DNA of 64,000 nt from Bordetella genomosp. 12 (GTDB taxonomy: Bacteria > Pseudomonadota > Gammaproteobacteria > Burkholderiales > Burkholderiaceae_B): positions 62,001-126,000 of the forward strand of contig NZ_NEVU01000002.1 in NCBI RefSeq assembly GCF_002261355.1. Direction: 5' to 3'. The position numbers and the translations under genes are program-made. The notes beneath the pieces were generated by a model that was not told the origin of the DNA, searched no databases, and saw only the letters and a list, made by a program, of their open reading frames with translations. The number at the start of each line of letters is the position of its first letter. Position 1 is the first letter of the stretch. Below are positions 1 to 64,000 of the stretch, piece after piece.

Positions 1-1
1 A

Positions 2-49
2 CAGAAACAGTCCTCGGCCCGTGTTCTCAAATTTGGAGGTAAGCGCTAA
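2..49 (+). CDS. ectB: Probable 3' end of ectB (diaminobutyrate-2-oxoglutarate transaminase), partial
   Basis: Only the last 15 codons and the stop would lie in the window. The frame beginning at base 2 is open up to a TAA whose last base is the A of the ectC start codon (TAATG), the usual arrangement for translationally coupled operon genes. The tail ends in VLKFGGKR. Since ectB precedes ectC in ectABCD operons, this is inferred to be ectB. The fragment is too short to prove identity; a non-coding leader is the alternative. Confidence 0.5.
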   Translation, partial: QKQSSARVLKFGGKR

Positions 50-447
50 TGATCGTTCGCAACGTCAAAGATGTCATCGGAACCCCCGACGAAGTGCGCA
101 CCGACACCTGGATGAGCCGCCGCGTGCTGCTCAAGAAGGACAACATGGGTTTCTCTTTCCACGAAACCACCATCTTCCCGGGCACGCGTACCCATATTCA
201 CTACAAGAACCATCTCGAAGCGGTGTGGTGCATCGAAGGCGACGGCTCGATCGAGACGATCGCCGACGGTAAGCGCTACGACCTCGGGCCGGGCGTGGTC
301 TACGCCCTGGACGAGCATGACGAACACTGGCTGTGCGGCGGCAAGGAGCCGCTGCGCGTGATCTGCGTGTTCAACCCGCCGCTGACCGGCCAGGAAGTGC
401 ACGACGCCGACGGTGTCTATGCGCTGCCCCAGGCCGAAGCGGCCTGA
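49..447 (+). CDS. ectC: L-ectoine synthase EctC
   Basis: EctC is a cytoplasmic cupin enzyme that cyclises N-gamma-acetyl-diaminobutyrate to the compatible solute ectoine. The 132-residue product has the usual family length. The stretch ending in HLEAVW contains Glu57, and Tyr85 and His93 lie in the cupin barrel; these match the iron and substrate ligands described for EctC. The start follows a GGAGG at 35-39 with a 9-base spacer and overlaps the upstream stop. The next gene, ectD, starts 13 bases after the stop, so the two are surely cotranscribed. The osmotic promoter is upstream of the window. Confidence 0.96.
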   Translation: MIVRNVKDVIGTPDEVRTDTWMSRRVLLKKDNMGFSFHETTIFPGTRTHIHYKNHLEAVWCIEGDGSIETIADGKRYDLGPGVVYALDEHDEHWLCGGKEPLRVICVFNPPLTGQEVHDADGVYALPQAEAA

Positions 448-460
448 TGACAGGAGGCTG

Positions 461-1390
461 ATGATGATATCCACTGCGCAGGACCCGTACGCGTCGCGGA
501 CTGACCGTGCCGCGGCCATCATTGCACGCCAGGACCCGGTCGTTTATGGCGACGGCGCTTACGCCGACGCCTTGAGCGCCGAGCAAGTGCAGTCCTACGA
601 GAACAATGGTTTTCTGCTTCTCGAGAATCTTTTTTCGGCCGAAGAGGTGGCCGCGTTGCTGGCCGAGGTCGAGCGCATGACGCGCGACCCCGCCATCGTG
701 CGCCGCGAGGAAGCCATCACCGAACCGGGCAGCAATGCCGTGCGGTCGGTCTTCATGGTGCACGTGCTCAGTCCCATTCTGGCCCGCCTGTCGCGCGACC
801 CGCGCGTGGCGAATGTGGCGCGCCAGATCCTGGGTTCCGAGGTCTATATCCACCAGTCGCGCGCCAACATGAAGCCGGGCTTCAAGGGCAAGGAGTTCTA
901 CTGGCACTCCGATTTCGAGACCTGGCACGTCGAGGACGGTATGCCCTCCATGCGCGCGCTGAGTTGCTCGGTATTGCTGTCGGATAACAACGCGACCAAC
1001 GGCCCGCTGATGCTCGTGCCGGGCTCGCACCGCCAGTTCATTTCTTGCGTGGGCCAGACGCCGCGAGAGCACTACAAGCACTCGCTCAAAAAGCAGGAAT
1101 ATGGCGTGCCCGACCCGGTCAGCCTGCAACTGCTGGCCGAGCAGGGCGGCGTGAGCACCATGATGGCGCCGGCGGGCTCGGTGGTGTTTTTCGACTGCAA
1201 CACCATGCACGGTTCGAACAGCAACATCTCCCCGTGGCCGCGTTCCAATGTGTTCATGGTCTACAACAGCATGGAAAACACGCTTGTCGCGCCCAAATAT
1301 GGGTTGGATCCGCGTCCCGAGCACATTGCCACGCGCAAGGCCTTCAAGGCCGTAACGCCGTTGGACGCGCTCAAGCTGGTCGAGCGTTGA
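461..1390 (+). CDS. ectD: Ectoine hydroxylase EctD
   Basis: EctD is a non-haem Fe(II), 2-oxoglutarate-dependent dioxygenase of the phytanoyl-CoA dioxygenase superfamily that converts ectoine to 5-hydroxyectoine. The 309-residue protein shows the iron triad: His149 and Asp151 in WHSDFETW, and His250 in NTMHGSNSN. Two adjacent ATG codons (461 and 464) follow a CAGGAGG at 451-457; the second has the better spacing, so the product may be one residue shorter. It is the last gene of the operon and is followed by a strong terminator. Confidence 0.96.
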   Translation: MMISTAQDPYASRTDRAAAIIARQDPVVYGDGAYADALSAEQVQSYENNGFLLLENLFSAEEVAALLAEVERMTRDPAIVRREEAITEPGSNAVRSVFMVHVLSPILARLSRDPRVANVARQILGSEVYIHQSRANMKPGFKGKEFYWHSDFETWHVEDGMPSMRALSCSVLLSDNNATNGPLMLVPGSHRQFISCVGQTPREHYKHSLKKQEYGVPDPVSLQLLAEQGGVSTMMAPAGSVVFFDCNTMHGSNSNISPWPRSNVFMVYNSMENTLVAPKYGLDPRPEHIATRKAFKAVTPLDALKLVER

Positions 1391-1429
1391 GCTAGGCGCC
1401 GTGGGTGTGAGGGCCCCCGGCGACATTGA

Positions 1430-1458
1430 CCCCGGCGCATCGCGCCGGGGATTTTTTT
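1430..1458 (+). terminator. Rho-independent terminator of the ectoine operon
   Basis: A perfect 9-bp stem (CCCCGGCGC / GCGCCGGGG) with a 3-base loop is followed by A and seven T residues. The T-tract is the insertion target of the adjacent IS element, and both copies of the duplicated target consist of this A plus T7. Confidence 0.92.
1451..1458. repeat. Left 8-bp target site duplication (ATTTTTTT)
   Basis: Identical to 2766-2773 and directly abutting the left end of the insertion sequence. Eight-base duplications are typical of ISL3-family transposition. Confidence 0.9.
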
Positions 1459-1482
1459 GGTTCATCGCGCAATAGCGTGGAG
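1459..1482. repeat. Left terminal inverted repeat of the IS
   Basis: Reads GGTTCATCGCGCAATAGCG inward. It matches the reverse complement of the right end at 15 of the first 19 positions, including the first seven. Confidence 0.88.
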
Positions 1483-1541
1483 GGATTTGGCAAGTTTTCG
1501 TACTCTTAATGGCAGGAATTTGCCATCAGGAGTGCGTGGAG

Positions 1542-2762
1542 ATGCTGGATCGCAAGCTGCTGGAGACGTTGGGAGGCTGGCAAGGCTATGCCGTTGAACG
1601 CGTGGAGTGGCCCGAGGGCGCAGGACGCACGCTGTCGATCTATTTGAAGCCAACCGCCAAGGTGATGCTGTGCGAGCAGTGCGGCGCACGATGTCGCCAG
1701 GTCCATGAGACCACGGTGCGACGGGTGCGAGATCTGCCGCTATTTGAGTACCGGGTTGTTCTTCACGTGCCACGCCGGCGCCTGTTGTGTGAGCGATGCG
1801 GTGGCCCGCGCTTGGAGCGGCTTTCTTGGCTGGGTCGCTACCAACGGGTGACGGATCGGCTTGCGGCGGCCTGCAGCCAATTGCTGCAATCAAGCAACGT
1901 GCAGGCGGTGGCAAGGTTCTTCGAACTGGGTTGGCACTCCGTCAAGGCGCTGGACAAGGCCCGGCTCCGAGCGTCAATGCGCGAGCCGGATTGGTCCAGG
2001 ATCGAGTATTTAGCGATGGACGAGTTCGCCCTGCATAAAGGGCATCGGTACGCGACAGTAGTCGTCGATCCGATCAGCAGGCAGGTGCTGTGGATCGGCC
2101 CAGGACGCTCACGCGAGACGGCTCGGGCGTTCTTCGAGCAATTGCCGCGTGGGGTGGCCCAACGCATCAAGGCCGTTGCCATCGACATGACTACGGCCTA
2201 CGAGTTGGAAATCCAGGCCCACTGCCCACAGGCGGAGATCGTCTATGACTTGTTCCATGTCGTGGCCAAGTACGGACGAGAGGTCATTGATCGGGTGCGC
2301 GTGGATCAGGCCAACCAACTGCGCCAGGACCGTCCCGCGCGTCGGGTCATCAAATCGAGCCGCTGGCTGCTATTGCGCAACCGCGACAAGCTAGACCGGC
2401 AGCAGGCCGTCCGGCTCGACGAATTGCTGCAAGCCAACCAGCCGCTGCTGACGGTCTATGTTCTGAGGGACGAACTCAAGCGGCTCTGGTTCTACCGAAG
2501 ACCTGCCTGGGCAAAACAAGCCTGGCACCACTGGTGCGAGCAGGCCGAGCAAAGCGGTATAGCCCCCTTGAACACCTTCGCTCAGCGTCTGAAAGGCTAT
2601 CTGCATGGCATCCTGGCCAGATGCCGACATCGACTAAACACCAGCATCGTTGAGGGCATCAACAACACCATCAAGGCCATTAAGCGGCGCGCCTACGGGT
2701 ACCGAGACCAGGAATACTTCTTCCTCAAAATCCGCGCCGCCTTCCCCGGTAATGCTCAATGA
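1542..2762 (+). CDS. tnp: ISL3-family transposase
   Basis: This DDE transposase mobilises the surrounding element. The 406-residue product opens with MLDRKLLETLGGW. It has an N-terminal zinc ribbon (CEQCGARC, then LCERCGG), followed by the ISL3 catalytic core with acidic residues in LAMDEFALHKGH, AIDMTTAYE and IVEGINNTIK. The ATG at 1542 was chosen because AGGAG lies at 1528-1532 and the length then matches IS1001; an in-frame ATG at 1509 would add 11 residues. A 6-bp inverted repeat at 1509-1526, just before the ribosome site, could damp translation from read-through transcripts of ectD. The stop codon lies inside the right terminal repeat. Confidence 0.95.
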   Translation: MLDRKLLETLGGWQGYAVERVEWPEGAGRTLSIYLKPTAKVMLCEQCGARCRQVHETTVRRVRDLPLFEYRVVLHVPRRRLLCERCGGPRLERLSWLGRYQRVTDRLAAACSQLLQSSNVQAVARFFELGWHSVKALDKARLRASMREPDWSRIEYLAMDEFALHKGHRYATVVVDPISRQVLWIGPGRSRETARAFFEQLPRGVAQRIKAVAIDMTTAYELEIQAHCPQAEIVYDLFHVVAKYGREVIDRVRVDQANQLRQDRPARRVIKSSRWLLLRNRDKLDRQQAVRLDELLQANQPLLTVYVLRDELKRLWFYRRPAWAKQAWHHWCEQAEQSGIAPLNTFAQRLKGYLHGILARCRHRLNTSIVEGINNTIKAIKRRAYGYRDQEYFFLKIRAAFPGNAQ

Positions 2763-2765
2763 ACC
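2742..2765. repeat. Right terminal inverted repeat of the IS
   Basis: Its reverse complement begins GGTTCATTGAGCATTACCG and aligns to the left end with four mismatches in 19. It contains the transposase stop codon. Confidence 0.88.
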
Positions 2766-2773
2766 ATTTTTTT
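2766..2773. repeat. Right 8-bp target site duplication (ATTTTTTT)
   Basis: Exact copy of 1451-1458, directly abutting the right inverted repeat. Confidence 0.9.
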
Positions 2774-2894
2774 GCCTGTTTGCACGCCCGGGCTATCCGG
2801 CTTGCGGCACGTCGTGGCACCAAGGATAGGCGCGCTCTGGCTCCATGGCGCTCTGCTATGCTTGCGCGGTCCCTTCGCCGGTCCGCCAGCCATC

Positions 2895-3770
2895 ATGTCG
2901 CTCACTGTTCGCAGCCTGCATATCTATCCCATCAAGTCCTGCCACGGCATCGATCTGGCGCATAGCCAGGTGGGGCGAGCCGGTCTGGCGCATGATCGCC
3001 GCTGGCTGATCGTGACCGAGTCGGGTCAGTTCATGACGCAACGCCAATGGCCGCGCATGACCCTGATCCATACGGCGCTGACCGAATCGGCCCTGCATCT
3101 GAGCGCGCCGGATATGGACGACATCGAAGTGGCATTGGACGGCAGCCAGTTGGCCGAATCGATCGAGAGCGTGACCGTGTGGCGCGACACCATTCCCGCA
3201 CGCGCCGAAAGCGCGGCGCTGGCCGACTGGCTGAGCCGCTTTCTGGGTGAGCCCTGCCGGCTCATGAAGGTCGACGCGCATGCCAGCCGGCCCGCGCGTC
3301 AGGAGTGGGTGCAGGGTTGGCGCGAGCGCCACCCGGAGGCGGCCGACGTCTTCGACGGCGACCATTTTTTCGGGTTCGCGGATGGGTTTCCGCTGCTGGT
3401 GACCAACCAGGCCTCGCTGGACGACTTGAACCAGCGTCTGGCCGCCAAGGGTGTCGCCGCCGTGCCCATGGATCGCTTCCGGCCCAATATCGTCCTCGAG
3501 GGCGAGGACTGGGCGGCCTTTGACGAAGACCTTACCGTTACGGTGGACTTTGGCCATCTGCGCGTGGCGCTGGTCAAACCATGCACCCGGTGCAGCATTC
3601 CGGATGTCGACCAGGCGACCGCTGTCGCCAACCAGGAGCCGGGCCTGACGCTGGCGGGCTATCGCAACCTGGAGATCGGCGTGGTCTTCGGGCAGAACGG
3701 CATCGTGGACGTCCTGGCCGAGACGACGCTGCGGGTGGGCGATAGCGCCGAAATCGAACTGAATTTCTGA
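2895..3770 (+). CDS. MOSC domain protein, YcbX/mARC-like
   Basis: The 291-residue protein has an N-terminal MOSC_N beta-barrel (about 1-120, with the conserved YPIKSCHGI and FMTQRQWPRM) and a MOSC domain (about 140-285). The family includes YcbX, which binds molybdenum cofactor and reduces N-hydroxylated compounds with a reductase partner. The candidate cofactor cysteine is in KPCTRCSIPDVD. The ATG at 2895 was preferred over an upstream in-frame codon at 2772 because homology begins at SLTVRSLHIYPIKSC and the extra residues would begin inside the duplicated target of the IS. Its substrate is not known. The IS lies 130 bp upstream. Confidence 0.85.
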   Translation: MSLTVRSLHIYPIKSCHGIDLAHSQVGRAGLAHDRRWLIVTESGQFMTQRQWPRMTLIHTALTESALHLSAPDMDDIEVALDGSQLAESIESVTVWRDTIPARAESAALADWLSRFLGEPCRLMKVDAHASRPARQEWVQGWRERHPEAADVFDGDHFFGFADGFPLLVTNQASLDDLNQRLAAKGVAAVPMDRFRPNIVLEGEDWAAFDEDLTVTVDFGHLRVALVKPCTRCSIPDVDQATAVANQEPGLTLAGYRNLEIGVVFGQNGIVDVLAETTLRVGDSAEIELNF

Positions 3771-3774
3771 GGGT

Positions 3775-4092
3775 TCAGCCGCTGGCCAGTTTCAGGCCGA
3801 TCAGGCCGGCCACGATGAGCAGCACGCTGACCACGCGCAGGCCGTTCAAGGCCTCACCGAAAAGCACGATGCCGGCCACGAAGGCGCCGATGGTGCCGAT
3901 GCCCACCCAGACGGCGTAGGCCGTGCCCAGGGGCAGGGTTTTCATGGCTGTGGCCAGGAGCCAGAAGCTCACGAGCATGCCGGCTACGGTAATGATGGAG
4001 GGGCCAAGGCGGCTAAAACCGTGGGTGTACTTAAGACCCACCGCCCAAACGACTTCGAAGAGGCCGGCAAAGATGAGAATGATCCAGGTCAT
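3775..4092 (-). CDS. sugE: SMR-family guanidinium exporter (SugE/Gdx)
   Basis: A 105-residue inner-membrane protein with four predicted helices, typical of small multidrug resistance transporters. The membrane-embedded Glu13 (in GLFEVVW) is the residue that couples protons and substrate in the family. SugE/Gdx members export guanidinium rather than bulky drugs. The assignment is strengthened by the guanidine-II riboswitch directly upstream. The start ATG at 4092 has a GGGAG about 8 bases before it. The gene runs convergently with the MOSC gene, whose stop is four bases away. Confidence 0.92.
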
Positions 4093-4136
4093 GCTGATGC
4101 TCCCGAAAGCTGGGCTGGCGCGCGGTGGGCCGCCCA

Positions 4137-4184
4137 GGGGGCCGTCCCCGGATGTGACTCGGGCTTCGGGTCGTCCCAAAGCCC
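4137..4184 (-). ncRNA. Guanidine-II (mini-ykkC) riboswitch controlling sugE
   Basis: On the minus strand two hairpins occur in series. The first (4184 to 4161) has a stem of GGGCTT and GGG paired with CCC and AAGCCC around a loop ACGA. The second (4149 to 4138) has GGGG/CCCC around a loop ACGG, and the linker is 11 bases. Two hairpins with ACGR loops upstream of an SMR gene is the defining signature of the mini-ykkC/guanidine-II class. Loop-loop dimerisation on guanidine is known to free the ribosome site, here GGGAG just before the sugE start. Confidence 0.88.
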
Positions 4185-4188
4185 AAAG

Positions 4189-4194
4189 ATTATA
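4189..4194 (-). promoter_or_regulatory. Candidate -10 box (TATAAT) for sugE
   Basis: Perfect TATAAT on the minus strand, five bases before the first riboswitch hairpin, so transcription would begin at about the first base of the aptamer. No good -35 is seen. Confidence 0.6.
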
Positions 4195-4302
4195 AAATAC
4201 CCGCCGGCCGGGAGCCAGCCGGAACTCCCTGTGCCCATGGCAGCCGCCTTCGGGCGGCATGGCAACACTCGCGGCCCGGTCCGCATACCCAGGAATATTT
4301 TT

Positions 4303-4671
4303 ATGCAACGCATTATGCTGCGTGCAAAGCTGCACCGCGTCACGGTCACCGAAGCCGACCTCCATTACGAAGGGTCTTGTGGCATCGATGAAGATCTCCT
4401 TGACGCCGCCGGCATGCGCGAGTTCGAGCGCATCGAGCTTTACAACGTCACCAACGGCGAGCGTTTCGATACCTACATCATCAAAGCGGCTCGCGGCAGT
4501 GGCGCCATTTCGCTCAACGGCGCCGCGGCGCGGCGCGCCCAGGTGGGCGACCTGATGATCATCTGCACCTATGGCCCCATGTCCGAAGAGGACTCGGCCC
4601 GCCATAAGCCGACGGTGGTGCTGGTCGACGACGGCAACCGCGTCAAGGAAATCCGCAAGTTTCCTGACTGA
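4303..4671 (+). CDS. panD: Aspartate 1-decarboxylase precursor PanD
   Basis: PanD decarboxylates L-aspartate to beta-alanine for pantothenate and coenzyme A synthesis. It is made as a proenzyme that self-cleaves between Gly24 and Ser25 to form the pyruvoyl cofactor; that pair is present in HYEGSCGID. At 122 residues it has the usual length, and WNVTNG-type (here [12 protein letters not shown]) and [12 protein letters not shown] motifs are conserved. The start is the ATG opening [13 protein letters not shown]. No other pantothenate gene is nearby. Confidence 0.96.
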
Positions 4672-4679
4672 TTGATATC

Positions 4680-4702
4680 GCGGGCGCCCCGGAGGCGCCC
4701 GC
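4680..4702 (+). terminator. Hairpin after panD, possible terminator
   Basis: A perfect 9-bp GC-rich stem (GCGGGCGCC / GGCGCCCGC) with a 5-base loop lies 8 bases after the panD stop. Only a weak TTC follows, so termination may be partial. Confidence 0.5.
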
Positions 4703-4730
4703 TTCACTCCTCCATCGATTCGTATTCCTT

Positions 4731-5771
4731 ATGAGCTTTCAGGTCACCATCCAACCCAGCCAGCATCAATTTCCGGCCGAGCCTGGCCAGACGGTGCTCG
4801 ATGCGGCACTGGCCGCCGGCATTGTGTTGCCTTACAGCTGTCGCACCGGCGCTTGCTCGACCTGCAAGGGCAAGGTGGTGACGGGCGAGTTCGACGCGGG
4901 CAACACGCCGGCGCAAGTCCTGTCGCCCGAGCAACTGGCCGAAGGGTACACGCTGTTCTGTCAGGCCAGACCGCAAACCGACCTGGTGATCGAGTCCACC
5001 GAGGTCCGTCTGGCCGGCGACATTCAGATTCGCAAAATGCCCACGCGCGTGCAGACGCTCACGCTGCTGGCGCCGGATGTGATGGAGATCAAGCTGCAAT
5101 TGCCGGCGTCGGAGCAGTTCCGCTATTACGCCGGGCAGTACATCGAACTCATCCTGAAAGATGGCCGGCGGCGCAGCTATTCGATGGCCGGCGCGCCGCA
5201 CAAGGGCAGCCCCCTGGAGCTGCACATCCGTCATATGCCTGGCGGCGTTTTTACCGATCATGTGTTCGGCGCGGCCGCCACGCAGATGAAAGAACGCGAA
5301 ATTCTGCGCATGGAAGGCCCGTTCGGCTCGTTTTTCCTGCGCGAGGATTCCGACAAGCCCATCGTGCTGCTGGCCAGCGGCACCGGCTTCGCACCGGTCA
5401 AGGCCATCGTCGAGCACATGGCGCACCAGGACATCCGCCGGCCCGTCGCGCTGTACTGGGGCGGGCGCCGGCCGCGCGACCTCTATCTGAGCGAACTCGC
5501 CGCATCCTGGGCAGCCAGCCTGCCCGAGTTCCGCTTCATCCCCGTCGTCTCCAATGCCTTGCAAGAGGATGCCTGGACGGGCCGGGAGGGGTTTGTGCAC
5601 GAGGCCGTGATGCAGGACATCCCCGATATGTCCGGCTATCAGGTCTATGCCTGCGGCGCGCCTCCCATGGTCGATGCTGCCCGGCGCGAGTTCAGCCTGC
5701 AGTGCGGGTTGCCCGAGGAGGAGTTCTATGCCGATGCGTTTACCTCGGAGGCCGATCTGGCCAAAGGTTGA
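4731..5771 (+). CDS. 2Fe-2S ferredoxin/flavodoxin-reductase-type oxidoreductase (CDP-6-deoxyglucoseen reductase family)
   Basis: The 346-residue protein has an N-terminal plant-type 2Fe-2S domain (Cys37, Cys42, Cys45, Cys77), then an FAD domain with RRRSYSMAG, and an NAD(P) domain with LLASGTGFAPVKAI and a C-terminal YACGAPPMVDAA. This order is that of NADH-dependent electron-transfer reductases such as AscD/DdhD and oxygenase reductase components. Homologues in this group are usually labelled CDP-6-deoxy-delta-3,4-glucoseen reductase, but no sugar-nucleotide or oxygenase genes are adjacent. The partner is therefore unknown. Confidence 0.85.
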   Translation: MSFQVTIQPSQHQFPAEPGQTVLDAALAAGIVLPYSCRTGACSTCKGKVVTGEFDAGNTPAQVLSPEQLAEGYTLFCQARPQTDLVIESTEVRLAGDIQIRKMPTRVQTLTLLAPDVMEIKLQLPASEQFRYYAGQYIELILKDGRRRSYSMAGAPHKGSPLELHIRHMPGGVFTDHVFGAAATQMKEREILRMEGPFGSFFLREDSDKPIVLLASGTGFAPVKAIVEHMAHQDIRRPVALYWGGRRPRDLYLSELAASWAASLPEFRFIPVVSNALQEDAWTGREGFVHEAVMQDIPDMSGYQVYACGAPPMVDAARREFSLQCGLPEEEFYADAFTSEADLAKG

Positions 5772-5960
5772 GCGTTAATATAGGCAGTTGGGAAAGGGGG
5801 AGCCTCCCGTGCCGCGATCGGCCGGGATGCCACCCCTTTTTTTTGAAATATAGGCGGCCGCAGGCGGCGAGAGTAAACTGCCCGACCAGTATCGAAGCTG
5901 GATCCTGACCGGCGGCCTCCGTGCCGGCGATGGGTTGGGACGCACAGGAGTGAATGGCGC

Positions 5961-7217
5961 ATGAAAGTAGCGGTTTTGGGCAGCGGCATCATCGGAATTT
6001 CAAGCGCCTGGTGGCTCAGGCAGGCTGGCCATGACGTCGTGGTCGTCGACCGCTCCACCGGGCCTGCCCAGGAGACCAGCCTGGCCAACGGCTCACAGAT
6101 CTCGGTTTCCTATGCCGAGCCCTGGGCCAATCCCCAGGCGCCGCTCAAGCTGCTCAAATGGATGTTCAAGGACGATGCGCCGCTGCTGTTCCGGCCGCAA
6201 CTGGACTGGCGGCAGTGGATGTGGGGGCTGGCTTTCCTGCGCGAATGCCTGCCCTCGCGTCTGGCGCCCAATATCCGGGCCATGGTGCGGATGGCGGAGT
6301 ACAGCCGCTCGACGCTGCAGGGCATGCGCGCCGAGCTGGGCATCCAGTATGACCACCTCGAGCGTGGCATCCTTAATTTCTATCGCGATCCGCACGAGTT
6401 CGAAACGTCACAACGTGCCGCTGGCCTGATGCGCGATTTCGGCGTCGAGCGCCGCGTGGTCAATGCCGACGAAGTGATTGCCATTGAGCCGGCGCTGGCG
6501 CCGCAGCGGGCCAATATCGTCGGTGGCGATTACACGCCCGAAGATGAAAGCGGTGACGTGCATTTGTTCACCGTGGGTCTGGCGCAGCGCTGCGCGGCAG
6601 CCGGCGTCGAGTTTCTCTACAGCACGCGGGTGACGCGCTTGTTGAGTGAAGGCGGGCAGGTCCTGGGCGTGGAAATCATCCATCCCGACGGGCGCTATGG
6701 CCGGGTGGATGCCGATGCCTACGTCGTGGCCATGGGCAGCTATAGCCCGCAATTGGTACGACCCTTAGGGGTTCCTTGCAATGTGTATCCCGCCAAGGGA
6801 TATTCGGCGACTTATCCTATACTGAATCCGGCCGCTGCTCCGATGGTCAGTCTGACGGATAGCAGCCACAAAGTTGTTTTTTCGCGCCTGGGCAATCGCC
6901 TGCGCATGGCCGGCACCGCTGAGCTTTCCGGATATTCCCGCGAGCTCAACTCCAACCGCTGTGCCGCGCTGACCACCCTGGCGCGTGAGCTTTTCCCTGA
7001 TGCCCTCGATTTCCAGGGTGTCAGTTATTGGTCGGGTCTGCGTCCGTCGACTCCATCGAATGTGCCACTCATCGGCCGTACCCGCATTGCCAATCTGTAT
7101 TTGAATACCGGACACGGCACGCTGGGATGGACGATGGGGGTGGGTTCGGGCCGGGCCCTGGCCGATCTGTTGAGTGGACGCCGGCCGGAGCCGGAATTTC
7201 CTTTTCTTGGTCTATGA
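5961..7217 (+). CDS. dadA: D-amino acid dehydrogenase (DadA family)
   Basis: A 418-residue FAD-dependent oxidoreductase of the DAO fold. The Rossmann motif is at the N-terminus (VLGSGIIGISSAWWLRQAGH), and the DadA-type segments ANGSQISVSYAEPWANP and the C-terminal YLNTGHGTLGWTMGVGSGRA are present. DadA oxidises D-amino acids, mainly D-alanine, to keto acids and feeds electrons to the respiratory chain at the inner membrane. The start follows an AGGAG about 8 bases upstream. The gene for an ABC binding protein begins 4 bases after its stop, suggesting an operon. No dadX racemase is present. Confidence 0.9.
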   Translation: MKVAVLGSGIIGISSAWWLRQAGHDVVVVDRSTGPAQETSLANGSQISVSYAEPWANPQAPLKLLKWMFKDDAPLLFRPQLDWRQWMWGLAFLRECLPSRLAPNIRAMVRMAEYSRSTLQGMRAELGIQYDHLERGILNFYRDPHEFETSQRAAGLMRDFGVERRVVNADEVIAIEPALAPQRANIVGGDYTPEDESGDVHLFTVGLAQRCAAAGVEFLYSTRVTRLLSEGGQVLGVEIIHPDGRYGRVDADAYVVAMGSYSPQLVRPLGVPCNVYPAKGYSATYPILNPAAAPMVSLTDSSHKVVFSRLGNRLRMAGTAELSGYSRELNSNRCAALTTLARELFPDALDFQGVSYWSGLRPSTPSNVPLIGRTRIANLYLNTGHGTLGWTMGVGSGRALADLLSGRRPEPEFPFLGL

Positions 7218-7221
7218 ACCT

Positions 7222-8556
7222 ATGAAGAAACTGCAATTTACGGGCGTAGCCCGTGCCATGACCGCCAGCCGGCGCGCATGGGTGTTTGGTTTGGCCATGG
7301 CGGCCGCAGGCGTGGCGCATGCCGACGCTGTCCAGATCCAGGTCTGGCATACGCTGTCGGGCGCCAACAAGGCCGAGTTCGAGAAACTCGCCAAGCAATA
7401 CAACAAAGAACAGAACGAGGTGGAGGTCAAGCTGCGCGACTTCCCCTCGCAAGCGGCCCTGCAACAGGAAACCACCGCTGCGCTCAAGGCCAAGAAAGGC
7501 CCCAATCTGATCCAGTTGGCCGACAACCACTCGCCGGAAGTCGTGGCCGAGCACAAGTCCATCCTGCCGATGTACCAATTGCTGGCCAAGTACCCGGTCA
7601 AGGACCTGAACTGGTTCCTGCCGAACACGTCCAGCTTCACGCGTGACGCCAAAGGCCGCCTGCTGGCCTTCCCCTGGATGGCCGAAGTGCCGGTGATGTT
7701 CTACAACACGGCCCTCTACAAAAAGGCCGGCCTGAATCCGAACCAGCCGGCCCATACCTGGACGGCCTTGCAGGGCGAACTGCTCAAGCTGCGCGATGTG
7801 GCCGACATTGATTGCCCCTACGCCTCCAGCAACCAAGTGCTGGTGCACCTGGAAAACCTGGCGCCGATGAACAATCAGCTCTATGCCAGCAACAGCAACG
7901 GCCTGGCAGCCGCCAAGCAGGCGCCGGCCATGCAGTTCGACACGCTGTACATGCGGCACATCGCGCTGATGGTGAGCTGGAAGCGTTCCCTGCTGTTGAC
8001 CGCCTACACCAACGACAACAAGCCTGACGCGCAGTTCGCCAAGGGCGAATGCGGCGTGCTGACGGCCGGATCGTCGGCGTTCGGCACGTTCAACAACACG
8101 CGCGGTCTGTCCTTTGGCGTGGCGCCGCTGCCCTACTATGACCAGGTCACCCAGACGGCGGGCCGCCCCTTCGTGAGCGGTTCTGCACTGTGGGCGCTGG
8201 AGGGCAATCCGGCCTCGCAGGAAAAGGCCACGGCGCAATTCCTGGCTTGGCTGTCCAAGCCTGTGGTGGCGGCCGAATGGCATCAGCGCACCGGGTATCT
8301 GCCGCTGACCGAAGCGGCCTTCCGGGCCTCCGACGTCTCGTTCTATGACAAGATTCCGGGCGCCCAGCAACTCGTGGCGGCGCTGCGTGCCCAGCAGGTT
8401 GCTCCGCAGGCCCGCGGGTTCCGCATCGCCAATTACGATCGCATCGAAAACGTGCTCAACACGCAGTTGACCGATGCGCTCGACGGCAAGACGCCGCCCA
8501 TGGCTGCGCTGAACAACGCAGTCGGCCAGGCGCGTAACCTCGCCGCGCAGCGTTAA
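7222..8556 (+). CDS. Periplasmic ABC transporter substrate-binding protein, UgpB-like (SBP_bac_1)
   Basis: The 444-residue product begins with a positively charged signal peptide (RRAWVFGLAMAAAGVAHADA, cleavage after about residue 33). It continues as a cluster B solute-binding protein: VQIQVWHTLSGANKAEFE is a typical opening, and TAFLAWLSKP-like and GYLPLT motifs near the end resemble UgpB, the sn-glycerol-3-phosphate receptor. No permease or ATPase gene is adjacent, so it is an orphan receptor or works with components elsewhere. An ATG at 7258 could be the true start. Coupling with dadA suggests an amino-acid-related ligand, which is inference only. Confidence 0.82.
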   Translation: MKKLQFTGVARAMTASRRAWVFGLAMAAAGVAHADAVQIQVWHTLSGANKAEFEKLAKQYNKEQNEVEVKLRDFPSQAALQQETTAALKAKKGPNLIQLADNHSPEVVAEHKSILPMYQLLAKYPVKDLNWFLPNTSSFTRDAKGRLLAFPWMAEVPVMFYNTALYKKAGLNPNQPAHTWTALQGELLKLRDVADIDCPYASSNQVLVHLENLAPMNNQLYASNSNGLAAAKQAPAMQFDTLYMRHIALMVSWKRSLLLTAYTNDNKPDAQFAKGECGVLTAGSSAFGTFNNTRGLSFGVAPLPYYDQVTQTAGRPFVSGSALWALEGNPASQEKATAQFLAWLSKPVVAAEWHQRTGYLPLTEAAFRASDVSFYDKIPGAQQLVAALRAQQVAPQARGFRIANYDRIENVLNTQLTDALDGKTPPMAALNNAVGQARNLAAQR

Positions 8557-8573
8557 ACCGCGCTGGCAGGTCC

Positions 8574-8603
8574 AACCGCCTCGGTATCGAGGCGGTTTTT
8601 TTT
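8574..8603 (+). terminator. Rho-independent terminator after the dadA operon
   Basis: A 10-bp perfect stem (AACCGCCTCG / CGAGGCGGTT) around a GTAT loop is followed by an uninterrupted T-tract. Confidence 0.92.
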
Positions 8604-8677
8604 CGTCCCCGGTCCGTGCGTCGTGGCTTTGTCCTTGCGTATATGCCGTTCTGGCGGCGGCCCGTGCGTTTGCTCAT

Positions 8678-8707
8678 CATGATTCTGTTCACTCATACAG
8701 AGTCATG
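8678..8707. promoter_or_regulatory. Inverted repeat over the pil operon translation start, candidate operator or RNA hairpin
   Basis: Arms CATGATTCTGT and ACAGAGTCATG match at 10 of 11 positions with an 8-base spacer. The right arm ends two bases before the pilL start codon. It could be a repressor site overlapping the transcript start, or a hairpin covering the ribosome site of the first pil gene. Confidence 0.55.
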
Positions 8708-8709
8708 GG

Positions 8710-9468
8710 ATGCGCGGTTTTATTTCCTTTCTTGCGTTGTTGCTGCTGGGCGGTTGCCAGTCCGCGGCGCCCACAGTCTGGCAGGTCGCGCCAGCGGCCT
8801 TCGATTTCGGCTGGCAACTGAGCGGCGACGCTGAGGTCGCGCCGCTGCAGGTTTTCGCGAGTCCGGACGAGGTCTGGCTGCAATTCGCGCCGCAGCAGGC
8901 CTTGCCCGCCGTGTTCGGGCAGGGGCCGGCGGGCGAGCAGCCTTTGCCGATGCTGCGCCGTGAGCCCTATGTGGTCGTGCCGGGCCGCTGGCAGACGCTG
9001 ATCATGCGGGGCGGGCATCGCCTCGCCTACGCGCGCAGGGCGGCCGTGGATGAGCCCGGCCTGCCTCAGCCGGAACCTTTGCCCGGGTCCGAGCCCGAGC
9101 CCGAGCCTGAGCCCGCAACGCCATCTGGCGGCACGCCCGCCGTGTCGCCAGCCGGCCCAATCGGGCCCGCCGTCCGCGCGCCGGCTTTTGTTGCGGGCCC
9201 GCCCGACGCCACGTTGCGCGCCGTGCTGGCGCGTTGGGCGAGTCAGGCCGGGTGGACCTTCTCGGCCGAGCATTGGGCCCTGAATGTCGATATCCCTCTG
9301 CAGGGTCAGGCGCAGTTCGATGGCGGCTTTAAGGAGGCCGTGCGCGAATTGCTGCGTGCCACGGAGCTCTCTGACCGGCCCGTGCAGCCTTGCTTCTATG
9401 CCAACCAGGTGTTGCGCGTCGTGCCGCTGGCGCAGGCCTGCGACCGCAGCCGCGGAGCTGCAACATGA
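8710..9468 (+). CDS. pilL: PilL/TcpQ-like type IVb pilus lipoprotein
   Basis: First gene of the pilus operon, 252 residues. A lipoprotein signal with lipobox LLGGC puts the lipid on Cys16. Residues 20-115 resemble a VirB9/CagX-type beta domain (SPDEVWLQFAPQQALPAVF and YVVVPGRWQTLIMRGG). A Pro-Glu-rich linker (about 117-140) follows, and a C-terminal TcpQ-like domain (about 165-245) is typical of PilL, which assists secretin assembly at the outer membrane. The linker is encoded by a tandem hexamer repeat at 9091-9114. Its stop overlaps the pilN start in an ATGA. The function is assigned from domain type and operon position. Confidence 0.75.
   Translation: MRGFISFLALLLLGGCQSAAPTVWQVAPAAFDFGWQLSGDAEVAPLQVFASPDEVWLQFAPQQALPAVFGQGPAGEQPLPMLRREPYVVVPGRWQTLIMRGGHRLAYARRAAVDEPGLPQPEPLPGSEPEPEPEPATPSGGTPAVSPAGPIGPAVRAPAFVAGPPDATLRAVLARWASQAGWTFSAEHWALNVDIPLQGQAQFDGGFKEAVRELLRATELSDRPVQPCFYANQVLRVVPLAQACDRSRGAAT
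9091..9114. repeat. Tandem hexamer repeat in pilL (Glu-Pro units)
   Basis: Four consecutive 6-base units of GAGCCC or GAGCCT encode Glu-Pro repeats in the linker of the PilL lipoprotein. The length could vary between strains without breaking the frame. Confidence 0.75.
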
Positions 9469-11051
9469 CGGCCCTGATCCCTCGTCTGCCCGCACTCCTG
9501 CTTTGCCTGGCCCTCGGTGGCTGCGCCTTGCAGGCGCAATGGCAACACCTGCGCGATATGCTGGGGCGCTCTCGCGAAGAGGTCGAGGCGTTGCATGCGG
9601 CTCAGGCCCGCGCCACGGATGCCGAGGCGGCGCGCAGCGCCCGCGAAGCCGCGCAAGACGTCGGCAAACCCTGGCTGGCCGGTCCGGCCCAGGCGCTGGC
9701 CCGCGAGGTGGCGTTGCCCGCGCCGCTGCGTGCCCGGGTCGACACCACGCTGATTTTCGCTGGCCGTGCCGGGCTGACCGTGATCGCCGAACGCTTGCAG
9801 CGCGCCACCGGCATCGCGGTGCGCGTGCTGCCCGAGGCCCTGTTGCCCGCCGAGCTCTTTCTGCCACGTCTGGCCGAGAAGGCGGCCCTGGCGATACCGG
9901 CGTTGGCTGAGGTCGAGCTGCACGAGGGGCCCCGGCCGCTGGCAGACATCCTCGATACGCTGGCGGCGCGCCTGCTGGTGTGGTGGCGCTATCACGATGG
10001 CGCCATCGAGTTCTATCGCAGCCAGACCCGGGCTTTCGATTTGCGCATGCTGCCGCTGGAGGCCCGGTCCCAGGCACAGCTGGGGCGTCGCGCCGACGAA
10101 GCCGAGGGCTTTGATAATGCCATTCAGGCCAGCGTCACCGTCCATCTGCCAACCCCCGCGCAGCGGGTCCGCACCCAGATCGAACCCTTTCTGTCGCGCG
10201 CTGGCGTGGCGGTGCTGGCCGATGAGGGGGGCACCCTGGTCGTGACCGACACCCCGGCGGTCCTGGCGCGCGTGGAGGCCTTCATCGCGCAGCAGAACAC
10301 GCGGGCAAGCCGGCGCGTGCGCCTGCTCTTCGAAGAAATCACCCTGGTGATGCACAACAGCGCCGAGGGTGCCATCGATTGGCGCCTCCTGCACGCCAGC
10401 GCGCGTGCGGCATTGGAGGGCGTGTTTCCGGCCGCCGCGCGCACGCTCGCCCCGGGGCTGTCAGCCAAGGCGCCACAGGGGGCATGGGGCGGCTCCAAAG
10501 CACTGCTGAGCGCGTTGGCCCAGTTCGGGGCGATCCGCCACCATCGATCGATTCCTCTGCTCACGCTCAACCGCCGGCCGGTGACCTATGCCGTGCACAG
10601 CACCTTCTCCTATGTCGATCAGGTGCAGGGGCTGCAAACGGGCACGGGCAGCACCGAGCTGCCCGCCTTATCCGTCAATCAAAAGCGCGTCACTGTGGGA
10701 ACCTTCCTGACGTTGCTGCCAGATGCCCAGGACGACGGCAGCATCCTGCTGTCCATCGGATACGACAACACGGCCGCCCAGCCGCTCAAGACTCTGGCCT
10801 TCGGCGACGACAGCCGGCCCTTGCAAGTGCAGCAGCTCAATCTGGATGGCAATGGCAGCGTGCAGCAGGTCAGGGTGCGTCCGGGGCATCCTGTCCTGCT
10901 TTCGGGTTTCGATCGCAGCGTGGACAGCTTCGATCGCCAGCGCCTGACGCCCGATGCCCCCTTGCTGGCGGGCGGGCGAGACCAGGCGCGTCAGGAGCGT
11001 CTGCTCACGGTCATCGTGCTGAGCGCCCAATTGGAGGAGGCCGATGGCTGA
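9465..11051 (+). CDS. pilN: PilN-type secretin, outer-membrane lipoprotein of type IVb pilus
   Basis: The 528-residue protein has a lipobox ending LALGGC (Cys20), N-terminal secretin N-type domains (about 90-300), and a C-terminal secretin-like region (about 340-520; VTVGTFLTLLPDAQDDGSILLSIGY is the secretin signature area). PilN proteins form the multimeric outer-membrane channel through which the pilus leaves the cell. It overlaps pilL by 4 bases and the next gene by 8, so the set is translationally coupled. Confidence 0.85.
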   Translation: MTALIPRLPALLLCLALGGCALQAQWQHLRDMLGRSREEVEALHAAQARATDAEAARSAREAAQDVGKPWLAGPAQALAREVALPAPLRARVDTTLIFAGRAGLTVIAERLQRATGIAVRVLPEALLPAELFLPRLAEKAALAIPALAEVELHEGPRPLADILDTLAARLLVWWRYHDGAIEFYRSQTRAFDLRMLPLEARSQAQLGRRADEAEGFDNAIQASVTVHLPTPAQRVRTQIEPFLSRAGVAVLADEGGTLVVTDTPAVLARVEAFIAQQNTRASRRVRLLFEEITLVMHNSAEGAIDWRLLHASARAALEGVFPAAARTLAPGLSAKAPQGAWGGSKALLSALAQFGAIRHHRSIPLLTLNRRPVTYAVHSTFSYVDQVQGLQTGTGSTELPALSVNQKRVTVGTFLTLLPDAQDDGSILLSIGYDNTAAQPLKTLAFGDDSRPLQVQQLNLDGNGSVQQVRVRPGHPVLLSGFDRSVDSFDRQRLTPDAPLLAGGRDQARQERLLTVIVLSAQLEEADG

Positions 11052-12168
11052 TCTCTGCTTGCGGCCAGCCGGCGCTCACGGGCAGTGGGTGCATGGTTTG
11101 TCCTGGTTCGCTGTGGTGGGCAGCCATGCGCAGGCCCTGGCCCGCTTGCGGGCCCGGCAGATGCGCGCCAGTCATTACGTGCTGGGCGGAGAACGCGCCA
11201 TGACAGCAGGCTGCGCGCGTCTGGCAGGCCGCGGGCCGCGCTACTCGGCGGCGCAGCAGGTTGCCTCTCACTGTGCGCCGGAATGCCATGCTGCGATCGT
11301 CCCGCTGGGCCAGGCCTATTGGTTGGTCGCGGTCCAGGATGGCGCGGTGCTGGTGGGGGGCGATCAGATGTTCGCCGACGCGGACCAGGCCCAGGCCGCG
11401 TTGCAGGCCTTGGGAGTTCCGGCAGCCGGGGCGCCCGAGGTCGTGATGCAGGCCTTGCAGTCAACGCCATTGCCCGGCAGCCGCCTGCGCGTCCTGCCGC
11501 CCCGATTGGGCGTCTGGATGGCGGCCTTGCTCGCGCCGCTGGCCTGCCTGCTGCTGTGGCGGGCCTTGGCCGCCGCGCCGTCTCTGCCTGGGGCCGTCCC
11601 CGCGCAACCCACGCAGGCTTACGTGGCCCCGCCGCCACTTTGTCTGGGTCACGTGCTAGAGGGCTTGCATCGCCTGCCCATGGTCGTGGCCGGGTGGCGG
11701 CTATCCGCCGCACAGTGCCTGCCGCAACAGCAATGGCATTGCCAGGCGCGCTATCAGCCGGCGTCGGCGCAGGCTTTGAGTGCGGATTTTGAGCGCCGGG
11801 TCGGCCGTGCATGGCGGGTGGACTTTCCGGGTCTGGACGAGGCGGTGCTGCACTGGACGACAGACGGCGTCTGCCGCGCTGATGCCCAACCGCTGGATAG
11901 GCGTTGGATGCAGGCGCTGCAACCCTGGCGTAAGGCCTTTACCGACATCCGGCTGGGCCCATGGACCTCCACACCGCAGGGTGACACCCGCTCCTTATCC
12001 GTGAGCGGGCCGCTGCGATCTTTTTCCTTGCTTCGATGGGAGGTGTTGCCCGCGCACTGGAGCGGCCTGCGTCTGCAGGTCGATCCGAAGCAGTCTTCCG
12101 ATGCCCGGCACAGTCCCTTGGTCTTGCACCTTGATGGAGGTATCCATGCCGATCAAACCCAACCCTGA
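11044..12168 (+). CDS. pilO: PilO-type pilus assembly protein
   Basis: A 374-residue protein with one hydrophobic segment near 160-178 (WMAALLAPLACLLLWRALAA). The N-terminal half is probably cytoplasmic (VVGSHAQALARLRARQMRASHY is typical of PilO2) and the C-terminal half periplasmic. PilO of R64-type pili links the inner-membrane platform to other components. Assignment rests on its position between secretin and PilP and on this topology. The start codon lies inside the 3' end of pilN, and the 3' end overlaps pilP by 23 bases. Confidence 0.75.
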   Translation: MADLCLRPAGAHGQWVHGLSWFAVVGSHAQALARLRARQMRASHYVLGGERAMTAGCARLAGRGPRYSAAQQVASHCAPECHAAIVPLGQAYWLVAVQDGAVLVGGDQMFADADQAQAALQALGVPAAGAPEVVMQALQSTPLPGSRLRVLPPRLGVWMAALLAPLACLLLWRALAAAPSLPGAVPAQPTQAYVAPPPLCLGHVLEGLHRLPMVVAGWRLSAAQCLPQQQWHCQARYQPASAQALSADFERRVGRAWRVDFPGLDEAVLHWTTDGVCRADAQPLDRRWMQALQPWRKAFTDIRLGPWTSTPQGDTRSLSVSGPLRSFSLLRWEVLPAHWSGLRLQVDPKQSSDARHSPLVLHLDGGIHADQTQP

Positions 12169-12610
12169 TGCATGGCGGCGTTTCCGGCGGCAGGTACGCC
12201 TGCTTACGCTGCTGGGGCTACTGCTCCTGCCCGCAGCGCATGGCGCGGACGAAGCCATGCTGGAGCAGAGTGTGCGGCAATGGTTGCAGCAGGAAGTGGC
12301 CGCTCATGCCCCTGTCTCCGGGGCGTCGGCCGCCGCCGCTGACGCGGCAAGCGCAGACGCCAAGAGCGCCGGCGCGCCCTTGGCGCTGCGGGCGATTTAC
12401 GGCGTGGGGGCGCGGCTCACGGCCGAGTTTCAGCTCGCGGGCGCCGTTTGGGTCGCGCGCCCGGATGCGCCGCGCCTGCGCGGGCCGAGTGCCGGGGACG
12501 CGGGGTCCGCCACCCTGGTCCAGGTCCGGGCTCCCTGCGTCCGCCTGCGGCAGCCGACCGGGGCCATGGCCGAAGCCTGCATCGTGCCGGAGGCCGCCAC
12601 GCATGACTGA
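12146..12610 (+). CDS. pilP: PilP-type pilus assembly protein
   Basis: A 154-residue protein with a signal peptide (LLTLLGLLLLPAAHGADE, cleavage near residue 34), an alanine-rich periplasmic linker, and a small C-terminal domain beginning around LRAIYGVGARLTAEFQ, as in PilP of type IVb systems. The ATG at 12146 has GGAGG at 12136-12140. It overlaps pilO upstream and pilQ downstream by 8 bases. PilP is thought to connect inner-membrane components to the secretin. Confidence 0.75.
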   Translation: MPIKPNPDAWRRFRRQVRLLTLLGLLLLPAAHGADEAMLEQSVRQWLQQEVAAHAPVSGASAAAADAASADAKSAGAPLALRAIYGVGARLTAEFQLAGAVWVARPDAPRLRGPSAGDAGSATLVQVRAPCVRLRQPTGAMAEACIVPEAATHD

Positions 12611-14138
12611 ATCCGTTCAGCCTCTGCATGCGTTGGCGCAACTGCAGCCGCCCTTGCTGCGGGTGCTCGACGCCGAGTTCCACTTGGGCGGCCTGAGAGG
12701 GCATATTTGCCCGGTTCTGCTGACAAGCGGGGAGGTGGCGGTATTGGCCCAGGCGCGCTATGTGCGGGGCGCCTGGATGGACGAAATCCTCCGGCAGGTG
12801 GCAGGCAGAGGCTACGCCCTGGCCCGGCCCGCCTGCTATCAGGTGGACGCCGCCTTGCTGCTGGATCTGTTGCGTCCGCTCAGCGCCGAGGGCGGCCGGA
12901 GGCCTGCCGAGCGCCACCCGGCGGGCCAGGGCGGCAGGCCGACGCTGGCTTTGCTCTTCGAAGACATCGTTCGCGCCGGGCTGAGCGCGGGCGCGAGCGA
13001 TATCCATCTCAATGTGCTGGGCGCGGACCGGGCTGAGGTGCGCTACAGCATTGACGGGCGATACGTTGCCTTGCCCGACGTGCGGCCGCTCACGCGGGCG
13101 ACGATGCTGGACATGCTGGCGGTGGTCTGGATGGATGTCATGGGGGGCAATGGCGCGGTGTTCGATCCGCTGGCCGAACAACAGGGGCGGATTCTGTGTC
13201 GCCTCGATGGTCAGGAGTGGGCGCTGCGCTGGGCGTCGCTGGCGACCGACAATGGGCCCTCCGTATGTTTGCGGATCCTGCGCCGCGAAAGCCTCGCGGG
13301 CAGCCGTCTGCGCGACCTCGGTTTCGACACAGCCCAAGCGCGCCTGTTGCGGCAGGCTTGCGCCCGCGAGGGTGGGGCCGTCGTCGTGGCCGGACGCGTA
13401 GGGTCCGGCAAATCCACCACGCTGGCCACGTTGTTGCGCGGCCTGTCTGCGACGCGAAAAATCATCACGCTGGAAGATCCGGTCGAAACCCGCATCGGCG
13501 ATGCGTTGCAGAACACGGTGGGGCGCGGTCTGGACGCCGATCACGACGGCGTCTTCGACGCCAAGCTCAAGACCCTCAAACGCAGCGCCATGCATGACGT
13601 CTACCTCGGCGAAGTCCGCGATCGCGAAACCGGGCGGGCGTTCATGGATCTTGCCGGCTCCGGCGTCAGTGTTTACACCACCGTGCACGCGGGGTCGGCA
13701 CCGGCGATTCCCGCGCGCCTGGCTTCCGACTTCATCGGCATCCCGGCAGACTTCCTGCGGCTGCGCGGCATTCTCAAAGTGATGGTCTATCAGGAGTTGC
13801 TGCCTCGTCCTTGTCCGCATTGCGCCCAGGGCGCCGAGGCGCTGCTCAGGGGGCCGCAGGCGCGGGCCTGGGCGCCTATCCTGGAAGCCTTGCCAGAGGC
13901 GCGTTGGCGTGTGCGCCGACCGTTGGGCTGCGGGCATTGCTCGCGCGGGCCGCGCTTGTTGCGCGGTTATCTCGGGCGCAGCGTGGCCGCCGAGGTGATG
14001 GCGGGCCCGGAGGCCGCCGTGACACCGTGGGCCGATGTGCTCAAAGCGAAGGTGCTGCGCGGAGAGCTCGACCCCCGGTATTGGGCTGCCCAGGCGGGCG
14101 GGCCGCAGGCGCTCGCGCGGGAGGTGGCGCGTGCGTGA
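12603..14138 (+). CDS. pilQ: PilQ-type pilus assembly ATPase (GspE/PilB superfamily)
   Basis: A 511-residue cytoplasmic AAA-type ATPase that powers pilin polymerisation. Visible are the SDIHLNVL motif (132-139), Walker A GRVGSGKST (264-272), the Asp box ITLEDPVE (288-295), Walker B region LGEVRD (335-340) and the His box TTVHAGSAPAI. A CPHC/CGHC cysteine pair near the C-terminus is probably a zinc site. The ATG at 12603 lies in the pilP end. In R64 nomenclature the ATPase is PilQ, not to be confused with the type IVa secretin of that name. Confidence 0.9.
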   Translation: MTESVQPLHALAQLQPPLLRVLDAEFHLGGLRGHICPVLLTSGEVAVLAQARYVRGAWMDEILRQVAGRGYALARPACYQVDAALLLDLLRPLSAEGGRRPAERHPAGQGGRPTLALLFEDIVRAGLSAGASDIHLNVLGADRAEVRYSIDGRYVALPDVRPLTRATMLDMLAVVWMDVMGGNGAVFDPLAEQQGRILCRLDGQEWALRWASLATDNGPSVCLRILRRESLAGSRLRDLGFDTAQARLLRQACAREGGAVVVAGRVGSGKSTTLATLLRGLSATRKIITLEDPVETRIGDALQNTVGRGLDADHDGVFDAKLKTLKRSAMHDVYLGEVRDRETGRAFMDLAGSGVSVYTTVHAGSAPAIPARLASDFIGIPADFLRLRGILKVMVYQELLPRPCPHCAQGAEALLRGPQARAWAPILEALPEARWRVRRPLGCGHCSRGPRLLRGYLGRSVAAEVMAGPEAAVTPWADVLKAKVLRGELDPRYWAAQAGGPQALAREVARA

Positions 14139-15231
14139 GTCCTGGTGGCTGTTGCGTGCGGATGCCTGGCGATTTCAGCGCGCGCGCGCCGACTACTACG
14201 CCTACCTGAGTGCCTTGCTACGGGCCAGCGACGGCCGGCTCGCCTTACGCGATGTCTTCGCCAATGACGCGGCCCGCTACGGGACACGGCACTGGCGCGG
14301 CCGGCTGGCGCTGCGCTGGGCCAAGGCCAGCGGCACCTATGGCGGCAACCTCGCGGCCTTGTGGGCCGGCGTGGCGCCGGCCCAAGACTGCTTGATGCTG
14401 GCCACGGCGCAAGCGGCGGGCAGCGCCGCATTGGCGCAAGGTCTGCACGATCTGGCCCAGGCGTGCCGGCTGGCCGAGGCCGCGCGCAAACAGCTCACCG
14501 CCAGTCTGTGGGCCGCGGGGCTGGCGCTGGCCGTGCTGGTGGGCACGCTGTGGGCCGTGCCCTTGTTCACCGTACCCCATCTGGCGCAGGTATTCGGCGA
14601 CCTGCCGGCGCAATATCACGGCCCGCAGACGCGTGCGCTGTTCCGATTCGCCGCGCACGTGGTCTGGCTTGGCCCGCTGGCCGCCCTGGCCGCCTCGGGC
14701 GGGCTCGGGGTCGGGGTGTGGTCCATGGGGCATTGGCGGGGGCGGTGGCGCAAATACTGCGATGCCATCGGCCCCTGGCGTCTTTATCGCGACGCGCAGG
14801 CCATCCGCTTTCTGAGCCTGCTCGAAGTGCTGATACGCGATGGCGCGGCCATGGACGCACGCCTGCGCTTGGCGTTGAACACCTTGCGGCAGTACGCCGT
14901 GCCGTGGCTGGCCGCGCATATCACGCAGATGTTGGCGCGTGTCGAGTCCGGCCAGGTGGGCGCCGCCACCTTCGATACCGGGCTTCTCGACAAAGAGCTG
15001 TGGTGGTTCATGAGCGACATGATGGCCGCCCATGGCATCGAGGCCGGGCTGTCGCGCGCGCGCCTGCGGGTGGAGCAGGCCTGGCTGCCGCGCCTGGCTG
15101 CGCAGGCGGTGTTCTGGCGTTGGGTGCTGTTGCTGGCCGCCGTTGTCGCCATGCTGGCGCTGGTCTTCTGGCATTACGGGGTCATCGACGAGCTGCGGCG
15201 AGGCCTGATGCATTTTTATTCCGCGCATTGA
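14131..15231 (+). CDS. pilR: PilR-type inner-membrane platform protein (GspF superfamily)
   Basis: A 366-residue polytopic membrane protein with hydrophobic segments at about 120-140, 170-195 and 328-350 and GspF-like repeats (LEVLIRDGAAMDARLRLAL, WWFMSDMMAAHGIEAGLS). It anchors the ATPase and the growing pilus. The start is GTG at 14131: it has GGAGG at 14120-14124 with 6 bases spacing, overlaps the pilQ stop, and no ATG fits as well. Confidence 0.85.
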   Translation: MRESWWLLRADAWRFQRARADYYAYLSALLRASDGRLALRDVFANDAARYGTRHWRGRLALRWAKASGTYGGNLAALWAGVAPAQDCLMLATAQAAGSAALAQGLHDLAQACRLAEAARKQLTASLWAAGLALAVLVGTLWAVPLFTVPHLAQVFGDLPAQYHGPQTRALFRFAAHVVWLGPLAALAASGGLGVGVWSMGHWRGRWRKYCDAIGPWRLYRDAQAIRFLSLLEVLIRDGAAMDARLRLALNTLRQYAVPWLAAHITQMLARVESGQVGAATFDTGLLDKELWWFMSDMMAAHGIEAGLSRARLRVEQAWLPRLAAQAVFWRWVLLLAAVVAMLALVFWHYGVIDELRRGLMHFYSAH

Positions 15232-15260
15232 TGTTCTTACACTTACTGGGAGGTAGCTTC

Positions 15261-15845
15261 ATGCTTGATATCTTGCGACGCCGCCGGTCGCGCCAACTCG
15301 GTTTTTCCCTGATCGAGATTTCGGTGGTCGCGGCGATTCTGCTCATCGTGGCTGTGATCGGCGTGCCCGCCATTCAGGGCTATGTGGTCGAGAGCCGCGT
15401 GCCGCAACTGGCCGAGGCCCTGCAGCGCTTTGTGGTGCGCGTCCGCATCGCCGGCACCGGCGTATCGGCGCCTTATGCCGGCTTGGATACCGCGATGCTG
15501 GCCGACGCCATGCGTGAGGCCGGCGTGGTGGCCGTCAGCGGGCAGGGGGCGGCTGCATCGGTGCGGCATGGTCTGGGCGACGGCTCGATCAGCCTGACCA
15601 GCGCTGCGCGCCCGGGCCAGCCGCCGGGCTCGGCCTTCACGCTGACGCTGGATCGCGTGCATGCCGCCGCCTGCCCGGGCCTGGCCGCGGCCCTGCAGGG
15701 TCTGGCCTCACGCGTGAGCCTGCAGGGCAAGGGCGCGGCGGTGGAAGTCAAAAACGCGGATGCGACGCCGGCCGTGGCCTATGACGGGCTGCGAGCGGCG
15801 GCGCAGTGCGCGGCGCAGAACACCTTTGCGTTTACGTTTCCATGA
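15261..15845 (+). CDS. pilS: PilS-type major prepilin (type IVb)
   Basis: A 194-residue prepilin. After a 14-residue basic leader comes the prepilin-peptidase motif GFSLIE, followed by the hydrophobic assembly helix (VVAAILLIVAVIGVPAIQGY). The C-terminal globular part contains cysteines suited to a pilin disulfide (AACPGLAA and RAAAQCAAQ). The start has GGGAGG at 15248-15253. An ATG overlapping the pilR stop at 15231 is in frame but lacks a ribosome site. No prepilin peptidase gene lies in the cluster. Confidence 0.88.
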   Translation: MLDILRRRRSRQLGFSLIEISVVAAILLIVAVIGVPAIQGYVVESRVPQLAEALQRFVVRVRIAGTGVSAPYAGLDTAMLADAMREAGVVAVSGQGAAASVRHGLGDGSISLTSAARPGQPPGSAFTLTLDRVHAAACPGLAAALQGLASRVSLQGKGAAVEVKNADATPAVAYDGLRAAAQCAAQNTFAFTFP

Positions 15846-16867
15846 GGCGCCGGCAAGGTGGCTTCGCGCTGCTCGAACTGGTGGTGGCCATGAGTATCGG
15901 CCTGCTGCTGGCTGTCTTTGCGGCCGGGCGCTGGGCGCGCGAGACCGACGAGCTGGCCGCGCGCGCCAGCGGGCAGTGGATGGAGCAGGTTCGTCAGGCG
16001 CTGGCGCAGGCGCTCGCGCGAGATCTCGGCGGTTGGACGGGCCGCTCGTCGCAGGAGGCCACCTTTGCCGATCCCTTGGCGCCAACGCTGGCCGAGCTGA
16101 CGCGGCAGGGGCTGTTGCCGCCAGGTTTCCCGGAACGATCACCGCTAGGCTTCGGCGTGAGGCTGCTTGTGCTGCCCGCTGCCGATTGCCCGGCCGTGGC
16201 GTGCCGCGTGGACGGGCTGGTCCTGGCCGACCAGGCGTTACGCACGCGCTCGGGCCAGGTCGACCTGATGCGGCTGGGCGCTTTGCTGCAGCCCCTGGGC
16301 GCGGCGGGGGGGTATGCCCGGCCGTCTTTGCAGGGAGCGCAGTTCCGCTATCCGAACCCGCCGCGCGAGGGGATGCCTGCCTTGCCGGCGGGCACGCCGG
16401 TGGGCTGGGCCGGTTCGCACGGCGGCCTGGACCCGCGCTATGTCAGAGTGGGCGATGACCGCGATCCGCGCCTGCGTTCAGGGCTGACCGTGGCCGGGTC
16501 GATTCAGGCCGGGGCCCGTTTGAGCGCGGGCGAATACCTATTCGCGGGCGCCCGGCGCGTGCTGGGCGACGCCTGCGGCGCGCATGAAACGGGCGCGCTG
16601 GCTCAGGGCGACCAGGGCGAGCTGCTCCAATGCCATCGCGGCCGCTGGCGGCCAGGCGAAGGCAGTTTCGGTGGGGCCTACGGGTACAACAATCGCACCC
16701 GCTGCGCCCTGCACACCGGGCAATCCATGATCAACCCCTTGTCGGGCAGCTGCAGCTGCCCGCCCGGCTTCAAGGCCGTGGCGGTGTCGTACGGCGGCAA
16801 ATGGACGGAAACCGAGGGCTGGACCACCGGCTTCGTATGCGTACGCGGCAGCAGGGGCGGGCCATGA
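15842..16867 (+). CDS. pilV: PilV-like minor pilin / tip adhesin
   Basis: A 341-residue protein beginning with a short basic leader and the prepilin motif GGFALLE plus helix (VVAMSIGLLLAVFAAGRWA). It is larger than the major pilin, and its C-terminal third is Cys-rich (GSCSCPPGFKAVAVS and GWTTGFVCVRG), as expected for PilV, the minor pilin at the tip of R64-type pili. It overlaps the pilS stop by 4 bases and ends the operon. In R64 the PilV C-terminus is switched by a shufflon; no rci recombinase or repeat array is visible here. Confidence 0.75.
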   Translation: MRRRQGGFALLELVVAMSIGLLLAVFAAGRWARETDELAARASGQWMEQVRQALAQALARDLGGWTGRSSQEATFADPLAPTLAELTRQGLLPPGFPERSPLGFGVRLLVLPAADCPAVACRVDGLVLADQALRTRSGQVDLMRLGALLQPLGAAGGYARPSLQGAQFRYPNPPREGMPALPAGTPVGWAGSHGGLDPRYVRVGDDRDPRLRSGLTVAGSIQAGARLSAGEYLFAGARRVLGDACGAHETGALAQGDQGELLQCHRGRWRPGEGSFGGAYGYNNRTRCALHTGQSMINPLSGSCSCPPGFKAVAVSYGGKWTETEGWTTGFVCVRGSRGGP

Positions 16868-16886
16868 GGCGGTCTTTGGGGGCTTT

Positions 16887-16915
16887 TCTGGCAAGGGCGC
16901 GCCTACCCTCTATAA
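16887..16915 (+). promoter_or_regulatory. Candidate sigma-70 promoter of alaS
   Basis: Perfect -10 TATAAT at 16910-16915 with a 4-of-6 -35 (CTGGCA, 16887-16892) at 17-bp spacing, 33 bases before the alaS start. Confidence 0.65.
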
Positions 16916-16948
16916 TCAAAGATTCGCCCAAATCCCGATTCATCCACG

Positions 16949-19570
16949 ATGAAATCCTCCGAGATTCGCCAGAAGTTCCTGCAATTCTTCCAGTCCAAGG
17001 GACACACCATAGTGCCGTCCTCGTCGCTGGTCCCGGGTAACGACCCCACGCTGCTCTTCACCAATTCTGGGATGGTGCAGTTCAAGGATGTCTTTACCGG
17101 CAAGGAAAAGCGCCCCTATTCCCGTGCCACCTCGTCGCAGCGCAGCGTGCGCGCCGGAGGCAAGCATAACGACCTGGAAAATGTCGGCTATACGGCCCGG
17201 CATCACACCTTTTTCGAGATGCTGGGTAATTTCAGCTTCGGCGATTACTTCAAGCAGGACGCCATCCGCTACGCCTGGGAGCTGCTGACCACGGTCTACA
17301 AGCTGCCGGTGGAAAAGCTCTGGGTGACCGTTTACCAGGAAGACGACGAGGCCTACGACATCTGGGCCAAGGAAGTCGGCGTGCCGGCCGAGCGCATCAT
17401 CCGCATCGGCGACAACAAGGGCGCGCGCTACGCGTCGGATAATTTCTGGCAGATGGGCGACACCGGTCCCTGCGGTCCGTGTACGGAAATTTTCTACGAC
17501 CACGGTGCCGATATCTGGGGCGGCCCCCCGGGCTCGCCCGAGGAAGACGGCGATCGCTACATCGAGATCTGGAACCTCGTGTTCATGCAGTTCGAGCGCG
17601 ACGCGGCCGGTAATATGACCCGTCTGCCCAAGCCCTGCGTGGATACCGGCATGGGGCTGGAGCGCATTGCCGCCGTGCTGCAGGGCGTGCACTCCAACTA
17701 CGAAATCGATCTGTTCCAGAAGCTGATCGCCGCGGCGGCCCGCGAAACCGGCATCAAGGATCTTGAGGACAACTCGCTGAAGGTCATTGCCGACCACATC
17801 CGCGCTTGCTCTTTCCTGATCGTCGATGGCGTCATTCCGAGCAACGAAGGGCGGGGCTATGTCCTGCGCCGCATCGTCCGCCGTGCGCTGCGCCATGGCT
17901 ACAAGCTGGGCCAGACCAAACCCTTCTTCTATCGTCTGGTGCCCGACCTCGTGGCCGAGATGGGCGAGGCCTATCCCGAGCTGGCCAAGACGGCCGAGCG
18001 CGTGGCCCAGGTGCTCAAACAGGAAGAAGAACGCTTTGGCGAAACGCTCGAGCATGGCATGAAGATTCTGGACGTCGCGCTGGCTCAGGTGCCCAAGGGC
18101 GGCAAGCTCGATGGCAATACGCTCTTCATGCTGTATGACACCTATGGTTTCCCGGTCGATCTGACGGCTGATATCTGCCGTGAGCGCGAAGTCGAGATCG
18201 ACATGCCGGGCTTCGAGTCCGCCATGGAGCGTCAGCGTGACCAGGCGCGCGCGGCAGGCAAGTTCAAGATGGCCGAAGGCCTGAGCTACGAGGGCGCCCA
18301 AACCCGCTTCGAAGGCTATGAGCAGCTCGAACTGAGCGACGTCAAAGTCACGGCCCTCTACGTGGATGGCACGCAGGTCGAAACCGTACAGGCTGGCCAG
18401 CAGGCCGTCGTCGTGCTCGATGCGACGCCGTTCTACGCCGAGTCGGGTGGCCAGGTGGGAGACACCGGTCTGCTGCAGGCCGATGGCTTGCGCTTCGCGG
18501 TGGCGGACACGCTGAAGATCCAGGCCGGCGTGTTTGGTCATCATGGCACCCTCGAAGAGGGTACGCTCAAAGTGGGCGCGACCCTGCTGGCCCGCGTCGA
18601 TGCGGTGCGCCGCGGCCGCACCGTGCGCAATCACTCGGCCACGCACTTGATGCACAAGGCCTTGCGCGAGGTGCTGGGTTCGCACGTTCAGCAACGCGGC
18701 TCCCTGGTCGACCCCGACAAGACCCGCTTCGACTTTGCGCACGATGCGCCCATGACGGGGGAGCAGATTGCCCGCGTCGAAGCCATCGTCAATGCCGAAG
18801 TGCTGGCCAACCAGCCTGCCCAGGCTCGCGTCATGGCCTATGACGACGCCGTCAAGGGCGGCGCCATGGCCTTGTTCGGCGAAAAGTACGGTGACACCGT
18901 GCGCGTGCTGGATATTGGCTTTTCGCGCGAACTGTGCGGCGGCACGCATGTGAGCCGCACCGGCGATATCGGCTTGTTCAAGATCGTCTCCGAAGGCGGC
19001 GTTGCCGCCGGCGTGCGCCGCGTCGAGGCCATCACGGGCGACAATGCCCTGGTCTGGGTGCAGGAGCAAAATGCGCTGCTGCAGCGCGCTGCTGGGGTGC
19101 TGCGTGCACCGTCGGCCGAACTGCCCGAACGCATCGCCCAGGTGCAGGAGCAGGTCAAGGCGCTCGAAAAAGAGCTCGAGCAGGCCCGCTCCAAGCTGGC
19201 TGCCAGCGCGGGCAATGACCTGGCGGACAAGGGCACGGTCGAGATCAAGGGTGTCAAGGTGCTCGCCGCGACGATCGCCGATGTCGATCCCAAGGCGTTG
19301 CGTGGCATGGTCGACAACCTGAAGGACAAGCTCAAGTCGGCCGTTGTGCTGCTCGCTGCAAGTGCCGATGGCAAGATCAGCCTGGTTGCCGGCGTGACGG
19401 CCGATCTGACCGGCAAGGTCAAGGCCGGCGACCTGGTGGGTTTTGTTGCAGCCCAGGTCGGTGGCAAGGGCGGTGGCCGCCCTGACATGGCCATGGGTGG
19501 CGGCACGGATGCGTCGGCGTTGCCGGCTGCGGTGTCCAGCGTGCAGGGCTGGGTCGATGAGCGGCTCTGA
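16949..19570 (+). CDS. alaS: Alanine-tRNA ligase
   Basis: An 873-residue class II aminoacyl-tRNA synthetase of normal length. It has the N-terminal catalytic domain ([30 protein letters not shown]), an editing domain with the zinc and water ligands HSATHLMHK and [10 protein letters not shown], and the C-Ala coiled-coil and glycine-rich tail. It charges tRNA-Ala and clears Ser/Gly mischarged tRNA. It overlaps the following tusA-like gene by 14 bases, implying coupling. Confidence 0.98.
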
Positions 19571-19808
19571 TACCGCCTTGCCGGCTGTCGAGCTCGAAGT
19601 CGATGCCAGCGGGTTGAGCTGCCCGCTGCCGATTCTGCGCGCCAAGAAAGCCTTGGCCCAGTTGGCCAGCGGGCAGGTCTTGCGGGTCATCACGACCGAC
19701 CCCAAGGCCGAGCGCGACTTTCAGGCCTTCTGCCAGCAAAGCGGCAACGCCCTGTTGGCGCAGCACGCGCAGTCGGGTCGTATCGAGCACTATCTGCGGC
19801 GGCGCTGA
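19557..19808 (+). CDS. TusA-family sulfur carrier protein
   Basis: An 83-residue SirA/TusA-fold protein. The defining CPxP motif is at Cys22 ([13 protein letters not shown]), the residue that carries persulfide sulfur. Family members relay sulfur for tRNA thiolation or for molybdenum and sulfur metabolism. The start codon lies within the alaS end (14-base overlap). Which pathway it serves cannot be told from the neighbours. Confidence 0.88.
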
Positions 19809-19831
19809 GCCCGGCGCGGCTGGCAAAACAA

Positions 19832-19857
19832 CAAAGGCAGCCCCTGGGCTGCCTTTG
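19832..19857 (+). terminator. Terminator after alaS-tusA
   Basis: A 12-bp stem (CAAAGGCAGCCC / GGGCTGCCTTTG) with a very short loop. It may serve both strands, since a minus-strand gene ends 15 bases downstream. The T-tract is weak. Confidence 0.7.
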
Positions 19858-19871
19858 CTGCGTTGGGGCGC

Positions 19872-20480
19872 TCAGTGTTTTTTCGCTGGCGCAACGACTG
19901 CGCCGGCCAGAGCCCGGGTGAAGGTGAAGTCCACCAGGTCGCCTTCTTTCAAGTGGGCGAGCGTTTTGATGGCCTGAGGATCATGCACCACGACCGTCTG
20001 CCGGCTGCCGTCCGGGCCTTGCAGAATCACGGTGTTGTTGTTGCGGCCGATGTGCCAGATCTCCGCCGTGACGGTGGTCTGCACGCCGGCGCCGCCCTGC
20101 GGGCGTTTGCCCAGCGTGGGGCGCGTCGTGGCCGATTCCGTGCGCACTTCCGGCGCGCCGGTGCCCTTGGGCCTTACCGAGATGTTCAGTGACTCGTAAT
20201 AGCTCAGTTGCACCACATCGCCGACCTTGATGCGATCGAAATTTCGCACCTGAGGGCCTGCCTGCAGCATGACGGACTCTCCATTGGGATCGGTGACGGT
20301 CAGCATGCGGGTCGATGGATCGATCGCTGTCACCTTTCCTGCGGCGCGGACCAGGGTGGCGTCGACGACGCGGGCCTGAGCCGGCACGGGAAGAAGCGGG
20401 GTGGTGATGGCCAGCGCTGCAGCCAGGGCGGCAATCGCCTGTGCGCGGGTAGTCAGGGCAAGCAACTTTTGGACTTTCAT
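19872..20480 (-). CDS. Conserved secreted protein of unknown function
   Basis: A 202-residue protein with a signal peptide ending near PVPAQA. The mature part has two similar OB-like beta segments: VTAIDPSTRMLTVTDPNGESVMLQ and later WHIGRNNNTVILQGPDG. Each is followed by a KVGDVVQL or KEGDLVDF motif, suggesting an internal duplication. Such small beta proteins are common in Burkholderiales and lack a known role. The ATG at 20480 was chosen (AGGAG nine bases upstream) over a TTG six bases earlier. It is monocistronic, convergent with tusA. Confidence 0.75.
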   Translation of the reverse strand: MKVQKLLALTTRAQAIAALAAALAITTPLLPVPAQARVVDATLVRAAGKVTAIDPSTRMLTVTDPNGESVMLQAGPQVRNFDRIKVGDVVQLSYYESLNISVRPKGTGAPEVRTESATTRPTLGKRPQGGAGVQTTVTAEIWHIGRNNNTVILQGPDGSRQTVVVHDPQAIKTLAHLKEGDLVDFTFTRALAGAVVAPAKKH

Positions 20481-20791
20481 GGCCAAGATCTCCTAGCGAG
20501 ATGCGGCAATGAGCCGAGAGGGTGTATGCTTCGCCTTGCCGAGCTGGTGCGTAGCGCCGGCTCGTTGCACAACCGGCCATAGTCGCATGGGTCGGTCCAG
20601 GTCTTGCGATCCTTGCGCTTCGCGACCCTGTCTGATTGTGCCGCTTCAGCATACGCCGGGCCGGTCATTCTGGGAGCACATCACCCCCGCCGGCACCCGC
20701 GGTGTCGGTAAAAAACGGCAGGCTATTTGCCAGGGGCTGCGTTTGGATGCTAGAATTTCCCGTTTTTCACATCTAATTCAAGGGATTACCT
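20481..20791. other. Intergenic region between divergent genes, with the rpsP promoter
   Basis: Holds the leader of the minus-strand secreted-protein gene and, at its right end, the rpsP promoter. Nothing coding is convincing in the rest. Confidence 0.6.
20727..20756 (+). promoter_or_regulatory. Promoter of the rpsP-rimM-trmD operon
   Basis: TTGCCA at 20727-20732 and TAGAAT at 20751-20756, 18-bp spacing, 36 bases before rpsP. Both hexamers match the sigma-70 consensus at 5 of 6 or nearly so. Confidence 0.75.
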
Positions 20792-21052
20792 ATGGTGGTG
20801 ATTCGTTTGGCCCGTGGCGGCTCGAAGAAGCGTCCGTTTTACAATCTGGTTGCAACTGACTCGCGCAATCGCCGCGACGGCCGTTTCGTCGAGCGTGTGG
20901 GTTTTTACAACCCCGTCGGCGCTGATGGCTCGGAAAACCTGCGCATTGCGCTGGATCGCGTCAAGTACTGGACCGACAACGGCGCTCAGCTTTCGCCCGC
21001 TGTCGAGCGTCTGGTCAAGGACTACGCGGCCAAGGTTTCGGCTGCTGCCTAA
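20792..21052 (+). CDS. rpsP: 30S ribosomal protein S16
   Basis: An 86-residue protein beginning [20 protein letters not shown], the family signature. It binds 16S rRNA in the 30S body. First gene of the rpsP-rimM-trmD operon, with a good promoter just upstream. A 296-base gap separates it from rimM. Confidence 0.97.
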
Positions 21053-21348
21053 ACCGGGTTTGGCTTGTCGGCGCTAAGCGCCTGGGCAGGTCATGATCCG
21101 GCAGGATGGGCATTGCTGCCGATCCGCTGATGCTTAAAGCACTGGCAGTTGCCTGGATGCGGGCAGAGGGCTTGTCCTTCGACGCCGCATCGTGCGCGTG
21201 GCCTTCTCGAGGCTGATGCTGCTTCAGTGCTGTGGACTCTGCCACGCCTTGTGCGTGGCTTTGTCTTCTGTGCCGTTTGCGTACGTGCGCCGCGCCTTGC
21301 CGTCGGGCAGGGCGCTTGGGCGTGACTTTTGATTTCTGGGATCTGTTC

Positions 21349-21942
21349 ATGTCCAAACATGCGGACACGCTGCCTGACGACCTGGTCGAGCTCGGCCGCG
21401 TGGTATCGGCTTATGGGGTCAAGGGCTGGATCAAAGTCCAGCCGCACTCCGCTCAGGCCGATGTATTGCGTGCCGTTGCCCGCTGGTGGCTGGTCGCCCC
21501 GGGGCCTGCGGGCCGCGGCAATGCGGCAGCGCGAGCCCATGCGGTGCAGCACTGCCGGGTCCATGGGGCCAGCGCCGTCGCCCAGCTCGAAGGCATCGCC
21601 GATCGTGATCAGGCCGAGGCGCTCAAGGGCAGTTCGGTCTGGGTGTCGCGCTCGGCCTTTCCCAAGGCGGCCGAAGATGAGTACTACTGGGTTGACCTGA
21701 TAGGCTGCGCGTTCTATAGCAGCGCCGACGGGCAGGCCCGCCGCCTGGGTGTGGTCGAAGAGGTGCTCGAAAACGCCGCTCACGCGATCTTGCGCGTGGT
21801 TTGCCAGACGGAAGATGGGCAGCCTTTGCTCGACGCCAAGGGCCGCGCGCGGGAGATGCTGGTGCCTTTCGTGCGCGCGCATGTACAGGCGGTGGATCTC
21901 GAAGCGCGCCGCATCGATAGCGATTGGCCGCTGGAAGACTGA
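21349..21942 (+). CDS. rimM: 16S rRNA processing protein RimM
   Basis: A 197-residue 30S maturation factor. It has an N-terminal RimM domain ([21 protein letters not shown]) and a C-terminal PRC-barrel (about 105-190, YYWVDLIGC and [10 protein letters not shown]). The ATG at 21349 opens [12 protein letters not shown]; an upstream in-frame ATG would add unrelated residues. Its TGA overlaps the trmD ATG by one base. Confidence 0.95.
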
Positions 21943-22754
21943 TGCGTATCGACGTCATCACCCTGTTTCCCGAGATGTTCGGGGTGGTGCGCGATCTGGG
22001 GGTCACGGGGCGGGCGCATGCGCAGGGCTTGTGGTCCTTGCACGCCTGGAATCCGCGGGACTTCACGACCGATGTGCACCGCACGGTGGACGATCGTCCC
22101 TATGGGGGCGGCCCCGGCATGGTCATGATGGCCGCGCCCCTCGAGGCCGCGGTCAACGCCGCGCAGGCGCAGCGCCAGCAGCAGGGACTGGGCGCCGCGC
22201 CCGTGGTCCTGCTGTCTCCCGTGGGGCAGCGTTATGATCAGAGCGCCGCACAGGGCGTTGCCGAGGGTAGCGGGCTCATTCTCATCTGTGGTCGCTACGA
22301 AGGGCTGGATCAGCGCTTTATCGATCGCTGCGTCACACACGAAATCTCTTTGGGTGATTTTGTGCTCTCGGGCGGCGAGATCGCCGCGCTGGCGGTGATA
22401 GACGCGGCCGTGCGTTTGCTGCCGGGCGCGCTGGGCGATGGCGACTCGGCCTTGCAGGACTCATTCAACGATAGTTTGTCCGGCTTGCTGGACAGCCCGC
22501 ACTACACCCGCCCGGAAACGTATGAAGGGCAGGCTGTACCGGCGGAACTGATGAGCGGGCACCATGCGCGCATCGCACGCTGGCGGCGCGACCAATCCTT
22601 GCGCCTGACGCTGGCGCGCCGGCCGGAGCTCATCGCCCAGGCGCGTGCCCAAGGGTGGCTGGATCATGCCGACGAGTGCCAATTGGCGTTGCTGCAGGGC
22701 CTGGAACCTCCTCCCGATCCGCGCAAGCGTCGCCGGCGCAAATCTGCCGGCTGA
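21942..22754 (+). CDS. trmD: tRNA (guanine-N1)-methyltransferase TrmD
   Basis: A 270-residue SPOUT methyltransferase that makes m1G37 in tRNA and so guards against frameshifting. It begins [13 protein letters not shown] and contains the knotted SAM-binding region ([25 protein letters not shown]). Coupled to rimM through TGATG. A terminator follows directly, so rplS, which often ends this operon, is not here. Confidence 0.97.
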
Positions 22755-22770
22755 TGCCGGGCTTGGCCAA

Positions 22771-22814
22771 AAAAAATCCCCGCCTGCGAATGCACACACA
22801 GGCGGGGATTTTTT
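22771..22814. terminator. Bidirectional terminator between trmD and valS
   Basis: A 12-bp stem (AATCCCCGCCTG / CAGGCGGGGATT) with A-run before and T-run after, so it can serve both convergent genes. Confidence 0.9.
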
Positions 22815-22825
22815 CATGGGCAGGT

Positions 22826-25705
22826 TCAGTTGCCCAGCTTGCTGCGCTGGTCACGCACCTTGATCAGTGTTTCGTTGAACTGAGCCACGCGGGCTTTCTC
22901 CTGCTCCACCACGGCAGCCGGAGCGCGTTCGACGAAGCTGGGGTTGCCCAGTTTGCCATTGGCCTTGGCGATCTCTCCCTCGAGGCGGGCGATCTCCTTG
23001 TCCAGGCGCGCGCGTTCGGCGACAACGTCCACTTCGACGTGCAGCATGAGACGTGCTTGGCCCACGACCTGCACCGGTGCACCGGCATCCGGCAGGGTGT
23101 CGGCCACGTCGACCTGGCTCAGCTTGGCCAGCGCGGCCAGATAGGGGGCATTGCGGCGCAGCAGGGCGGCATCGCCTTGGGCGATGAGCGGCACGCGCTG
23201 AGCTGGTGACAGCCCCATTTCGCCACGCAGCGCGCGCACGGCTTCGATTTGCGCCTTCAGTTCTGCGACCTCGGCTTCGGCGGCGGCATCCACCGCGTCG
23301 GGATTGGCGCGCGGATAGGGTTGCACGCTGACGCTGGCGGTCTGGCCGGCGGTCCGTTTGCCGGCCACCACCGACACCTTCTGCCACAGCTCTTCCGTGA
23401 TGAAGGGGATGATGGGGTGGGCCAGACGCAGGACGACTTCCAGCACACGGATCAGCGTGCGGCGCGTGCCAAGCTGTTGAGCGGGGCTGCCCTGCTGGAT
23501 CTGAACCTTGGCCAGCTCCAGGTACCAATCGCAATACTCGTCCCACACGTAGCGATACAGGGCATTGGCGATATTGTCGAAACGGTAGTCGCTGAAGCCG
23601 CGCGCGATCTCGGCTTCCAGCGTCTGCAACTGGCTGACGATCCAGAGGTCCGCGAAGGACAATTCGCCCTGCTCGGCGCCATGCAGGTCATGTCCTTCCG
23701 TGTTCATCAGCACAAAGCGCGTGGCATTCCACAGCTTGTTGCAGAAGTTGCGGTAGCCTTCGCAGCGCTTGAGGTCGAAGTTGATGTTGCGGCCCAGCGT
23801 CGCATAGGCAGCCATGGTGAAGCGCAGCGCATCCGTACCGAAGGCGGGGATGCCATCGGGGAATTGGCGGCGCGTGGCTTTTTCGATGCTGCCGGCCTGC
23901 TTGGGGTTCATCAGGCCGTAAGTGCGCTTGCCGACCAGCTGCTCGAGGTCGATGCCGTCGATCAGGTCGACCGGATCCAGGGTGTTGCCCTTGGATTTGC
24001 TCATCTTCTGGCCGTCGGCATCGCGGATCAGGCCGTGCACGTAAACATGCTTGAAGGGGATGCTGCCGGTCATGTGCATGGTGAGCATCACCATGCGCGC
24101 GACCCAGAAAAAGATGATGTCAAAGCCCGTGACCAGCACGCTGGACGGCAGGTAGCGCGCCAGGTCCTCGGTCTTTTCGGGCCAGCCCAGGGTGGTGAAG
24201 GGCACCAGCCCGGAGGAGAACCAGGTGTCCAGCACGTCGGGGTCGCGCGTGAGCGGGCCGCTCACGCCCGCCTCGCGGGCCTGCGCCAGGGCCTCTTCCT
24301 CGGAGTGCGCCACAAAGCAGCGGCCATCCTCGGCGTACCAGGCCGGGATCTGGTGGCCCCACCACAGTTGGCGCGAGATGCACCAGTCCTGGATGTTGTT
24401 GAGCCACTGGTTGTAGATGGTGGTCCAGTTCTCGGGGTAGAACTGGATGCTGCCATCGGCCACGGCCTGCAATGCCACCTCGGTGATGCTCTTGCCCGGG
24501 TTGAAGGTACCTTCGGGCGCCGGCTCGCTCATGGCGACGAACCACTGGTCCGTGAGCATGGGTTCCAGCACGACGCCGGTGCGATCGCCCTTGGGCTGCA
24601 TCATCTTGTGCGGCTCGACCTTGACCAGATAGCCCTTTTCCTCGAGCTCGGCGACCACGGCCTTGCGCGCTTCATAGCGTTCCAGGCCCTGGAACTGCTT
24701 GGGGCCGTTTTCGTTGATGTGGGCGTCGAGCGTGAAAATGACGATCAGCGGCAGATGATGCCGCAGCGCGCAGGCGTAGTCATTGAAGTCGTGCGCGCCG
24801 GTGATCTTCACGCAGCCCGTGCCGAACTCAGGATCGACGAAGTCGTCGGCGATGATGGGAATGTTGCGGTCGCACAGCGGCAGTTCGACTTGCTTGCCGA
24901 CCAGGTGCTGGTAGCGCGGATCTTCCGGGTGCACGCACAGCGCGCCGTCGGCGAGCATGGTTTCCGGGCGCGTGGTGGCAATGGTCATGCCGCGCAGCGT
25001 GACCGTGTTGCCGTCCTTGTCGGTAATGGTTTGCGGGCCGTCGACGAAGGGGTAGAGGATATGCCACATGTGGCCGTCGGTTTCCTCGGATTGGACTTCG
25101 AGGTCCGAGACGGCGGTCAGCAGTTTGGGGTCCCAGTTGACCAGGCGCTTGCCGCGGTAGATCAGGCCCTGGCGATAGAGCTCGACGAACGTCTGCACCA
25201 CGCCGCGCGACATGCGGTCGTCCATCGTGAAGTATTCGCGCGGCCAATCGGCCGAGGCGCCCAGCCGGCGCACCTGGCTGGTGATCGTGTTGCCGGACTG
25301 CTCTTTCCATTCCCAGACCTTCTCGACGAAGCGTTCGCGGCCCAGGTCGTGGCGCGAGAGCTTCTGGGCATCGAGCTGGCGTTCGACCACGATCTGCGTG
25401 GCGATGCCGGCGTGATCGGTGCCGGGAATGAAGACCGTGTCATCGCCCGACATGCGGTGGTAGCGGATCAGGCCATCCATGATGGTCTGATTGAAGGCGT
25501 GGCCCATGTGCAGCGTGCCGGTCACGTTGGGCGGGGGAAACTGGATGCAGTAAGGCTGGGGGTCGGTCCCTGTTTCTACGTGGCGGCCGGCCTGGAAGTA
25601 GCCGCGCCGGTTCCATTCGTCATACCAGCGTGATTCGATGTCGTTGGGCTCGAAGCTCTTGGAGAGCTCCGCAGTATCGTTTTTGGGGTCGGCAGCTTGG
25701 GTCAT
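22826..25705 (-). CDS. valS: Valine-tRNA ligase
   Basis: A 959-residue class I synthetase. The HIGH motif appears as LHMGHAF within PPPNVTGT and the KMSKS motif as [12 protein letters not shown]1 editing insertion, the anticodon domain and a C-terminal coiled coil ([20 protein letters not shown]) are all present. The ATG at 25705 ([14 protein letters not shown]) was chosen over a far upstream codon because the longer frame would extend through the intergenic promoter region. Monocistronic, on the minus strand. Confidence 0.96.
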
Positions 25706-26024
25706 TACGGGGTTCCGGCAGACAGAGGGCCAGCAAAAGCAGGCCAGGCAAACCACGGATTTTAAGATGTAATAGGTTCTTGTCGCCGTGCTAGAATGCC
25801 GGGTTACTGTAAACCTTTTAGAAGTCCCTGTTTTTATTGGAGAAATCTGACTGGTTGGCAGTGCCGAATCCGGGTTTTGACGAGTTCGGGCGCGTGATTG
25901 CGTCCTTGTCTGCGCAAAACAGCCAGGCGCAAGAGATGCAGCGAAGCCATTCGCGGAACGCTTTGTCCGGACTCGCGTCAAATTCCCTCAGCATAAAACT
26001 GTCTCTGCAGACTTTGGAGTTTCC
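25706..26024. other. Divergent intergenic region between valS and ndk
   Basis: Contains a candidate -10 (TAGAAT, 25792-25797) pointing toward ndk, without a convincing -35. A GGAG precedes ndk. No coding sequence is supported. Confidence 0.5.
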
Positions 26025-26450
26025 ATGTCGATTCAACGCACCCTCTCGATCATCAAGCCTGATGCCGTCGCCAAGAACGTCATCGGCCAGATCGTTGCCC
26101 GCTTCGAGCAGGCCGGCCTGACGGTCATCGCCGCTCGCTTGCAACAACTGTCGCGCGCCGACGCCGAGCGTTTCTACGCCGTGCACAAAGAGCGCCCCTT
26201 CTTCAAGGACCTGGTTGACTTCATGGTCTCCGGCCCGGTGTTCGTGCAGGTTCTCGAAGGCGAGAACGCCATCCAGACCAACCGCGACCTGATGGGCGCC
26301 ACCGATCCCAAGAAGGCTGCCCCCGGCACCATCCGCGCCGACTTCGCCGACAGCATCGACGCCAACGCCGTGCACGGTTCGGACGCTCCGGAAACCGCCG
26401 CCGTGGAAGTCGCGTTCTTCTTCCCCGAGATCAACATTCACAGCCGTTGA
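26025..26450 (+). CDS. ndk: Nucleoside diphosphate kinase
   Basis: A 141-residue enzyme that balances NTP and dNTP pools by phosphate transfer through a histidine intermediate. The active-site His117 is in NAVHGSD, and the opening [14 protein letters not shown] is the family signature. It heads a long run of same-strand genes with small gaps up to hisC. Confidence 0.98.
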
Positions 26451-26479
26451 TCCTCGATAGCTGCTCTACTTTGTAAGTC

Positions 26480-27628
26480 ATGGATAACGTCGAAACGATC
26501 AATCTGCTGGGCATGGATGCCAAGGCACTGGCCGACCTGGTTGGTCAGTGGGGTGGCAAGCCTTTTCGCGCCCGTCAGTTGCAGCGCTGGATCCATCAGC
26601 GCGGCGTAGATTCTTTCGACGCCATGAGCGATCTTGCGCGCGAGTTTCGCGCGCAACTCGCGCAGCATTGCGTCATCGAGGCGCTGCCGGTCAATATCGA
26701 GCAGCGCTCGACCGACGGCACGCGCAAATGGCTGTTCGACGTCGGGCAGGGCAACGCCATCGAGACCGTGTTCATCCCCGAGGATGATCGCGGTACGCTG
26801 TGCATTTCCAGCCAGGCGGGCTGCGTGGTCAATTGCCGGTTCTGTTCGACCGGACACCAGGGCTTTAACCGCAATCTGCAAACCAGCGAGATCATTGGTC
26901 AGCTCTGGTGGGCCAAGCGCGTGCTCGAAGCCGACATCGGCAGCGCGCGGCTGGCTCAGGCCAGCGGCGAGGACACCCGCGTCATCAGCAATGTGGTCAT
27001 GATGGGCATGGGCGAGCCCTTGCTCAATTACGACCAGGTGCTGCCGGCGCTGCGCATGATGCTCGATGACAATGGCTACGGCTTGTCGCGCCGCCGCGTG
27101 ACCGTCTCGACCTCGGGCGTGGTGCCCATGATGGACCGCCTGTCGCAGGATTGCCCGGTGGCGCTGGCCGTGTCGCTGCATGCGCCCAATGACGCCTTGC
27201 GCGACGAACTGGTCCCGCTGAACAAGAAATATCCTCTGAATGAACTGCTGGCCGCCTGCGAGCGATATCTCGCCCACGCGCCGCGTGATTTCATCACTTT
27301 CGAATACTGCATGCTGGACGGCATCAACGATACCGACCAGCACGCCAAGGAATTGATCCAGCTCGCTCGCCAGGTGCGTTGCAAGCTGAATCTCATTCCT
27401 TTCAATCCTTTCCCAGCGTCCGGCTTGAAACGCTCGCCGGCGCCGCGAGTAAAGGTGTTCGCCCAGCGCCTGATGGACGCGGGCATCATCACCACCGTGC
27501 GCAAGACGCGGGGCGACGACATCGACGCCGCCTGTGGTCAATTGGCCGGCGAAGTCAAAGATCGCACCCGCATCACTGAACGCAACGCCGCCGCCCGTTC
27601 CATTCCCATCAGACAGGTGCATGCATGA
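26480..27628 (+). CDS. rlmN: Dual-specificity 23S rRNA/tRNA methyltransferase RlmN
   Basis: A 382-residue radical SAM enzyme that makes m2A2503 in 23S rRNA and m2A37 in some tRNAs. The 4Fe-4S motif CxxxCxxC appears as [11 protein letters not shown], and the methyl-carrying C-terminal region is intact. Located 29 bases after ndk and overlapping the next gene by 4 bases (ATGA). Confidence 0.96.
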
Positions 27629-28113
27629 CGCAGGATCTCGCTTCGGCTGTTCAACCCTCTGCGGCAGCGCCCGCGCAAGGCGGCAGCGTTGGGGCGGCCC
27701 TGCAAGGTCTGCGGCAAGCCAAGGGTTGGTCGCTCGAAGAAGTCTCCAGCCGCATCAAATTCTCCACCCGCCAGCTCGAAGCCCTGGAGGCCGAGCGTTG
27801 GGATGAGCTGCCAACCGGCGTTTCGTTGCGCGGCCTGATCCGCAATTACGCCCGCTTGCTGGGCGCCGATCCCACCGCCATCGTCGATTTGCTCGACGGG
27901 CAAGTGCGTGCGCCGGCCCCCGCCAGCCTGGGTGCGAGCCGCTCCTTGCATGGCAATGGCCTGGCCGTCGATGAAGAACGCACGGCCAGTTCCTGGGGAT
28001 GGATCGTCGTCATCATCGCCTTGCTGGCGGTCGGGGTGGCGTATGCGTTCTGGCAAGGATGGTTGCCGCAGCACTGGCTGCCCTCCCAATGGTTCTCCAA
28101 GTCGAGCCAGTAA
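27625..28113 (+). CDS. rodZ: RodZ-like helix-turn-helix membrane protein, short form
   Basis: A 162-residue protein with a cytoplasmic HTH_25 domain (about 20-90; [35 protein letters not shown]), a linker, and one transmembrane helix (about 124-142), then only about 20 residues outside. RodZ tethers MreB to the rod-shape complex. The periplasmic domain of longer RodZ proteins is missing, but the gene ends cleanly, so this is a short form rather than an obvious truncation. Placement between rlmN and ispG is the usual rodZ position. Confidence 0.8.
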
Positions 28114-28125
28114 CTCCGGACCAAC

Positions 28126-29412
28126 ATGCAAGATTTGTCCAATCCCTGCGAGGACACGCCGCCGCCAGCAGCGGGTTCTTTACCGCGCCGCTCGACGCGT
28201 GCGGTCCAAGTCAAATGGGGTGAGCGGGTCGTCACCGTCGGTGGCGGCAATCCGGTCGTCGTGCAGTCCATGACGAACACCGATACCGCCGATCCCATTG
28301 CCACGGCGATCCAGGTCAAGGAGCTGGTGCAAGCGGGCTCCGAGATCGTACGCATCACGGTCAATACGCCGGAAGCCGCGCGCGAAGTCATTGCCATCCG
28401 CGAGCAGCTCGACCGCATGAATGTGTCGGTGCCGCTGGTGGGCGACTTCCATTACAACGGGCACAAGCTGCTGACGCAGTTTCCCGATTGCGCCCAGGCC
28501 TTGTCCAAGTACCGCATCAACCCCGGCAATATGGGCGGGGGCAAGCGGCGCGACGATAACTTCGCCCAGATGATCGAAGTGGCCTGCCGCCATGACAAGC
28601 CCGTGCGTATCGGCGTGAACTGGGGCAGCCTCGATCACGAGCTCATGGCGCGCAAGATGGACGAGAACAGCCGCCGTGCCCGGCCCTGGGAGGCCCAGGC
28701 CGTCATGCGTGATGCGCTGGTGGTTTCGGCCATCACCAACGCCCAGCGCGCCGAAGAGCTGGGCATGCGAGGCGACGCCATCATTCTTTCCTGCAAGGTC
28801 AGCCATGTGCAGGATCTCATTGCTGTCTATCGCGACCTGTCCTCTCGTTGCGATTACCCGCTGCATCTGGGCCTGACGGAGGCCGGCATGGGCAGCAAGG
28901 GCATCGTGGCGTCGACGGCCGCCCTCGCGGTGCTGCTGCAGGAAGGCATCGGCGACACCATCCGTATTTCGCTCACGCCCGAGCCGGGCGGCGACCGGGG
29001 GCGCGAGTCCATCGTGGCGCAGGAGATCCTGCAGACCATGGGCCTGCGCGCCTTCACGCCCATGGTCGTGGCCTGCCCAGGCTGCGGCCGCACCAGCAGC
29101 ACGTTCTTCCAGGAGCTGGCCGACAGCATCCAGACCTTCCTGCGCCGCCAGATGCCGATCTGGCGCAGTCGCTATCCCGGTGTGGAGAGCATGAACGTCG
29201 CCGTCATGGGCTGTGTGGTCAACGGTCCCGGGGAAAGCCGCCATGCCGATATCGGCATCAGCTTGCCCGGTACCGGCGAAGTGCCCGCCGCTCCCGTTTT
29301 CATCGACGGTGAACGCACGGTCACGCTCAAGGGCGACCATATCGCCGAAGAGTTTCAGGCCATTGTCGAAGACTACGTCGCGCGCCGTTATGGCGCCGCT
29401 GTTTCTCATTGA
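28126..29412 (+). CDS. ispG: 4-hydroxy-3-methylbut-2-enyl diphosphate synthase IspG
   Basis: A 428-residue 4Fe-4S enzyme, the penultimate step of the MEP isoprenoid pathway. The cluster cysteines lie in [10 protein letters not shown] and [10 protein letters not shown]. The TIM-barrel N-terminus ([16 protein letters not shown]) starts after about 40 residues of low-conservation extension. Twelve bases after rodZ; hisS follows. Confidence 0.97.
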
Positions 29413-29453
29413 GTACAAGGACAGGCTGGCGCTTTACTGCCGGCATGACATAA

Positions 29454-30740
29454 ATGACGCAAGCTTTTCAGAAAGTCTCCGCCATCCGCGGGATGAATGA
29501 TGTGTTGCCTGACACGAGCGCCCAATGGGAGCGCTTCGAAGAGATCGTGCGCGATTGGCTGCAGGCTTACGGTTACCGTAACGTGCGCACGCCCATCCTC
29601 GAGCAGACGCGCCTGTTTACGCGTGGCATCGGCGAAGTGACCGATATCGTCGAAAAAGAGATGTACACCTTTACCGACGCGCTCAATGGCGAGTCGTTGA
29701 CGATGCGCCCCGAAATGACCGCGGGGGTGGTGCGCGCCGCCATCGAGCACAACATGCTCTATGACCGGCCGCACCGGGTGTATTCCATCGGCCCGGTATT
29801 CCGGCATGAGCGTCCCCAGCGTGGCCGTTATCGCCAGTTCCATCAGATCGACGTCGAGGCCCTGGGCTTTGCCGGCCCGGACATCGATGCCGAACTCATC
29901 GTCATGCTGGCGCGCCTGTGGAAAAAACTGGGCTTGACCGACATCCGGCTCGAACTGAACTCGCTGGGCCAGCCCGCCGAACGTGCCGCCCATCGCGCGG
30001 CCCTGATCGCGTATCTGGAAAAGCATGCCGACATCCTGGACGAGGACGGCAAACGGCGTCTGTACACCAATCCTTTGCGTGTGCTGGATACCAAGAATCC
30101 GGCCTTGCAGGACATGGCCGATGGCGCGCCGCGCCTGTTTGATTTCCTGGGCGAAGCGTCGCGCGCGCATTTCGACGGCGTCTGCCAGCGTCTGGAAGCT
30201 GCCGGCATTGCCTATCGCCTGAACCCGCGTCTGGTGCGCGGCCTGGATTATTACAACCTGACCGTCTTCGAGTGGGTGACCGACCGACTGGGCGCTCAGG
30301 GCACGGTGTGCGGCGGCGGCCGTTATGATGGGCTGATTGAGCTGCTGGGCGGCAAGCCCGCGCCGGCGGTCGGTTTTGCCATCGGGATGGAGCGCCTGCT
30401 CGATCTGTGGGAGCAAAGCGCGGGCGTGCAGACGCGGGCCGAATGCGAGGTCTATATCGTGCACCAGGGCGACGACGCCCAGAAGCTGGCGGCCAAGGTG
30501 GGCGAGGATCTGCGTGATGCGGGCTTGTCTGTCATCGTGCATGCCGGTGCGGCGAGTTTCAAGTCCCAGTTCAAGCGTGCGGATGCCAGCGGCGCCCGCG
30601 TTGCGGTTATTCTTGGCGGCGACGAAGTGGCCGCTCAGACCGCGAGCGTCAAGTATCTGCGGGCCGATGCCGGTGGCGAAGGCGCGCAGGAAAAAGTCTC
30701 GCTGGCGATGCTGGCTAGCGTGTTGCAATCCAAGGGTTAA
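29454..30740 (+). CDS. hisS: Histidine-tRNA ligase
   Basis: A 428-residue class II synthetase, cytoplasmic. Class II motifs are visible: motif 2 as [19 protein letters not shown], histidine-specific [15 protein letters not shown], and motif 3 in [15 protein letters not shown]-terminal anticodon-binding domain starts near residue 330. The start is ATG at 29454. The next gene starts 3 bases after its stop. Confidence 0.97.
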
Positions 30741-30743
30741 AGC

Positions 30744-31382
30744 ATGGCATACGATCTCGAAGAGCAGGAAAAACTGGACGCGCTCAAGGCGTGGTGGTCG
30801 CGTTATGGCACGCTGCTGGTGTCGGCCGCGACCGCTGTCGTGGTGGCTTGGGGCGGCTGGAGCGGCTGGAAGGCCTACCAGACCTATCGCGCCAATCAGG
30901 CCATGGGCTATTTCGAGGCGCTGGAAGACGCTGCGCGCCTGGGGGGCGCCGATTCTGCGGCGCGCATCAAGGCTGCGGTCAACACGCTGCGCACCGACTA
31001 TCCCCATACCGGTTATGCCGGCCGGGGTGTGCTGATCGCCGCCAATGCATTGGCCGAACAGAAGGATGTCGACGGCGCACGCCAGCAGCTCGAGTGGCTG
31101 GCGGGCCAGGACAAGCAGCCGGCTCTGCAACCGGTGGCTCGCCTGCGTCTGGCCGGTTTGCTGTTGGAGCAAAAGCAGTACGACGCCGCGCTCGGCCAGC
31201 TGAATAACCCTCCTGCCGCCTTCGCGGCGTTGTTCGCAGACCGCCGTGGCGATATTCTTGCAGCGCAAGGCAAGCGCGACGAGGCGCGCGCTGCCTGGCA
31301 ACAGGCTATTGACGGCCTGGGCACCAGCAATCCGCTGACCCAGGTTGTGCAACTGAAACTCGATGCTTTGACCGGAGCTTGA
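30744..31382 (+). CDS. yfgM: YfgM-like tetratricopeptide membrane protein
   Basis: A 212-residue protein with an N-terminal cytoplasmic segment (AYDLEEQEKLDALKAWWSRYG), one transmembrane helix (about 24-42) and a periplasmic TPR region. YfgM in E. coli is an ancillary factor at the SecYEG translocon. Its position between hisS and bamB is the conserved gene order, which supports the call. Confidence 0.88.
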   Translation: MAYDLEEQEKLDALKAWWSRYGTLLVSAATAVVVAWGGWSGWKAYQTYRANQAMGYFEALEDAARLGGADSAARIKAAVNTLRTDYPHTGYAGRGVLIAANALAEQKDVDGARQQLEWLAGQDKQPALQPVARLRLAGLLLEQKQYDAALGQLNNPPAAFAALFADRRGDILAAQGKRDEARAAWQQAIDGLGTSNPLTQVVQLKLDALTGA

Positions 31383-31387
31383 ACGTG

Positions 31388-32545
31388 ATGCGCATTTCCC
31401 TTTCCGGCCGCGCCAGACGCGGTGCTGTGGTGGTCTGCGGGCTGTTGGCCCTTTCCGGGTGCTCACTGTTTTCCAGCTCCGACACCCGCTATGACCCGGC
31501 CCCGCTGACGGAATATGTCGCCGGCATGTCGGTCCGTACGGTCTGGTCGCAGTCCGTCGGCAGCGGCTCGGGCCTGGGCTTTGCGCCCACGGTGCTGGGC
31601 GAAGCCGCCTACGCCGCCACGCCCGATGGCGCCGTGGCCAAGGTGGATCTGCTCAGCGGCCGTATCCTCTGGAAAGCCGCCGCCGACACCAAGCTGTCGG
31701 CGGGTGCGGGCAGTGACGGCACCACCACCGCAGTGGCTTCGCCGGGCGGCATGATCATCGCCTTTGACGATGCGGGTAAGGTCAAGTGGCGTGCCCAGGC
31801 AACCAGCGATGTCACCATCCCGCCTGTGGTGGGTTATGGCGTGGTCGTGGTGCGCAGTGGCGACTATCGCATCCAGGCTTTCGACGCCAACAGCGGCGAG
31901 CGTCTGTGGAGCCTGCAGCGGCCGGGCCCGGCGCTGGCGCTGCGCAGCGTGTCCGAGATGATCATGGCCGAGGGCATGATCATCACTGGCCTGCCGGGCG
32001 GTAAGCTGCTGGCCATCAACGCCGCTTCGGGCAATGTCCAATGGGAAGGCACGGTGGCAACGCCCAAGGGGGCCAGCGATCTGGAGCGCCTGACGGATGT
32101 GGTCGGATCGCCGCGTATTGCCGGGCCGCTGCTGTGCGCGGTGGCCTATCAGGGCCGCATCGTTTGCTTTGACGTCACGCAGGGCGGCCGCCCGGTCTGG
32201 GCCAAGGATTTCTCCAGCTCCACCGGTATGAGCATCGACCAGCGTTTCGCCTTCGCTTCCGATCAGTACAGCGTGGTCCACGCCTTCGATCTGGCCAATG
32301 GCAACAACGCCTGGAAGCAATCCGCCCTGAAGAACCGGGGCCTGACCGTCCCGGCCTTCCTCGGCGAAGGCATGGCCGTGGGTGACAATGAGGGCTACGT
32401 GCACTTCCTGTCGCGCAGCGACGGCCACCTGCTTGCCCGCTTGTCCGTGGGCGGCGGAGCCGTCGTATCGCCGCCGCAAACGACACCCCAGGGTGTCCTG
32501 GTCCAGACCGGCAACGGCAATCTGGTCCTTATCGGCACTAACTGA
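31388..32545 (+). CDS. bamB: Outer membrane assembly lipoprotein BamB
   Basis: A 385-residue PQQ-type beta-propeller lipoprotein of the BAM complex, which inserts outer-membrane proteins. The lipobox is LALSGC (Cys25), and propeller blades repeat in the form SGRILWKAA, SGERLWSLQ and NGNNAWKQS. The ATG at 31388 is used here; GTG at 31385, with slightly better spacing from GGAG at 31374-31377, is an alternative. Confidence 0.94.
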   Translation: MRISLSGRARRGAVVVCGLLALSGCSLFSSSDTRYDPAPLTEYVAGMSVRTVWSQSVGSGSGLGFAPTVLGEAAYAATPDGAVAKVDLLSGRILWKAAADTKLSAGAGSDGTTTAVASPGGMIIAFDDAGKVKWRAQATSDVTIPPVVGYGVVVVRSGDYRIQAFDANSGERLWSLQRPGPALALRSVSEMIMAEGMIITGLPGGKLLAINAASGNVQWEGTVATPKGASDLERLTDVVGSPRIAGPLLCAVAYQGRIVCFDVTQGGRPVWAKDFSSSTGMSIDQRFAFASDQYSVVHAFDLANGNNAWKQSALKNRGLTVPAFLGEGMAVGDNEGYVHFLSRSDGHLLARLSVGGGAVVSPPQTTPQGVLVQTGNGNLVLIGTN

Positions 32546-32569
32546 ACCTCTTAGAACAAGCCTTACACC

Positions 32570-33925
32570 GTGTCCTTCAAGCCTGTTGTTGCCCTGGTGG
32601 GCCGACCCAATGTGGGTAAGTCCACGCTCTTCAATCGCCTGACGCGCTCTCGCGCCGCGTTGGTGGCCGACTATTCCGGCCTGACCCGCGACCGGCATTA
32701 TGGCGAGGGCAGAGTGGGCGACATTCCGTTCATCGCGATCGACACGGGCGGTTTCGAACCGGTTGCCAAGGATGGGATCCTGGCCGAAATGGCGCGCCAG
32801 ACCCGTCAGGCAATCGCCGAGGCCGACGTCGTGGTCTTTCTGGTGGATGCCCGCGCCGGCCTGAATGCGCATGACCATGAGATCGCCCGGTTGTTGCGCA
32901 AGTCGGGGCAACAGCGGGTCCTGCTGGCGGTCAACAAGGCCGAGGGCATGAACGAAGGCAAGGCCGTTTCGGAATTCTACGAGTTGGGCCTGGGCGAGCC
33001 CCATCCCATTTCCGCGGCGCACGGCGATGGCATCGTCGATCTGATCGAGATGGCCCTGCAAGGGCTGGTCACGCCAGAGGAAGAGCCCGAGCAAGACGAG
33101 CAGGAAGGGATCGAGCACCGCATCAAGCTGGCCATCGTGGGCCGCCCCAATGTGGGCAAGTCCACCTTGATCAATACCTTGATGGGCGAAGAGCGGGTGA
33201 TCGCCTTCGACATGCCCGGCACCACGCGTGACGCGATCGAGATCGATTTCGATCGTGACGGGCGCAAGTACACGCTCATCGACACGGCCGGCCTGCGCAA
33301 GCGGGGCAAGGTCTTCGAGGCCGTCGAGAAATTTTCCGTCATCAAGACCCTGCAGGCGATCGAGGCCAGCAACGTAGTGTTGCTGATGCTGGATGCCCAA
33401 TCCGAAATCTCCGAGCAGGATGCGCACATCGCGGGTTTCGTGCTCGAGACCGGGCGCGCCGTGGTCGTGGCCATCAACAAGTGGGACGGCCTGGATGACG
33501 AGCAGCGCGAACGCATCGAGCGCGAGTTCCAGCGCAAGCTGCGCTTTTTGTCGTTCGCCCGCATGCATACGATTTCCGCGCTCAAGGGGCAGGGCATCCG
33601 CCCCTTGCTCAAGTCGGTCAATGCGGCGCATGCCGCGGCCTTTGCCAAGCTGTCCACGCCCAAGCTCACGCGAGAGCTGCAGGCGGCGGTGGAGCAGCAA
33701 CAGCCGCCGCGCAAGGGGATTTTCCGTCCCAAGATGCGCTACGCGCACCAGGGCGGGCAGAATCCGCCGCTGATCGTCGTGCATGGCAGCGCGCTCGACG
33801 CCATCCCCGATTCATATCGCCGCTACCTCGAGACGCGTTTCCGCAATGCGTTCGATCTGGCCGGCACTCCGTTGCGCATCGAGTTCAAGGCGTCGCGCAA
33901 TCCCTACGCGCAGGATAAGGAATGA
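32570..33925 (+). CDS. der: Ribosome assembly GTPase Der (EngA)
   Basis: A 451-residue protein with two tandem GTPase domains, each with a P-loop GRPNVGKST (about residues 10-18 and 190-198), and a C-terminal KH-like domain. It acts in 50S subunit biogenesis. The start is GTG at 32570, giving [14 protein letters not shown]; no ATG fits. Its stop overlaps the hisC start by 4 bases (ATGA). Confidence 0.97.
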
Positions 33926-34995
33926 GCCAGTACTGGAGTCCCGTTGTCGCCACGTTGAACCCCTATGTGCCGGGCGAGCAACCCAAGTTGCAGAACCTGG
34001 TCAAGCTCAACACCAACGAGAATCCCTACCCGCCGTCGCCCAAAGTGCTGCAGGCGATCCGCGCCGCGGCCAACGACACGCTCAGGCTCTACCCGGATCC
34101 TGCTTCCGAGGGGCTGTGCCAGGCCGTAGCCCGGGCCCTGAATGTTCAGCCCGAGCAGGTGTTTGTCGGCAACGGTTCCGATGAAGTCCTGGCGCACGCC
34201 TTTCAGGCTTTTTTCAAGCATGACGGCCGCCCGCTGCTGTTTCCCGACATCAGCTACAGTTTCTACCCGGTTTATTGCGGCCTCTATCAGATCGAGCATC
34301 TGACGGTGGCGCTCGACGACGCCTTTGGCGTGGTGGTCGACGATTATCTGCCGCGTCCGGGCCGTCAGGCCGGCGGAGTGATCCTGCCCAACCCGAATGC
34401 GCCGACTGGCCGGGCATTGCCCTTGTCCGATATCGAGAAGCTGGCCGCGGGCAACCCCCAGTGCGTGGTGCTGATCGATGAAGCCTATGTCGACTTCGGC
34501 GCTGAATCGGCTGTCTCGCTGGTGGGCCGCCACCCCAATCTGCTGGTGGTGCAGACGTTGTCCAAGTCGCGCTCGCTGGCCGGGATGCGGGTGGGTTTCG
34601 CCGTCGGCCATCCGGCGCTCATCGAAGGCCTGCAGCGGATCAAGGACAGTTTTAATTCCTATCCCATCGATCGCATCGCCGCCGTTGGCGCGACCGCGGC
34701 GATGGAAGACAAGGCTTACTTCGAGCGCACCCGCCAGGCGGTGATCGCCAGCCGCGAGCGACTGGTGGCCGGCCTGGTTGACCTGGGCTTCGAGGTGCTC
34801 CCGTCCGCGGCCAATTTCGTGTTTGCTCGTCATCCGGCGCACGACGGCGCCGGGTTGGCCGCGCAATTGCGCGATCGCAGCATCATCGTCCGACACTTCA
34901 AACGGCCGCGCATCGACCAGTTTCTGCGGATTACGGTGGGTACGGAAGCCGAGTGCTCGAGTCTGATCGCAGCCTTGAAGAGCCTGTTGCATTGA
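33922..34995 (+). CDS. hisC: Histidinol-phosphate aminotransferase
   Basis: A 357-residue PLP enzyme of fold type I that transaminates imidazole-acetol phosphate in histidine biosynthesis. The N-terminal [16 protein letters not shown] and the Schiff-base lysine in [14 protein letters not shown] are present. It is away from the main his operon, so it may be one of two hisC copies. Coupled to der by overlap. Confidence 0.93.
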
Positions 34996-35123
34996 TGCTG
35001 CTCCAGAGCCACGCCGCCAGTGAGGATCCCTGTTTTTTCAGGGGTTTGCACCGGTCTGGGGCGCAGAAAACTCTCGTGGCAATTCCGTTTTTGGGCCAAG
35101 TGGCACGGCCCGGGAAAACCCTG

Positions 35124-35129
35124 TAGAGT
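35124..35129 (+). promoter_or_regulatory. Candidate -10 (TAGAGT) for hfq
   Basis: Lies 51 bases before hfq within a 185-base gap after hisC. The -35 is unclear. Confidence 0.35.
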
Positions 35130-35180
35130 ACACATTTCGGCGTTTGCCACCACTCAAAACAAACAAATGGAGCCTGGCCA

Positions 35181-35417
35181 ATGAGCAATAAAGGGCAAAC
35201 TTTGCAAGATCCGTTTCTGAACACACTGCGCAAGGAACACGTGCCGGTGTCGATCTATCTCGTAAACGGTATCAAGCTTCAGGGGCAGATCGAATCTTTT
35301 GATCAATATGTTGTGCTCTTGCGCAACACTGTCACCCAGATGGTCTACAAGCATGCCATCTCCACGGTTGTGCCGGCTCGCGCCGTCAACTTTCAGGTGG
35401 AAGTTCCCGCTGAATAA
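35181..35417 (+). CDS. hfq: RNA chaperone Hfq
   Basis: A 78-residue Sm-like hexameric RNA chaperone that pairs small RNAs with mRNAs. The Sm1 and Sm2 regions are complete ([21 protein letters not shown] and the Hfq-specific [10 protein letters not shown]). The C-terminal tail is short, as in betaproteobacteria. Followed by a hairpin and hflX. Confidence 0.98.
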
Positions 35418-35445
35418 ACGTCTCGCTCCAGCTTTACCTCTTGCT

Positions 35446-35477
35446 GCCCGCCTCGCGCTTCGCGCCGGCGGGCATTT
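35446..35477 (+). terminator. Hairpin between hfq and hflX, probable partial terminator
   Basis: A stem GCCCGCC / GGCGGGC enclosing an inner GCGC-TTC-GCGC hairpin, followed by ATTTTCG. It would set hfq apart from hflX at partial efficiency. Confidence 0.6.
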
Positions 35478-35504
35478 TCGCTCTGGTTCCAAAATGGTGC
35501 ATGC

Positions 35505-36611
35505 ATGCGCGCATTGATCATCAGTGTTGACCTCGGGGATCCGGACCACCAGGCGCATGCCGATGAGTTCGTCATGCTGGCCGAAGGTGCCGGCGCCGAG
35601 ATCGTCGGGACGCTGAACGCGCGGCGTGACCGGCCCGACGCCAAGTACTTCATCGGTTCGGGCAAGGTGGAAGAAGGCGTGGCCCTGGCCGGCGCGGCTT
35701 TGGCTGACATCGTCCTTTTCGACCAGCCACTGTCTCCGGCACAGCAGCGCAATCTGGAGCGCGAGTTCAACCTGCGGGTGGTCGATCGCGTGGCCCTCAT
35801 CCTGGACATCTTCGCGCTGCGCGCCAAGAGCCACGAGGGCAAACTGCAGGTCGAGCTCGCCCAGTTGCAACATCTGGCCACGCGCCTGACCCGGCTGTGG
35901 ACGCACTTGGAGCGTCAGCGCGGCGGGATCGGCATGCGCGGCCCGGGCGAATCGCAGCTTGAAATGGATCGCCGCATGATCGGCGCCAAGGTCAAGATGC
36001 TGCGCGAGCGGCTGGACCGGGTCGAGCGCCAGCGCGTCACGCAACGGCGGGCGCGCGCCCGGGGCGGCGCGGCCTCCGTATCGCTGGTCGGCTATACCAA
36101 TGCCGGCAAGTCCACGCTGTTCAACGCGCTGACGCGCGCTGGCGCTTATGCCGCCGACCAGCTCTTCGCCACGCTCGACACGACCACGCGCCGCATCTGG
36201 ATCGAAGGTGCGGGCTCGGTCGTGCTGTCGGATACGGTGGGCTTTATCCGTGATCTGCCGCCCAACCTCATCGCGGCGTTCCGCGCGACGTTGGAAGAAA
36301 CCGTGCACGCGGATCTGCTGCTGCATGTCGTCGATGCCGCCAGCCCGCAGCGTGAAGAGCAGATATTCGAGGTCAACAAGGTGCTGGCGGAGATCGGTGC
36401 CGCAGAGATCCCGACCATTCTGGTTTATAACAAGATCGATCGCGCTGGCCTGGAACCTCGGGTGGAGCGAGATGCACATGGTACGATTGCGCGAGTATTT
36501 GTAAGCGCTACCGAGCGCGCTGGTCTGGATGCGTTGCGCGGGGCAATTGCAGAGATCAGTCAGATTGCGGGAAACAATGCCTCGAATCATCAAACTCTTC
36601 AATCTGAATGA
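35505..36611 (+). CDS. hflX: GTPase HflX
   Basis: A 368-residue ribosome-splitting GTPase. An N-terminal HflX domain (KYFIGSGKVEEGV, FDQPLSPAQQRNLE) and coiled coil precede the G domain with P-loop GYTNAGKST and the switch DTVGFIRDLP. It ends 35 bases inside the next gene, hflK. Confidence 0.95.
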   Translation: MRALIISVDLGDPDHQAHADEFVMLAEGAGAEIVGTLNARRDRPDAKYFIGSGKVEEGVALAGAALADIVLFDQPLSPAQQRNLEREFNLRVVDRVALILDIFALRAKSHEGKLQVELAQLQHLATRLTRLWTHLERQRGGIGMRGPGESQLEMDRRMIGAKVKMLRERLDRVERQRVTQRRARARGGAASVSLVGYTNAGKSTLFNALTRAGAYAADQLFATLDTTTRRIWIEGAGSVVLSDTVGFIRDLPPNLIAAFRATLEETVHADLLLHVVDAASPQREEQIFEVNKVLAEIGAAEIPTILVYNKIDRAGLEPRVERDAHGTIARVFVSATERAGLDALRGAIAEISQIAGNNASNHQTLQSE

Positions 36612-37881
36612 CCCCGGTTGGGGTCGTGGAAACAACAATGGCTCCGAGCCGCCGAAGCGGCCGCAGGGCAATGGAGACGGTCCGCCGGACCTGGACGAGG
36701 TCTGGCGCGATTTCAATAATCGCCTGGGCTCTTTGTTCGGGCGCAAGGGCGGGGGCGGCAATCGCCCGAATCCGCCGCGCGGCGGCGGATTCTCGGGGCC
36801 ATCGCCCAAGGGCGCGCGCATCGGGCTGGGGATCATTGCCCTGGTGCTTGTCGCCCTTTGGCTAGCCAGCGGCTTTTTCATCGTGCAGGAAGGCCAGGTC
36901 GCCGTGGTGACCCAGTTCGGCAAATATAAGAACACCGCGCCGGCCGGTTTCCAGTGGCGCATGCCGTACCCTATCCAGAGCCATGAGCTCGTCAATGTCT
37001 CCCAGCTGCGCACCTTCGAGGTGGGCTTTCGGGGCGGTTCGCGCAACAAGGTGCTGCCTGAGGCCCTGATGCTGACCACCGACGAGAACATCGTCGACAT
37101 GCAGTTCGTGGTCCAGTATCGCCTGCGTGCCGACGGTGCGCCGGACTACCTGTTCAAGATGCGCGATCCGGACGAGGCCGTGCGCCAGGCGGCCGAGACC
37201 GCCATGCGTGAAATCGTCGGCAGAAAGCCGATGGACTTCGTGCTGTACGAAGGCCGTACCGAGGTTGCCGGCGAAGTGCAGTCGCTGATGCAGCAGATCC
37301 TCGATCGTTACAGTGCCGGCATTCAGATCAGCACCGTGGCCATCCAGAACGTGCAGCCGCCGGAGCAGGTCCAGGCCGCTTTCGATGACGCCGTGAAGGC
37401 CGGGCAGGATCGCGAGCGCCAGATCAACGAAGGCCAGGCCTATGCCAACCAGGTCGTGCCGCTGGCCAGCGGGCAGGCTTCGCGCATGCTCGAGCAGGCC
37501 GAGGGCTACAAGGCCAAGGTGCTTGGCGACGCGCAGGGCAATACCGCGCGCTTCTCCTTCATCCTGGGCGAGTACCAGAAGTCGCCGCAGATCATGCGTG
37601 ACCGCATGTACCTCGAGACGATGCAGGAAATCTTCTCCCGCTCGAGCAAGGTCATGGTCGACGCCGGCAAGTCCAACAATATGTTGTACCTGCCGCTGGA
37701 CAAGATCATGCAGCAGGCCGCACAGGATGCGGGCCGTCAGGGCGCGTCGCTGGGCGTACCGGGGGCTGCTCAGCCTTCGGTGCCGCCGCCGCCCACGCGC
37801 GCCGGCACGCCCGCGAGCTCATCCGGCAGTAGCAGCAGCGGTAATACCAATACGCTGCCCCGCGATCGTATGTCGCGCTAA
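36577..37881 (+). CDS. hflK: FtsH protease modulator HflK
   Basis: A 434-residue membrane protein with a Gly/Pro-rich cytoplasmic N-terminus, one transmembrane helix (about 87-108), an SPFH/band-7 domain and a low-complexity Ser-rich tail. With HflC it forms a periplasmic cage around FtsH. The ATG giving MPRIIKLFNLNDPGWG was chosen; this makes a 35-base overlap with hflX. The tail is followed by hflC. Confidence 0.94.
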   Translation: MPRIIKLFNLNDPGWGRGNNNGSEPPKRPQGNGDGPPDLDEVWRDFNNRLGSLFGRKGGGGNRPNPPRGGGFSGPSPKGARIGLGIIALVLVALWLASGFFIVQEGQVAVVTQFGKYKNTAPAGFQWRMPYPIQSHELVNVSQLRTFEVGFRGGSRNKVLPEALMLTTDENIVDMQFVVQYRLRADGAPDYLFKMRDPDEAVRQAAETAMREIVGRKPMDFVLYEGRTEVAGEVQSLMQQILDRYSAGIQISTVAIQNVQPPEQVQAAFDDAVKAGQDRERQINEGQAYANQVVPLASGQASRMLEQAEGYKAKVLGDAQGNTARFSFILGEYQKSPQIMRDRMYLETMQEIFSRSSKVMVDAGKSNNMLYLPLDKIMQQAAQDAGRQGASLGVPGAAQPSVPPPPTRAGTPASSSGSSSSGNTNTLPRDRMSR

Positions 37882-37898
37882 CCGGAGGAGTCCTGATC

Positions 37899-38786
37899 AT
37901 GCAACGTTTCATGCCTTATCTGGTCGGCCTTCTCATCATTCTGGCCGTCCTGTCATCCTGCGTTTTCGTCGTGCGCGAGCGCGACTACGCCCTGCAGTTC
38001 ACCCTGGGCGAAGTGCGCAAGGTCATCAGCGAGCCTGGCCTGTATTTCAAGGCCCCGCCGCCGTTCCAGAATATCGTCACGCTGGATAAACGCATCCTGA
38101 CGATTGAATCGAGTGATGCCGAGCGCATCCAGACTTCCGAAAAGAAGAACCTGCTGATCGATTCTTACGTCAAGTGGCGTATTGCGGATCCGCGCCTGTT
38201 CTACGTGACCTTTGGCGGCAACGAGCGCGCTGCTCAGGAACGCCTGCAGGCGCAAATCCGCGACGCGCTCAATGCCTCGGTCAACGTGCGCACCGTCAAG
38301 GACGTGGTCTCGACCGAGCGCGACAAGATCATGTCTGAGATCCTGGCCAATGTGGCCAAACGCGCCGAGCCGCTGGGTGTGCATATCGTTGACGTGCGTT
38401 TGCGTCGCATCGAGTTCGCCCCCGAGATCTCCGAGTCGGTGTACCGCCGCATGGAGGCCGAGCGTACGCGGGTGGCCAACGAGCTGCGCTCCATCGGTGC
38501 CGCCGAAAGCGAGCGCATTCGCGCCGAGGCTGATCGGCAGCGTGAAGTCATCGTGGCCGAAGCCTATGCCAAGGCGCAGAGCGTGATGGGTCAGGGCGAT
38601 GCCCAGGCCAGCGCGATCTATAGCGACGCCTATGGCAAGAACCCGGAGTTCTACCAGTACTACAAGAGCCTGGAAGGCTATCGTTCGGCGTTCTCCAAAC
38701 CCAGCGACGTGCTGTTGGTGGATCCGTCTTCCGACTTCTTCCGTTTCTTGAAGGGGCCGCAGGGCCAGTCTGCGCCTGCTAATTAA
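37899..38786 (+). CDS. hflC: FtsH protease modulator HflC
   Basis: A 295-residue SPFH protein with an N-terminal membrane anchor (LVGLLIILAVLSSCVFVV), the band-7 domain and a long helical region (EAERTRVANELRSIGAAESE). It partners HflK. Starts 17 bases after hflK with GGAGG upstream. Followed by a strong terminator. Confidence 0.96.
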   Translation: MQRFMPYLVGLLIILAVLSSCVFVVRERDYALQFTLGEVRKVISEPGLYFKAPPPFQNIVTLDKRILTIESSDAERIQTSEKKNLLIDSYVKWRIADPRLFYVTFGGNERAAQERLQAQIRDALNASVNVRTVKDVVSTERDKIMSEILANVAKRAEPLGVHIVDVRLRRIEFAPEISESVYRRMEAERTRVANELRSIGAAESERIRAEADRQREVIVAEAYAKAQSVMGQGDAQASAIYSDAYGKNPEFYQYYKSLEGYRSAFSKPSDVLLVDPSSDFFRFLKGPQGQSAPAN

Positions 38787-38794
38787 CCGCGTTC

Positions 38795-38830
38795 ACGACA
38801 TCGGCACCCCAGGGTGCCGATGTCGTTTTT
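38795..38830 (+). terminator. Rho-independent terminator after hflC
   Basis: A 15-bp perfect stem (ACGACATCGGCACCC / GGGTGCCGATGTCGT) with a 2-base apex (in practice a 4-base loop) is followed by T5. Confidence 0.92.
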
Positions 38831-38916
38831 GCCGTCTCAAAAAAACGGGGTGGGATGCCAGAACGGGTCGTGCCAAGGCGCGGCCCGCTTGGCTAGGCCA
38901 TGCTGGCCGATCCATG

Positions 38917-38984
38917 TACAATACCGCGTAAGCTAGAAAACTTTCCGCAAGGCTGAGCGGGCTTACGCCCTCTCAGCCTTTTTT
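38917..38984 (+). promoter_or_regulatory. hisZ leader: promoter -10, antiterminator-like arm and intrinsic terminator (candidate attenuator)
   Basis: A -10 (TACAAT, 38917-38922) is followed by GCGTAAGC (38926-38933). A hairpin AAGGCTGAG-C-GGGC / GCCC-T-CTCAGCCTT (38949-38980) ends in T6. The loop and inner stem of that terminator contain GCTTACGC (38961-38968), the exact complement of the first arm, so the two pairings exclude each other. The terminator lies 50 bases before hisZ. Confidence 0.55.
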
Positions 38985-39034
38985 CGTTTGGACGACGCTT
39001 TCGCAAGGTCGAGGCGTTTTCAGAGTGCATATTC

Positions 39035-40192
39035 ATGGGTAACTGGTTGCTGCCCGAAGGCCTGGCCGACGTACTGCCGGCAGAGGCCCGGCGCATCGAG
39101 GAGTTGCGTCGTGAACTGCTCGATCTGTACCGTACGTACGGATTCGAGTTGGTCGCGCCGCCTTTGGTTGAGTACATCGATTCGTTGCTGTCCGGCATGG
39201 GCAGCGACCTGAATCTGTACACCTGCAAACTGATCGATCAGCTGTCCGGCCGCACGCTGGGCGTGCGCGCCGACATGACGACGCAGGTCAGCCGCATCGA
39301 CGCCCATCTGCTTAATCGCGAAAGCGTCACCCGGCTGTGCTATTGCGGCTCGGTATTGCACGCACGTGCCGCGGACTTGCTGTCCAGCCGTGAACTGCTG
39401 CAGATCGGCGCCGAAATCTACGGCCATTCCGGTTTCGAGGCGGATCTCGAGATATTGCAACTGGTGCTCGAGACGGTGGCGATTGCCGGCGTGTCGCGTC
39501 CGCGCCTGGATCTCAGCCACCCTGGCGTGGTCAAGGCGCTGTTCGACGCAGACCCGGCCGCAGCGGCGCGGGCGGATCTCATCATCACCTTGCTGCGCGA
39601 GAAAGACGTGGCCGGTCTGGCCGAGCTCGAGCATGCCGAGCCCGCGCTGCAGCCCGCTACCTTGCGCGCCTTGACGCTCTTGCCGCGCCTGTACGGGCAG
39701 ATCGATGTCATCGCGCGTGCGCGTCAGGCGTTGCCGGCCTTGCCGGCGCTGGCCGCGGCGCTCGACGAACTCGAGCGTCTGGCGCTGGCGGTGCCCGATG
39801 TGGCGCTGGGCCTGGATCTGGCGGACGTCGGGGGCTATGGCTATCACTCAGGCGTGACCTTCGCGCTTTACGCCGAAGGTTGGCACGATGCATTGGTGCG
39901 TGGCGGGCGTTATGACGACGTCGGTCACGCGTTTGGCCGGGCTCGCCCGGCCACGGGTTTCAGTCTGGATCTGCGCAAGCTGGCAGCCGGGCTGACTCCG
40001 GCGGAGCCCGGGCGCGCGATTCGCGCACCCTGGGGGCAGGACCCCGCCCTGGCTGCTGCAGTGCGAGCACTGCGTCAGTCGGGCGAAATCGTCGTTCAGG
40101 TACTGCCCGGCCACGAGCATGACCAGGACGAATTCGTTTGTGATCGCGAGCTTGCGCTACATGATGGCGCCTGGACGATCAAAGCGCTGTGA
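39035..40192 (+). CDS. hisZ: ATP phosphoribosyltransferase regulatory subunit HisZ
   Basis: A 385-residue HisRS-like paralogue that lacks the tRNA-binding domain. HisZ assembles with the short form of HisG to make the first enzyme of histidine biosynthesis. The fold motifs are visible ([13 protein letters not shown]; the C-terminal [24 protein letters not shown]). It sits with purA, the standard betaproteobacterial order. Its 5' leader carries a terminator-like structure. Confidence 0.92.
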
Positions 40193-40196
40193 CTAA

Positions 40197-41564
<1,368 letters not shown>

Positions 41565-41628
41565 TCAGCCCCTGGGCAGGGGCACCCGGCGCTGCGCCAC
41601 GCACGCGCGTCGGGTTATGATTACGCAC

Positions 41629-41662
41629 GGCCGCCGCGGCAACACGCCGCCGGCGGCCTTTT
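41629..41662 (+). terminator. Hairpin with T-tract between purA and the phosphoribosyltransferase gene
   Basis: An 8-bp stem (GGCCGCCG / CGGCGGCC) with a 14-base loop followed by TTTT, 30 bases before the next start. It probably terminates most purA transcripts. Confidence 0.7.
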
Positions 41663-41691
41663 CGTATTTTCCAGCAGGAGTTAAAGCGCCT

Positions 41692-42231
41692 ATGAGCTCG
41701 CCACAAAATGATGACAGCCATGTCTGGGTGACCTGGGACGACTACCATCGATTGATCGAGAAGCTGGCCCTGCAGGTATACCAATCTGGTTGGGAGTTTG
41801 ACCAGATTCTGTGCCTGGCACGAGGCGGCGTCCGTGTCGGGGATGTGATGTCCCGCATCTATGACGTGCCCCTGGGTATTCTGGCCACCAGCAGCTATCG
41901 CGAGGCCGCCGGCACCAAGCAGGGCGACCTGGATATCGCCCAGTTCATCACCATCACGCGCGGCACTTTGTCCGGCCGGGTGTTGCTGGTTGACGACATG
42001 GTCGATACCGGCATGACGTTCAACAAGGTGTTCAACCACCTCAAGGAACAGTTCCCGGCCATCACCGAGCTCAAGAGCGCGGTGTTGTGGTGGAAGGGGC
42101 ACTCGCAAGTCACCCCGGACTACTACGTCGACAAGCTTCCGACCAATCCGTGGATACATCAGCCTTTCGAAGACTACGACAGCCTGCGGCCCCATCAGCT
42201 CGAGTCCTGGGTGCGCAAGGGCAATCGTTAA
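41692..42231 (+). CDS. Purine-type phosphoribosyltransferase
   Basis: A 179-residue type I PRTase. The PRPP motif is VLLVDDMVDTGMTF and an early LARGGVRVGDVMSR is typical of xanthine/hypoxanthine-guanine PRTases. It salvages a purine base to its nucleotide, which fits the purA neighbour. The exact base is not deducible. The start has CAGGAG at 41675-41680, spacing 11. Confidence 0.85.
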   Translation: MSSPQNDDSHVWVTWDDYHRLIEKLALQVYQSGWEFDQILCLARGGVRVGDVMSRIYDVPLGILATSSYREAAGTKQGDLDIAQFITITRGTLSGRVLLVDDMVDTGMTFNKVFNHLKEQFPAITELKSAVLWWKGHSQVTPDYYVDKLPTNPWIHQPFEDYDSLRPHQLESWVRKGNR

Positions 42232-42273
42232 GAGGTGGGCGCCTGCCTCTGTTCAAAGCAGGCTCTATCGTGC

Positions 42274-42460
42274 TAGAATCGCTGGTTATCGCTAAACCGA
42301 ACCTGGCGCTCGTTTCCCGCGTACCGATTTTTCGGTCTCTTACTTGGGTGACAACGCCACGGAAACAGCCGCGGTGGTTTTTAACCACCCGGGAGCGACC
42401 CGGCTAGCCGGGAATGCCGGTTTTTCTGCGTACACCCCAAAAACAGGCGTTTGCGGGGTG
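42274..42460 (+). promoter_or_regulatory. Promoter and structured leader of rpsU
   Basis: A -10 (TAGAAT, 42274-42279) is followed by a long leader with three structures. The first is GGTGGTT-TTT-AACCACC (42373-42389). The second is a 14-bp palindrome CCCGGCTAGCCGGG (42399-42412), which can alternatively pair as CCGGC/GCCGG followed by T5 (42400-42425). The third is ACCCC/GGGGT (42434-42459). The second looks like an intrinsic terminator inside the leader. Confidence 0.5.
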
Positions 42461-42521
42461 GGCAGGGCACCGGTTTGGCCAGGTTTGTTAATCAATCGCT
42501 GTTACCCAAGACACTGAATTT

Positions 42522-42734
42522 ATGCCTATCGTTCGACTGAAGGAAAACGAGCCGTTTGAAGCCGCTCTGCGTCGCTTCAAGCGCACCATCGAAAAAACCG
42601 GTTTGCTCACCGAACTGCGCTCGCGCGAGTTCTATGAGAAGCCCACGGCCGAGCGCAAGCGCAAGCACGCCGCCGCGGTGAAGCGCCATTACAAGCGGAT
42701 TCGTAGCCAGCAACTGCCCCCGCGCATGTATTGA
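42522..42734 (+). CDS. rpsU: 30S ribosomal protein S21
   Basis: A 70-residue, very basic protein starting [22 protein letters not shown]21 is needed for translation initiation. It begins the macromolecular synthesis group rpsU-dnaG-rpoD and is preceded by a structured leader. dnaG follows after 17 bases. Confidence 0.98.
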
Positions 42735-42751
42735 TCTGATTCCCGAATCTA

Positions 42752-44794
42752 TTGATTCCTGAATCATTCATACAAGATTTGCTCGCCCGGGTCGACGTCG
42801 TCGACGTCATCGGGCGATATGTGCAGTTGCGCAAGGGCGGGGCCAACCTGCTTGGCCTGTGCCCCTTTCACAACGAGAAAAGCCCGTCTTTTACCGTCAG
42901 CCCCACCAAGCAGTTTTATCATTGCTTCGGTTGCGGAGCCCATGGCAGCGCCATCACTTTTTTGATGGAGCACACGGGCGCAAATTTCCCCGAGGCCGTG
43001 CGTACGCTCGCCGCCTCGGCGGGAATGACGGTCCCCGAAGAGCCGCGCAGCCCGCGACAGCAGGCTGAGTCCGCTCGCCGCAAGGCCGAGGTCTCGCGCC
43101 ATACCCAGGTTCTCGATGCTGCCCAGACGCATTACTTGCGCCTGTTGCGTGCCTCGCCTGACGCCATCGCTTATCTGAAACAACGCGGTCTGACGGGCGC
43201 GGTCGCCAAGGCCTTCGGTCTTGGCTGGTCCGGCACGGACCGGCACGGTCTGGCCAAGGTGTTCGACAATTACGACGATCCGACCCTGGTCGAAGCCGGT
43301 CTGGTGATCGAGTCGGAGGATGGCCGCCGCTACGACCGTTTCCGCGAACGCGTCATGTTCCCCATCCGCAATACGCGGGGCAGTCTGATCGGATTTGGCG
43401 GCCGGATCATCGGCAAGGGTGAGCCCAAGTATCTCAATTCACCGGAAACGCCCGTCTTCAGCAAGGGTCACGAGCTCTATGGCCTCTGGGAGGGCCGGCT
43501 GGCCATTCGCCAGGAAGGCGTGGTCATCGTCGTCGAAGGCTATATGGATGTGGTCGGCCTGGCGCAGCTGGGCATTGGCAATGCCGTGGCCACCCTGGGT
43601 ACGTCGACCACGCCGGATCACGTCAAGAAGCTGTTGCGCGCCAGCGATAAAGTCGTCTTCAGTTTTGATGGCGACGCGGCGGGGCGACGCGCGGCGTGGC
43701 GCGCCTTGCAGGCTTGTCTGCCGGTATTGCGCGACGATATCGCCATTCGCTTTCTCTTTTTGCCTGCCGAGCATGATCCGGACTCTTATGTGCGCGAGTT
43801 CGGCGCCGACGCGTTTCGCGAGCAGATGGCGCAGGCCAGCGCCTTGTCGCGCTTTCTGCTCGATGAACTGGCATCACGCCACAATCTGGGCGAGGCAGAA
43901 GGGCGGGCCAGTTGCCTGCATGAAGCCAAGCCCTTGCTGGCGGATGTCCCCGAGTGCGGATTGAAAACCCAGATCGAGCGCGAGCTGGCCAAGCTGGTCC
44001 AGCTCACGCCGGAAGAAATGGCGCAGTCGCTGGCGCAGTATTCGGCGCAGATGCAGGCGCAGGCAGCGGCCCGCCAGCAAGCGCAGGCGGGCGCCACCCC
44101 GGCGCCCGTGGCTGTTGCGGCGGCACGCAGCGATGCTGCCGCGCCGGCGGATGAGCCGCCGCCGGATTGGGCTTATGAGCCCATCTCGGAAGCCGATCAT
44201 GATGCCTATTCGGTCGGCGCGATGGGTGAGGCACCGGCGTGGCAGCAGGGCGGTGCCAGGCAAGGGGGCTTCAAGGCGCGCAGCGACTGGAAGGGTAAGG
44301 GCGAGCGCAAAGGAGACTGGAAAGGGCGCGGGCGCCGTGACGAGGTTGGCGGTTACGAAGGCCGGCGCGTCATGCCCTCGTTGGCTCGCCGTCTGCTGTG
44401 TCTGCTGCTGGCGCATCCCGAGATCGTGGACACCATGGGCGACCAGCAACTTGAAGTCATCGACCATGGCCCCAATCTAGGTCTTGTGCGGGACCTGATC
44501 GTCCTGGCGCAGGCCAGCGGTGCGCGCCACGTCGGCGCCCTGATGGAGGCGGCGGATCCGGATTCGGATCTTTATGTGGTGCTCAAGGGTTTGCGGGCCG
44601 ACATGATGGCCCAGGAAGATCTGCCCGAACCGCAGACCGAATGGGACGATGCCCTGCGCCGCATCGAGATCGACACCCTGCGCGCCGAGATGACGCGGCT
44701 GGCGCATGAAGGGTTGGGGACGGATGAATCGCGCAAGCGTTATGCCGAACTCCGCCAGCGTTTGGCGGTCTTAAGCACGGCAGGGCTGAGATAA
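42752..44794 (+). CDS. dnaG: DNA primase DnaG
   Basis: A 680-residue primase that lays down RNA primers at the fork. It has the N-terminal CHC2 zinc domain (CPFHNEKSPSF, HCFGCGAHG), then the TOPRIM catalytic core (VVEGYMDVVGLAQ, FSFDGDAAGRRAA). A Gln/Ala-rich and then Lys/Gly/Trp-rich linker (about 425-540) precedes the helicase-binding C-terminal domain. The linker is long and low-complexity compared with E. coli. The start is TTG at 42752 (MIPESFIQDLLARVDVVDVI); the match to other primases starts right there and no ATG is available. Confidence 0.95.
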   Translation: MIPESFIQDLLARVDVVDVIGRYVQLRKGGANLLGLCPFHNEKSPSFTVSPTKQFYHCFGCGAHGSAITFLMEHTGANFPEAVRTLAASAGMTVPEEPRSPRQQAESARRKAEVSRHTQVLDAAQTHYLRLLRASPDAIAYLKQRGLTGAVAKAFGLGWSGTDRHGLAKVFDNYDDPTLVEAGLVIESEDGRRYDRFRERVMFPIRNTRGSLIGFGGRIIGKGEPKYLNSPETPVFSKGHELYGLWEGRLAIRQEGVVIVVEGYMDVVGLAQLGIGNAVATLGTSTTPDHVKKLLRASDKVVFSFDGDAAGRRAAWRALQACLPVLRDDIAIRFLFLPAEHDPDSYVREFGADAFREQMAQASALSRFLLDELASRHNLGEAEGRASCLHEAKPLLADVPECGLKTQIERELAKLVQLTPEEMAQSLAQYSAQMQAQAAARQQAQAGATPAPVAVAAARSDAAAPADEPPPDWAYEPISEADHDAYSVGAMGEAPAWQQGGARQGGFKARSDWKGKGERKGDWKGRGRRDEVGGYEGRRVMPSLARRLLCLLLAHPEIVDTMGDQQLEVIDHGPNLGLVRDLIVLAQASGARHVGALMEAADPDSDLYVVLKGLRADMMAQEDLPEPQTEWDDALRRIEIDTLRAEMTRLAHEGLGTDESRKRYAELRQRLAVLSTAGLR

Positions 44795-45448
44795 AAGTAC
44801 GGTAAACTTTAGGGTTTTCCTCGGATGCTTGCGGCGAGCGACGCCAGCGGCATGCGTGGGCGGGCGGTCTGGATGCCGCCGGCGTAGGGAAACCAGGATT
44901 TTGGCGGATCAGTCCTAAATTTTGGCTGATTCGCTATGGTAGAAGGGCGTTTGCCATTATGGGAGCGTCTGGCAGTAAAACATGGCAACGGTTTTTTGCG
45001 CGGCAGGCTGGTATTGCGTCACTGAAATGCGCATACTGGCATGATGCGAACCTGTTTATCCAGCGGGTGCGCCGCGCCGAACCGTTGTACTGAATATCGA
45101 TAGCGAGAAGGTGGGTCGTGCAATCCACGACCGTCCGGCTGGCGGCATCGAGGTTAGACGTTGAGTCCGTATGGCAAGCGAGGAGGGCCTGTGCCCCCGC
45201 TTAGCCCCGCCTGTTGCAGGCAACGACAGCGTCCCTGATGTCCCGACCGGATGGCCATGGGTGAAACTGCGACCAGGACGGTTTCCGGGCTTGAGGGCCA
45301 GAGGTAACTTTCCGGGGCTTTGATGCCAGATCCGCGCCCAACGCGGACTTGCGGCTTCTGCCTGCCCACCCGTTTTACCCGCCAACCGGCCCCGACCGGC
45401 ACGCGGTGCACCAAACCCCAACGGGTTGCGACGACTACGGAAGCGACT
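44795..45448 (+). other. Non-coding region between dnaG and rpoD
   Basis: 654 bases without a supported gene. It must hold the rpoD promoter(s) and leader, but no clear -35/-10 pair stands out. A 7-bp hairpin GGTCGTG / CACGACC with a 5-base loop occurs at 45114-45132. An in-frame ATG at 45320 could lengthen RpoD by 43 residues, but those residues are unlike sigma factors. Confidence 0.5.
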
Positions 45449-47716
<2,268 letters not shown>

Positions 47717-47723
47717 GTTTTAA

Positions 47724-47802
<79 letters not shown>

Positions 47803-47827
47803 AGAAATCCTGGGCAATCAGGTAACG

Positions 47828-47859
47828 ACAGCCGCCAGTTATGGCGGCTGTTTCTTTTT
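47828..47859 (+). terminator. Terminator after rpoD and tRNA
   Basis: A 10-bp stem (ACAGCCGCCA / TGGCGGCTGT) around GTTA, then TTCTTTTT. Confidence 0.88.
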
Positions 47860-47929
47860 GGGCGTTTATAGGGCGGCGGCCTGAGATCGCTTGGGTGCAG
47901 CGCTGGGGCGGGAGGGGGCGGGCCGGCCG

Positions 47930-49012
47930 TCATTTGTCGGCAAATACGATGGCCTCGATCTTTGCCATGAGGTCAGAGGGGGCCTCTTTGGAAATATCGT
48001 CGACAGACGCCAGGCCAAGCCAGGCGAGCAGTTTGCGGCGAAAAATCGGTAAATCCGCGCTTTCGTATCGGTTGCCCATCTCGGCTGCGGCCAGCGGGAA
48101 AAGCAGCAAGTAACCCGTGCGATCCGAAACTGCATCTTCGATGCCACCCACATAGGCGATATTCACCGTGGGATCGAAGGTATAGGTTTTTCCGGCTATT
48201 TGGGCATCGACGAAAACATGGCCCGGGATGTAGCGGTATTCGTACTTGATTCCCCGCCGGTGCAGCACATACGCGAGCAAGGCCGCGTAGTCATAGCAAC
48301 ATCCAATCTCGGATCGAGTAAATTCACTGAAATTCCTTATGCGCTGCCCGCTTTCATTCTCGATGACGCAGCCCAGAGCTTCCTTGTTTTGAAAGTTTCC
48401 GTAGTGATAGAGCGCCGCGACGGTATTCATGGCATGAATCGAGAACAGCGCTTCCGTGCCCAGTTCGCGCAGGGATTCAGGGAACAGCCGGGGTTGGTAG
48501 GTGTCGACGACGAATTTATAGAAATCGGGCCCCGTGGCGAGTGCCGCCATCGCTTCCTTGTGACTGAAGATTCCGAGGTAATCATCAATGGCCACGCTGT
48601 AGCTTTTGACATCCCTCGATGAATAAAAGGTCAACCGCGAAAGCGCGGCTTCGCTCGTGACCTCAATTTGTCCAAGGTAGGCGTTGATGATTTTTTCAGT
48701 CGATCCGGATTTACGGGCCTGGATGTGGAAGTCATAGATTCCACGGCCATTGAGATCCACACTGAATGCCCCGTCACGGGAGTAATCCGAAAGCGGGGTC
48801 CAGGAGATTTCAGGTTTCTGCTCGCCGGCGTCGGGACGATAACGCATGAGAAATTGGTACTCGACGCCATCCTCAGGCGCGGCGACGCGGCCGCGTTCCG
48901 TCCCCTCCAGCCTCACACCACCCAGATCGAGGTCGGCGATTTTCGGCAGGCTGCTGGCATAGGCAGCAAAAGAAATAAAGAATATCGCGGCACAGACAAG
49001 TAGTTTTCTCAT
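47930..49012 (-). CDS. Secreted transglutaminase-like protein, copy A (function unknown)
   Basis: 360 residues. A signal peptide (MRKLLVCAAIFFISFAAYAS) is followed by an Ig-like/triple-Tyr-type domain (about 45-105; WTPLSDYSRDGAFSVDL, IYDFHIQAR). A papain-fold transglutaminase core follows, with Cys238 or Cys239 (GCCYDYAALL), His265 (GHVFVDA) and Asp280 (FDPTVN) in the right order. It is paralogous throughout to the divergent gene at 49470, with shared blocks RPDAGE, MRKLL, HAMN, LYHYGN/MYHYGN, DPTVN and GNRYES. The start at MRKLL is chosen from this paralogy; a longer start at 49039 is possible. It may crosslink, cleave or scaffold in the periplasm; the substrate is unknown. Confidence 0.8.
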   Translation of the reverse strand: MRKLLVCAAIFFISFAAYASSLPKIADLDLGGVRLEGTERGRVAAPEDGVEYQFLMRYRPDAGEQKPEISWTPLSDYSRDGAFSVDLNGRGIYDFHIQARKSGSTEKIINAYLGQIEVTSEAALSRLTFYSSRDVKSYSVAIDDYLGIFSHKEAMAALATGPDFYKFVVDTYQPRLFPESLRELGTEALFSIHAMNTVAALYHYGNFQNKEALGCVIENESGQRIRNFSEFTRSEIGCCYDYAALLAYVLHRRGIKYEYRYIPGHVFVDAQIAGKTYTFDPTVNIAYVGGIEDAVSDRTGYLLLFPLAAAEMGNRYESADLPIFRRKLLAWLGLASVDDISKEAPSDLMAKIEAIVFADK

Positions 49013-49469
49013 CGTCAGGGAAGGGTGTCCTGTTCGCATTGCTGCGGTATGCGGGCAATTCTAGCGTAGGCACCATGGATGCCATATAAGTGTGTTAGCA
49101 GAGAGGTGTTGCGCTGGATGTCGCGCCGATGTCTGTGGGGGGGAGGGGGCCGCAAGGGGCGCGGATTCCGGGGAAACCGGAGGGCGAGCCGGGCGGGTGG
49201 CGCAGGGGTTTTCCGATCAGCCGGGTGTCTTTCTGGCTGGCCTGAGGGGGGGGCGTGCCATGCCGGCGCCTTAGCCACCTCGCCCGGCTGAAAGGGGGGG
49301 CGCCTCATGCTTTATATGACAGTCTGGCTAAAATGAGCGCATCTCCGGTTTAGGCTGACTTCCATGCTTTATTTTTCTGCACTGGGTTTGATCCGCTTCA
49401 CTGACGCCGCCCGCACGCGGATTGCGCATCCCTCGGCCTTACGCTTGCCGCTCAATGGGAGCCGTGGGC
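49013..49469. other. G-tract-rich intergenic region between divergent transglutaminase-like genes
   Basis: 457 bases. Three homopolymeric G runs occur: G7 at 49137-49143, G8 at 49246-49253 and G7 at 49294-49300. A candidate -10 for the right gene (TAAAAT, 49329-49334) follows 29 bases after the last run. No coding sequence is supported. Homopolymer length here could affect promoter spacing. Confidence 0.55.
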
Positions 49470-50564
49470 ATGCGTAAGCTATTGATGGTGTTGCTATGTT
49501 TGCCCTTGCTCTGTCTGGCGGAGGGGGGGCCGCAAGTCTCGGGCTTGCTGCTGGGGGGGACCGTACTGGAGGGGAAAATATCGGGTCAAGTGGACAGCCC
49601 CGATCCGGAACTCGAGTATCAGGTGCTGGTGAGGTTTCGCCCTGACGCGGGAGAATCCAAGCCCGAGTTGCCCTGGACCCCGGTTACGGATTATTCGTCG
49701 TCCGGCGCATTCTCCCTGCCCATGGACGGCAGCGGCGTGTTTGATTTTCATTTGAATGCGCGCAGAAAATCTGATCAGACACAGGTCCTGAATAAGTATC
49801 TCGGGCAGATGGACACGGTCAGCGATGCGGATTTGTCCAATACGACTTTCTATCCATCGCAGTATCTGAAAACCTATAACGTCCCCACGACCTATTACCT
49901 CGATATGTTCCAGCGCAAGGAACAAATCAAGGAAATACACACGAACAAAGGCCTGGCTGCCTTTATTAAACGAAAGTTCAAACCCGAAGTGTTTCCCGAT
50001 TCCGTCAGGGGGCTGCCCCGGGATCTGGTTCTCGCGCTGCATGCGATGAATTCGATCAACGCGATGTACCACTACGGGAACGTGGTGGATTCGGAAGGCG
50101 CCGGATGTGTTTTGTTGAACGAGGGCGACAAGAAAGTCGAGTCGTTCGCGCAGTTTGTCGACTCCTACGTGGCTTGCTGCATTGATTACGTCATGTTGCT
50201 CAAGTACGTGCTGGATCAGTACGGTATCAAGAGTGAGCTGGCGACGATTCCCAACCACGTCTATCTCAATGTGATCGTCGATGGCGAGACCTACACGCTC
50301 GATCCGACCGTCAACATGGCCTTCATCGGCGGCATCATCGATGTCCTGGATCGCAAGGGCGGCTATATCCTGACTTTCCCGATGGTGGCCGAAACGCAGG
50401 GCAACCGTTATGAAAGCATGCCGGCCAGCAACTTCCGCCGCAAGATGATCGCCTGGGTGGGTTTGGCGGGTTCCGATCAGGTCGGCCCCGGGCCCGTGGT
50501 GATGTCAGAGCCGGCCTATCCGTTTATCTATGGCGTACCCAGACAGAACGCCGCCGCCCAATGA
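49470..50564 (+). CDS. Secreted transglutaminase-like protein, copy B (function unknown)
   Basis: 364 residues, paralogous along its whole length to the minus-strand gene ending at 49012. Signal peptide MRKLLMVLLCLPLLCLA, Ig-like domain about 45-100 (WTPVTDYSSSGAFSLPM), and a transglutaminase core with Cys236/Cys237 (ACCIDYVMLL), His263 (NHVYLNV) and Asp278 (LDPTVN). The C-terminus carries an extra Pro-rich tail. The start has GGGAG at 49457-49461. Codons 18-20 and 28-30 are encoded by two G7 runs (49523-49529 and 49553-49559), prone to slippage that would switch the gene off. Confidence 0.8.
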   Translation: MRKLLMVLLCLPLLCLAEGGPQVSGLLLGGTVLEGKISGQVDSPDPELEYQVLVRFRPDAGESKPELPWTPVTDYSSSGAFSLPMDGSGVFDFHLNARRKSDQTQVLNKYLGQMDTVSDADLSNTTFYPSQYLKTYNVPTTYYLDMFQRKEQIKEIHTNKGLAAFIKRKFKPEVFPDSVRGLPRDLVLALHAMNSINAMYHYGNVVDSEGAGCVLLNEGDKKVESFAQFVDSYVACCIDYVMLLKYVLDQYGIKSELATIPNHVYLNVIVDGETYTLDPTVNMAFIGGIIDVLDRKGGYILTFPMVAETQGNRYESMPASNFRRKMIAWVGLAGSDQVGPGPVVMSEPAYPFIYGVPRQNAAAQ

Positions 50565-50614
50565 GGTGAGGCGCGGCGCTGGCGGCCCCTGCAGGGCGAG
50601 GTGGCGGCGCGCGG

Positions 50615-51799
50615 TCAGCGAATGGCGTTGTCCGTGCGATAGGCGTCCGCGACGTTTCTGAATGACGGGTTGCCGCTGATGCGGTAGAGCGCTTCGGCGA
50701 AATTGATGGCCCGCAAGGGGCCATAGTCAGCCACATTGGCGTCAAACAGCCAGTACGCGCTGTTCTCGCCCGGACGGCGTACCTCCCACATATAGCGCGC
50801 CATGGTGGCAAGGCCTGCGCGGATAAGGGGTACGAACTGTTGGTCGCCCGTTTGCTGGGTGTAATAGTAAAAGGCGAACACCACACCCACGTGGCCGTTG
50901 ATGACATGGGTGCGGCGGCCGTCAAAGGGCGGCGTTTCTTCAAACCATAGAAAGCTGGCGTCGTCGACCATCACCAGGTCGTTGTTGGCACCGGTCCAGG
51001 CGAGCTTCTGCAGGTAGGCATATGCCAGCCGGGTCAGCTCCGGTCGATGGGTCGCCGCGGCCAGATCCAGCAGGCCGATCACGGCAAACGCATTACCGAG
51101 TGCGCTCGTCCATCCTTTCTTCAGCCTGCCGCCCTGCATGCTGTGGTCGAAGTCATAACGGACATAGCCGTCACGCGTATAGGCGGCGAGTTGCCTGAGC
51201 AGGTAATCCGCGGCGTCCTTGATGGGCGTCTGCGGTGCCGCCTGCGCGGTATGGCGCAAAATGGCGGCATTCTGGGCGAAGGTGTAAGGCGCGAATTCCT
51301 GTTTGAAAACCTCGGTGTACACCTGGGGCCAGGGAATGGGCAGCAGCCCTTTGCCGTCCCAGACGCGCTCGTTCGGCAGCGCCATGGCCGCGCGCACATT
51401 TTCGCGCATATTGAGCGGGGCTTCGAGGACCTTGATCGTCGTGCCTTGCATCGCGGTCCAGCTGATGCCGCGCACGATAGGCGTGCCAGGCAAGAGGACG
51501 GACGGCGTGACAAGGGCATCCCGGCGTGCGGTTTCGATGAGGGCCTTCTACGCATGGGCGAGGTCCGCGGCGCGCCGGGCTGCCGCCTCGGCGGCATCGA
51601 GCTTGGACCCGGCCGCGAGCGTTGCCCGGGCCTGCTGGTCGAGCTGGTGCTGCAGATTCATGACCTGCGCGCGCATGCGTTCGTGTTGGTGGCGCGCTTT
51701 GCGCTGCTCGTGATGCGTCATCAGCGTGAGGATGAGCGTGGCCAACAGCAGTATGGCGATCGCTGCATATTGGCATGCGGCCCTCGTTGCGCGCCTCAT
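50615..51799 (-). pseudogene. Membrane-anchored glucuronyl C5-epimerase-like protein, interrupted by an in-frame amber codon
   Basis: Read as one frame from 51799, the product has an N-terminal transmembrane helix (AIAILLLATLILTLMTH) and a coiled coil (about 30-83), then TAG at 51550-51548 (codon 84). It continues in the same frame as KALIETARRDALVTPSVLL into a C-terminal D-glucuronyl C5-epimerase-like domain, with GWTSALGNAFAVIGLLDLA, FLWFEETP and HVINGHVGVVFAFYYY. CAG to TAG is the simplest cause. Intact relatives would be anchored enzymes acting on polysaccharide. Restart at a later codon such as TTG 51493 is possible, but no ribosome site is seen. Confidence 0.75.
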
Positions 51800-52148
51800 T
51801 GGCTGCCCGTAACGGGACGGATCGGAGAATCGAGCGGGCGATGCGAAACCGAATCTATCACGGCGATGCCCCTGCTGGCGTTGGTGTGATGGATGCGTCC
51901 CGGCAGTGAACAGCTCGTCGGGCATGACTGCCATTGTCTGCGCGAGGCGCAGGCGTCGTGATGCTCAGATAATGCAGTGCATTATCTGAGTAACCATATC
52001 ACGGATACTAGGATGGATTTTGTTGCATTATCGGCGGCATTATTCGGCCACCGGTTCGCCATATGCGACGATGATGAGCATGAGTTGGCTTCAGTCCGAG
52101 CGACAAGGCCAGCGATCAGGATGAGCAGAGGCAAAGGGAGCAGGGCGC
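51800..52148. other. Intergenic region upstream of the epimerase-like gene and a small lipoprotein
   Basis: 349 bases between divergent genes. The only structured part is the palindrome at 51964-51990. The right end has GGGAG before the lipoprotein start. Confidence 0.5.
51964..51990. promoter_or_regulatory. 27-bp perfect palindrome, candidate operator
   Basis: Arms CTCAGATAATGCA and TGCATTATCTGAG are exact complements around a single G. It lacks a T-tract, so an operator for a dimeric regulator is more likely than a terminator. It lies 165 bases before the epimerase-like gene and 159 before the lipoprotein. Confidence 0.6.
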
Positions 52149-52397
52149 ATGGGGATTCGAGCGTTGGGGCGGTATGGGCTGATCATGGTGTGCGCCGTGT
52201 TGGCGGGCTGTTCGTCCCTGGCCCGTCCGGAACCTGCCCTCACGCCGGCGCAGGCCAGTAGCGAGTGCCGCTGGAACCGGAGCAAATGCCTATATGACGG
52301 CCAATATGAACCCGGCGAGCGCGATTATGCCGAGCAGGAGGCGCGGCGTTTGAATCTGGCCGAAGCCGCAAGGTTGCGGCGGGCCTTTGGCAACTGA
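52149..52397 (+). CDS. Small lipoprotein of unknown function
   Basis: 82 residues. Signal peptide with lipobox VLAGC (Cys21), then a short mature part containing a Cys pair (ECRWNRSKCLYDGQYEPGE) and a charged helix (DYAEQEARRLNLAEAARLRR). GGGAG lies 7 bases upstream. It matches no family that can be named from sequence. Confidence 0.7.
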   Translation: MGIRALGRYGLIMVCAVLAGCSSLARPEPALTPAQASSECRWNRSKCLYDGQYEPGERDYAEQEARRLNLAEAARLRRAFGN

Positions 52398-52520
52398 ACG
52401 CGGTCATGGCCGCGCTGACACGCCAGGGCCTCTGCGGTCGGCGGGCTTGGATGGGTTAGGGCGATCAAGGGGCGGCGCGGGGCCACCGCGCGCGCCAGCG
52501 AGCAAGGCATTGCCTTCGGA

Positions 52521-52781
52521 TCAGAAGCGGGTGTGCTGATCGAAGGGGGCTTCGCGGCTATCGGGGGCTTGCAACTCAGGTGCGGTGCCGTTGAGGTCGG
52601 CGATCTGGATCTGCGCCAATCGGGTGGCCTCATCGATGGCGGTCTGGGCGGCAGGATAGTGTTGCTGGATGTCGATGCGCTGTTCGTTGCCGTCGGGGCC
52701 CACGAGCAGATAGCTGATCCGCCAATCGCCGTCCTGACCGGTCGGCCGCTGCACGCGAAAATCCCAAGTGTTTGCTGTCAT
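52521..52781 (-). CDS. Small conserved cytoplasmic protein of unknown function
   Basis: 86 residues without a signal peptide: MTANTWDFRVQRPTGQDGD, then a beta-rich region and a helix (YPAAQTAIDEATRLAQIQI). A strong AGGAGG six bases before the start supports expression. The function is unrecognised. Confidence 0.65.
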   Translation of the reverse strand: MTANTWDFRVQRPTGQDGDWRISYLLVGPDGNEQRIDIQQHYPAAQTAIDEATRLAQIQIADLNGTAPELQAPDSREAPFDQHTRF

Positions 52782-52990
52782 GACTGCCTCCTGTGGGGGA
52801 GTCCCATCTTATCCTGCGTGCCGGCTCGGCGGCGCCCATCCTGCGATTTGATGTCATATTCTGCTACAATTTGCGTTTTATGCGGTAGCTTGGCAGTCTT
52901 TCTTCATGTTTGTTCCCCCGGTTGTCTCATCGTGCGCGCCTGCCTCACGCGCGGGTTCGCCTGTCGCTGCTCGAACCGGTAGGAACAACG

Positions 52991-53665
52991 ATGGCCACTG
53001 ACGGCGCAGCCTGGGTTGCGCAGCAGACTGCGATCGGCCGCATCGAAGCCTTGATGCAGTCCCTGACCGAGCGTGATCCGCATACGGCCGGTCATTCCCG
53101 GCGCACGGCGCGCATCGCCATGGCGCTGGGAGAAGGGGCCCGTCTGGATGCCGCCCAAAGCTATGTGCTGGGCGCGGCCGCCTTGCTGCACGATATCGGC
53201 AAGCTGGGCGTGCCGGCAAGGATTCTCGATTTCAAGGGCCGGCTCGACCGCGCCGATTGGGCGCGCATGCAGGAACACTCCGTGCTGGGCGAGCGCATCG
53301 TCCGAGCGGCGGAACTGCCGTTGGGCGATCAACTGGCCCGGGCGGTGCGGCATCATCACGAGAATGTCGATGGCACCGGCTATCCGGATGGTCTGGCGGG
53401 CGAACAGATCGAATTGGCCGCGCGCATGATCAGCCTGGCGGATGCCTATGACGCCATCTCCTCGGCGCGTTCCTATCATGGTGAGCGCACGCACGCAGAG
53501 ACCATGGGCATTCTGGCCGGCGAGGTGGGGCGTAAGTGCGACGCCGGGGTCTTCGAGCTGTTCGTGCGCGAGGTCGAGCCACGCTTGACGGGCGCCCGGC
53601 CCTGGCCGCATGCCGAAGCGGCGGCCTGGCAGGCCATCCAGCGTTATTGCGACGGGCTGGATTGA
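52991..53665 (+). CDS. HD-GYP domain protein, probable cyclic-di-GMP phosphodiesterase
   Basis: A 224-residue protein consisting almost only of an HD-GYP domain. Metal ligands include the HD pair in LLHDIGKLGVP (67-68), His in TAGHSRRTA, and the HHHENVDGTGYPDG motif with GYP at 130-132. HD-GYP enzymes hydrolyse c-di-GMP. No receiver or sensor domain is attached. The ATG at 52991 is preceded by AGGA; an in-frame start upstream would add a short basic stretch. A possible -10 TACAAT is at 52865-52870. Its 3' end overlaps the thioesterase gene tail to tail. Confidence 0.88.
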   Translation: MATDGAAWVAQQTAIGRIEALMQSLTERDPHTAGHSRRTARIAMALGEGARLDAAQSYVLGAAALLHDIGKLGVPARILDFKGRLDRADWARMQEHSVLGERIVRAAELPLGDQLARAVRHHHENVDGTGYPDGLAGEQIELAARMISLADAYDAISSARSYHGERTHAETMGILAGEVGRKCDAGVFELFVREVEPRLTGARPWPHAEAAAWQAIQRYCDGLD

Positions 53666-54120
53666 AGCGTGCCCGGCTTGCCGTGCATGCACATCAGCGT
53701 TTGTTGCCCGACGGCCACCAGTGTGCGCTGGCCATCCTCGACGCCGAAGACTTCCATCTGGCACAGGGTCAGCGTGCGCCCATGGCGCAGCACCTTGCCG
53801 ATCGCCTCCAGATGATCGCCGCGCGCGGGCGCCACGAGATTGATCTTGAATTCGATGGTGAGGACCGAGCTGCCCTCAGGAAACAGGGAGTAGCCGGCAT
53901 AGCCGCCCGCTGTGTCGGCAATCGCGCTGGTGGCCCCGGCGTGAAAGTAGCCGTGTTGCTGCGTGAGTTCAGGCTTGAAGGGCATGCGGATGACGACCCG
54001 GCCGGCCGTCACCTCGACCAGCGTGGCGCCGAGATGGCGCATCAGACCCTGACGTTCGAAGCTATGTTGCACGCGCGCACGTTGCGCGGCGGTGAGATCT
54101 GGCGCGTTGGGCAAAGTCAT
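53644..54120 (-). CDS. PaaI-type hotdog thioesterase
   Basis: A 158-residue hotdog-fold protein. The typical active-site helix region is QQHGYFHAGATSAIADTAGGYA, with the conserved HGYFHAG as in PaaI/YbgC-like acyl-CoA thioesterases. The natural acyl-CoA is unknown. It is convergent with the HD-GYP gene and overlaps it by 22 bases. Confidence 0.85.
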   Translation of the reverse strand: MTLPNAPDLTAAQRARVQHSFERQGLMRHLGATLVEVTAGRVVIRMPFKPELTQQHGYFHAGATSAIADTAGGYAGYSLFPEGSSVLTIEFKINLVAPARGDHLEAIGKVLRHGRTLTLCQMEVFGVEDGQRTLVAVGQQTLMCMHGKPGTLQSSPSQ

Positions 54121-54205
54121 GAGGGCGGGCTTCCGTGGCTCAATGGGATCCCTAGCTTAACCGCGCCCGCTGCCTCAGCGGGCCGAGCGCGGCATGCGTG
54201 GGACG

Positions 54206-54853
54206 TCAGCGGCCGGGCAGCGGATCGCGATTGAGCACTAGCCAGCCGGCGATGCTCAGCATGGCCGCGCCCAGCAGGCCGTCCTGAAAGCGTAGAAACC
54301 AGGGATTGCGCATCAGCCAGCCGCGGATGCGTGCGGCACCGTAGGCCAGGCATGCGCCCGTGCCCAGCCCCAACATCTTGGACAGCAAGGCCAGCAGCAG
54401 CATCTGTACCCAGATGGGGCCGCGCGCCGCATCGGTGAACTGAGGCAGGAAGGCCACCAGAAAAAGGAAGACTTTGGGATTGAGCAAATTGGTGAACAGA
54501 CCTTGCCAATAGGCATCGCGGGCGGACGTCTCGGCTGCGCCGGTCTCCAGATCCCGTGGCGGGCGGGCGCAGCGCCGCAATGCGCGCACGCCCAGATACA
54601 CCAGATACAGCGCCCCCAGAATCTTGACCGCTGAAAACAGCACGGGAGAGTGCTGAAACAAGGCCGCCAGGCCCAGCACTACGAGCGGGATCTGAACCAA
54701 GCCTGCCGACCAGGTACCCAGTACGCTGAGCCACGCAATCCGAAAGCCTTGCGTCATCCCGCGCGTGAGCGTCAGTGCCATGTCCGGGCCGGGCGTGATC
54801 TTGAGCGCCAGATCGGCAGCCAGAAAGAGCAACAGGGTTTGCAGCGTGGGCAT
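54206..54853 (-). CDS. LysE/RhtB-family amino acid exporter
   Basis: A 215-residue membrane protein with about six helices. The N-terminal signature TPGPDMALTLTRGMTQGFR is diagnostic. The family exports amino acids or homoserine lactones. The ATG giving MPTLQTLLLFLAADLALKI was selected; the upstream extension is basic and not membrane-like. Confidence 0.88.
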   Translation of the reverse strand: MPTLQTLLLFLAADLALKITPGPDMALTLTRGMTQGFRIAWLSVLGTWSAGLVQIPLVVLGLAALFQHSPVLFSAVKILGALYLVYLGVRALRRCARPPRDLETGAAETSARDAYWQGLFTNLLNPKVFLFLVAFLPQFTDAARGPIWVQMLLLALLSKMLGLGTGACLAYGAARIRGWLMRNPWFLRFQDGLLGAAMLSIAGWLVLNRDPLPGR

Positions 54854-55036
54854 GGTCCACCAGGGAGCGATGAAACGCAGCAGTGTAGTGCAGCGGCAGC
54901 AAAATCCGGCAAGGCAGGGAAATAGCGCGCTAGAATTCGCCTCAGCAGAACGGGTCGTGCGCGCTGGCTGTGCGCGGTCTTGCGACGCGCACTTCCTCGC
55001 GCGGCGTGGCAATGTGGCCTTGGGTCAAAGACGAAG

Positions 55037-55204
55037 ATGAAACTACGAGCCGTGCTCCTGACGTGTTTGACGCTGGTTCTGGCCGGTTGCGCGAGTTCGG
55101 CGGAATTCGCCCATCCCGGTCCACCGCACCCCGGCGCGGCCAATCCGTACAGCAATGGCGGATTCCATGATGCCGGACCCAACTATCCGGATACCGGGCG
55201 CTAA
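55037..55204 (+). CDS. Small lipoprotein of unknown function
   Basis: 55 residues, with a signal peptide and lipobox LVLAGC (Cys18). The short Pro/Gly/Asn-rich mature peptide ends GPNYPDTGR. No ribosome site stands out and no domain is recognised. It is supported mainly by the excellent lipoprotein signal. Confidence 0.55.
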   Translation: MKLRAVLLTCLTLVLAGCASSAEFAHPGPPHPGAANPYSNGGFHDAGPNYPDTGR

Positions 55205-55347
55205 GGAGCGCAGGCAGCGGCCACGCATTGCTGGCTTTCAGGGTCGGATGCCTGCCGGGCGCCTGTAATTTCTGGTAAATTGGCAAGTTAAATTGTCACA
55301 GATCGGGGCGGGCCGGATTTTGCGCGCCTAGCCTCCGACGCAAAGCT

Positions 55348-56055
55348 ATGGACCACGAAGACTATCTGGTCACGGGACGTCTCGAAATCGTGCATCTGCT
55401 GCTGACCATCATGCAGCGGCAGTCACTGGTGTTCATGCATGTGCCGGGCCGTCCCATCAATAGCGTCACGTCGATTCTGGCCGTGGATGCGGATCGCGGC
55501 GAGTTGTTTCTGGACGCGGCCCAGGAAAGCAGCGTCAATGATCGCATCGCCACCGGCGAGCGGGTCTCGTTCGAAACCTCGCTGGACAACATCCGCGTCT
55601 CGTTTTCGGGCAGTGAAATCACCCCGGCAAATTTCGAAGGCCGGTCGGCCTTGTGCATGCCGCTGCCCGCAGCGATCTCGCGCATGCAGCGGCGCGATTC
55701 GTTCCGTATTGAAGTCCCCGTGCTCAAGCCGGCCACCTGGTCCATGGCGGGCCGCCGGCTGACGCTGGCCATCAAAGACATCAGTTCGACCGGGCTGGCC
55801 TTGAGCGATGTCGATCAGCAGATGGATACCACGCCGGGCGTCGAGTATGACGGCGTGCTCAGTCTGCCGGAGATCGGCGCTTTTGCATTGACTGTCAGAG
55901 TGGTGCACCACGCCGATCAGGATGCTGGCAAAGGTAAGGTCCTGCGCCGCATCGGCTGTACCTTTGTGGACCTGGATAACGGGATCCGCATTCGCATCCA
56001 GTCATACGTCAATACCCTGCAGCGCGCGATGATCGCGCGGCAGCGCGGCAACTGA
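55348..56055 (+). CDS. YcgR-like PilZ domain protein
   Basis: A 235-residue protein with an N-terminal YcgR-N-like domain (about 1-105) and a C-terminal PilZ domain (about 112-230). Both c-di-GMP-binding motifs are intact: the RxxxR segment RRDSFRIEV and the DxSxxG segment KDISSTGLAL. YcgR proteins act as a flagellar brake. No flagellar genes are nearby, but the HD-GYP gene 2 kb upstream could tune its ligand. Confidence 0.88.
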   Translation: MDHEDYLVTGRLEIVHLLLTIMQRQSLVFMHVPGRPINSVTSILAVDADRGELFLDAAQESSVNDRIATGERVSFETSLDNIRVSFSGSEITPANFEGRSALCMPLPAAISRMQRRDSFRIEVPVLKPATWSMAGRRLTLAIKDISSTGLALSDVDQQMDTTPGVEYDGVLSLPEIGAFALTVRVVHHADQDAGKGKVLRRIGCTFVDLDNGIRIRIQSYVNTLQRAMIARQRGN

Positions 56056-56163
56056 CGGCCGCGGCGATGCGGGCCGCGCGCCGGTCCCGTGTCCATGGTG
56101 TCATGAAAACCCAGCTATCCTATAGGCGGAGCCATTACCGGGCCTCGAGGATGGGAGGGTTTA

Positions 56164-57579
56164 TTGACCGATTCCAATGTCGTCTTGGCGCGTCTGGAGC
56201 TGTGGCTGGAGCAGAGCCGCCCACCGCCCGGCACGCATTTACCCGCGCAGCAACTGGCCGATTTGCTGGGAGTGTCGCGTTCGCCGGTCAGCCAGGCGCT
56301 GGCCGTGCTGGCTGAGCGAGGCTGGTTGCGCCGTCAGCCCCATCGCGGCTATTACGTCGAACAGCTTCCCGACCCCGGCGGCTTCCCGCCGCAAGGCTCG
56401 GCGGCGGCTGCGTGGCCCCACGACGATCTGCACCAGCCGTTGCGGCTGTGCATGGCGATGGTGCCCGCGGCTTTGCTGGAACCGGGCTATCAGCTTGATC
56501 CCGCAGTATTGCGGCGTCTGCGTGCCCAGGAAAACCGGCTGCATGCGCTGCCGGATGGCGCGCGTGCGCAGCATGAGCTGGATTTCTACATCGCCCTGAC
56601 AGAGGCGGCGCACAATCCCTATTTCACCGAGGCGATTCTGCGTCTTAACCGGCCAGCCGGGCTGCGCAATGTGGCCGATGCGCTGTGGCGTCATCACAGT
56701 GGTCAGCGTCTCGATGTGCTGGACTTGCTCGAGCTGGGTCATCACGAAGCGGCAGCGCGTCTGATGACAAGCCATTTTCGCAGTACGCTTAGCAGCCTGG
56801 CTCAGCAAGAACAGGCTTGCAGGCAGGGAGGAGAAATCAATATGAAGCTGGATGAGAAGATACGCGCGGCATTTTTGCCCGAGGGCCGGCTGCGTGCGTC
56901 GATCAATGTGGGCAACCCGATTCTGGCCCGCCGCGATGAGCAGGACGGCGCGGCAGGCGTTTCCGTGGATCTGGCTCGCGAGTTCGCCAAGTGGCTGCAG
57001 GTCGAATTGGAGTTGGTGGTGTTTGCCTCGGCCGGCGAATCGGTGGAGGCCGTCGCCGCGCAAAAGGCCGACATCGGGTTTTTTGCCATCGATCCCAAGC
57101 GCGGCGAGCAGATCGCCTTTACCGCGCCCTACGTCATCATCGAGGGGGCTTACCTGGTGCGTGAGGACGCGGCGCTGACCGCGCGCGAGGAGGTCGACCG
57201 GCAAGGCCTGACGGTCATGGTCGGCAAGGGCAGTGCCTATGATCTCTTCCTGAGCCGTGAGTTGCGTCATGCCAGCATCGCGCGCGCGCCCACCTCGCCT
57301 TCCGTCGTCGACACCTTTCTGGCGCAAGGGGCGGATGTCGCCGCCGGCGTACGCCAGCAACTGCAGGCCGATGCCCGCCGCCTTGGCGGACTGCGCCTGC
57401 TCGACGGCCATTTCATGTTGATCCGCCAGGCCATGGGCCTGCCCAAAGCCCGCGGCGCGGCCGCGCAGGCCTATCTCGCCTATTTCGTCGAGCAGATGAA
57501 GGCCACCGGCTTCGTCGCTGCGGCGTTGCAACGCCACGGTATCGAGGGCGCGGCCGTGGCCGGGCCGCAGGAGCATTGA
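56164..57579 (+). CDS. GntR-family regulator fused to a solute-binding (SBP_bac_3-type) domain
   Basis: 471 residues. N-terminal winged helix (about 5-75; LADLLGVSRSPVSQALAVLAERGWL), an FCD-like helical domain (about 95-215; LDFYIALTEAAHNPYF), then a periplasmic-binding-protein fold (about 230-465; LRASINVGNPILARRDEQDG, KADIGFFAIDPKRGEQIAFT) with no signal peptide, so it would be cytoplasmic. The start is TTG at 56164, with GGGAGG at 56153-56158. Inside the frame a GGGAGGAG at 56827-56834 sits before an ATG at 56842 (codon 227), exactly at the domain border. The second domain may therefore also be made alone, or two former genes have merged. Confidence 0.82.
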   Translation: MTDSNVVLARLELWLEQSRPPPGTHLPAQQLADLLGVSRSPVSQALAVLAERGWLRRQPHRGYYVEQLPDPGGFPPQGSAAAAWPHDDLHQPLRLCMAMVPAALLEPGYQLDPAVLRRLRAQENRLHALPDGARAQHELDFYIALTEAAHNPYFTEAILRLNRPAGLRNVADALWRHHSGQRLDVLDLLELGHHEAAARLMTSHFRSTLSSLAQQEQACRQGGEINMKLDEKIRAAFLPEGRLRASINVGNPILARRDEQDGAAGVSVDLAREFAKWLQVELELVVFASAGESVEAVAAQKADIGFFAIDPKRGEQIAFTAPYVIIEGAYLVREDAALTAREEVDRQGLTVMVGKGSAYDLFLSRELRHASIARAPTSPSVVDTFLAQGADVAAGVRQQLQADARRLGGLRLLDGHFMLIRQAMGLPKARGAAAQAYLAYFVEQMKATGFVAAALQRHGIEGAAVAGPQEH

Positions 57580-57869
57580 TGCAGGCGGCACCCCGCATCG
57601 CCATTCATTACTGCACGCAATGCCAGTGGCTGTTGCGCGCCGCCTGGATGGCCCAGGAACTGCTTTCGACGTTCGGCACCGACCTGGCCGAGGTGGCGCT
57701 GGTGCCCGGCACGGGGGGCGTGTTCCGTATCGACTACGCCGGTCAGACGCTCTGGGATCGCAAGGCCGACGGCGGCTTCCCCGATGCCAAGACCTTGAAG
57801 CAGAGAGTGCGCGACCGCCTGGACCCCCAGCGTGATCTGGGGCACATCGATAAACACGGCGTGCGCTGA
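57579..57869 (+). CDS. SelW/SelT/SelH-like (Rdx family) protein
   Basis: A 96-residue thioredoxin-like protein with the redox motif CTQC (Cys12 and Cys15), where selenoprotein relatives have CxxU. It starts at the ATG overlapping the GntR-fusion stop (TGATG), so the two are cotranslated. The physiological role of Rdx proteins is unclear; redox signalling is proposed. Confidence 0.82.
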   Translation: MQAAPRIAIHYCTQCQWLLRAAWMAQELLSTFGTDLAEVALVPGTGGVFRIDYAGQTLWDRKADGGFPDAKTLKQRVRDRLDPQRDLGHIDKHGVR

Positions 57870-57898
57870 GGCAGCGTCAGAGATCCGGACGGCACGCG

Positions 57899-58795
57899 AT
57901 GACGCTCAAGCAACTCGAGGCCTTTTACTGGGCGGCGGCCTGCGCCAGTTTTGCCGTGGCCGCCCAGCGCCTGCACCTGTCGGTGTCCTCGCTGTCCAAG
58001 CGCATCGTCGAGCTGGAAGAGGATCTCGACCAGACCCTCTTTGACCGCAGCGGCCACCGTGCCGTACTCACCGCCGCCGGCGACAGGCTGGTGCCGCAGG
58101 CCCGCGAGTTGCTCGCGGCGGCCGACCGCATCCGGGCCTCCATGGCCACGCGAGATGCCTTGGCGGGCCGTTGCCGTTTCGGGGTGGGCGAGTTGAGCGC
58201 CTTGACCTGGTTGCCGGCGCTGATCGGGCGTGTGCGCCAGGCCTATCCGTCGCTGGCCTTGGAACCTTACGTCGATGTCGGGCAGACGCTGGAGCGCAAG
58301 GTGGCCGATGGCGAACTGGACTTCGCCGTCATCGCGGGCCGCTCTTCGCGGGCGGGCATCGTGTCGGTCCCGGTGGGCGAGGCGCGTTTCGTGTGGGTGG
58401 GCGCGCCCCGCGCCGTGGGGCAGGCCACGCATGTCACGCCCGAACTGCTGCGCGTGTGCCCGCTGGTCTCGCTGCCCGAGGGCGCCGGGACCACCCGCTT
58501 GCTGCAGGCCTGGCTGAGCCCGCTGGCCCAGGCGGAGCAGCGCCTGCACTGCAACAACTGGGGCGCCATCGTCGGCATGCTGGTCGAAGGCACCGGCGTG
58601 GGCTTGTTGCCAGGACATTGGGCGCAGGCGCTGGAGCAGGAGGGCAGCCTGCGGATATTGAACAGCGATCCCGCGCCGGGCGCGTTGCCCTATTCCTTTC
58701 AGTACCGGCGCGACGATAGCCGCGTGCTGGTGGAAAAAATGCGGACCGAGGTGATGCGCGCCGTGGACTTCGCCGCGCCTTGCCGGCTGCCCTGA
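57899..58795 (+). CDS. LysR-family transcriptional regulator
   Basis: A 298-residue regulator with an N-terminal winged HTH (MTLKQLEAFYWAAACASFAVAAQ) and a LysR substrate domain (about 90-290). It follows the SelW-like gene on the same strand by 29 bases. It is convergent with the catabolic operon at 58802-61314, whose 3' end is 6 bases away. The target genes are not evident. Confidence 0.9.
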   Translation: MTLKQLEAFYWAAACASFAVAAQRLHLSVSSLSKRIVELEEDLDQTLFDRSGHRAVLTAAGDRLVPQARELLAAADRIRASMATRDALAGRCRFGVGELSALTWLPALIGRVRQAYPSLALEPYVDVGQTLERKVADGELDFAVIAGRSSRAGIVSVPVGEARFVWVGAPRAVGQATHVTPELLRVCPLVSLPEGAGTTRLLQAWLSPLAQAEQRLHCNNWGAIVGMLVEGTGVGLLPGHWAQALEQEGSLRILNSDPAPGALPYSFQYRRDDSRVLVEKMRTEVMRAVDFAAPCRLP

Positions 58796-58801
58796 GGCGG
58801 C

Positions 58802-59380
58802 TCAGCGCTGGCCGTCGTGCACGGCAACCGCTTCCTTGGTCAGGCCGCCCAGACGCGAGTGCACGCGCCCGCCGGTGCCCATGACCAGCGCAAACAGGAT
58901 TTCGTCCGGCCGGGGAGCATCCTGGATGCCGATTTCGATGCTGTTGAAGTGGCTGCGCACATAGGAAGCATGAATGTAGTGCACCGGCACCATCATGCGA
59001 TAGCCGGCCGACGCCACGGCCTTGACGGCGGGCACCATGGCCTTGGGCTCGCCCAGCACCGTGCGCATGGCCCAGCCGCCCGCTTCATGCCAGACGGCAC
59101 CGTGTTCCATTTCGCCATTGATGCCCACGATGGCCGCCTTGCTGTAGACCTCGATGTTGTCCTTACCCAATGTGTCGACCAGCTCGGTGGCCAGCAGGGT
59201 GCCCAGCGAGCGCAGTTCTGCCATGAACGGCATGAGATCGGGCTCGTAACGGCCGGCATAGGGATTGCGGATGACGGCGCAGGCTGCCGCCAGTTTCAGA
59301 GGCTGCGCGGGGGCGGGGCCATTCTCGTGATAGGTGGTCTCGACGATGAGTGTGCGCTTGCGGATGTCGATCAAAGACAT
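58802..59380 (-). CDS. Amino acid synthesis family protein (AA_synth, DUF1185)
   Basis: A 192-residue protein of the family labelled amino acid synthesis. It starts MSLIDIRKRTLIVETTYHENG and contains VIRNPYAGRYEPDLMPFM and GAVWHEAGGWAMR, which are typical. The biochemical activity is not established. It is the last gene of a three-gene operon with a Bug receptor and a dehydrogenase, a common context for catabolism in Bordetella relatives. Confidence 0.8.
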   Translation of the reverse strand: MSLIDIRKRTLIVETTYHENGPAPAQPLKLAAACAVIRNPYAGRYEPDLMPFMAELRSLGTLLATELVDTLGKDNIEVYSKAAIVGINGEMEHGAVWHEAGGWAMRTVLGEPKAMVPAVKAVASAGYRMMVPVHYIHASYVRSHFNSIEIGIQDAPRPDEILFALVMGTGGRVHSRLGGLTKEAVAVHDGQR

Positions 59381-59407
59381 GCTTGAGATCCTTGGGAAAG
59401 TGGGGGG

Positions 59408-60361
59408 TTATTGCGCCGGGATGCCGGTTTCTTTGACGATGGCGGCCCATTTGTCGATTTCGCTTTGGACAAAGGCGCCGAACTGGGCCGGGCTTTGGGT
59501 TTTGACGTTCAAGCCCTGACGCGCATAGGCCTCGCGCACCGTGTCGGAAGCCAGCGCGGCGTTCAAGGCTTGCGCCAGGCGTTCGGTGATGTCCGAAGGC
59601 AGAGCGGCCGGTCCCATGAGTCCGAACCAGACGGTCAGGTCGAAGCCCGGCGCGCCGCTTTCGTTCAGCGTGGGGATGTCGGGGGTGAGGGCAAAGCGCT
59701 CGGGCGTGCTGACGCCGTATACCTTGACCTTGCCGGCGCGCGCCTGTTGCAAGTCGTTGGCCAGATCGGTAAACGTCAGGTCGACGGTGCCGCCGATGAC
59801 GTCGGTCATGGCCTGGGGGCCGCCGCGGTAGGGAATGGGCGTGACGTTCATCTCGCCCATGGCTGCCAGCTTGGCGCCGAAGACCTGGGCGCTGCCGGAA
59901 CCATAGGCATAGGTGAGTTTGCCGGGGTGCTGACGGCCGTAGTTGAACAGTTCGCCGACATTGGCGCCGGGCACCTGGTGGCCGCCGACCAGCAGGTACG
60001 GCGTTTCGGCCACGGCGCCGATGGGCGTGAGGTCACGGGCGGGGTTGTAGGGCAGATCCTTGAACAGGCTGACTGCGCTGGCGGCCGTGGAGACACCGAC
60101 CACGACCAGGGTGTACCCGTCGGGCTTGGCCCGGGCGACTTCGCCCGTGCCGATGATGCCGTTGGCGCCCGGCTTGTTCTCCACCACGATGGGCTGACCC
60201 AGTTGCGCCGCCATGCCCTGGCCCAGGCTGCGTGCCACCACGTCGGTGATGCTGCCGGGAGGAAAGGGCACCATCATGCGTATCGGGCGGTCCGGATAGC
60301 TGGCCGCAGCGGGTGCGGCTGCGCTGAGCGCAAGCGCGAAGGCGAGCAGAGTCTTGGTCAT
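59408..60361 (-). CDS. Bug-family tripartite tricarboxylate transporter receptor
   Basis: A 317-residue periplasmic solute-binding protein with a signal peptide ending AAPAAA. Hallmark motifs are YPDRPIRMMVPFPPGSITDVVARSLGQ (Bug opening), KPGANGIIGTGEVA, and VPYRGG-type PIPYRGGPQAM. Bug receptors are hugely expanded in Bordetella and often lack local TctAB membrane partners, as here. The ligand is probably an organic acid, not identified. Confidence 0.92.
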   Translation of the reverse strand: MTKTLLAFALALSAAAPAAASYPDRPIRMMVPFPPGSITDVVARSLGQGMAAQLGQPIVVENKPGANGIIGTGEVARAKPDGYTLVVVGVSTAASAVSLFKDLPYNPARDLTPIGAVAETPYLLVGGHQVPGANVGELFNYGRQHPGKLTYAYGSGSAQVFGAKLAAMGEMNVTPIPYRGGPQAMTDVIGGTVDLTFTDLANDLQQARAGKVKVYGVSTPERFALTPDIPTLNESGAPGFDLTVWFGLMGPAALPSDITERLAQALNAALASDTVREAYARQGLNVKTQSPAQFGAFVQSEIDKWAAIVKETGIPAQ

Positions 60362-60405
60362 GGGTTGTCTCCGTTGTCGTTGTCGTTATGCACTGCGTAG
60401 GTGGG

Positions 60406-61314
60406 TCAGGCGCCCGGGCTGCCCTGATCCAGGTAGCGATGGATGGCGGTGTTGTCGCTGCCGGCCGGCAGGTTGGCCAGCGCGGACTTCCACAGCCCGG
60501 CACACAGGGACAGTTGGCGAGCCTGCAGGCCCGTCAGTGTCTGCAGTGATTGCGCGGTGTCCAGGTCTTTGGCCATCAGCGCCAAGGCGAAGCCGCCGTT
60601 GTAGGTTTGCGGAATGATGAATTGCTTGAGTTTGGTCTCGGTGGCCACATTGCGCCCGCTGGAAGCATTGAGCACGTCGGTCAGGATCTCCGGATCCAGG
60701 TCCATGCGTTGGGCAATCGCCAGCGCTTCGGAGGCGGCCAGCAACCCGGCCGCGTAGACATAATTGTTCAGTGCCTTCATGGCGTGAGCGGATGCCACCT
60801 TGCCGGTGGGGATGATGGTGCTGCCCATGCATTGCAGGATGGGACGGGCCCGCTCCAGATCCCCGGCGCTGCCGCCAGCCATGATGGCCAGCGAGCCGTT
60901 GGCGGCCTTGGCCACCGCGCCGGAAACCGGCGCATCCATCAGCGCCAGGCCCCGCTCGGCCAGCGCCTGCGCCAGGCGCAGGGTGTCGGCCGGATTGGAC
61001 GAGCCCATGTCGATCAGTAGCGCGCCGCGGCGCAGCACGTCGATCAGGCCAGGCTGGCCCGCCTTGCCCAGGACCACGCTATTGGTGATCGGGCTATTGG
61101 GCAGCATGGTGATCACGGCGTCGCAATCGGCCAGTTCGGTCAGTGCGGCCGCGCGTCGCAGTCGCGATTGCCAGGCGGGGTGGCTGGCCAGGCGGTCGAA
61201 GGGCGCCGCCGCGCTGTCGAAGGCCAGGATCTCCCAGCGCTCATCCCGAGCCAGGTTTTCCAGCATGGGCAGCCCCATCATTCCCAAGCCGACAAAGCCC
61301 AGTTTCCGAATCAT
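60406..61314 (-). CDS. NAD(P)-dependent beta-hydroxyacid dehydrogenase (3-hydroxyisobutyrate dehydrogenase family)
   Basis: A 302-residue enzyme. It has an N-terminal Rossmann motif GFVGLGMMGLPMLENLA, the substrate motif DAPVSGAVAKAANGSLAIMAGG, and the catalytic lysine region KALNNYVYAAGLLAASEA. It oxidises beta-hydroxyacids such as 3-hydroxyisobutyrate or tartronate semialdehyde. First gene of the operon and divergent from a LysR regulator. Confidence 0.92.
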   Translation of the reverse strand: MIRKLGFVGLGMMGLPMLENLARDERWEILAFDSAAAPFDRLASHPAWQSRLRRAAALTELADCDAVITMLPNSPITNSVVLGKAGQPGLIDVLRRGALLIDMGSSNPADTLRLAQALAERGLALMDAPVSGAVAKAANGSLAIMAGGSAGDLERARPILQCMGSTIIPTGKVASAHAMKALNNYVYAAGLLAASEALAIAQRMDLDPEILTDVLNASSGRNVATETKLKQFIIPQTYNGGFALALMAKDLDTAQSLQTLTGLQARQLSLCAGLWKSALANLPAGSDNTAIHRYLDQGSPGA

Positions 61315-61423
61315 GCATCTTCCTTATCGAAACCTCCGGAACCTGCCGGAGAAAAACGAAAATCCTAACCACGGGGCGACCGGAAAAGGTAATGCGAACT
61401 TGATTCCGGGGTATAACGTTTCA

Positions 61424-61433
61424 TTATCGATAA
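61424..61433. promoter_or_regulatory. Candidate LysR binding palindrome (TTATCGATAA)
   Basis: A 10-bp perfect palindrome in the 137-base gap between the divergent dehydrogenase operon and its LysR gene. It ends 18 bases before the LysR start. Consistent with autoregulation, but short. Confidence 0.4.
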
Positions 61434-61451
61434 GGGCAGGCGAAGAGGTAA

Positions 61452-62348
61452 ATGCGCTTTAAACTCAGGCAGATGGAGGCATTTCGGGCGGTGATGCTCA
61501 CCGGCTCCATGAACGGCGCGGCGCGCCTGCTGTTCGTCTCTCAGCCGGCGGTCAGCCGCTTGATCGGTCATGCCGAGCAGACGCTGGGCCTGCAGTTATT
61601 CGAGCGCGACAAGGGCAAACTCACGCCCACCTCCGAAGCGCAGCGTCTGTTCCAGGAAATCGGTCCCTGGTTCGATGAGGCGCTGCGCATCGACGAGTTG
61701 GCGCGCGACCTGGCCGCCCGGCCGGAAGGAGCGCTCAACCTGTGCTCCAGCCCCAGTCTGGCCCTGAATTTCCTGCCCCCGGTGCTGGCCCGCTATCTGA
61801 ACGAGCATCCGGATGTGCGCGTCAAGTACCACACGACTTTGCTGTCCGACATGGCGCACGAGTTGCTGGGGCGCAAAGTGGAGTTGGCCATTTCGGTCTT
61901 GCCCATCGATCATCCCAATCTGGTCGTCGAACCCTTCGCTTCGGGACAGATGGTGTGCATTCTTCCGCTGGATCATCCCCTGGCGGCCCAGGAGGCCGTC
62001 GGCCTCGAGGAGCTGGCGCGGGAAAGACTGGTGCTCTACCACCGCAACATTCCGTTTGGCCAATTGGTGGCCGCGGCTTTTCAGCGGGCGGGAGTCCCCT
62101 GGCGGCCGGCGGTGGATATCGTGCGCGCCGAGCTGGCTTGCGCCCTGGTGGGCAGCGGAGCGGGCGTGGCCATCGTCGATGAGTTCTCCGTCGGCGGCAA
62201 AGGCTGGCCGGGTGTGGTCGTGCGGCCGCTGCGTCAGTCCATCCCCCTGGCCTTGAGCCTGGTGCGGTCGCGCTTCGAACGGCCCAGCCGTCATGTGCAG
62301 CGATTCGTGCGCATGCTCAAGGCACACGTGCAGCAGGTCAAGGGCTAG
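61452..62348 (+). CDS. LysR-family regulator of the divergent dehydrogenase/Bug operon
   Basis: A 298-residue regulator: N-terminal HTH (LRQMEAFRAVMLTGSMNGAARLLFVSQPAVSRLI) and a LysR effector domain. Divergent placement next to the hydroxyacid dehydrogenase operon suggests it controls those genes in response to the pathway substrate. Confidence 0.92.
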   Translation: MRFKLRQMEAFRAVMLTGSMNGAARLLFVSQPAVSRLIGHAEQTLGLQLFERDKGKLTPTSEAQRLFQEIGPWFDEALRIDELARDLAARPEGALNLCSSPSLALNFLPPVLARYLNEHPDVRVKYHTTLLSDMAHELLGRKVELAISVLPIDHPNLVVEPFASGQMVCILPLDHPLAAQEAVGLEELARERLVLYHRNIPFGQLVAAAFQRAGVPWRPAVDIVRAELACALVGSGAGVAIVDEFSVGGKGWPGVVVRPLRQSIPLALSLVRSRFERPSRHVQRFVRMLKAHVQQVKG

Positions 62349-62387
62349 CCTTGCTCCCCGATCGGGCCATGCGCTATCTTCAGGGGC

Positions 62388-63335
62388 ATGAATGCTTCTC
62401 AAATGGCCCTGAACGGGCACGAAATCCTGCACATCATCATCAACACCGGTTCCGGACGCGACGATGCCGGGCAAGTGCAAGCCCTCATCGGCGAAGCGCT
62501 GCGCGCGGCGGGCCGCCAGTACGTCATCCATCCTGTGGACGATGCCAGACGGCTGGCCGAGATCGCACGCGATGTGGTGGCGCGGGCGCGTCAGGAAGGC
62601 GGCGTGGTGGTGGCTGCCGGGGGCGATGGCACGCTCAATGCCGTGGCCGGCGCGGTGCTGGGCAGCGGCGTGCCCTTTGGCATCCTGCCCCAGGGCACGT
62701 TCAATTACTTCGGGCGTGTCTACGGCATATCCCAGGACACCGTCCAGGCCGTCCAGGCTTTGCTCAGCGCACGTCCGCAGCCGGTCCAGGTCGGGCTGGT
62801 CAACGGACGGCTCTTTCTGGTCAATGCCAGTCTGGGGCTGTACCCGCAACTGCTGGAAGACCGCGAAGCCTATAAGAATCGTTTCGGCCGGCGCCGGTGG
62901 GTCGCCTTGCTCTCCGGCCTGGTGACGCTGTGGCGTCATCGCCGCCAGCTCGACCTGACGCTGGAGTATGGCGGGCAGCGGCTGCGCACGCCCACGCTGG
63001 TCGTGGGCAACAACGCTTTGCAATTGCGGCAGGTCGGGATCGACCAGGCCGAGGCGCCGGAACAAGGCAAGCTGCTGGCCATGACGCTGCGCCCGGTGGG
63101 GACCTGGACGCTTTACGGACTGTTGCTGCGCGGGCTCATGAGCCGGCTCGGAGAGGCCGAGCAGGTCAGCAGCTTTGCCTTCGAACGCCTGACGGTGGGG
63201 CTGCGCAGCCGGCGCGTCAAGGTGGCCATGGATGGCGAGATCTGTTGGCTGGATACGCCCTTGCGCTTTGAGGTCTCGCCCCAGCCGCTCGATTTCCTGG
63301 TGCCTGCCGAAGAACACCGTCTGGAGCCGGAATGA
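62388..63335 (+). CDS. Diacylglycerol kinase-family lipid kinase
   Basis: A 315-residue protein with the DAGK catalytic domain. Nucleotide motif VVAAGGDGTLNAVAG (GGDGT 78-82), INTGSG near the start, and GILPQGTFNYFGR are as in YegS-like lipid kinases. It probably phosphorylates a lipid at the membrane; the lipid is unknown. It overlaps the metallophosphoesterase gene by 4 bases (ATGA). Confidence 0.88.
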   Translation: MNASQMALNGHEILHIIINTGSGRDDAGQVQALIGEALRAAGRQYVIHPVDDARRLAEIARDVVARARQEGGVVVAAGGDGTLNAVAGAVLGSGVPFGILPQGTFNYFGRVYGISQDTVQAVQALLSARPQPVQVGLVNGRLFLVNASLGLYPQLLEDREAYKNRFGRRRWVALLSGLVTLWRHRRQLDLTLEYGGQRLRTPTLVVGNNALQLRQVGIDQAEAPEQGKLLAMTLRPVGTWTLYGLLLRGLMSRLGEAEQVSSFAFERLTVGLRSRRVKVAMDGEICWLDTPLRFEVSPQPLDFLVPAEEHRLEPE

Positions 63336-64000
63336 CCCGGGTCTTGCATATCTCCGATACGCATTTCGGCACGGTGCATGAGAGCACCGAACGCGCGCTG
63401 CAGGATATGGTGCAGACCACCCGGCCCGATCTGGTGCTCATCGGCGGGGATATTACGCAGCGGGCGCGCAAAGGCCAGTTCGCCGCGGCGCGCCGCTTCG
63501 TGCAAAGCCTGCAACGGCCCGTGCTGGCCGTGCCTGGCAATCACGATATTCCTCTGTTCAATCTGGCGGCGCGGCTGTTCAACCCTTACGGCAATTACCG
63601 CCAGGCGCTCGGAGTCAATCTCGAGCCGGTATTCGAAGATGACCGTCTGCTGGTCATCGGGGTCAACAGTACCCACCCCGCGCGGCGCAAGGATGGCCGG
63701 GTGAGCCCGCGGCAGGCGCAGCGGGTGGTGCAGCGTCTGCATGCGGCGCGCCCGGGGCAGTTGCGCATCGTACTGCTGCATCACCCGGTACGGGCCGTGG
63801 AAGAGAGCGATACGGCCAATCTGCTGATCGGCCGCGAATTTGCCGTGCCGGCCTGGGTGGATGCCGGCGCCGATCTCATCCTCGGCGGGCATATCCATCT
63901 GCCCTATGTCGTGCCCCTGGCCGGGCGGCTCGGGCGCGCGGCCTGGTGTGTGCAGGCGGGCACGGCGCTGTCGTGGCGTGTGCGCGGCGGGATTCCCAAC
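63332..64000 (+). CDS. Metallophosphoesterase (calcineurin-like), partial at window end
   Basis: 223 codons are in the window, and the frame is open at base 64000. Metal-binding motifs are in order: DTH in VLHISDTHFG (Asp9, His11), GGD in LIGGDITQ, GNHD in AVPGNHDIP and GGHIH near the end. It resembles the CpdA/3',5'-cyclic-nucleotide or general phosphodiesterase group. Cotranslated with the lipid kinase, so a linked role in lipid or polar-head phosphate metabolism is possible (inference). Confidence 0.9.
   Translation, partial: MTRVLHISDTHFGTVHESTERALQDMVQTTRPDLVLIGGDITQRARKGQFAAARRFVQSLQRPVLAVPGNHDIPLFNLAARLFNPYGNYRQALGVNLEPVFEDDRLLVIGVNSTHPARRKDGRVSPRQAQRVVQRLHAARPGQLRIVLLHHPVRAVEESDTANLLIGREFAVPAWVDAGADLILGGHIHLPYVVPLAGRLGRAAWCVQAGTALSWRVRGGIPN

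Follow-up and report, generated by a model that had tools for sequence, protein, structure and literature searches.

Which kind of enzyme is encoded by two head-to-head genes found beside a tRNA-Met gene in Bordetella genomosp. 12, how did the pair come to lie there, and on what might it act? These questions were raised by a stretch of 64,000 nucleotides (hereafter the window), in whose first-pass annotation the two products had been described as secreted, transglutaminase-like paralogues. Here we report, as features newly noted for genes A and B, their orphan status in the collections searched, a variable 4.4-kb segment at the tRNA-Met gene and a cluster of G runs. It is highly probable that the two proteins are secreted enzymes of the transglutaminase superfamily. 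Our favored reading, that they were acquired and work in the periplasm on the amide groups of an envelope polymer, which might be a uronic-acid polysaccharide, is put forward tentatively, at somewhat less than an even chance; their fold is likely, their substrate a guess. If this reading is true, a family of exported transglutaminase-fold enzymes would join the few with known envelope targets, such enzymes would travel as accessory cargo, and the G runs would make on/off surface modification directly testable. Even with an ordinary substrate, the two genes would offer a well-defined orphan pair for structural work and enzymology.

The gene pair and its products

Gene A (47930-49012, minus strand) and gene B (49470-50564, plus strand) lie head to head. 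The divergent paralogous pair described in the first-pass annotation was borne out: both open reading frames are present where it had placed them, and their products align by BLASTP without gaps over 318 residues, of which 45% are identical (A32-349/B21-338, E=6e-114), a similarity that is far beyond chance. Gene A, an open reading frame for an exported-looking transglutaminase-like protein, was assigned on its homology to B, its triad, a DUF553 match and a hydrophobic N-terminus, and gene B, an open reading frame for an exported-looking paralogue of 364 aa, on its homology to A and its triad. The start of gene A is most likely the internal ATG 49012, which opens with the same MRKLL as B and yields 360 aa, with ATG 49039 (369 aa) as a possible alternative; no clear Shine-Dalgarno sequence was found at either codon. 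Gene B most likely starts at ATG 49470 rather than at TTG 49422, because GGGAG lies upstream and its MRKLL lines up with that of A. The divergence of the two genes (dN 0.54, dS approximately 2.0 and saturated; NG86) fits an old duplication after which both copies appear to have been constrained. As the first-pass annotation suggested, the two products may conceivably be subunits or alternative variants of one system.

Each protein begins with MRKLL and a hydrophobic stretch that, judged by hydrophobicity alone, resembles a Sec signal peptide, and no transmembrane-like stretch follows past the N-terminus of either (highest 19-residue mean 0.94 in A and 1.42 in B); A and B therefore look like exported, soluble proteins. 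The Y_Y_Y-type domain that had been claimed for both was hinted at in A, by a Pfam match below the cut-off (E=0.056), and B gave none.

The catalytic core and its relatives

The residues that A and B have in common include C224, C247, C248, D250, H274 and D289 (numbered in A from the upstream ATG 49039), and the spacing is identical in both, with 26 residues from Cys to His and 15 from His to Asp. The CC pair and the complete Cys-His-Asp triad noted before thus stand in both proteins with equal spacing. Motif and residue order, backed by hhalign, point to C248-H274-D289 as the probable triad, and the same evidence fits the second Cys of the CC pair as the nucleophile. In the predicted model, the cysteine (residue 121) lies in helix 119-134 and H147 and D162 lie in strands 147-154 and 157-162, with a local pLDDT of about 65-90. 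The Cys-His-Asp order, with Cys at the start of a helix and His and Asp on the following strands, is that of the transglutaminase-like superfamily (papain fold), and transglutaminase 2 and TglA (9crn) are among the best structural matches of this weak model.

Family libraries gave a more restricted picture. A matched DUF553 (PF04473) with 21.1 bits as a whole protein and 23.0 bits as a core, over a cut-off of 20.5 (residues 227-292), whereas the core of B reached 12.0 bits. Transglut_core PF01841 (cut-off 23 bits) was absent from the Pfam matches of both proteins at E<=1; in the genome itself, a search with PF01841 (E<=0.01) found two other places, one of them over the cut-off. The ProA model NF058533 gave 14.9 bits to A (E 0.0032) and 11.9 bits to B (E 0.025), against a cut-off of 1500 bits. 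Other Pfam hits, DUF993 to A and Phage_TAC_9 to B, were far under cut-off; PADLOC gave no match for either protein, PHROGs a best E of 0.019, the PDB two matches of A at E 0.93-0.94 by sequence and none by profiles, and BFVD none at E<=0.001. The earlier statement that the architecture belongs to no named family holds for the libraries searched, except that the core of A passes the DUF553 cut-off; the kind of enzyme is known, and beyond that match the family is undescribed in these libraries. The intact triads common to both proteins, the DUF553 match and the hhalign comparisons bear out the description of A and B as transglutaminase-like, probably secreted proteins, with a core that leans somewhat to the ProA type; in size and export signals they differ from it.

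A profile built from A and B matched only the genome of origin in each of four overlapping draws: 1 of 15 genomes of the genus, 1 of 268 of the family (1 of 200 in an earlier draw), 1 of 399 of the order and 1 of 398 of the phylum (E<=0.001; 1e-6 for the order). In a class-wide search at E<=1, 22 rows were listed from 21 of 273 other genomes (best E 0.00447), none covering more than 90 profile positions and seven with stops inside. Three of the 22, in L018, L016 and L015, fell over the catalytic core, and these three, rather than the other 19, were scanned. L018 is a PF01841 protein (79.2 bits) and L016 a DUF4011 frame of the ProA type (915 bits to NF058533, cut-off 1500); L015 is UvrC and was rejected as a chance match. 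In single hhalign comparisons, the core of the pair aligned with the L018 protein at a probability of 67.5 and with the L016 frame at 64.2 over 57 columns, where Cys and His of the frame align with those of A and B at the same spacing of 26, by our count. In the ProA-type frames at L016:898-3159 and L052:2209-3939 we observed a transglutaminase-like stretch in which Pfam shows no transglutaminase family, and our literature search found no paper linking DUF4011 with transglutaminase.

Plasmid and phage records contained no match to B (tblastn, E<=0.01). For A, at E<=1, they held partial matches only, in three records of plasmids from a single species (best E 0.08) and in three phage records (best E 0.5), two of which are one virus and annotated as pseudomurein-binding; the weakly matched plasmid protein also scores 217.6 bits with the ProA model. 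Scans of genome and viral contigs with peptide patterns, which reach close relatives, found none. Generic kin of the core can thus be reached, full-length relatives were not found in the genome, plasmid and phage/viral collections searched, and within these the pair is an orphan.

The variable tRNA-Met site and the G runs

On the left, the locus is bounded by a tRNA-Met gene (CAT; 47724-47802, plus strand), which lies next to rpoD, is conserved in genomes of the genus and is followed by a terminator-like hairpin (47827-47852). This flank, consisting of the rpoD end and tRNA-Met, was recovered from 15 of 15 genus genomes including the genome of origin, in one case as a short match over the tRNA only. 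The downstream side was compared for 11 of the 14 others, with rows at E<=1e-5 and longer than 80 bases. In all 11, similarity to the window stops at 47802-47865; it resumes at 52249 in L038 and L039, at 52274 in L040 and, more weakly, at 52587 in L041, while in the remaining seven no resumed similarity was found within the 11-15 kb compared. The 4.4 kb from 47866 to 52248 have no counterpart at the same site in L038, L039 and L040, the genus relatives with both flanks matched near the edges. Between its flanks L038 carries a pertactin-type autotransporter gene and L040 an integrase-core (IS-type) open reading frame, and in L042 a PF00589 phage integrase lies approximately 25 bp from the tRNA. 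Given such different content across the genus, the tRNA-Met site is variable, and the 4.4-kb segment, with A, B and a C5-epimerase-like gene, is local cargo.

We infer that the segment was acquired. The G+C content of A (0.543) and B (0.555) is low against 0.61-0.70 in 13 other ORFs, one of which (35154-37100, minus strand) overlaps a GTPase gene and may be spurious; GC3 is 0.634 in A and 0.726 in B against 0.706-0.876, so that B is within the range. Within three mismatches, the 3' end of tRNA-Met does not recur in the window, and no duplicated attachment site was found; the longest inverted repeat between 47700 and 52300 is a palindrome of 25 nt. One promoter-like site was found, upstream of A, and shuffled sequences give more on average (2.2). 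Elsewhere in the window, an ISL3-family transposase with a zinc finger of the IS204/IS1001/IS1096/IS1165 type is encoded at 1509-2762 (plus strand). To the right of the variable segment lie genes for an HD-domain protein (HD_5; 52910-53665, plus strand) and a YcgR-like PilZN-PilZ protein (55348-56055, plus strand), both of kinds usual in cyclic-di-GMP signalling.

The third gene of the segment (50615-51934, minus strand) is C5-epimerase-like: its part at 50615-51493 matches the C5-epimerase C-terminal domain PF06662 with 36.1 bits against a cut-off of 23.3. The frame continues upstream through an in-frame TAA (51548-51550) into a membrane-anchor-like stretch (upstream part 51548-51934), and the whole looks like an interrupted membrane-anchored epimerase that may be dead, although two adjacent genes are conceivable. 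Unlike A and B with their low G+C, this frame has an ordinary composition. Its protein was found only in the genome of origin among 330 genomes of the order (E<=1e-15) and in 2 of 15 of the genus (E<=1e-5), the other match being 28% identical over 110 residues; plasmids gave none. Fifteen Pseudomonas phage records match it, with 29% identity over 57% of the protein among the eight listed; one such protein is a hypothetical protein of Pseudomonas phage MK511014.1 (L051, 4001-4519).

Between the likely start codons of A and B lies a shared divergent upstream region of 457 bp (49013-49469). It holds three runs of G7-G8 (49137-49143, 49246-49253 and 49294-49300), and two G7 runs (49523-49529 and 49553-49559, plus strand) fall within the first 30 codons of gene B. 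Of the six G or C runs of at least seven in the window, these five cluster within 423 bp (49137-49559), whereas 160 kb of relatives contain eight such runs, no two of them within 500 bp. A first-order Markov model of 49040-49600, a stretch chosen after the runs had been seen, gives a mean of 0.72 runs and at least five in 1 of 2000 trials; G8 has 48 matches in the genome, on both strands and with overlapping ones counted apart. Gain or loss of one base in either gene B run would bring translation to a stop at codon 59 or 54. Switching at such runs, even at a C6 in bvgS, is reported for Bordetella pertussis in a paper whose threshold for C/G runs appears to be at least nine, above the G7-G8 found here (PMC1891110). 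The cluster is a possible phase-variation site, in a locus known from one genome and with runs of only G7-G8. A bolder version is a long shot: a mobile, phase-variable module for envelope tailoring at a tRNA-Met hotspot, in which two diverged amidases with the transglutaminase fold, members of a new family, would be turned on and off by slippage in the G runs of the shared upstream region and of the 5' part of gene B, and would act with the uronate epimerase on surface polysaccharide.

Proposed activity and known systems

On our proposal, A and B are exported cysteine enzymes of the transglutaminase (papain-like) superfamily, paralogues that parted long ago, each with a C-H-D catalytic core, a helical middle part and an N-terminal domain that may be a beta sandwich. 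They would have reached the tRNA-Met site downstream of rpoD, whose cargo differs between species of the genus, probably in company with the C5-epimerase-like gene. In this superfamily a thioester or acyl-enzyme forms at the Cys, with His and Asp assisting. Each protein would be exported into the periplasm, where the second Cys of the CC pair would attack a carboxamide to give a thioester, to be resolved by water (deamidation or hydrolysis) or by an amine (transamidation). Of the possible targets an envelope polymer is the most likely, in particular a uronic-acid polysaccharide that bears amides, given that the neighboring gene resembles a uronate epimerase and WbmE is reported to act on uronamide O chains. 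The precedents of WbmE and HvyA in the tailoring or control of surface polysaccharides, together with this neighbor, lead us to favor a polymer-tailoring amidase or transamidase pair; that A and B act on polysaccharide rather than on protein or peptidoglycan is nevertheless somewhat doubtful. The first-pass annotation had held that nothing in the neighborhood fixes the substrate, which strictly still stands but overlooked the variable tRNA-Met site, the C5-epimerase-like gene with its bearing on uronic-acid chemistry and the G-run cluster.

The proteins could instead be periplasmic proteases of the BTLCP/LapG type, which would trim an adhesin at the surface, or release it, or else control some envelope protein; the pair would recognize two substrates or sites. 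HvyA and LapG, described as BTLCPs (PMC4241560), share their superfamily and probable location with A and B, and in L038 this very site is occupied by the surface autotransporter gene. However, no BTLCP or LapG-like family is among the names of the Pfam matches of A or B (E<=1), and neither an adhesin nor a LapD-like partner was recognized among the 13 window ORFs scanned. Around the third catalytic residue A and B have the motif DPT, as transglutaminases do and BTLCPs are not known to. We regard a protease pair as unlikely. Cross-linking or deamidation of an envelope protein would accord with the structural matches of the predicted model to transglutaminase 2 and TglA, with the statement in a review that proteins of the DUF553 family act on proteins, modifying them by transfer of peptidyl glutamine residues to amines (PMC10318531), and with the transglutaminase activity in vitro reported for the periplasmic domain of TgpA of Pseudomonas aeruginosa (PMC3507681). 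Yet there is no substrate candidate, A alone passes the DUF553 cut-off and TgpA, a membrane protein, is built differently, which leaves such protein-modifying transglutaminases rather unlikely. A third account, that the segment is decaying foreign cargo without present function, would explain the interrupted epimerase-like gene, the low G+C of A and B and their confinement to one genome of the genus and family draws, but it has to contend with two full-length genes with intact triads and a dN well below dS, albeit measured over the whole time since duplication, and we consider it improbable.

Among known systems, DUF553 resembles A in the core, over the cut-off, and differs in that B falls short and the match is confined to the core. 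ProA-type anti-phage proteins (NF058533, with DUF4011) show weak core matches to A, B and the A+B profile, the last also by hhalign, and have the Cys-His spacing of 26; their model, however, has 1903 positions and a cut-off of 1500 bits, and DUF4011 and part of a helicase are matched in the L016 frame, whereas A and B are exported-looking proteins of approximately 360 aa that score 15 and 12 bits. TglA of Streptococcus pyogenes (9crn) is 13% identical, as judged from the weak model. TgpA, as described, is like A and B in its periplasmic transglutaminase-like domain and C-H-D triad and unlike them in having six transmembrane helices, PF01841 and DUF3488, since A and B have neither those families nor a transmembrane segment beyond the signal peptide. 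The BTLCPs are likewise described as exported proteins with catalytic Cys, His and Asp and with envelope targets; HvyA, a periplasmic member of the family from Caulobacter, blocks capsulation there and depends on its catalytic residues; it differs from A and B in its 272 residues and in being encoded in a capsule export locus (PMC4241560). WbmE of Bordetella bronchiseptica, compared here by its description only, is a periplasmic transglutaminase homologue, as A and B may be, that is reported to deamidate uronamide-rich O chains after polymer assembly (PMC3507681), and it differs from them in being one gene of the wbm O-antigen locus (PMC3849452).
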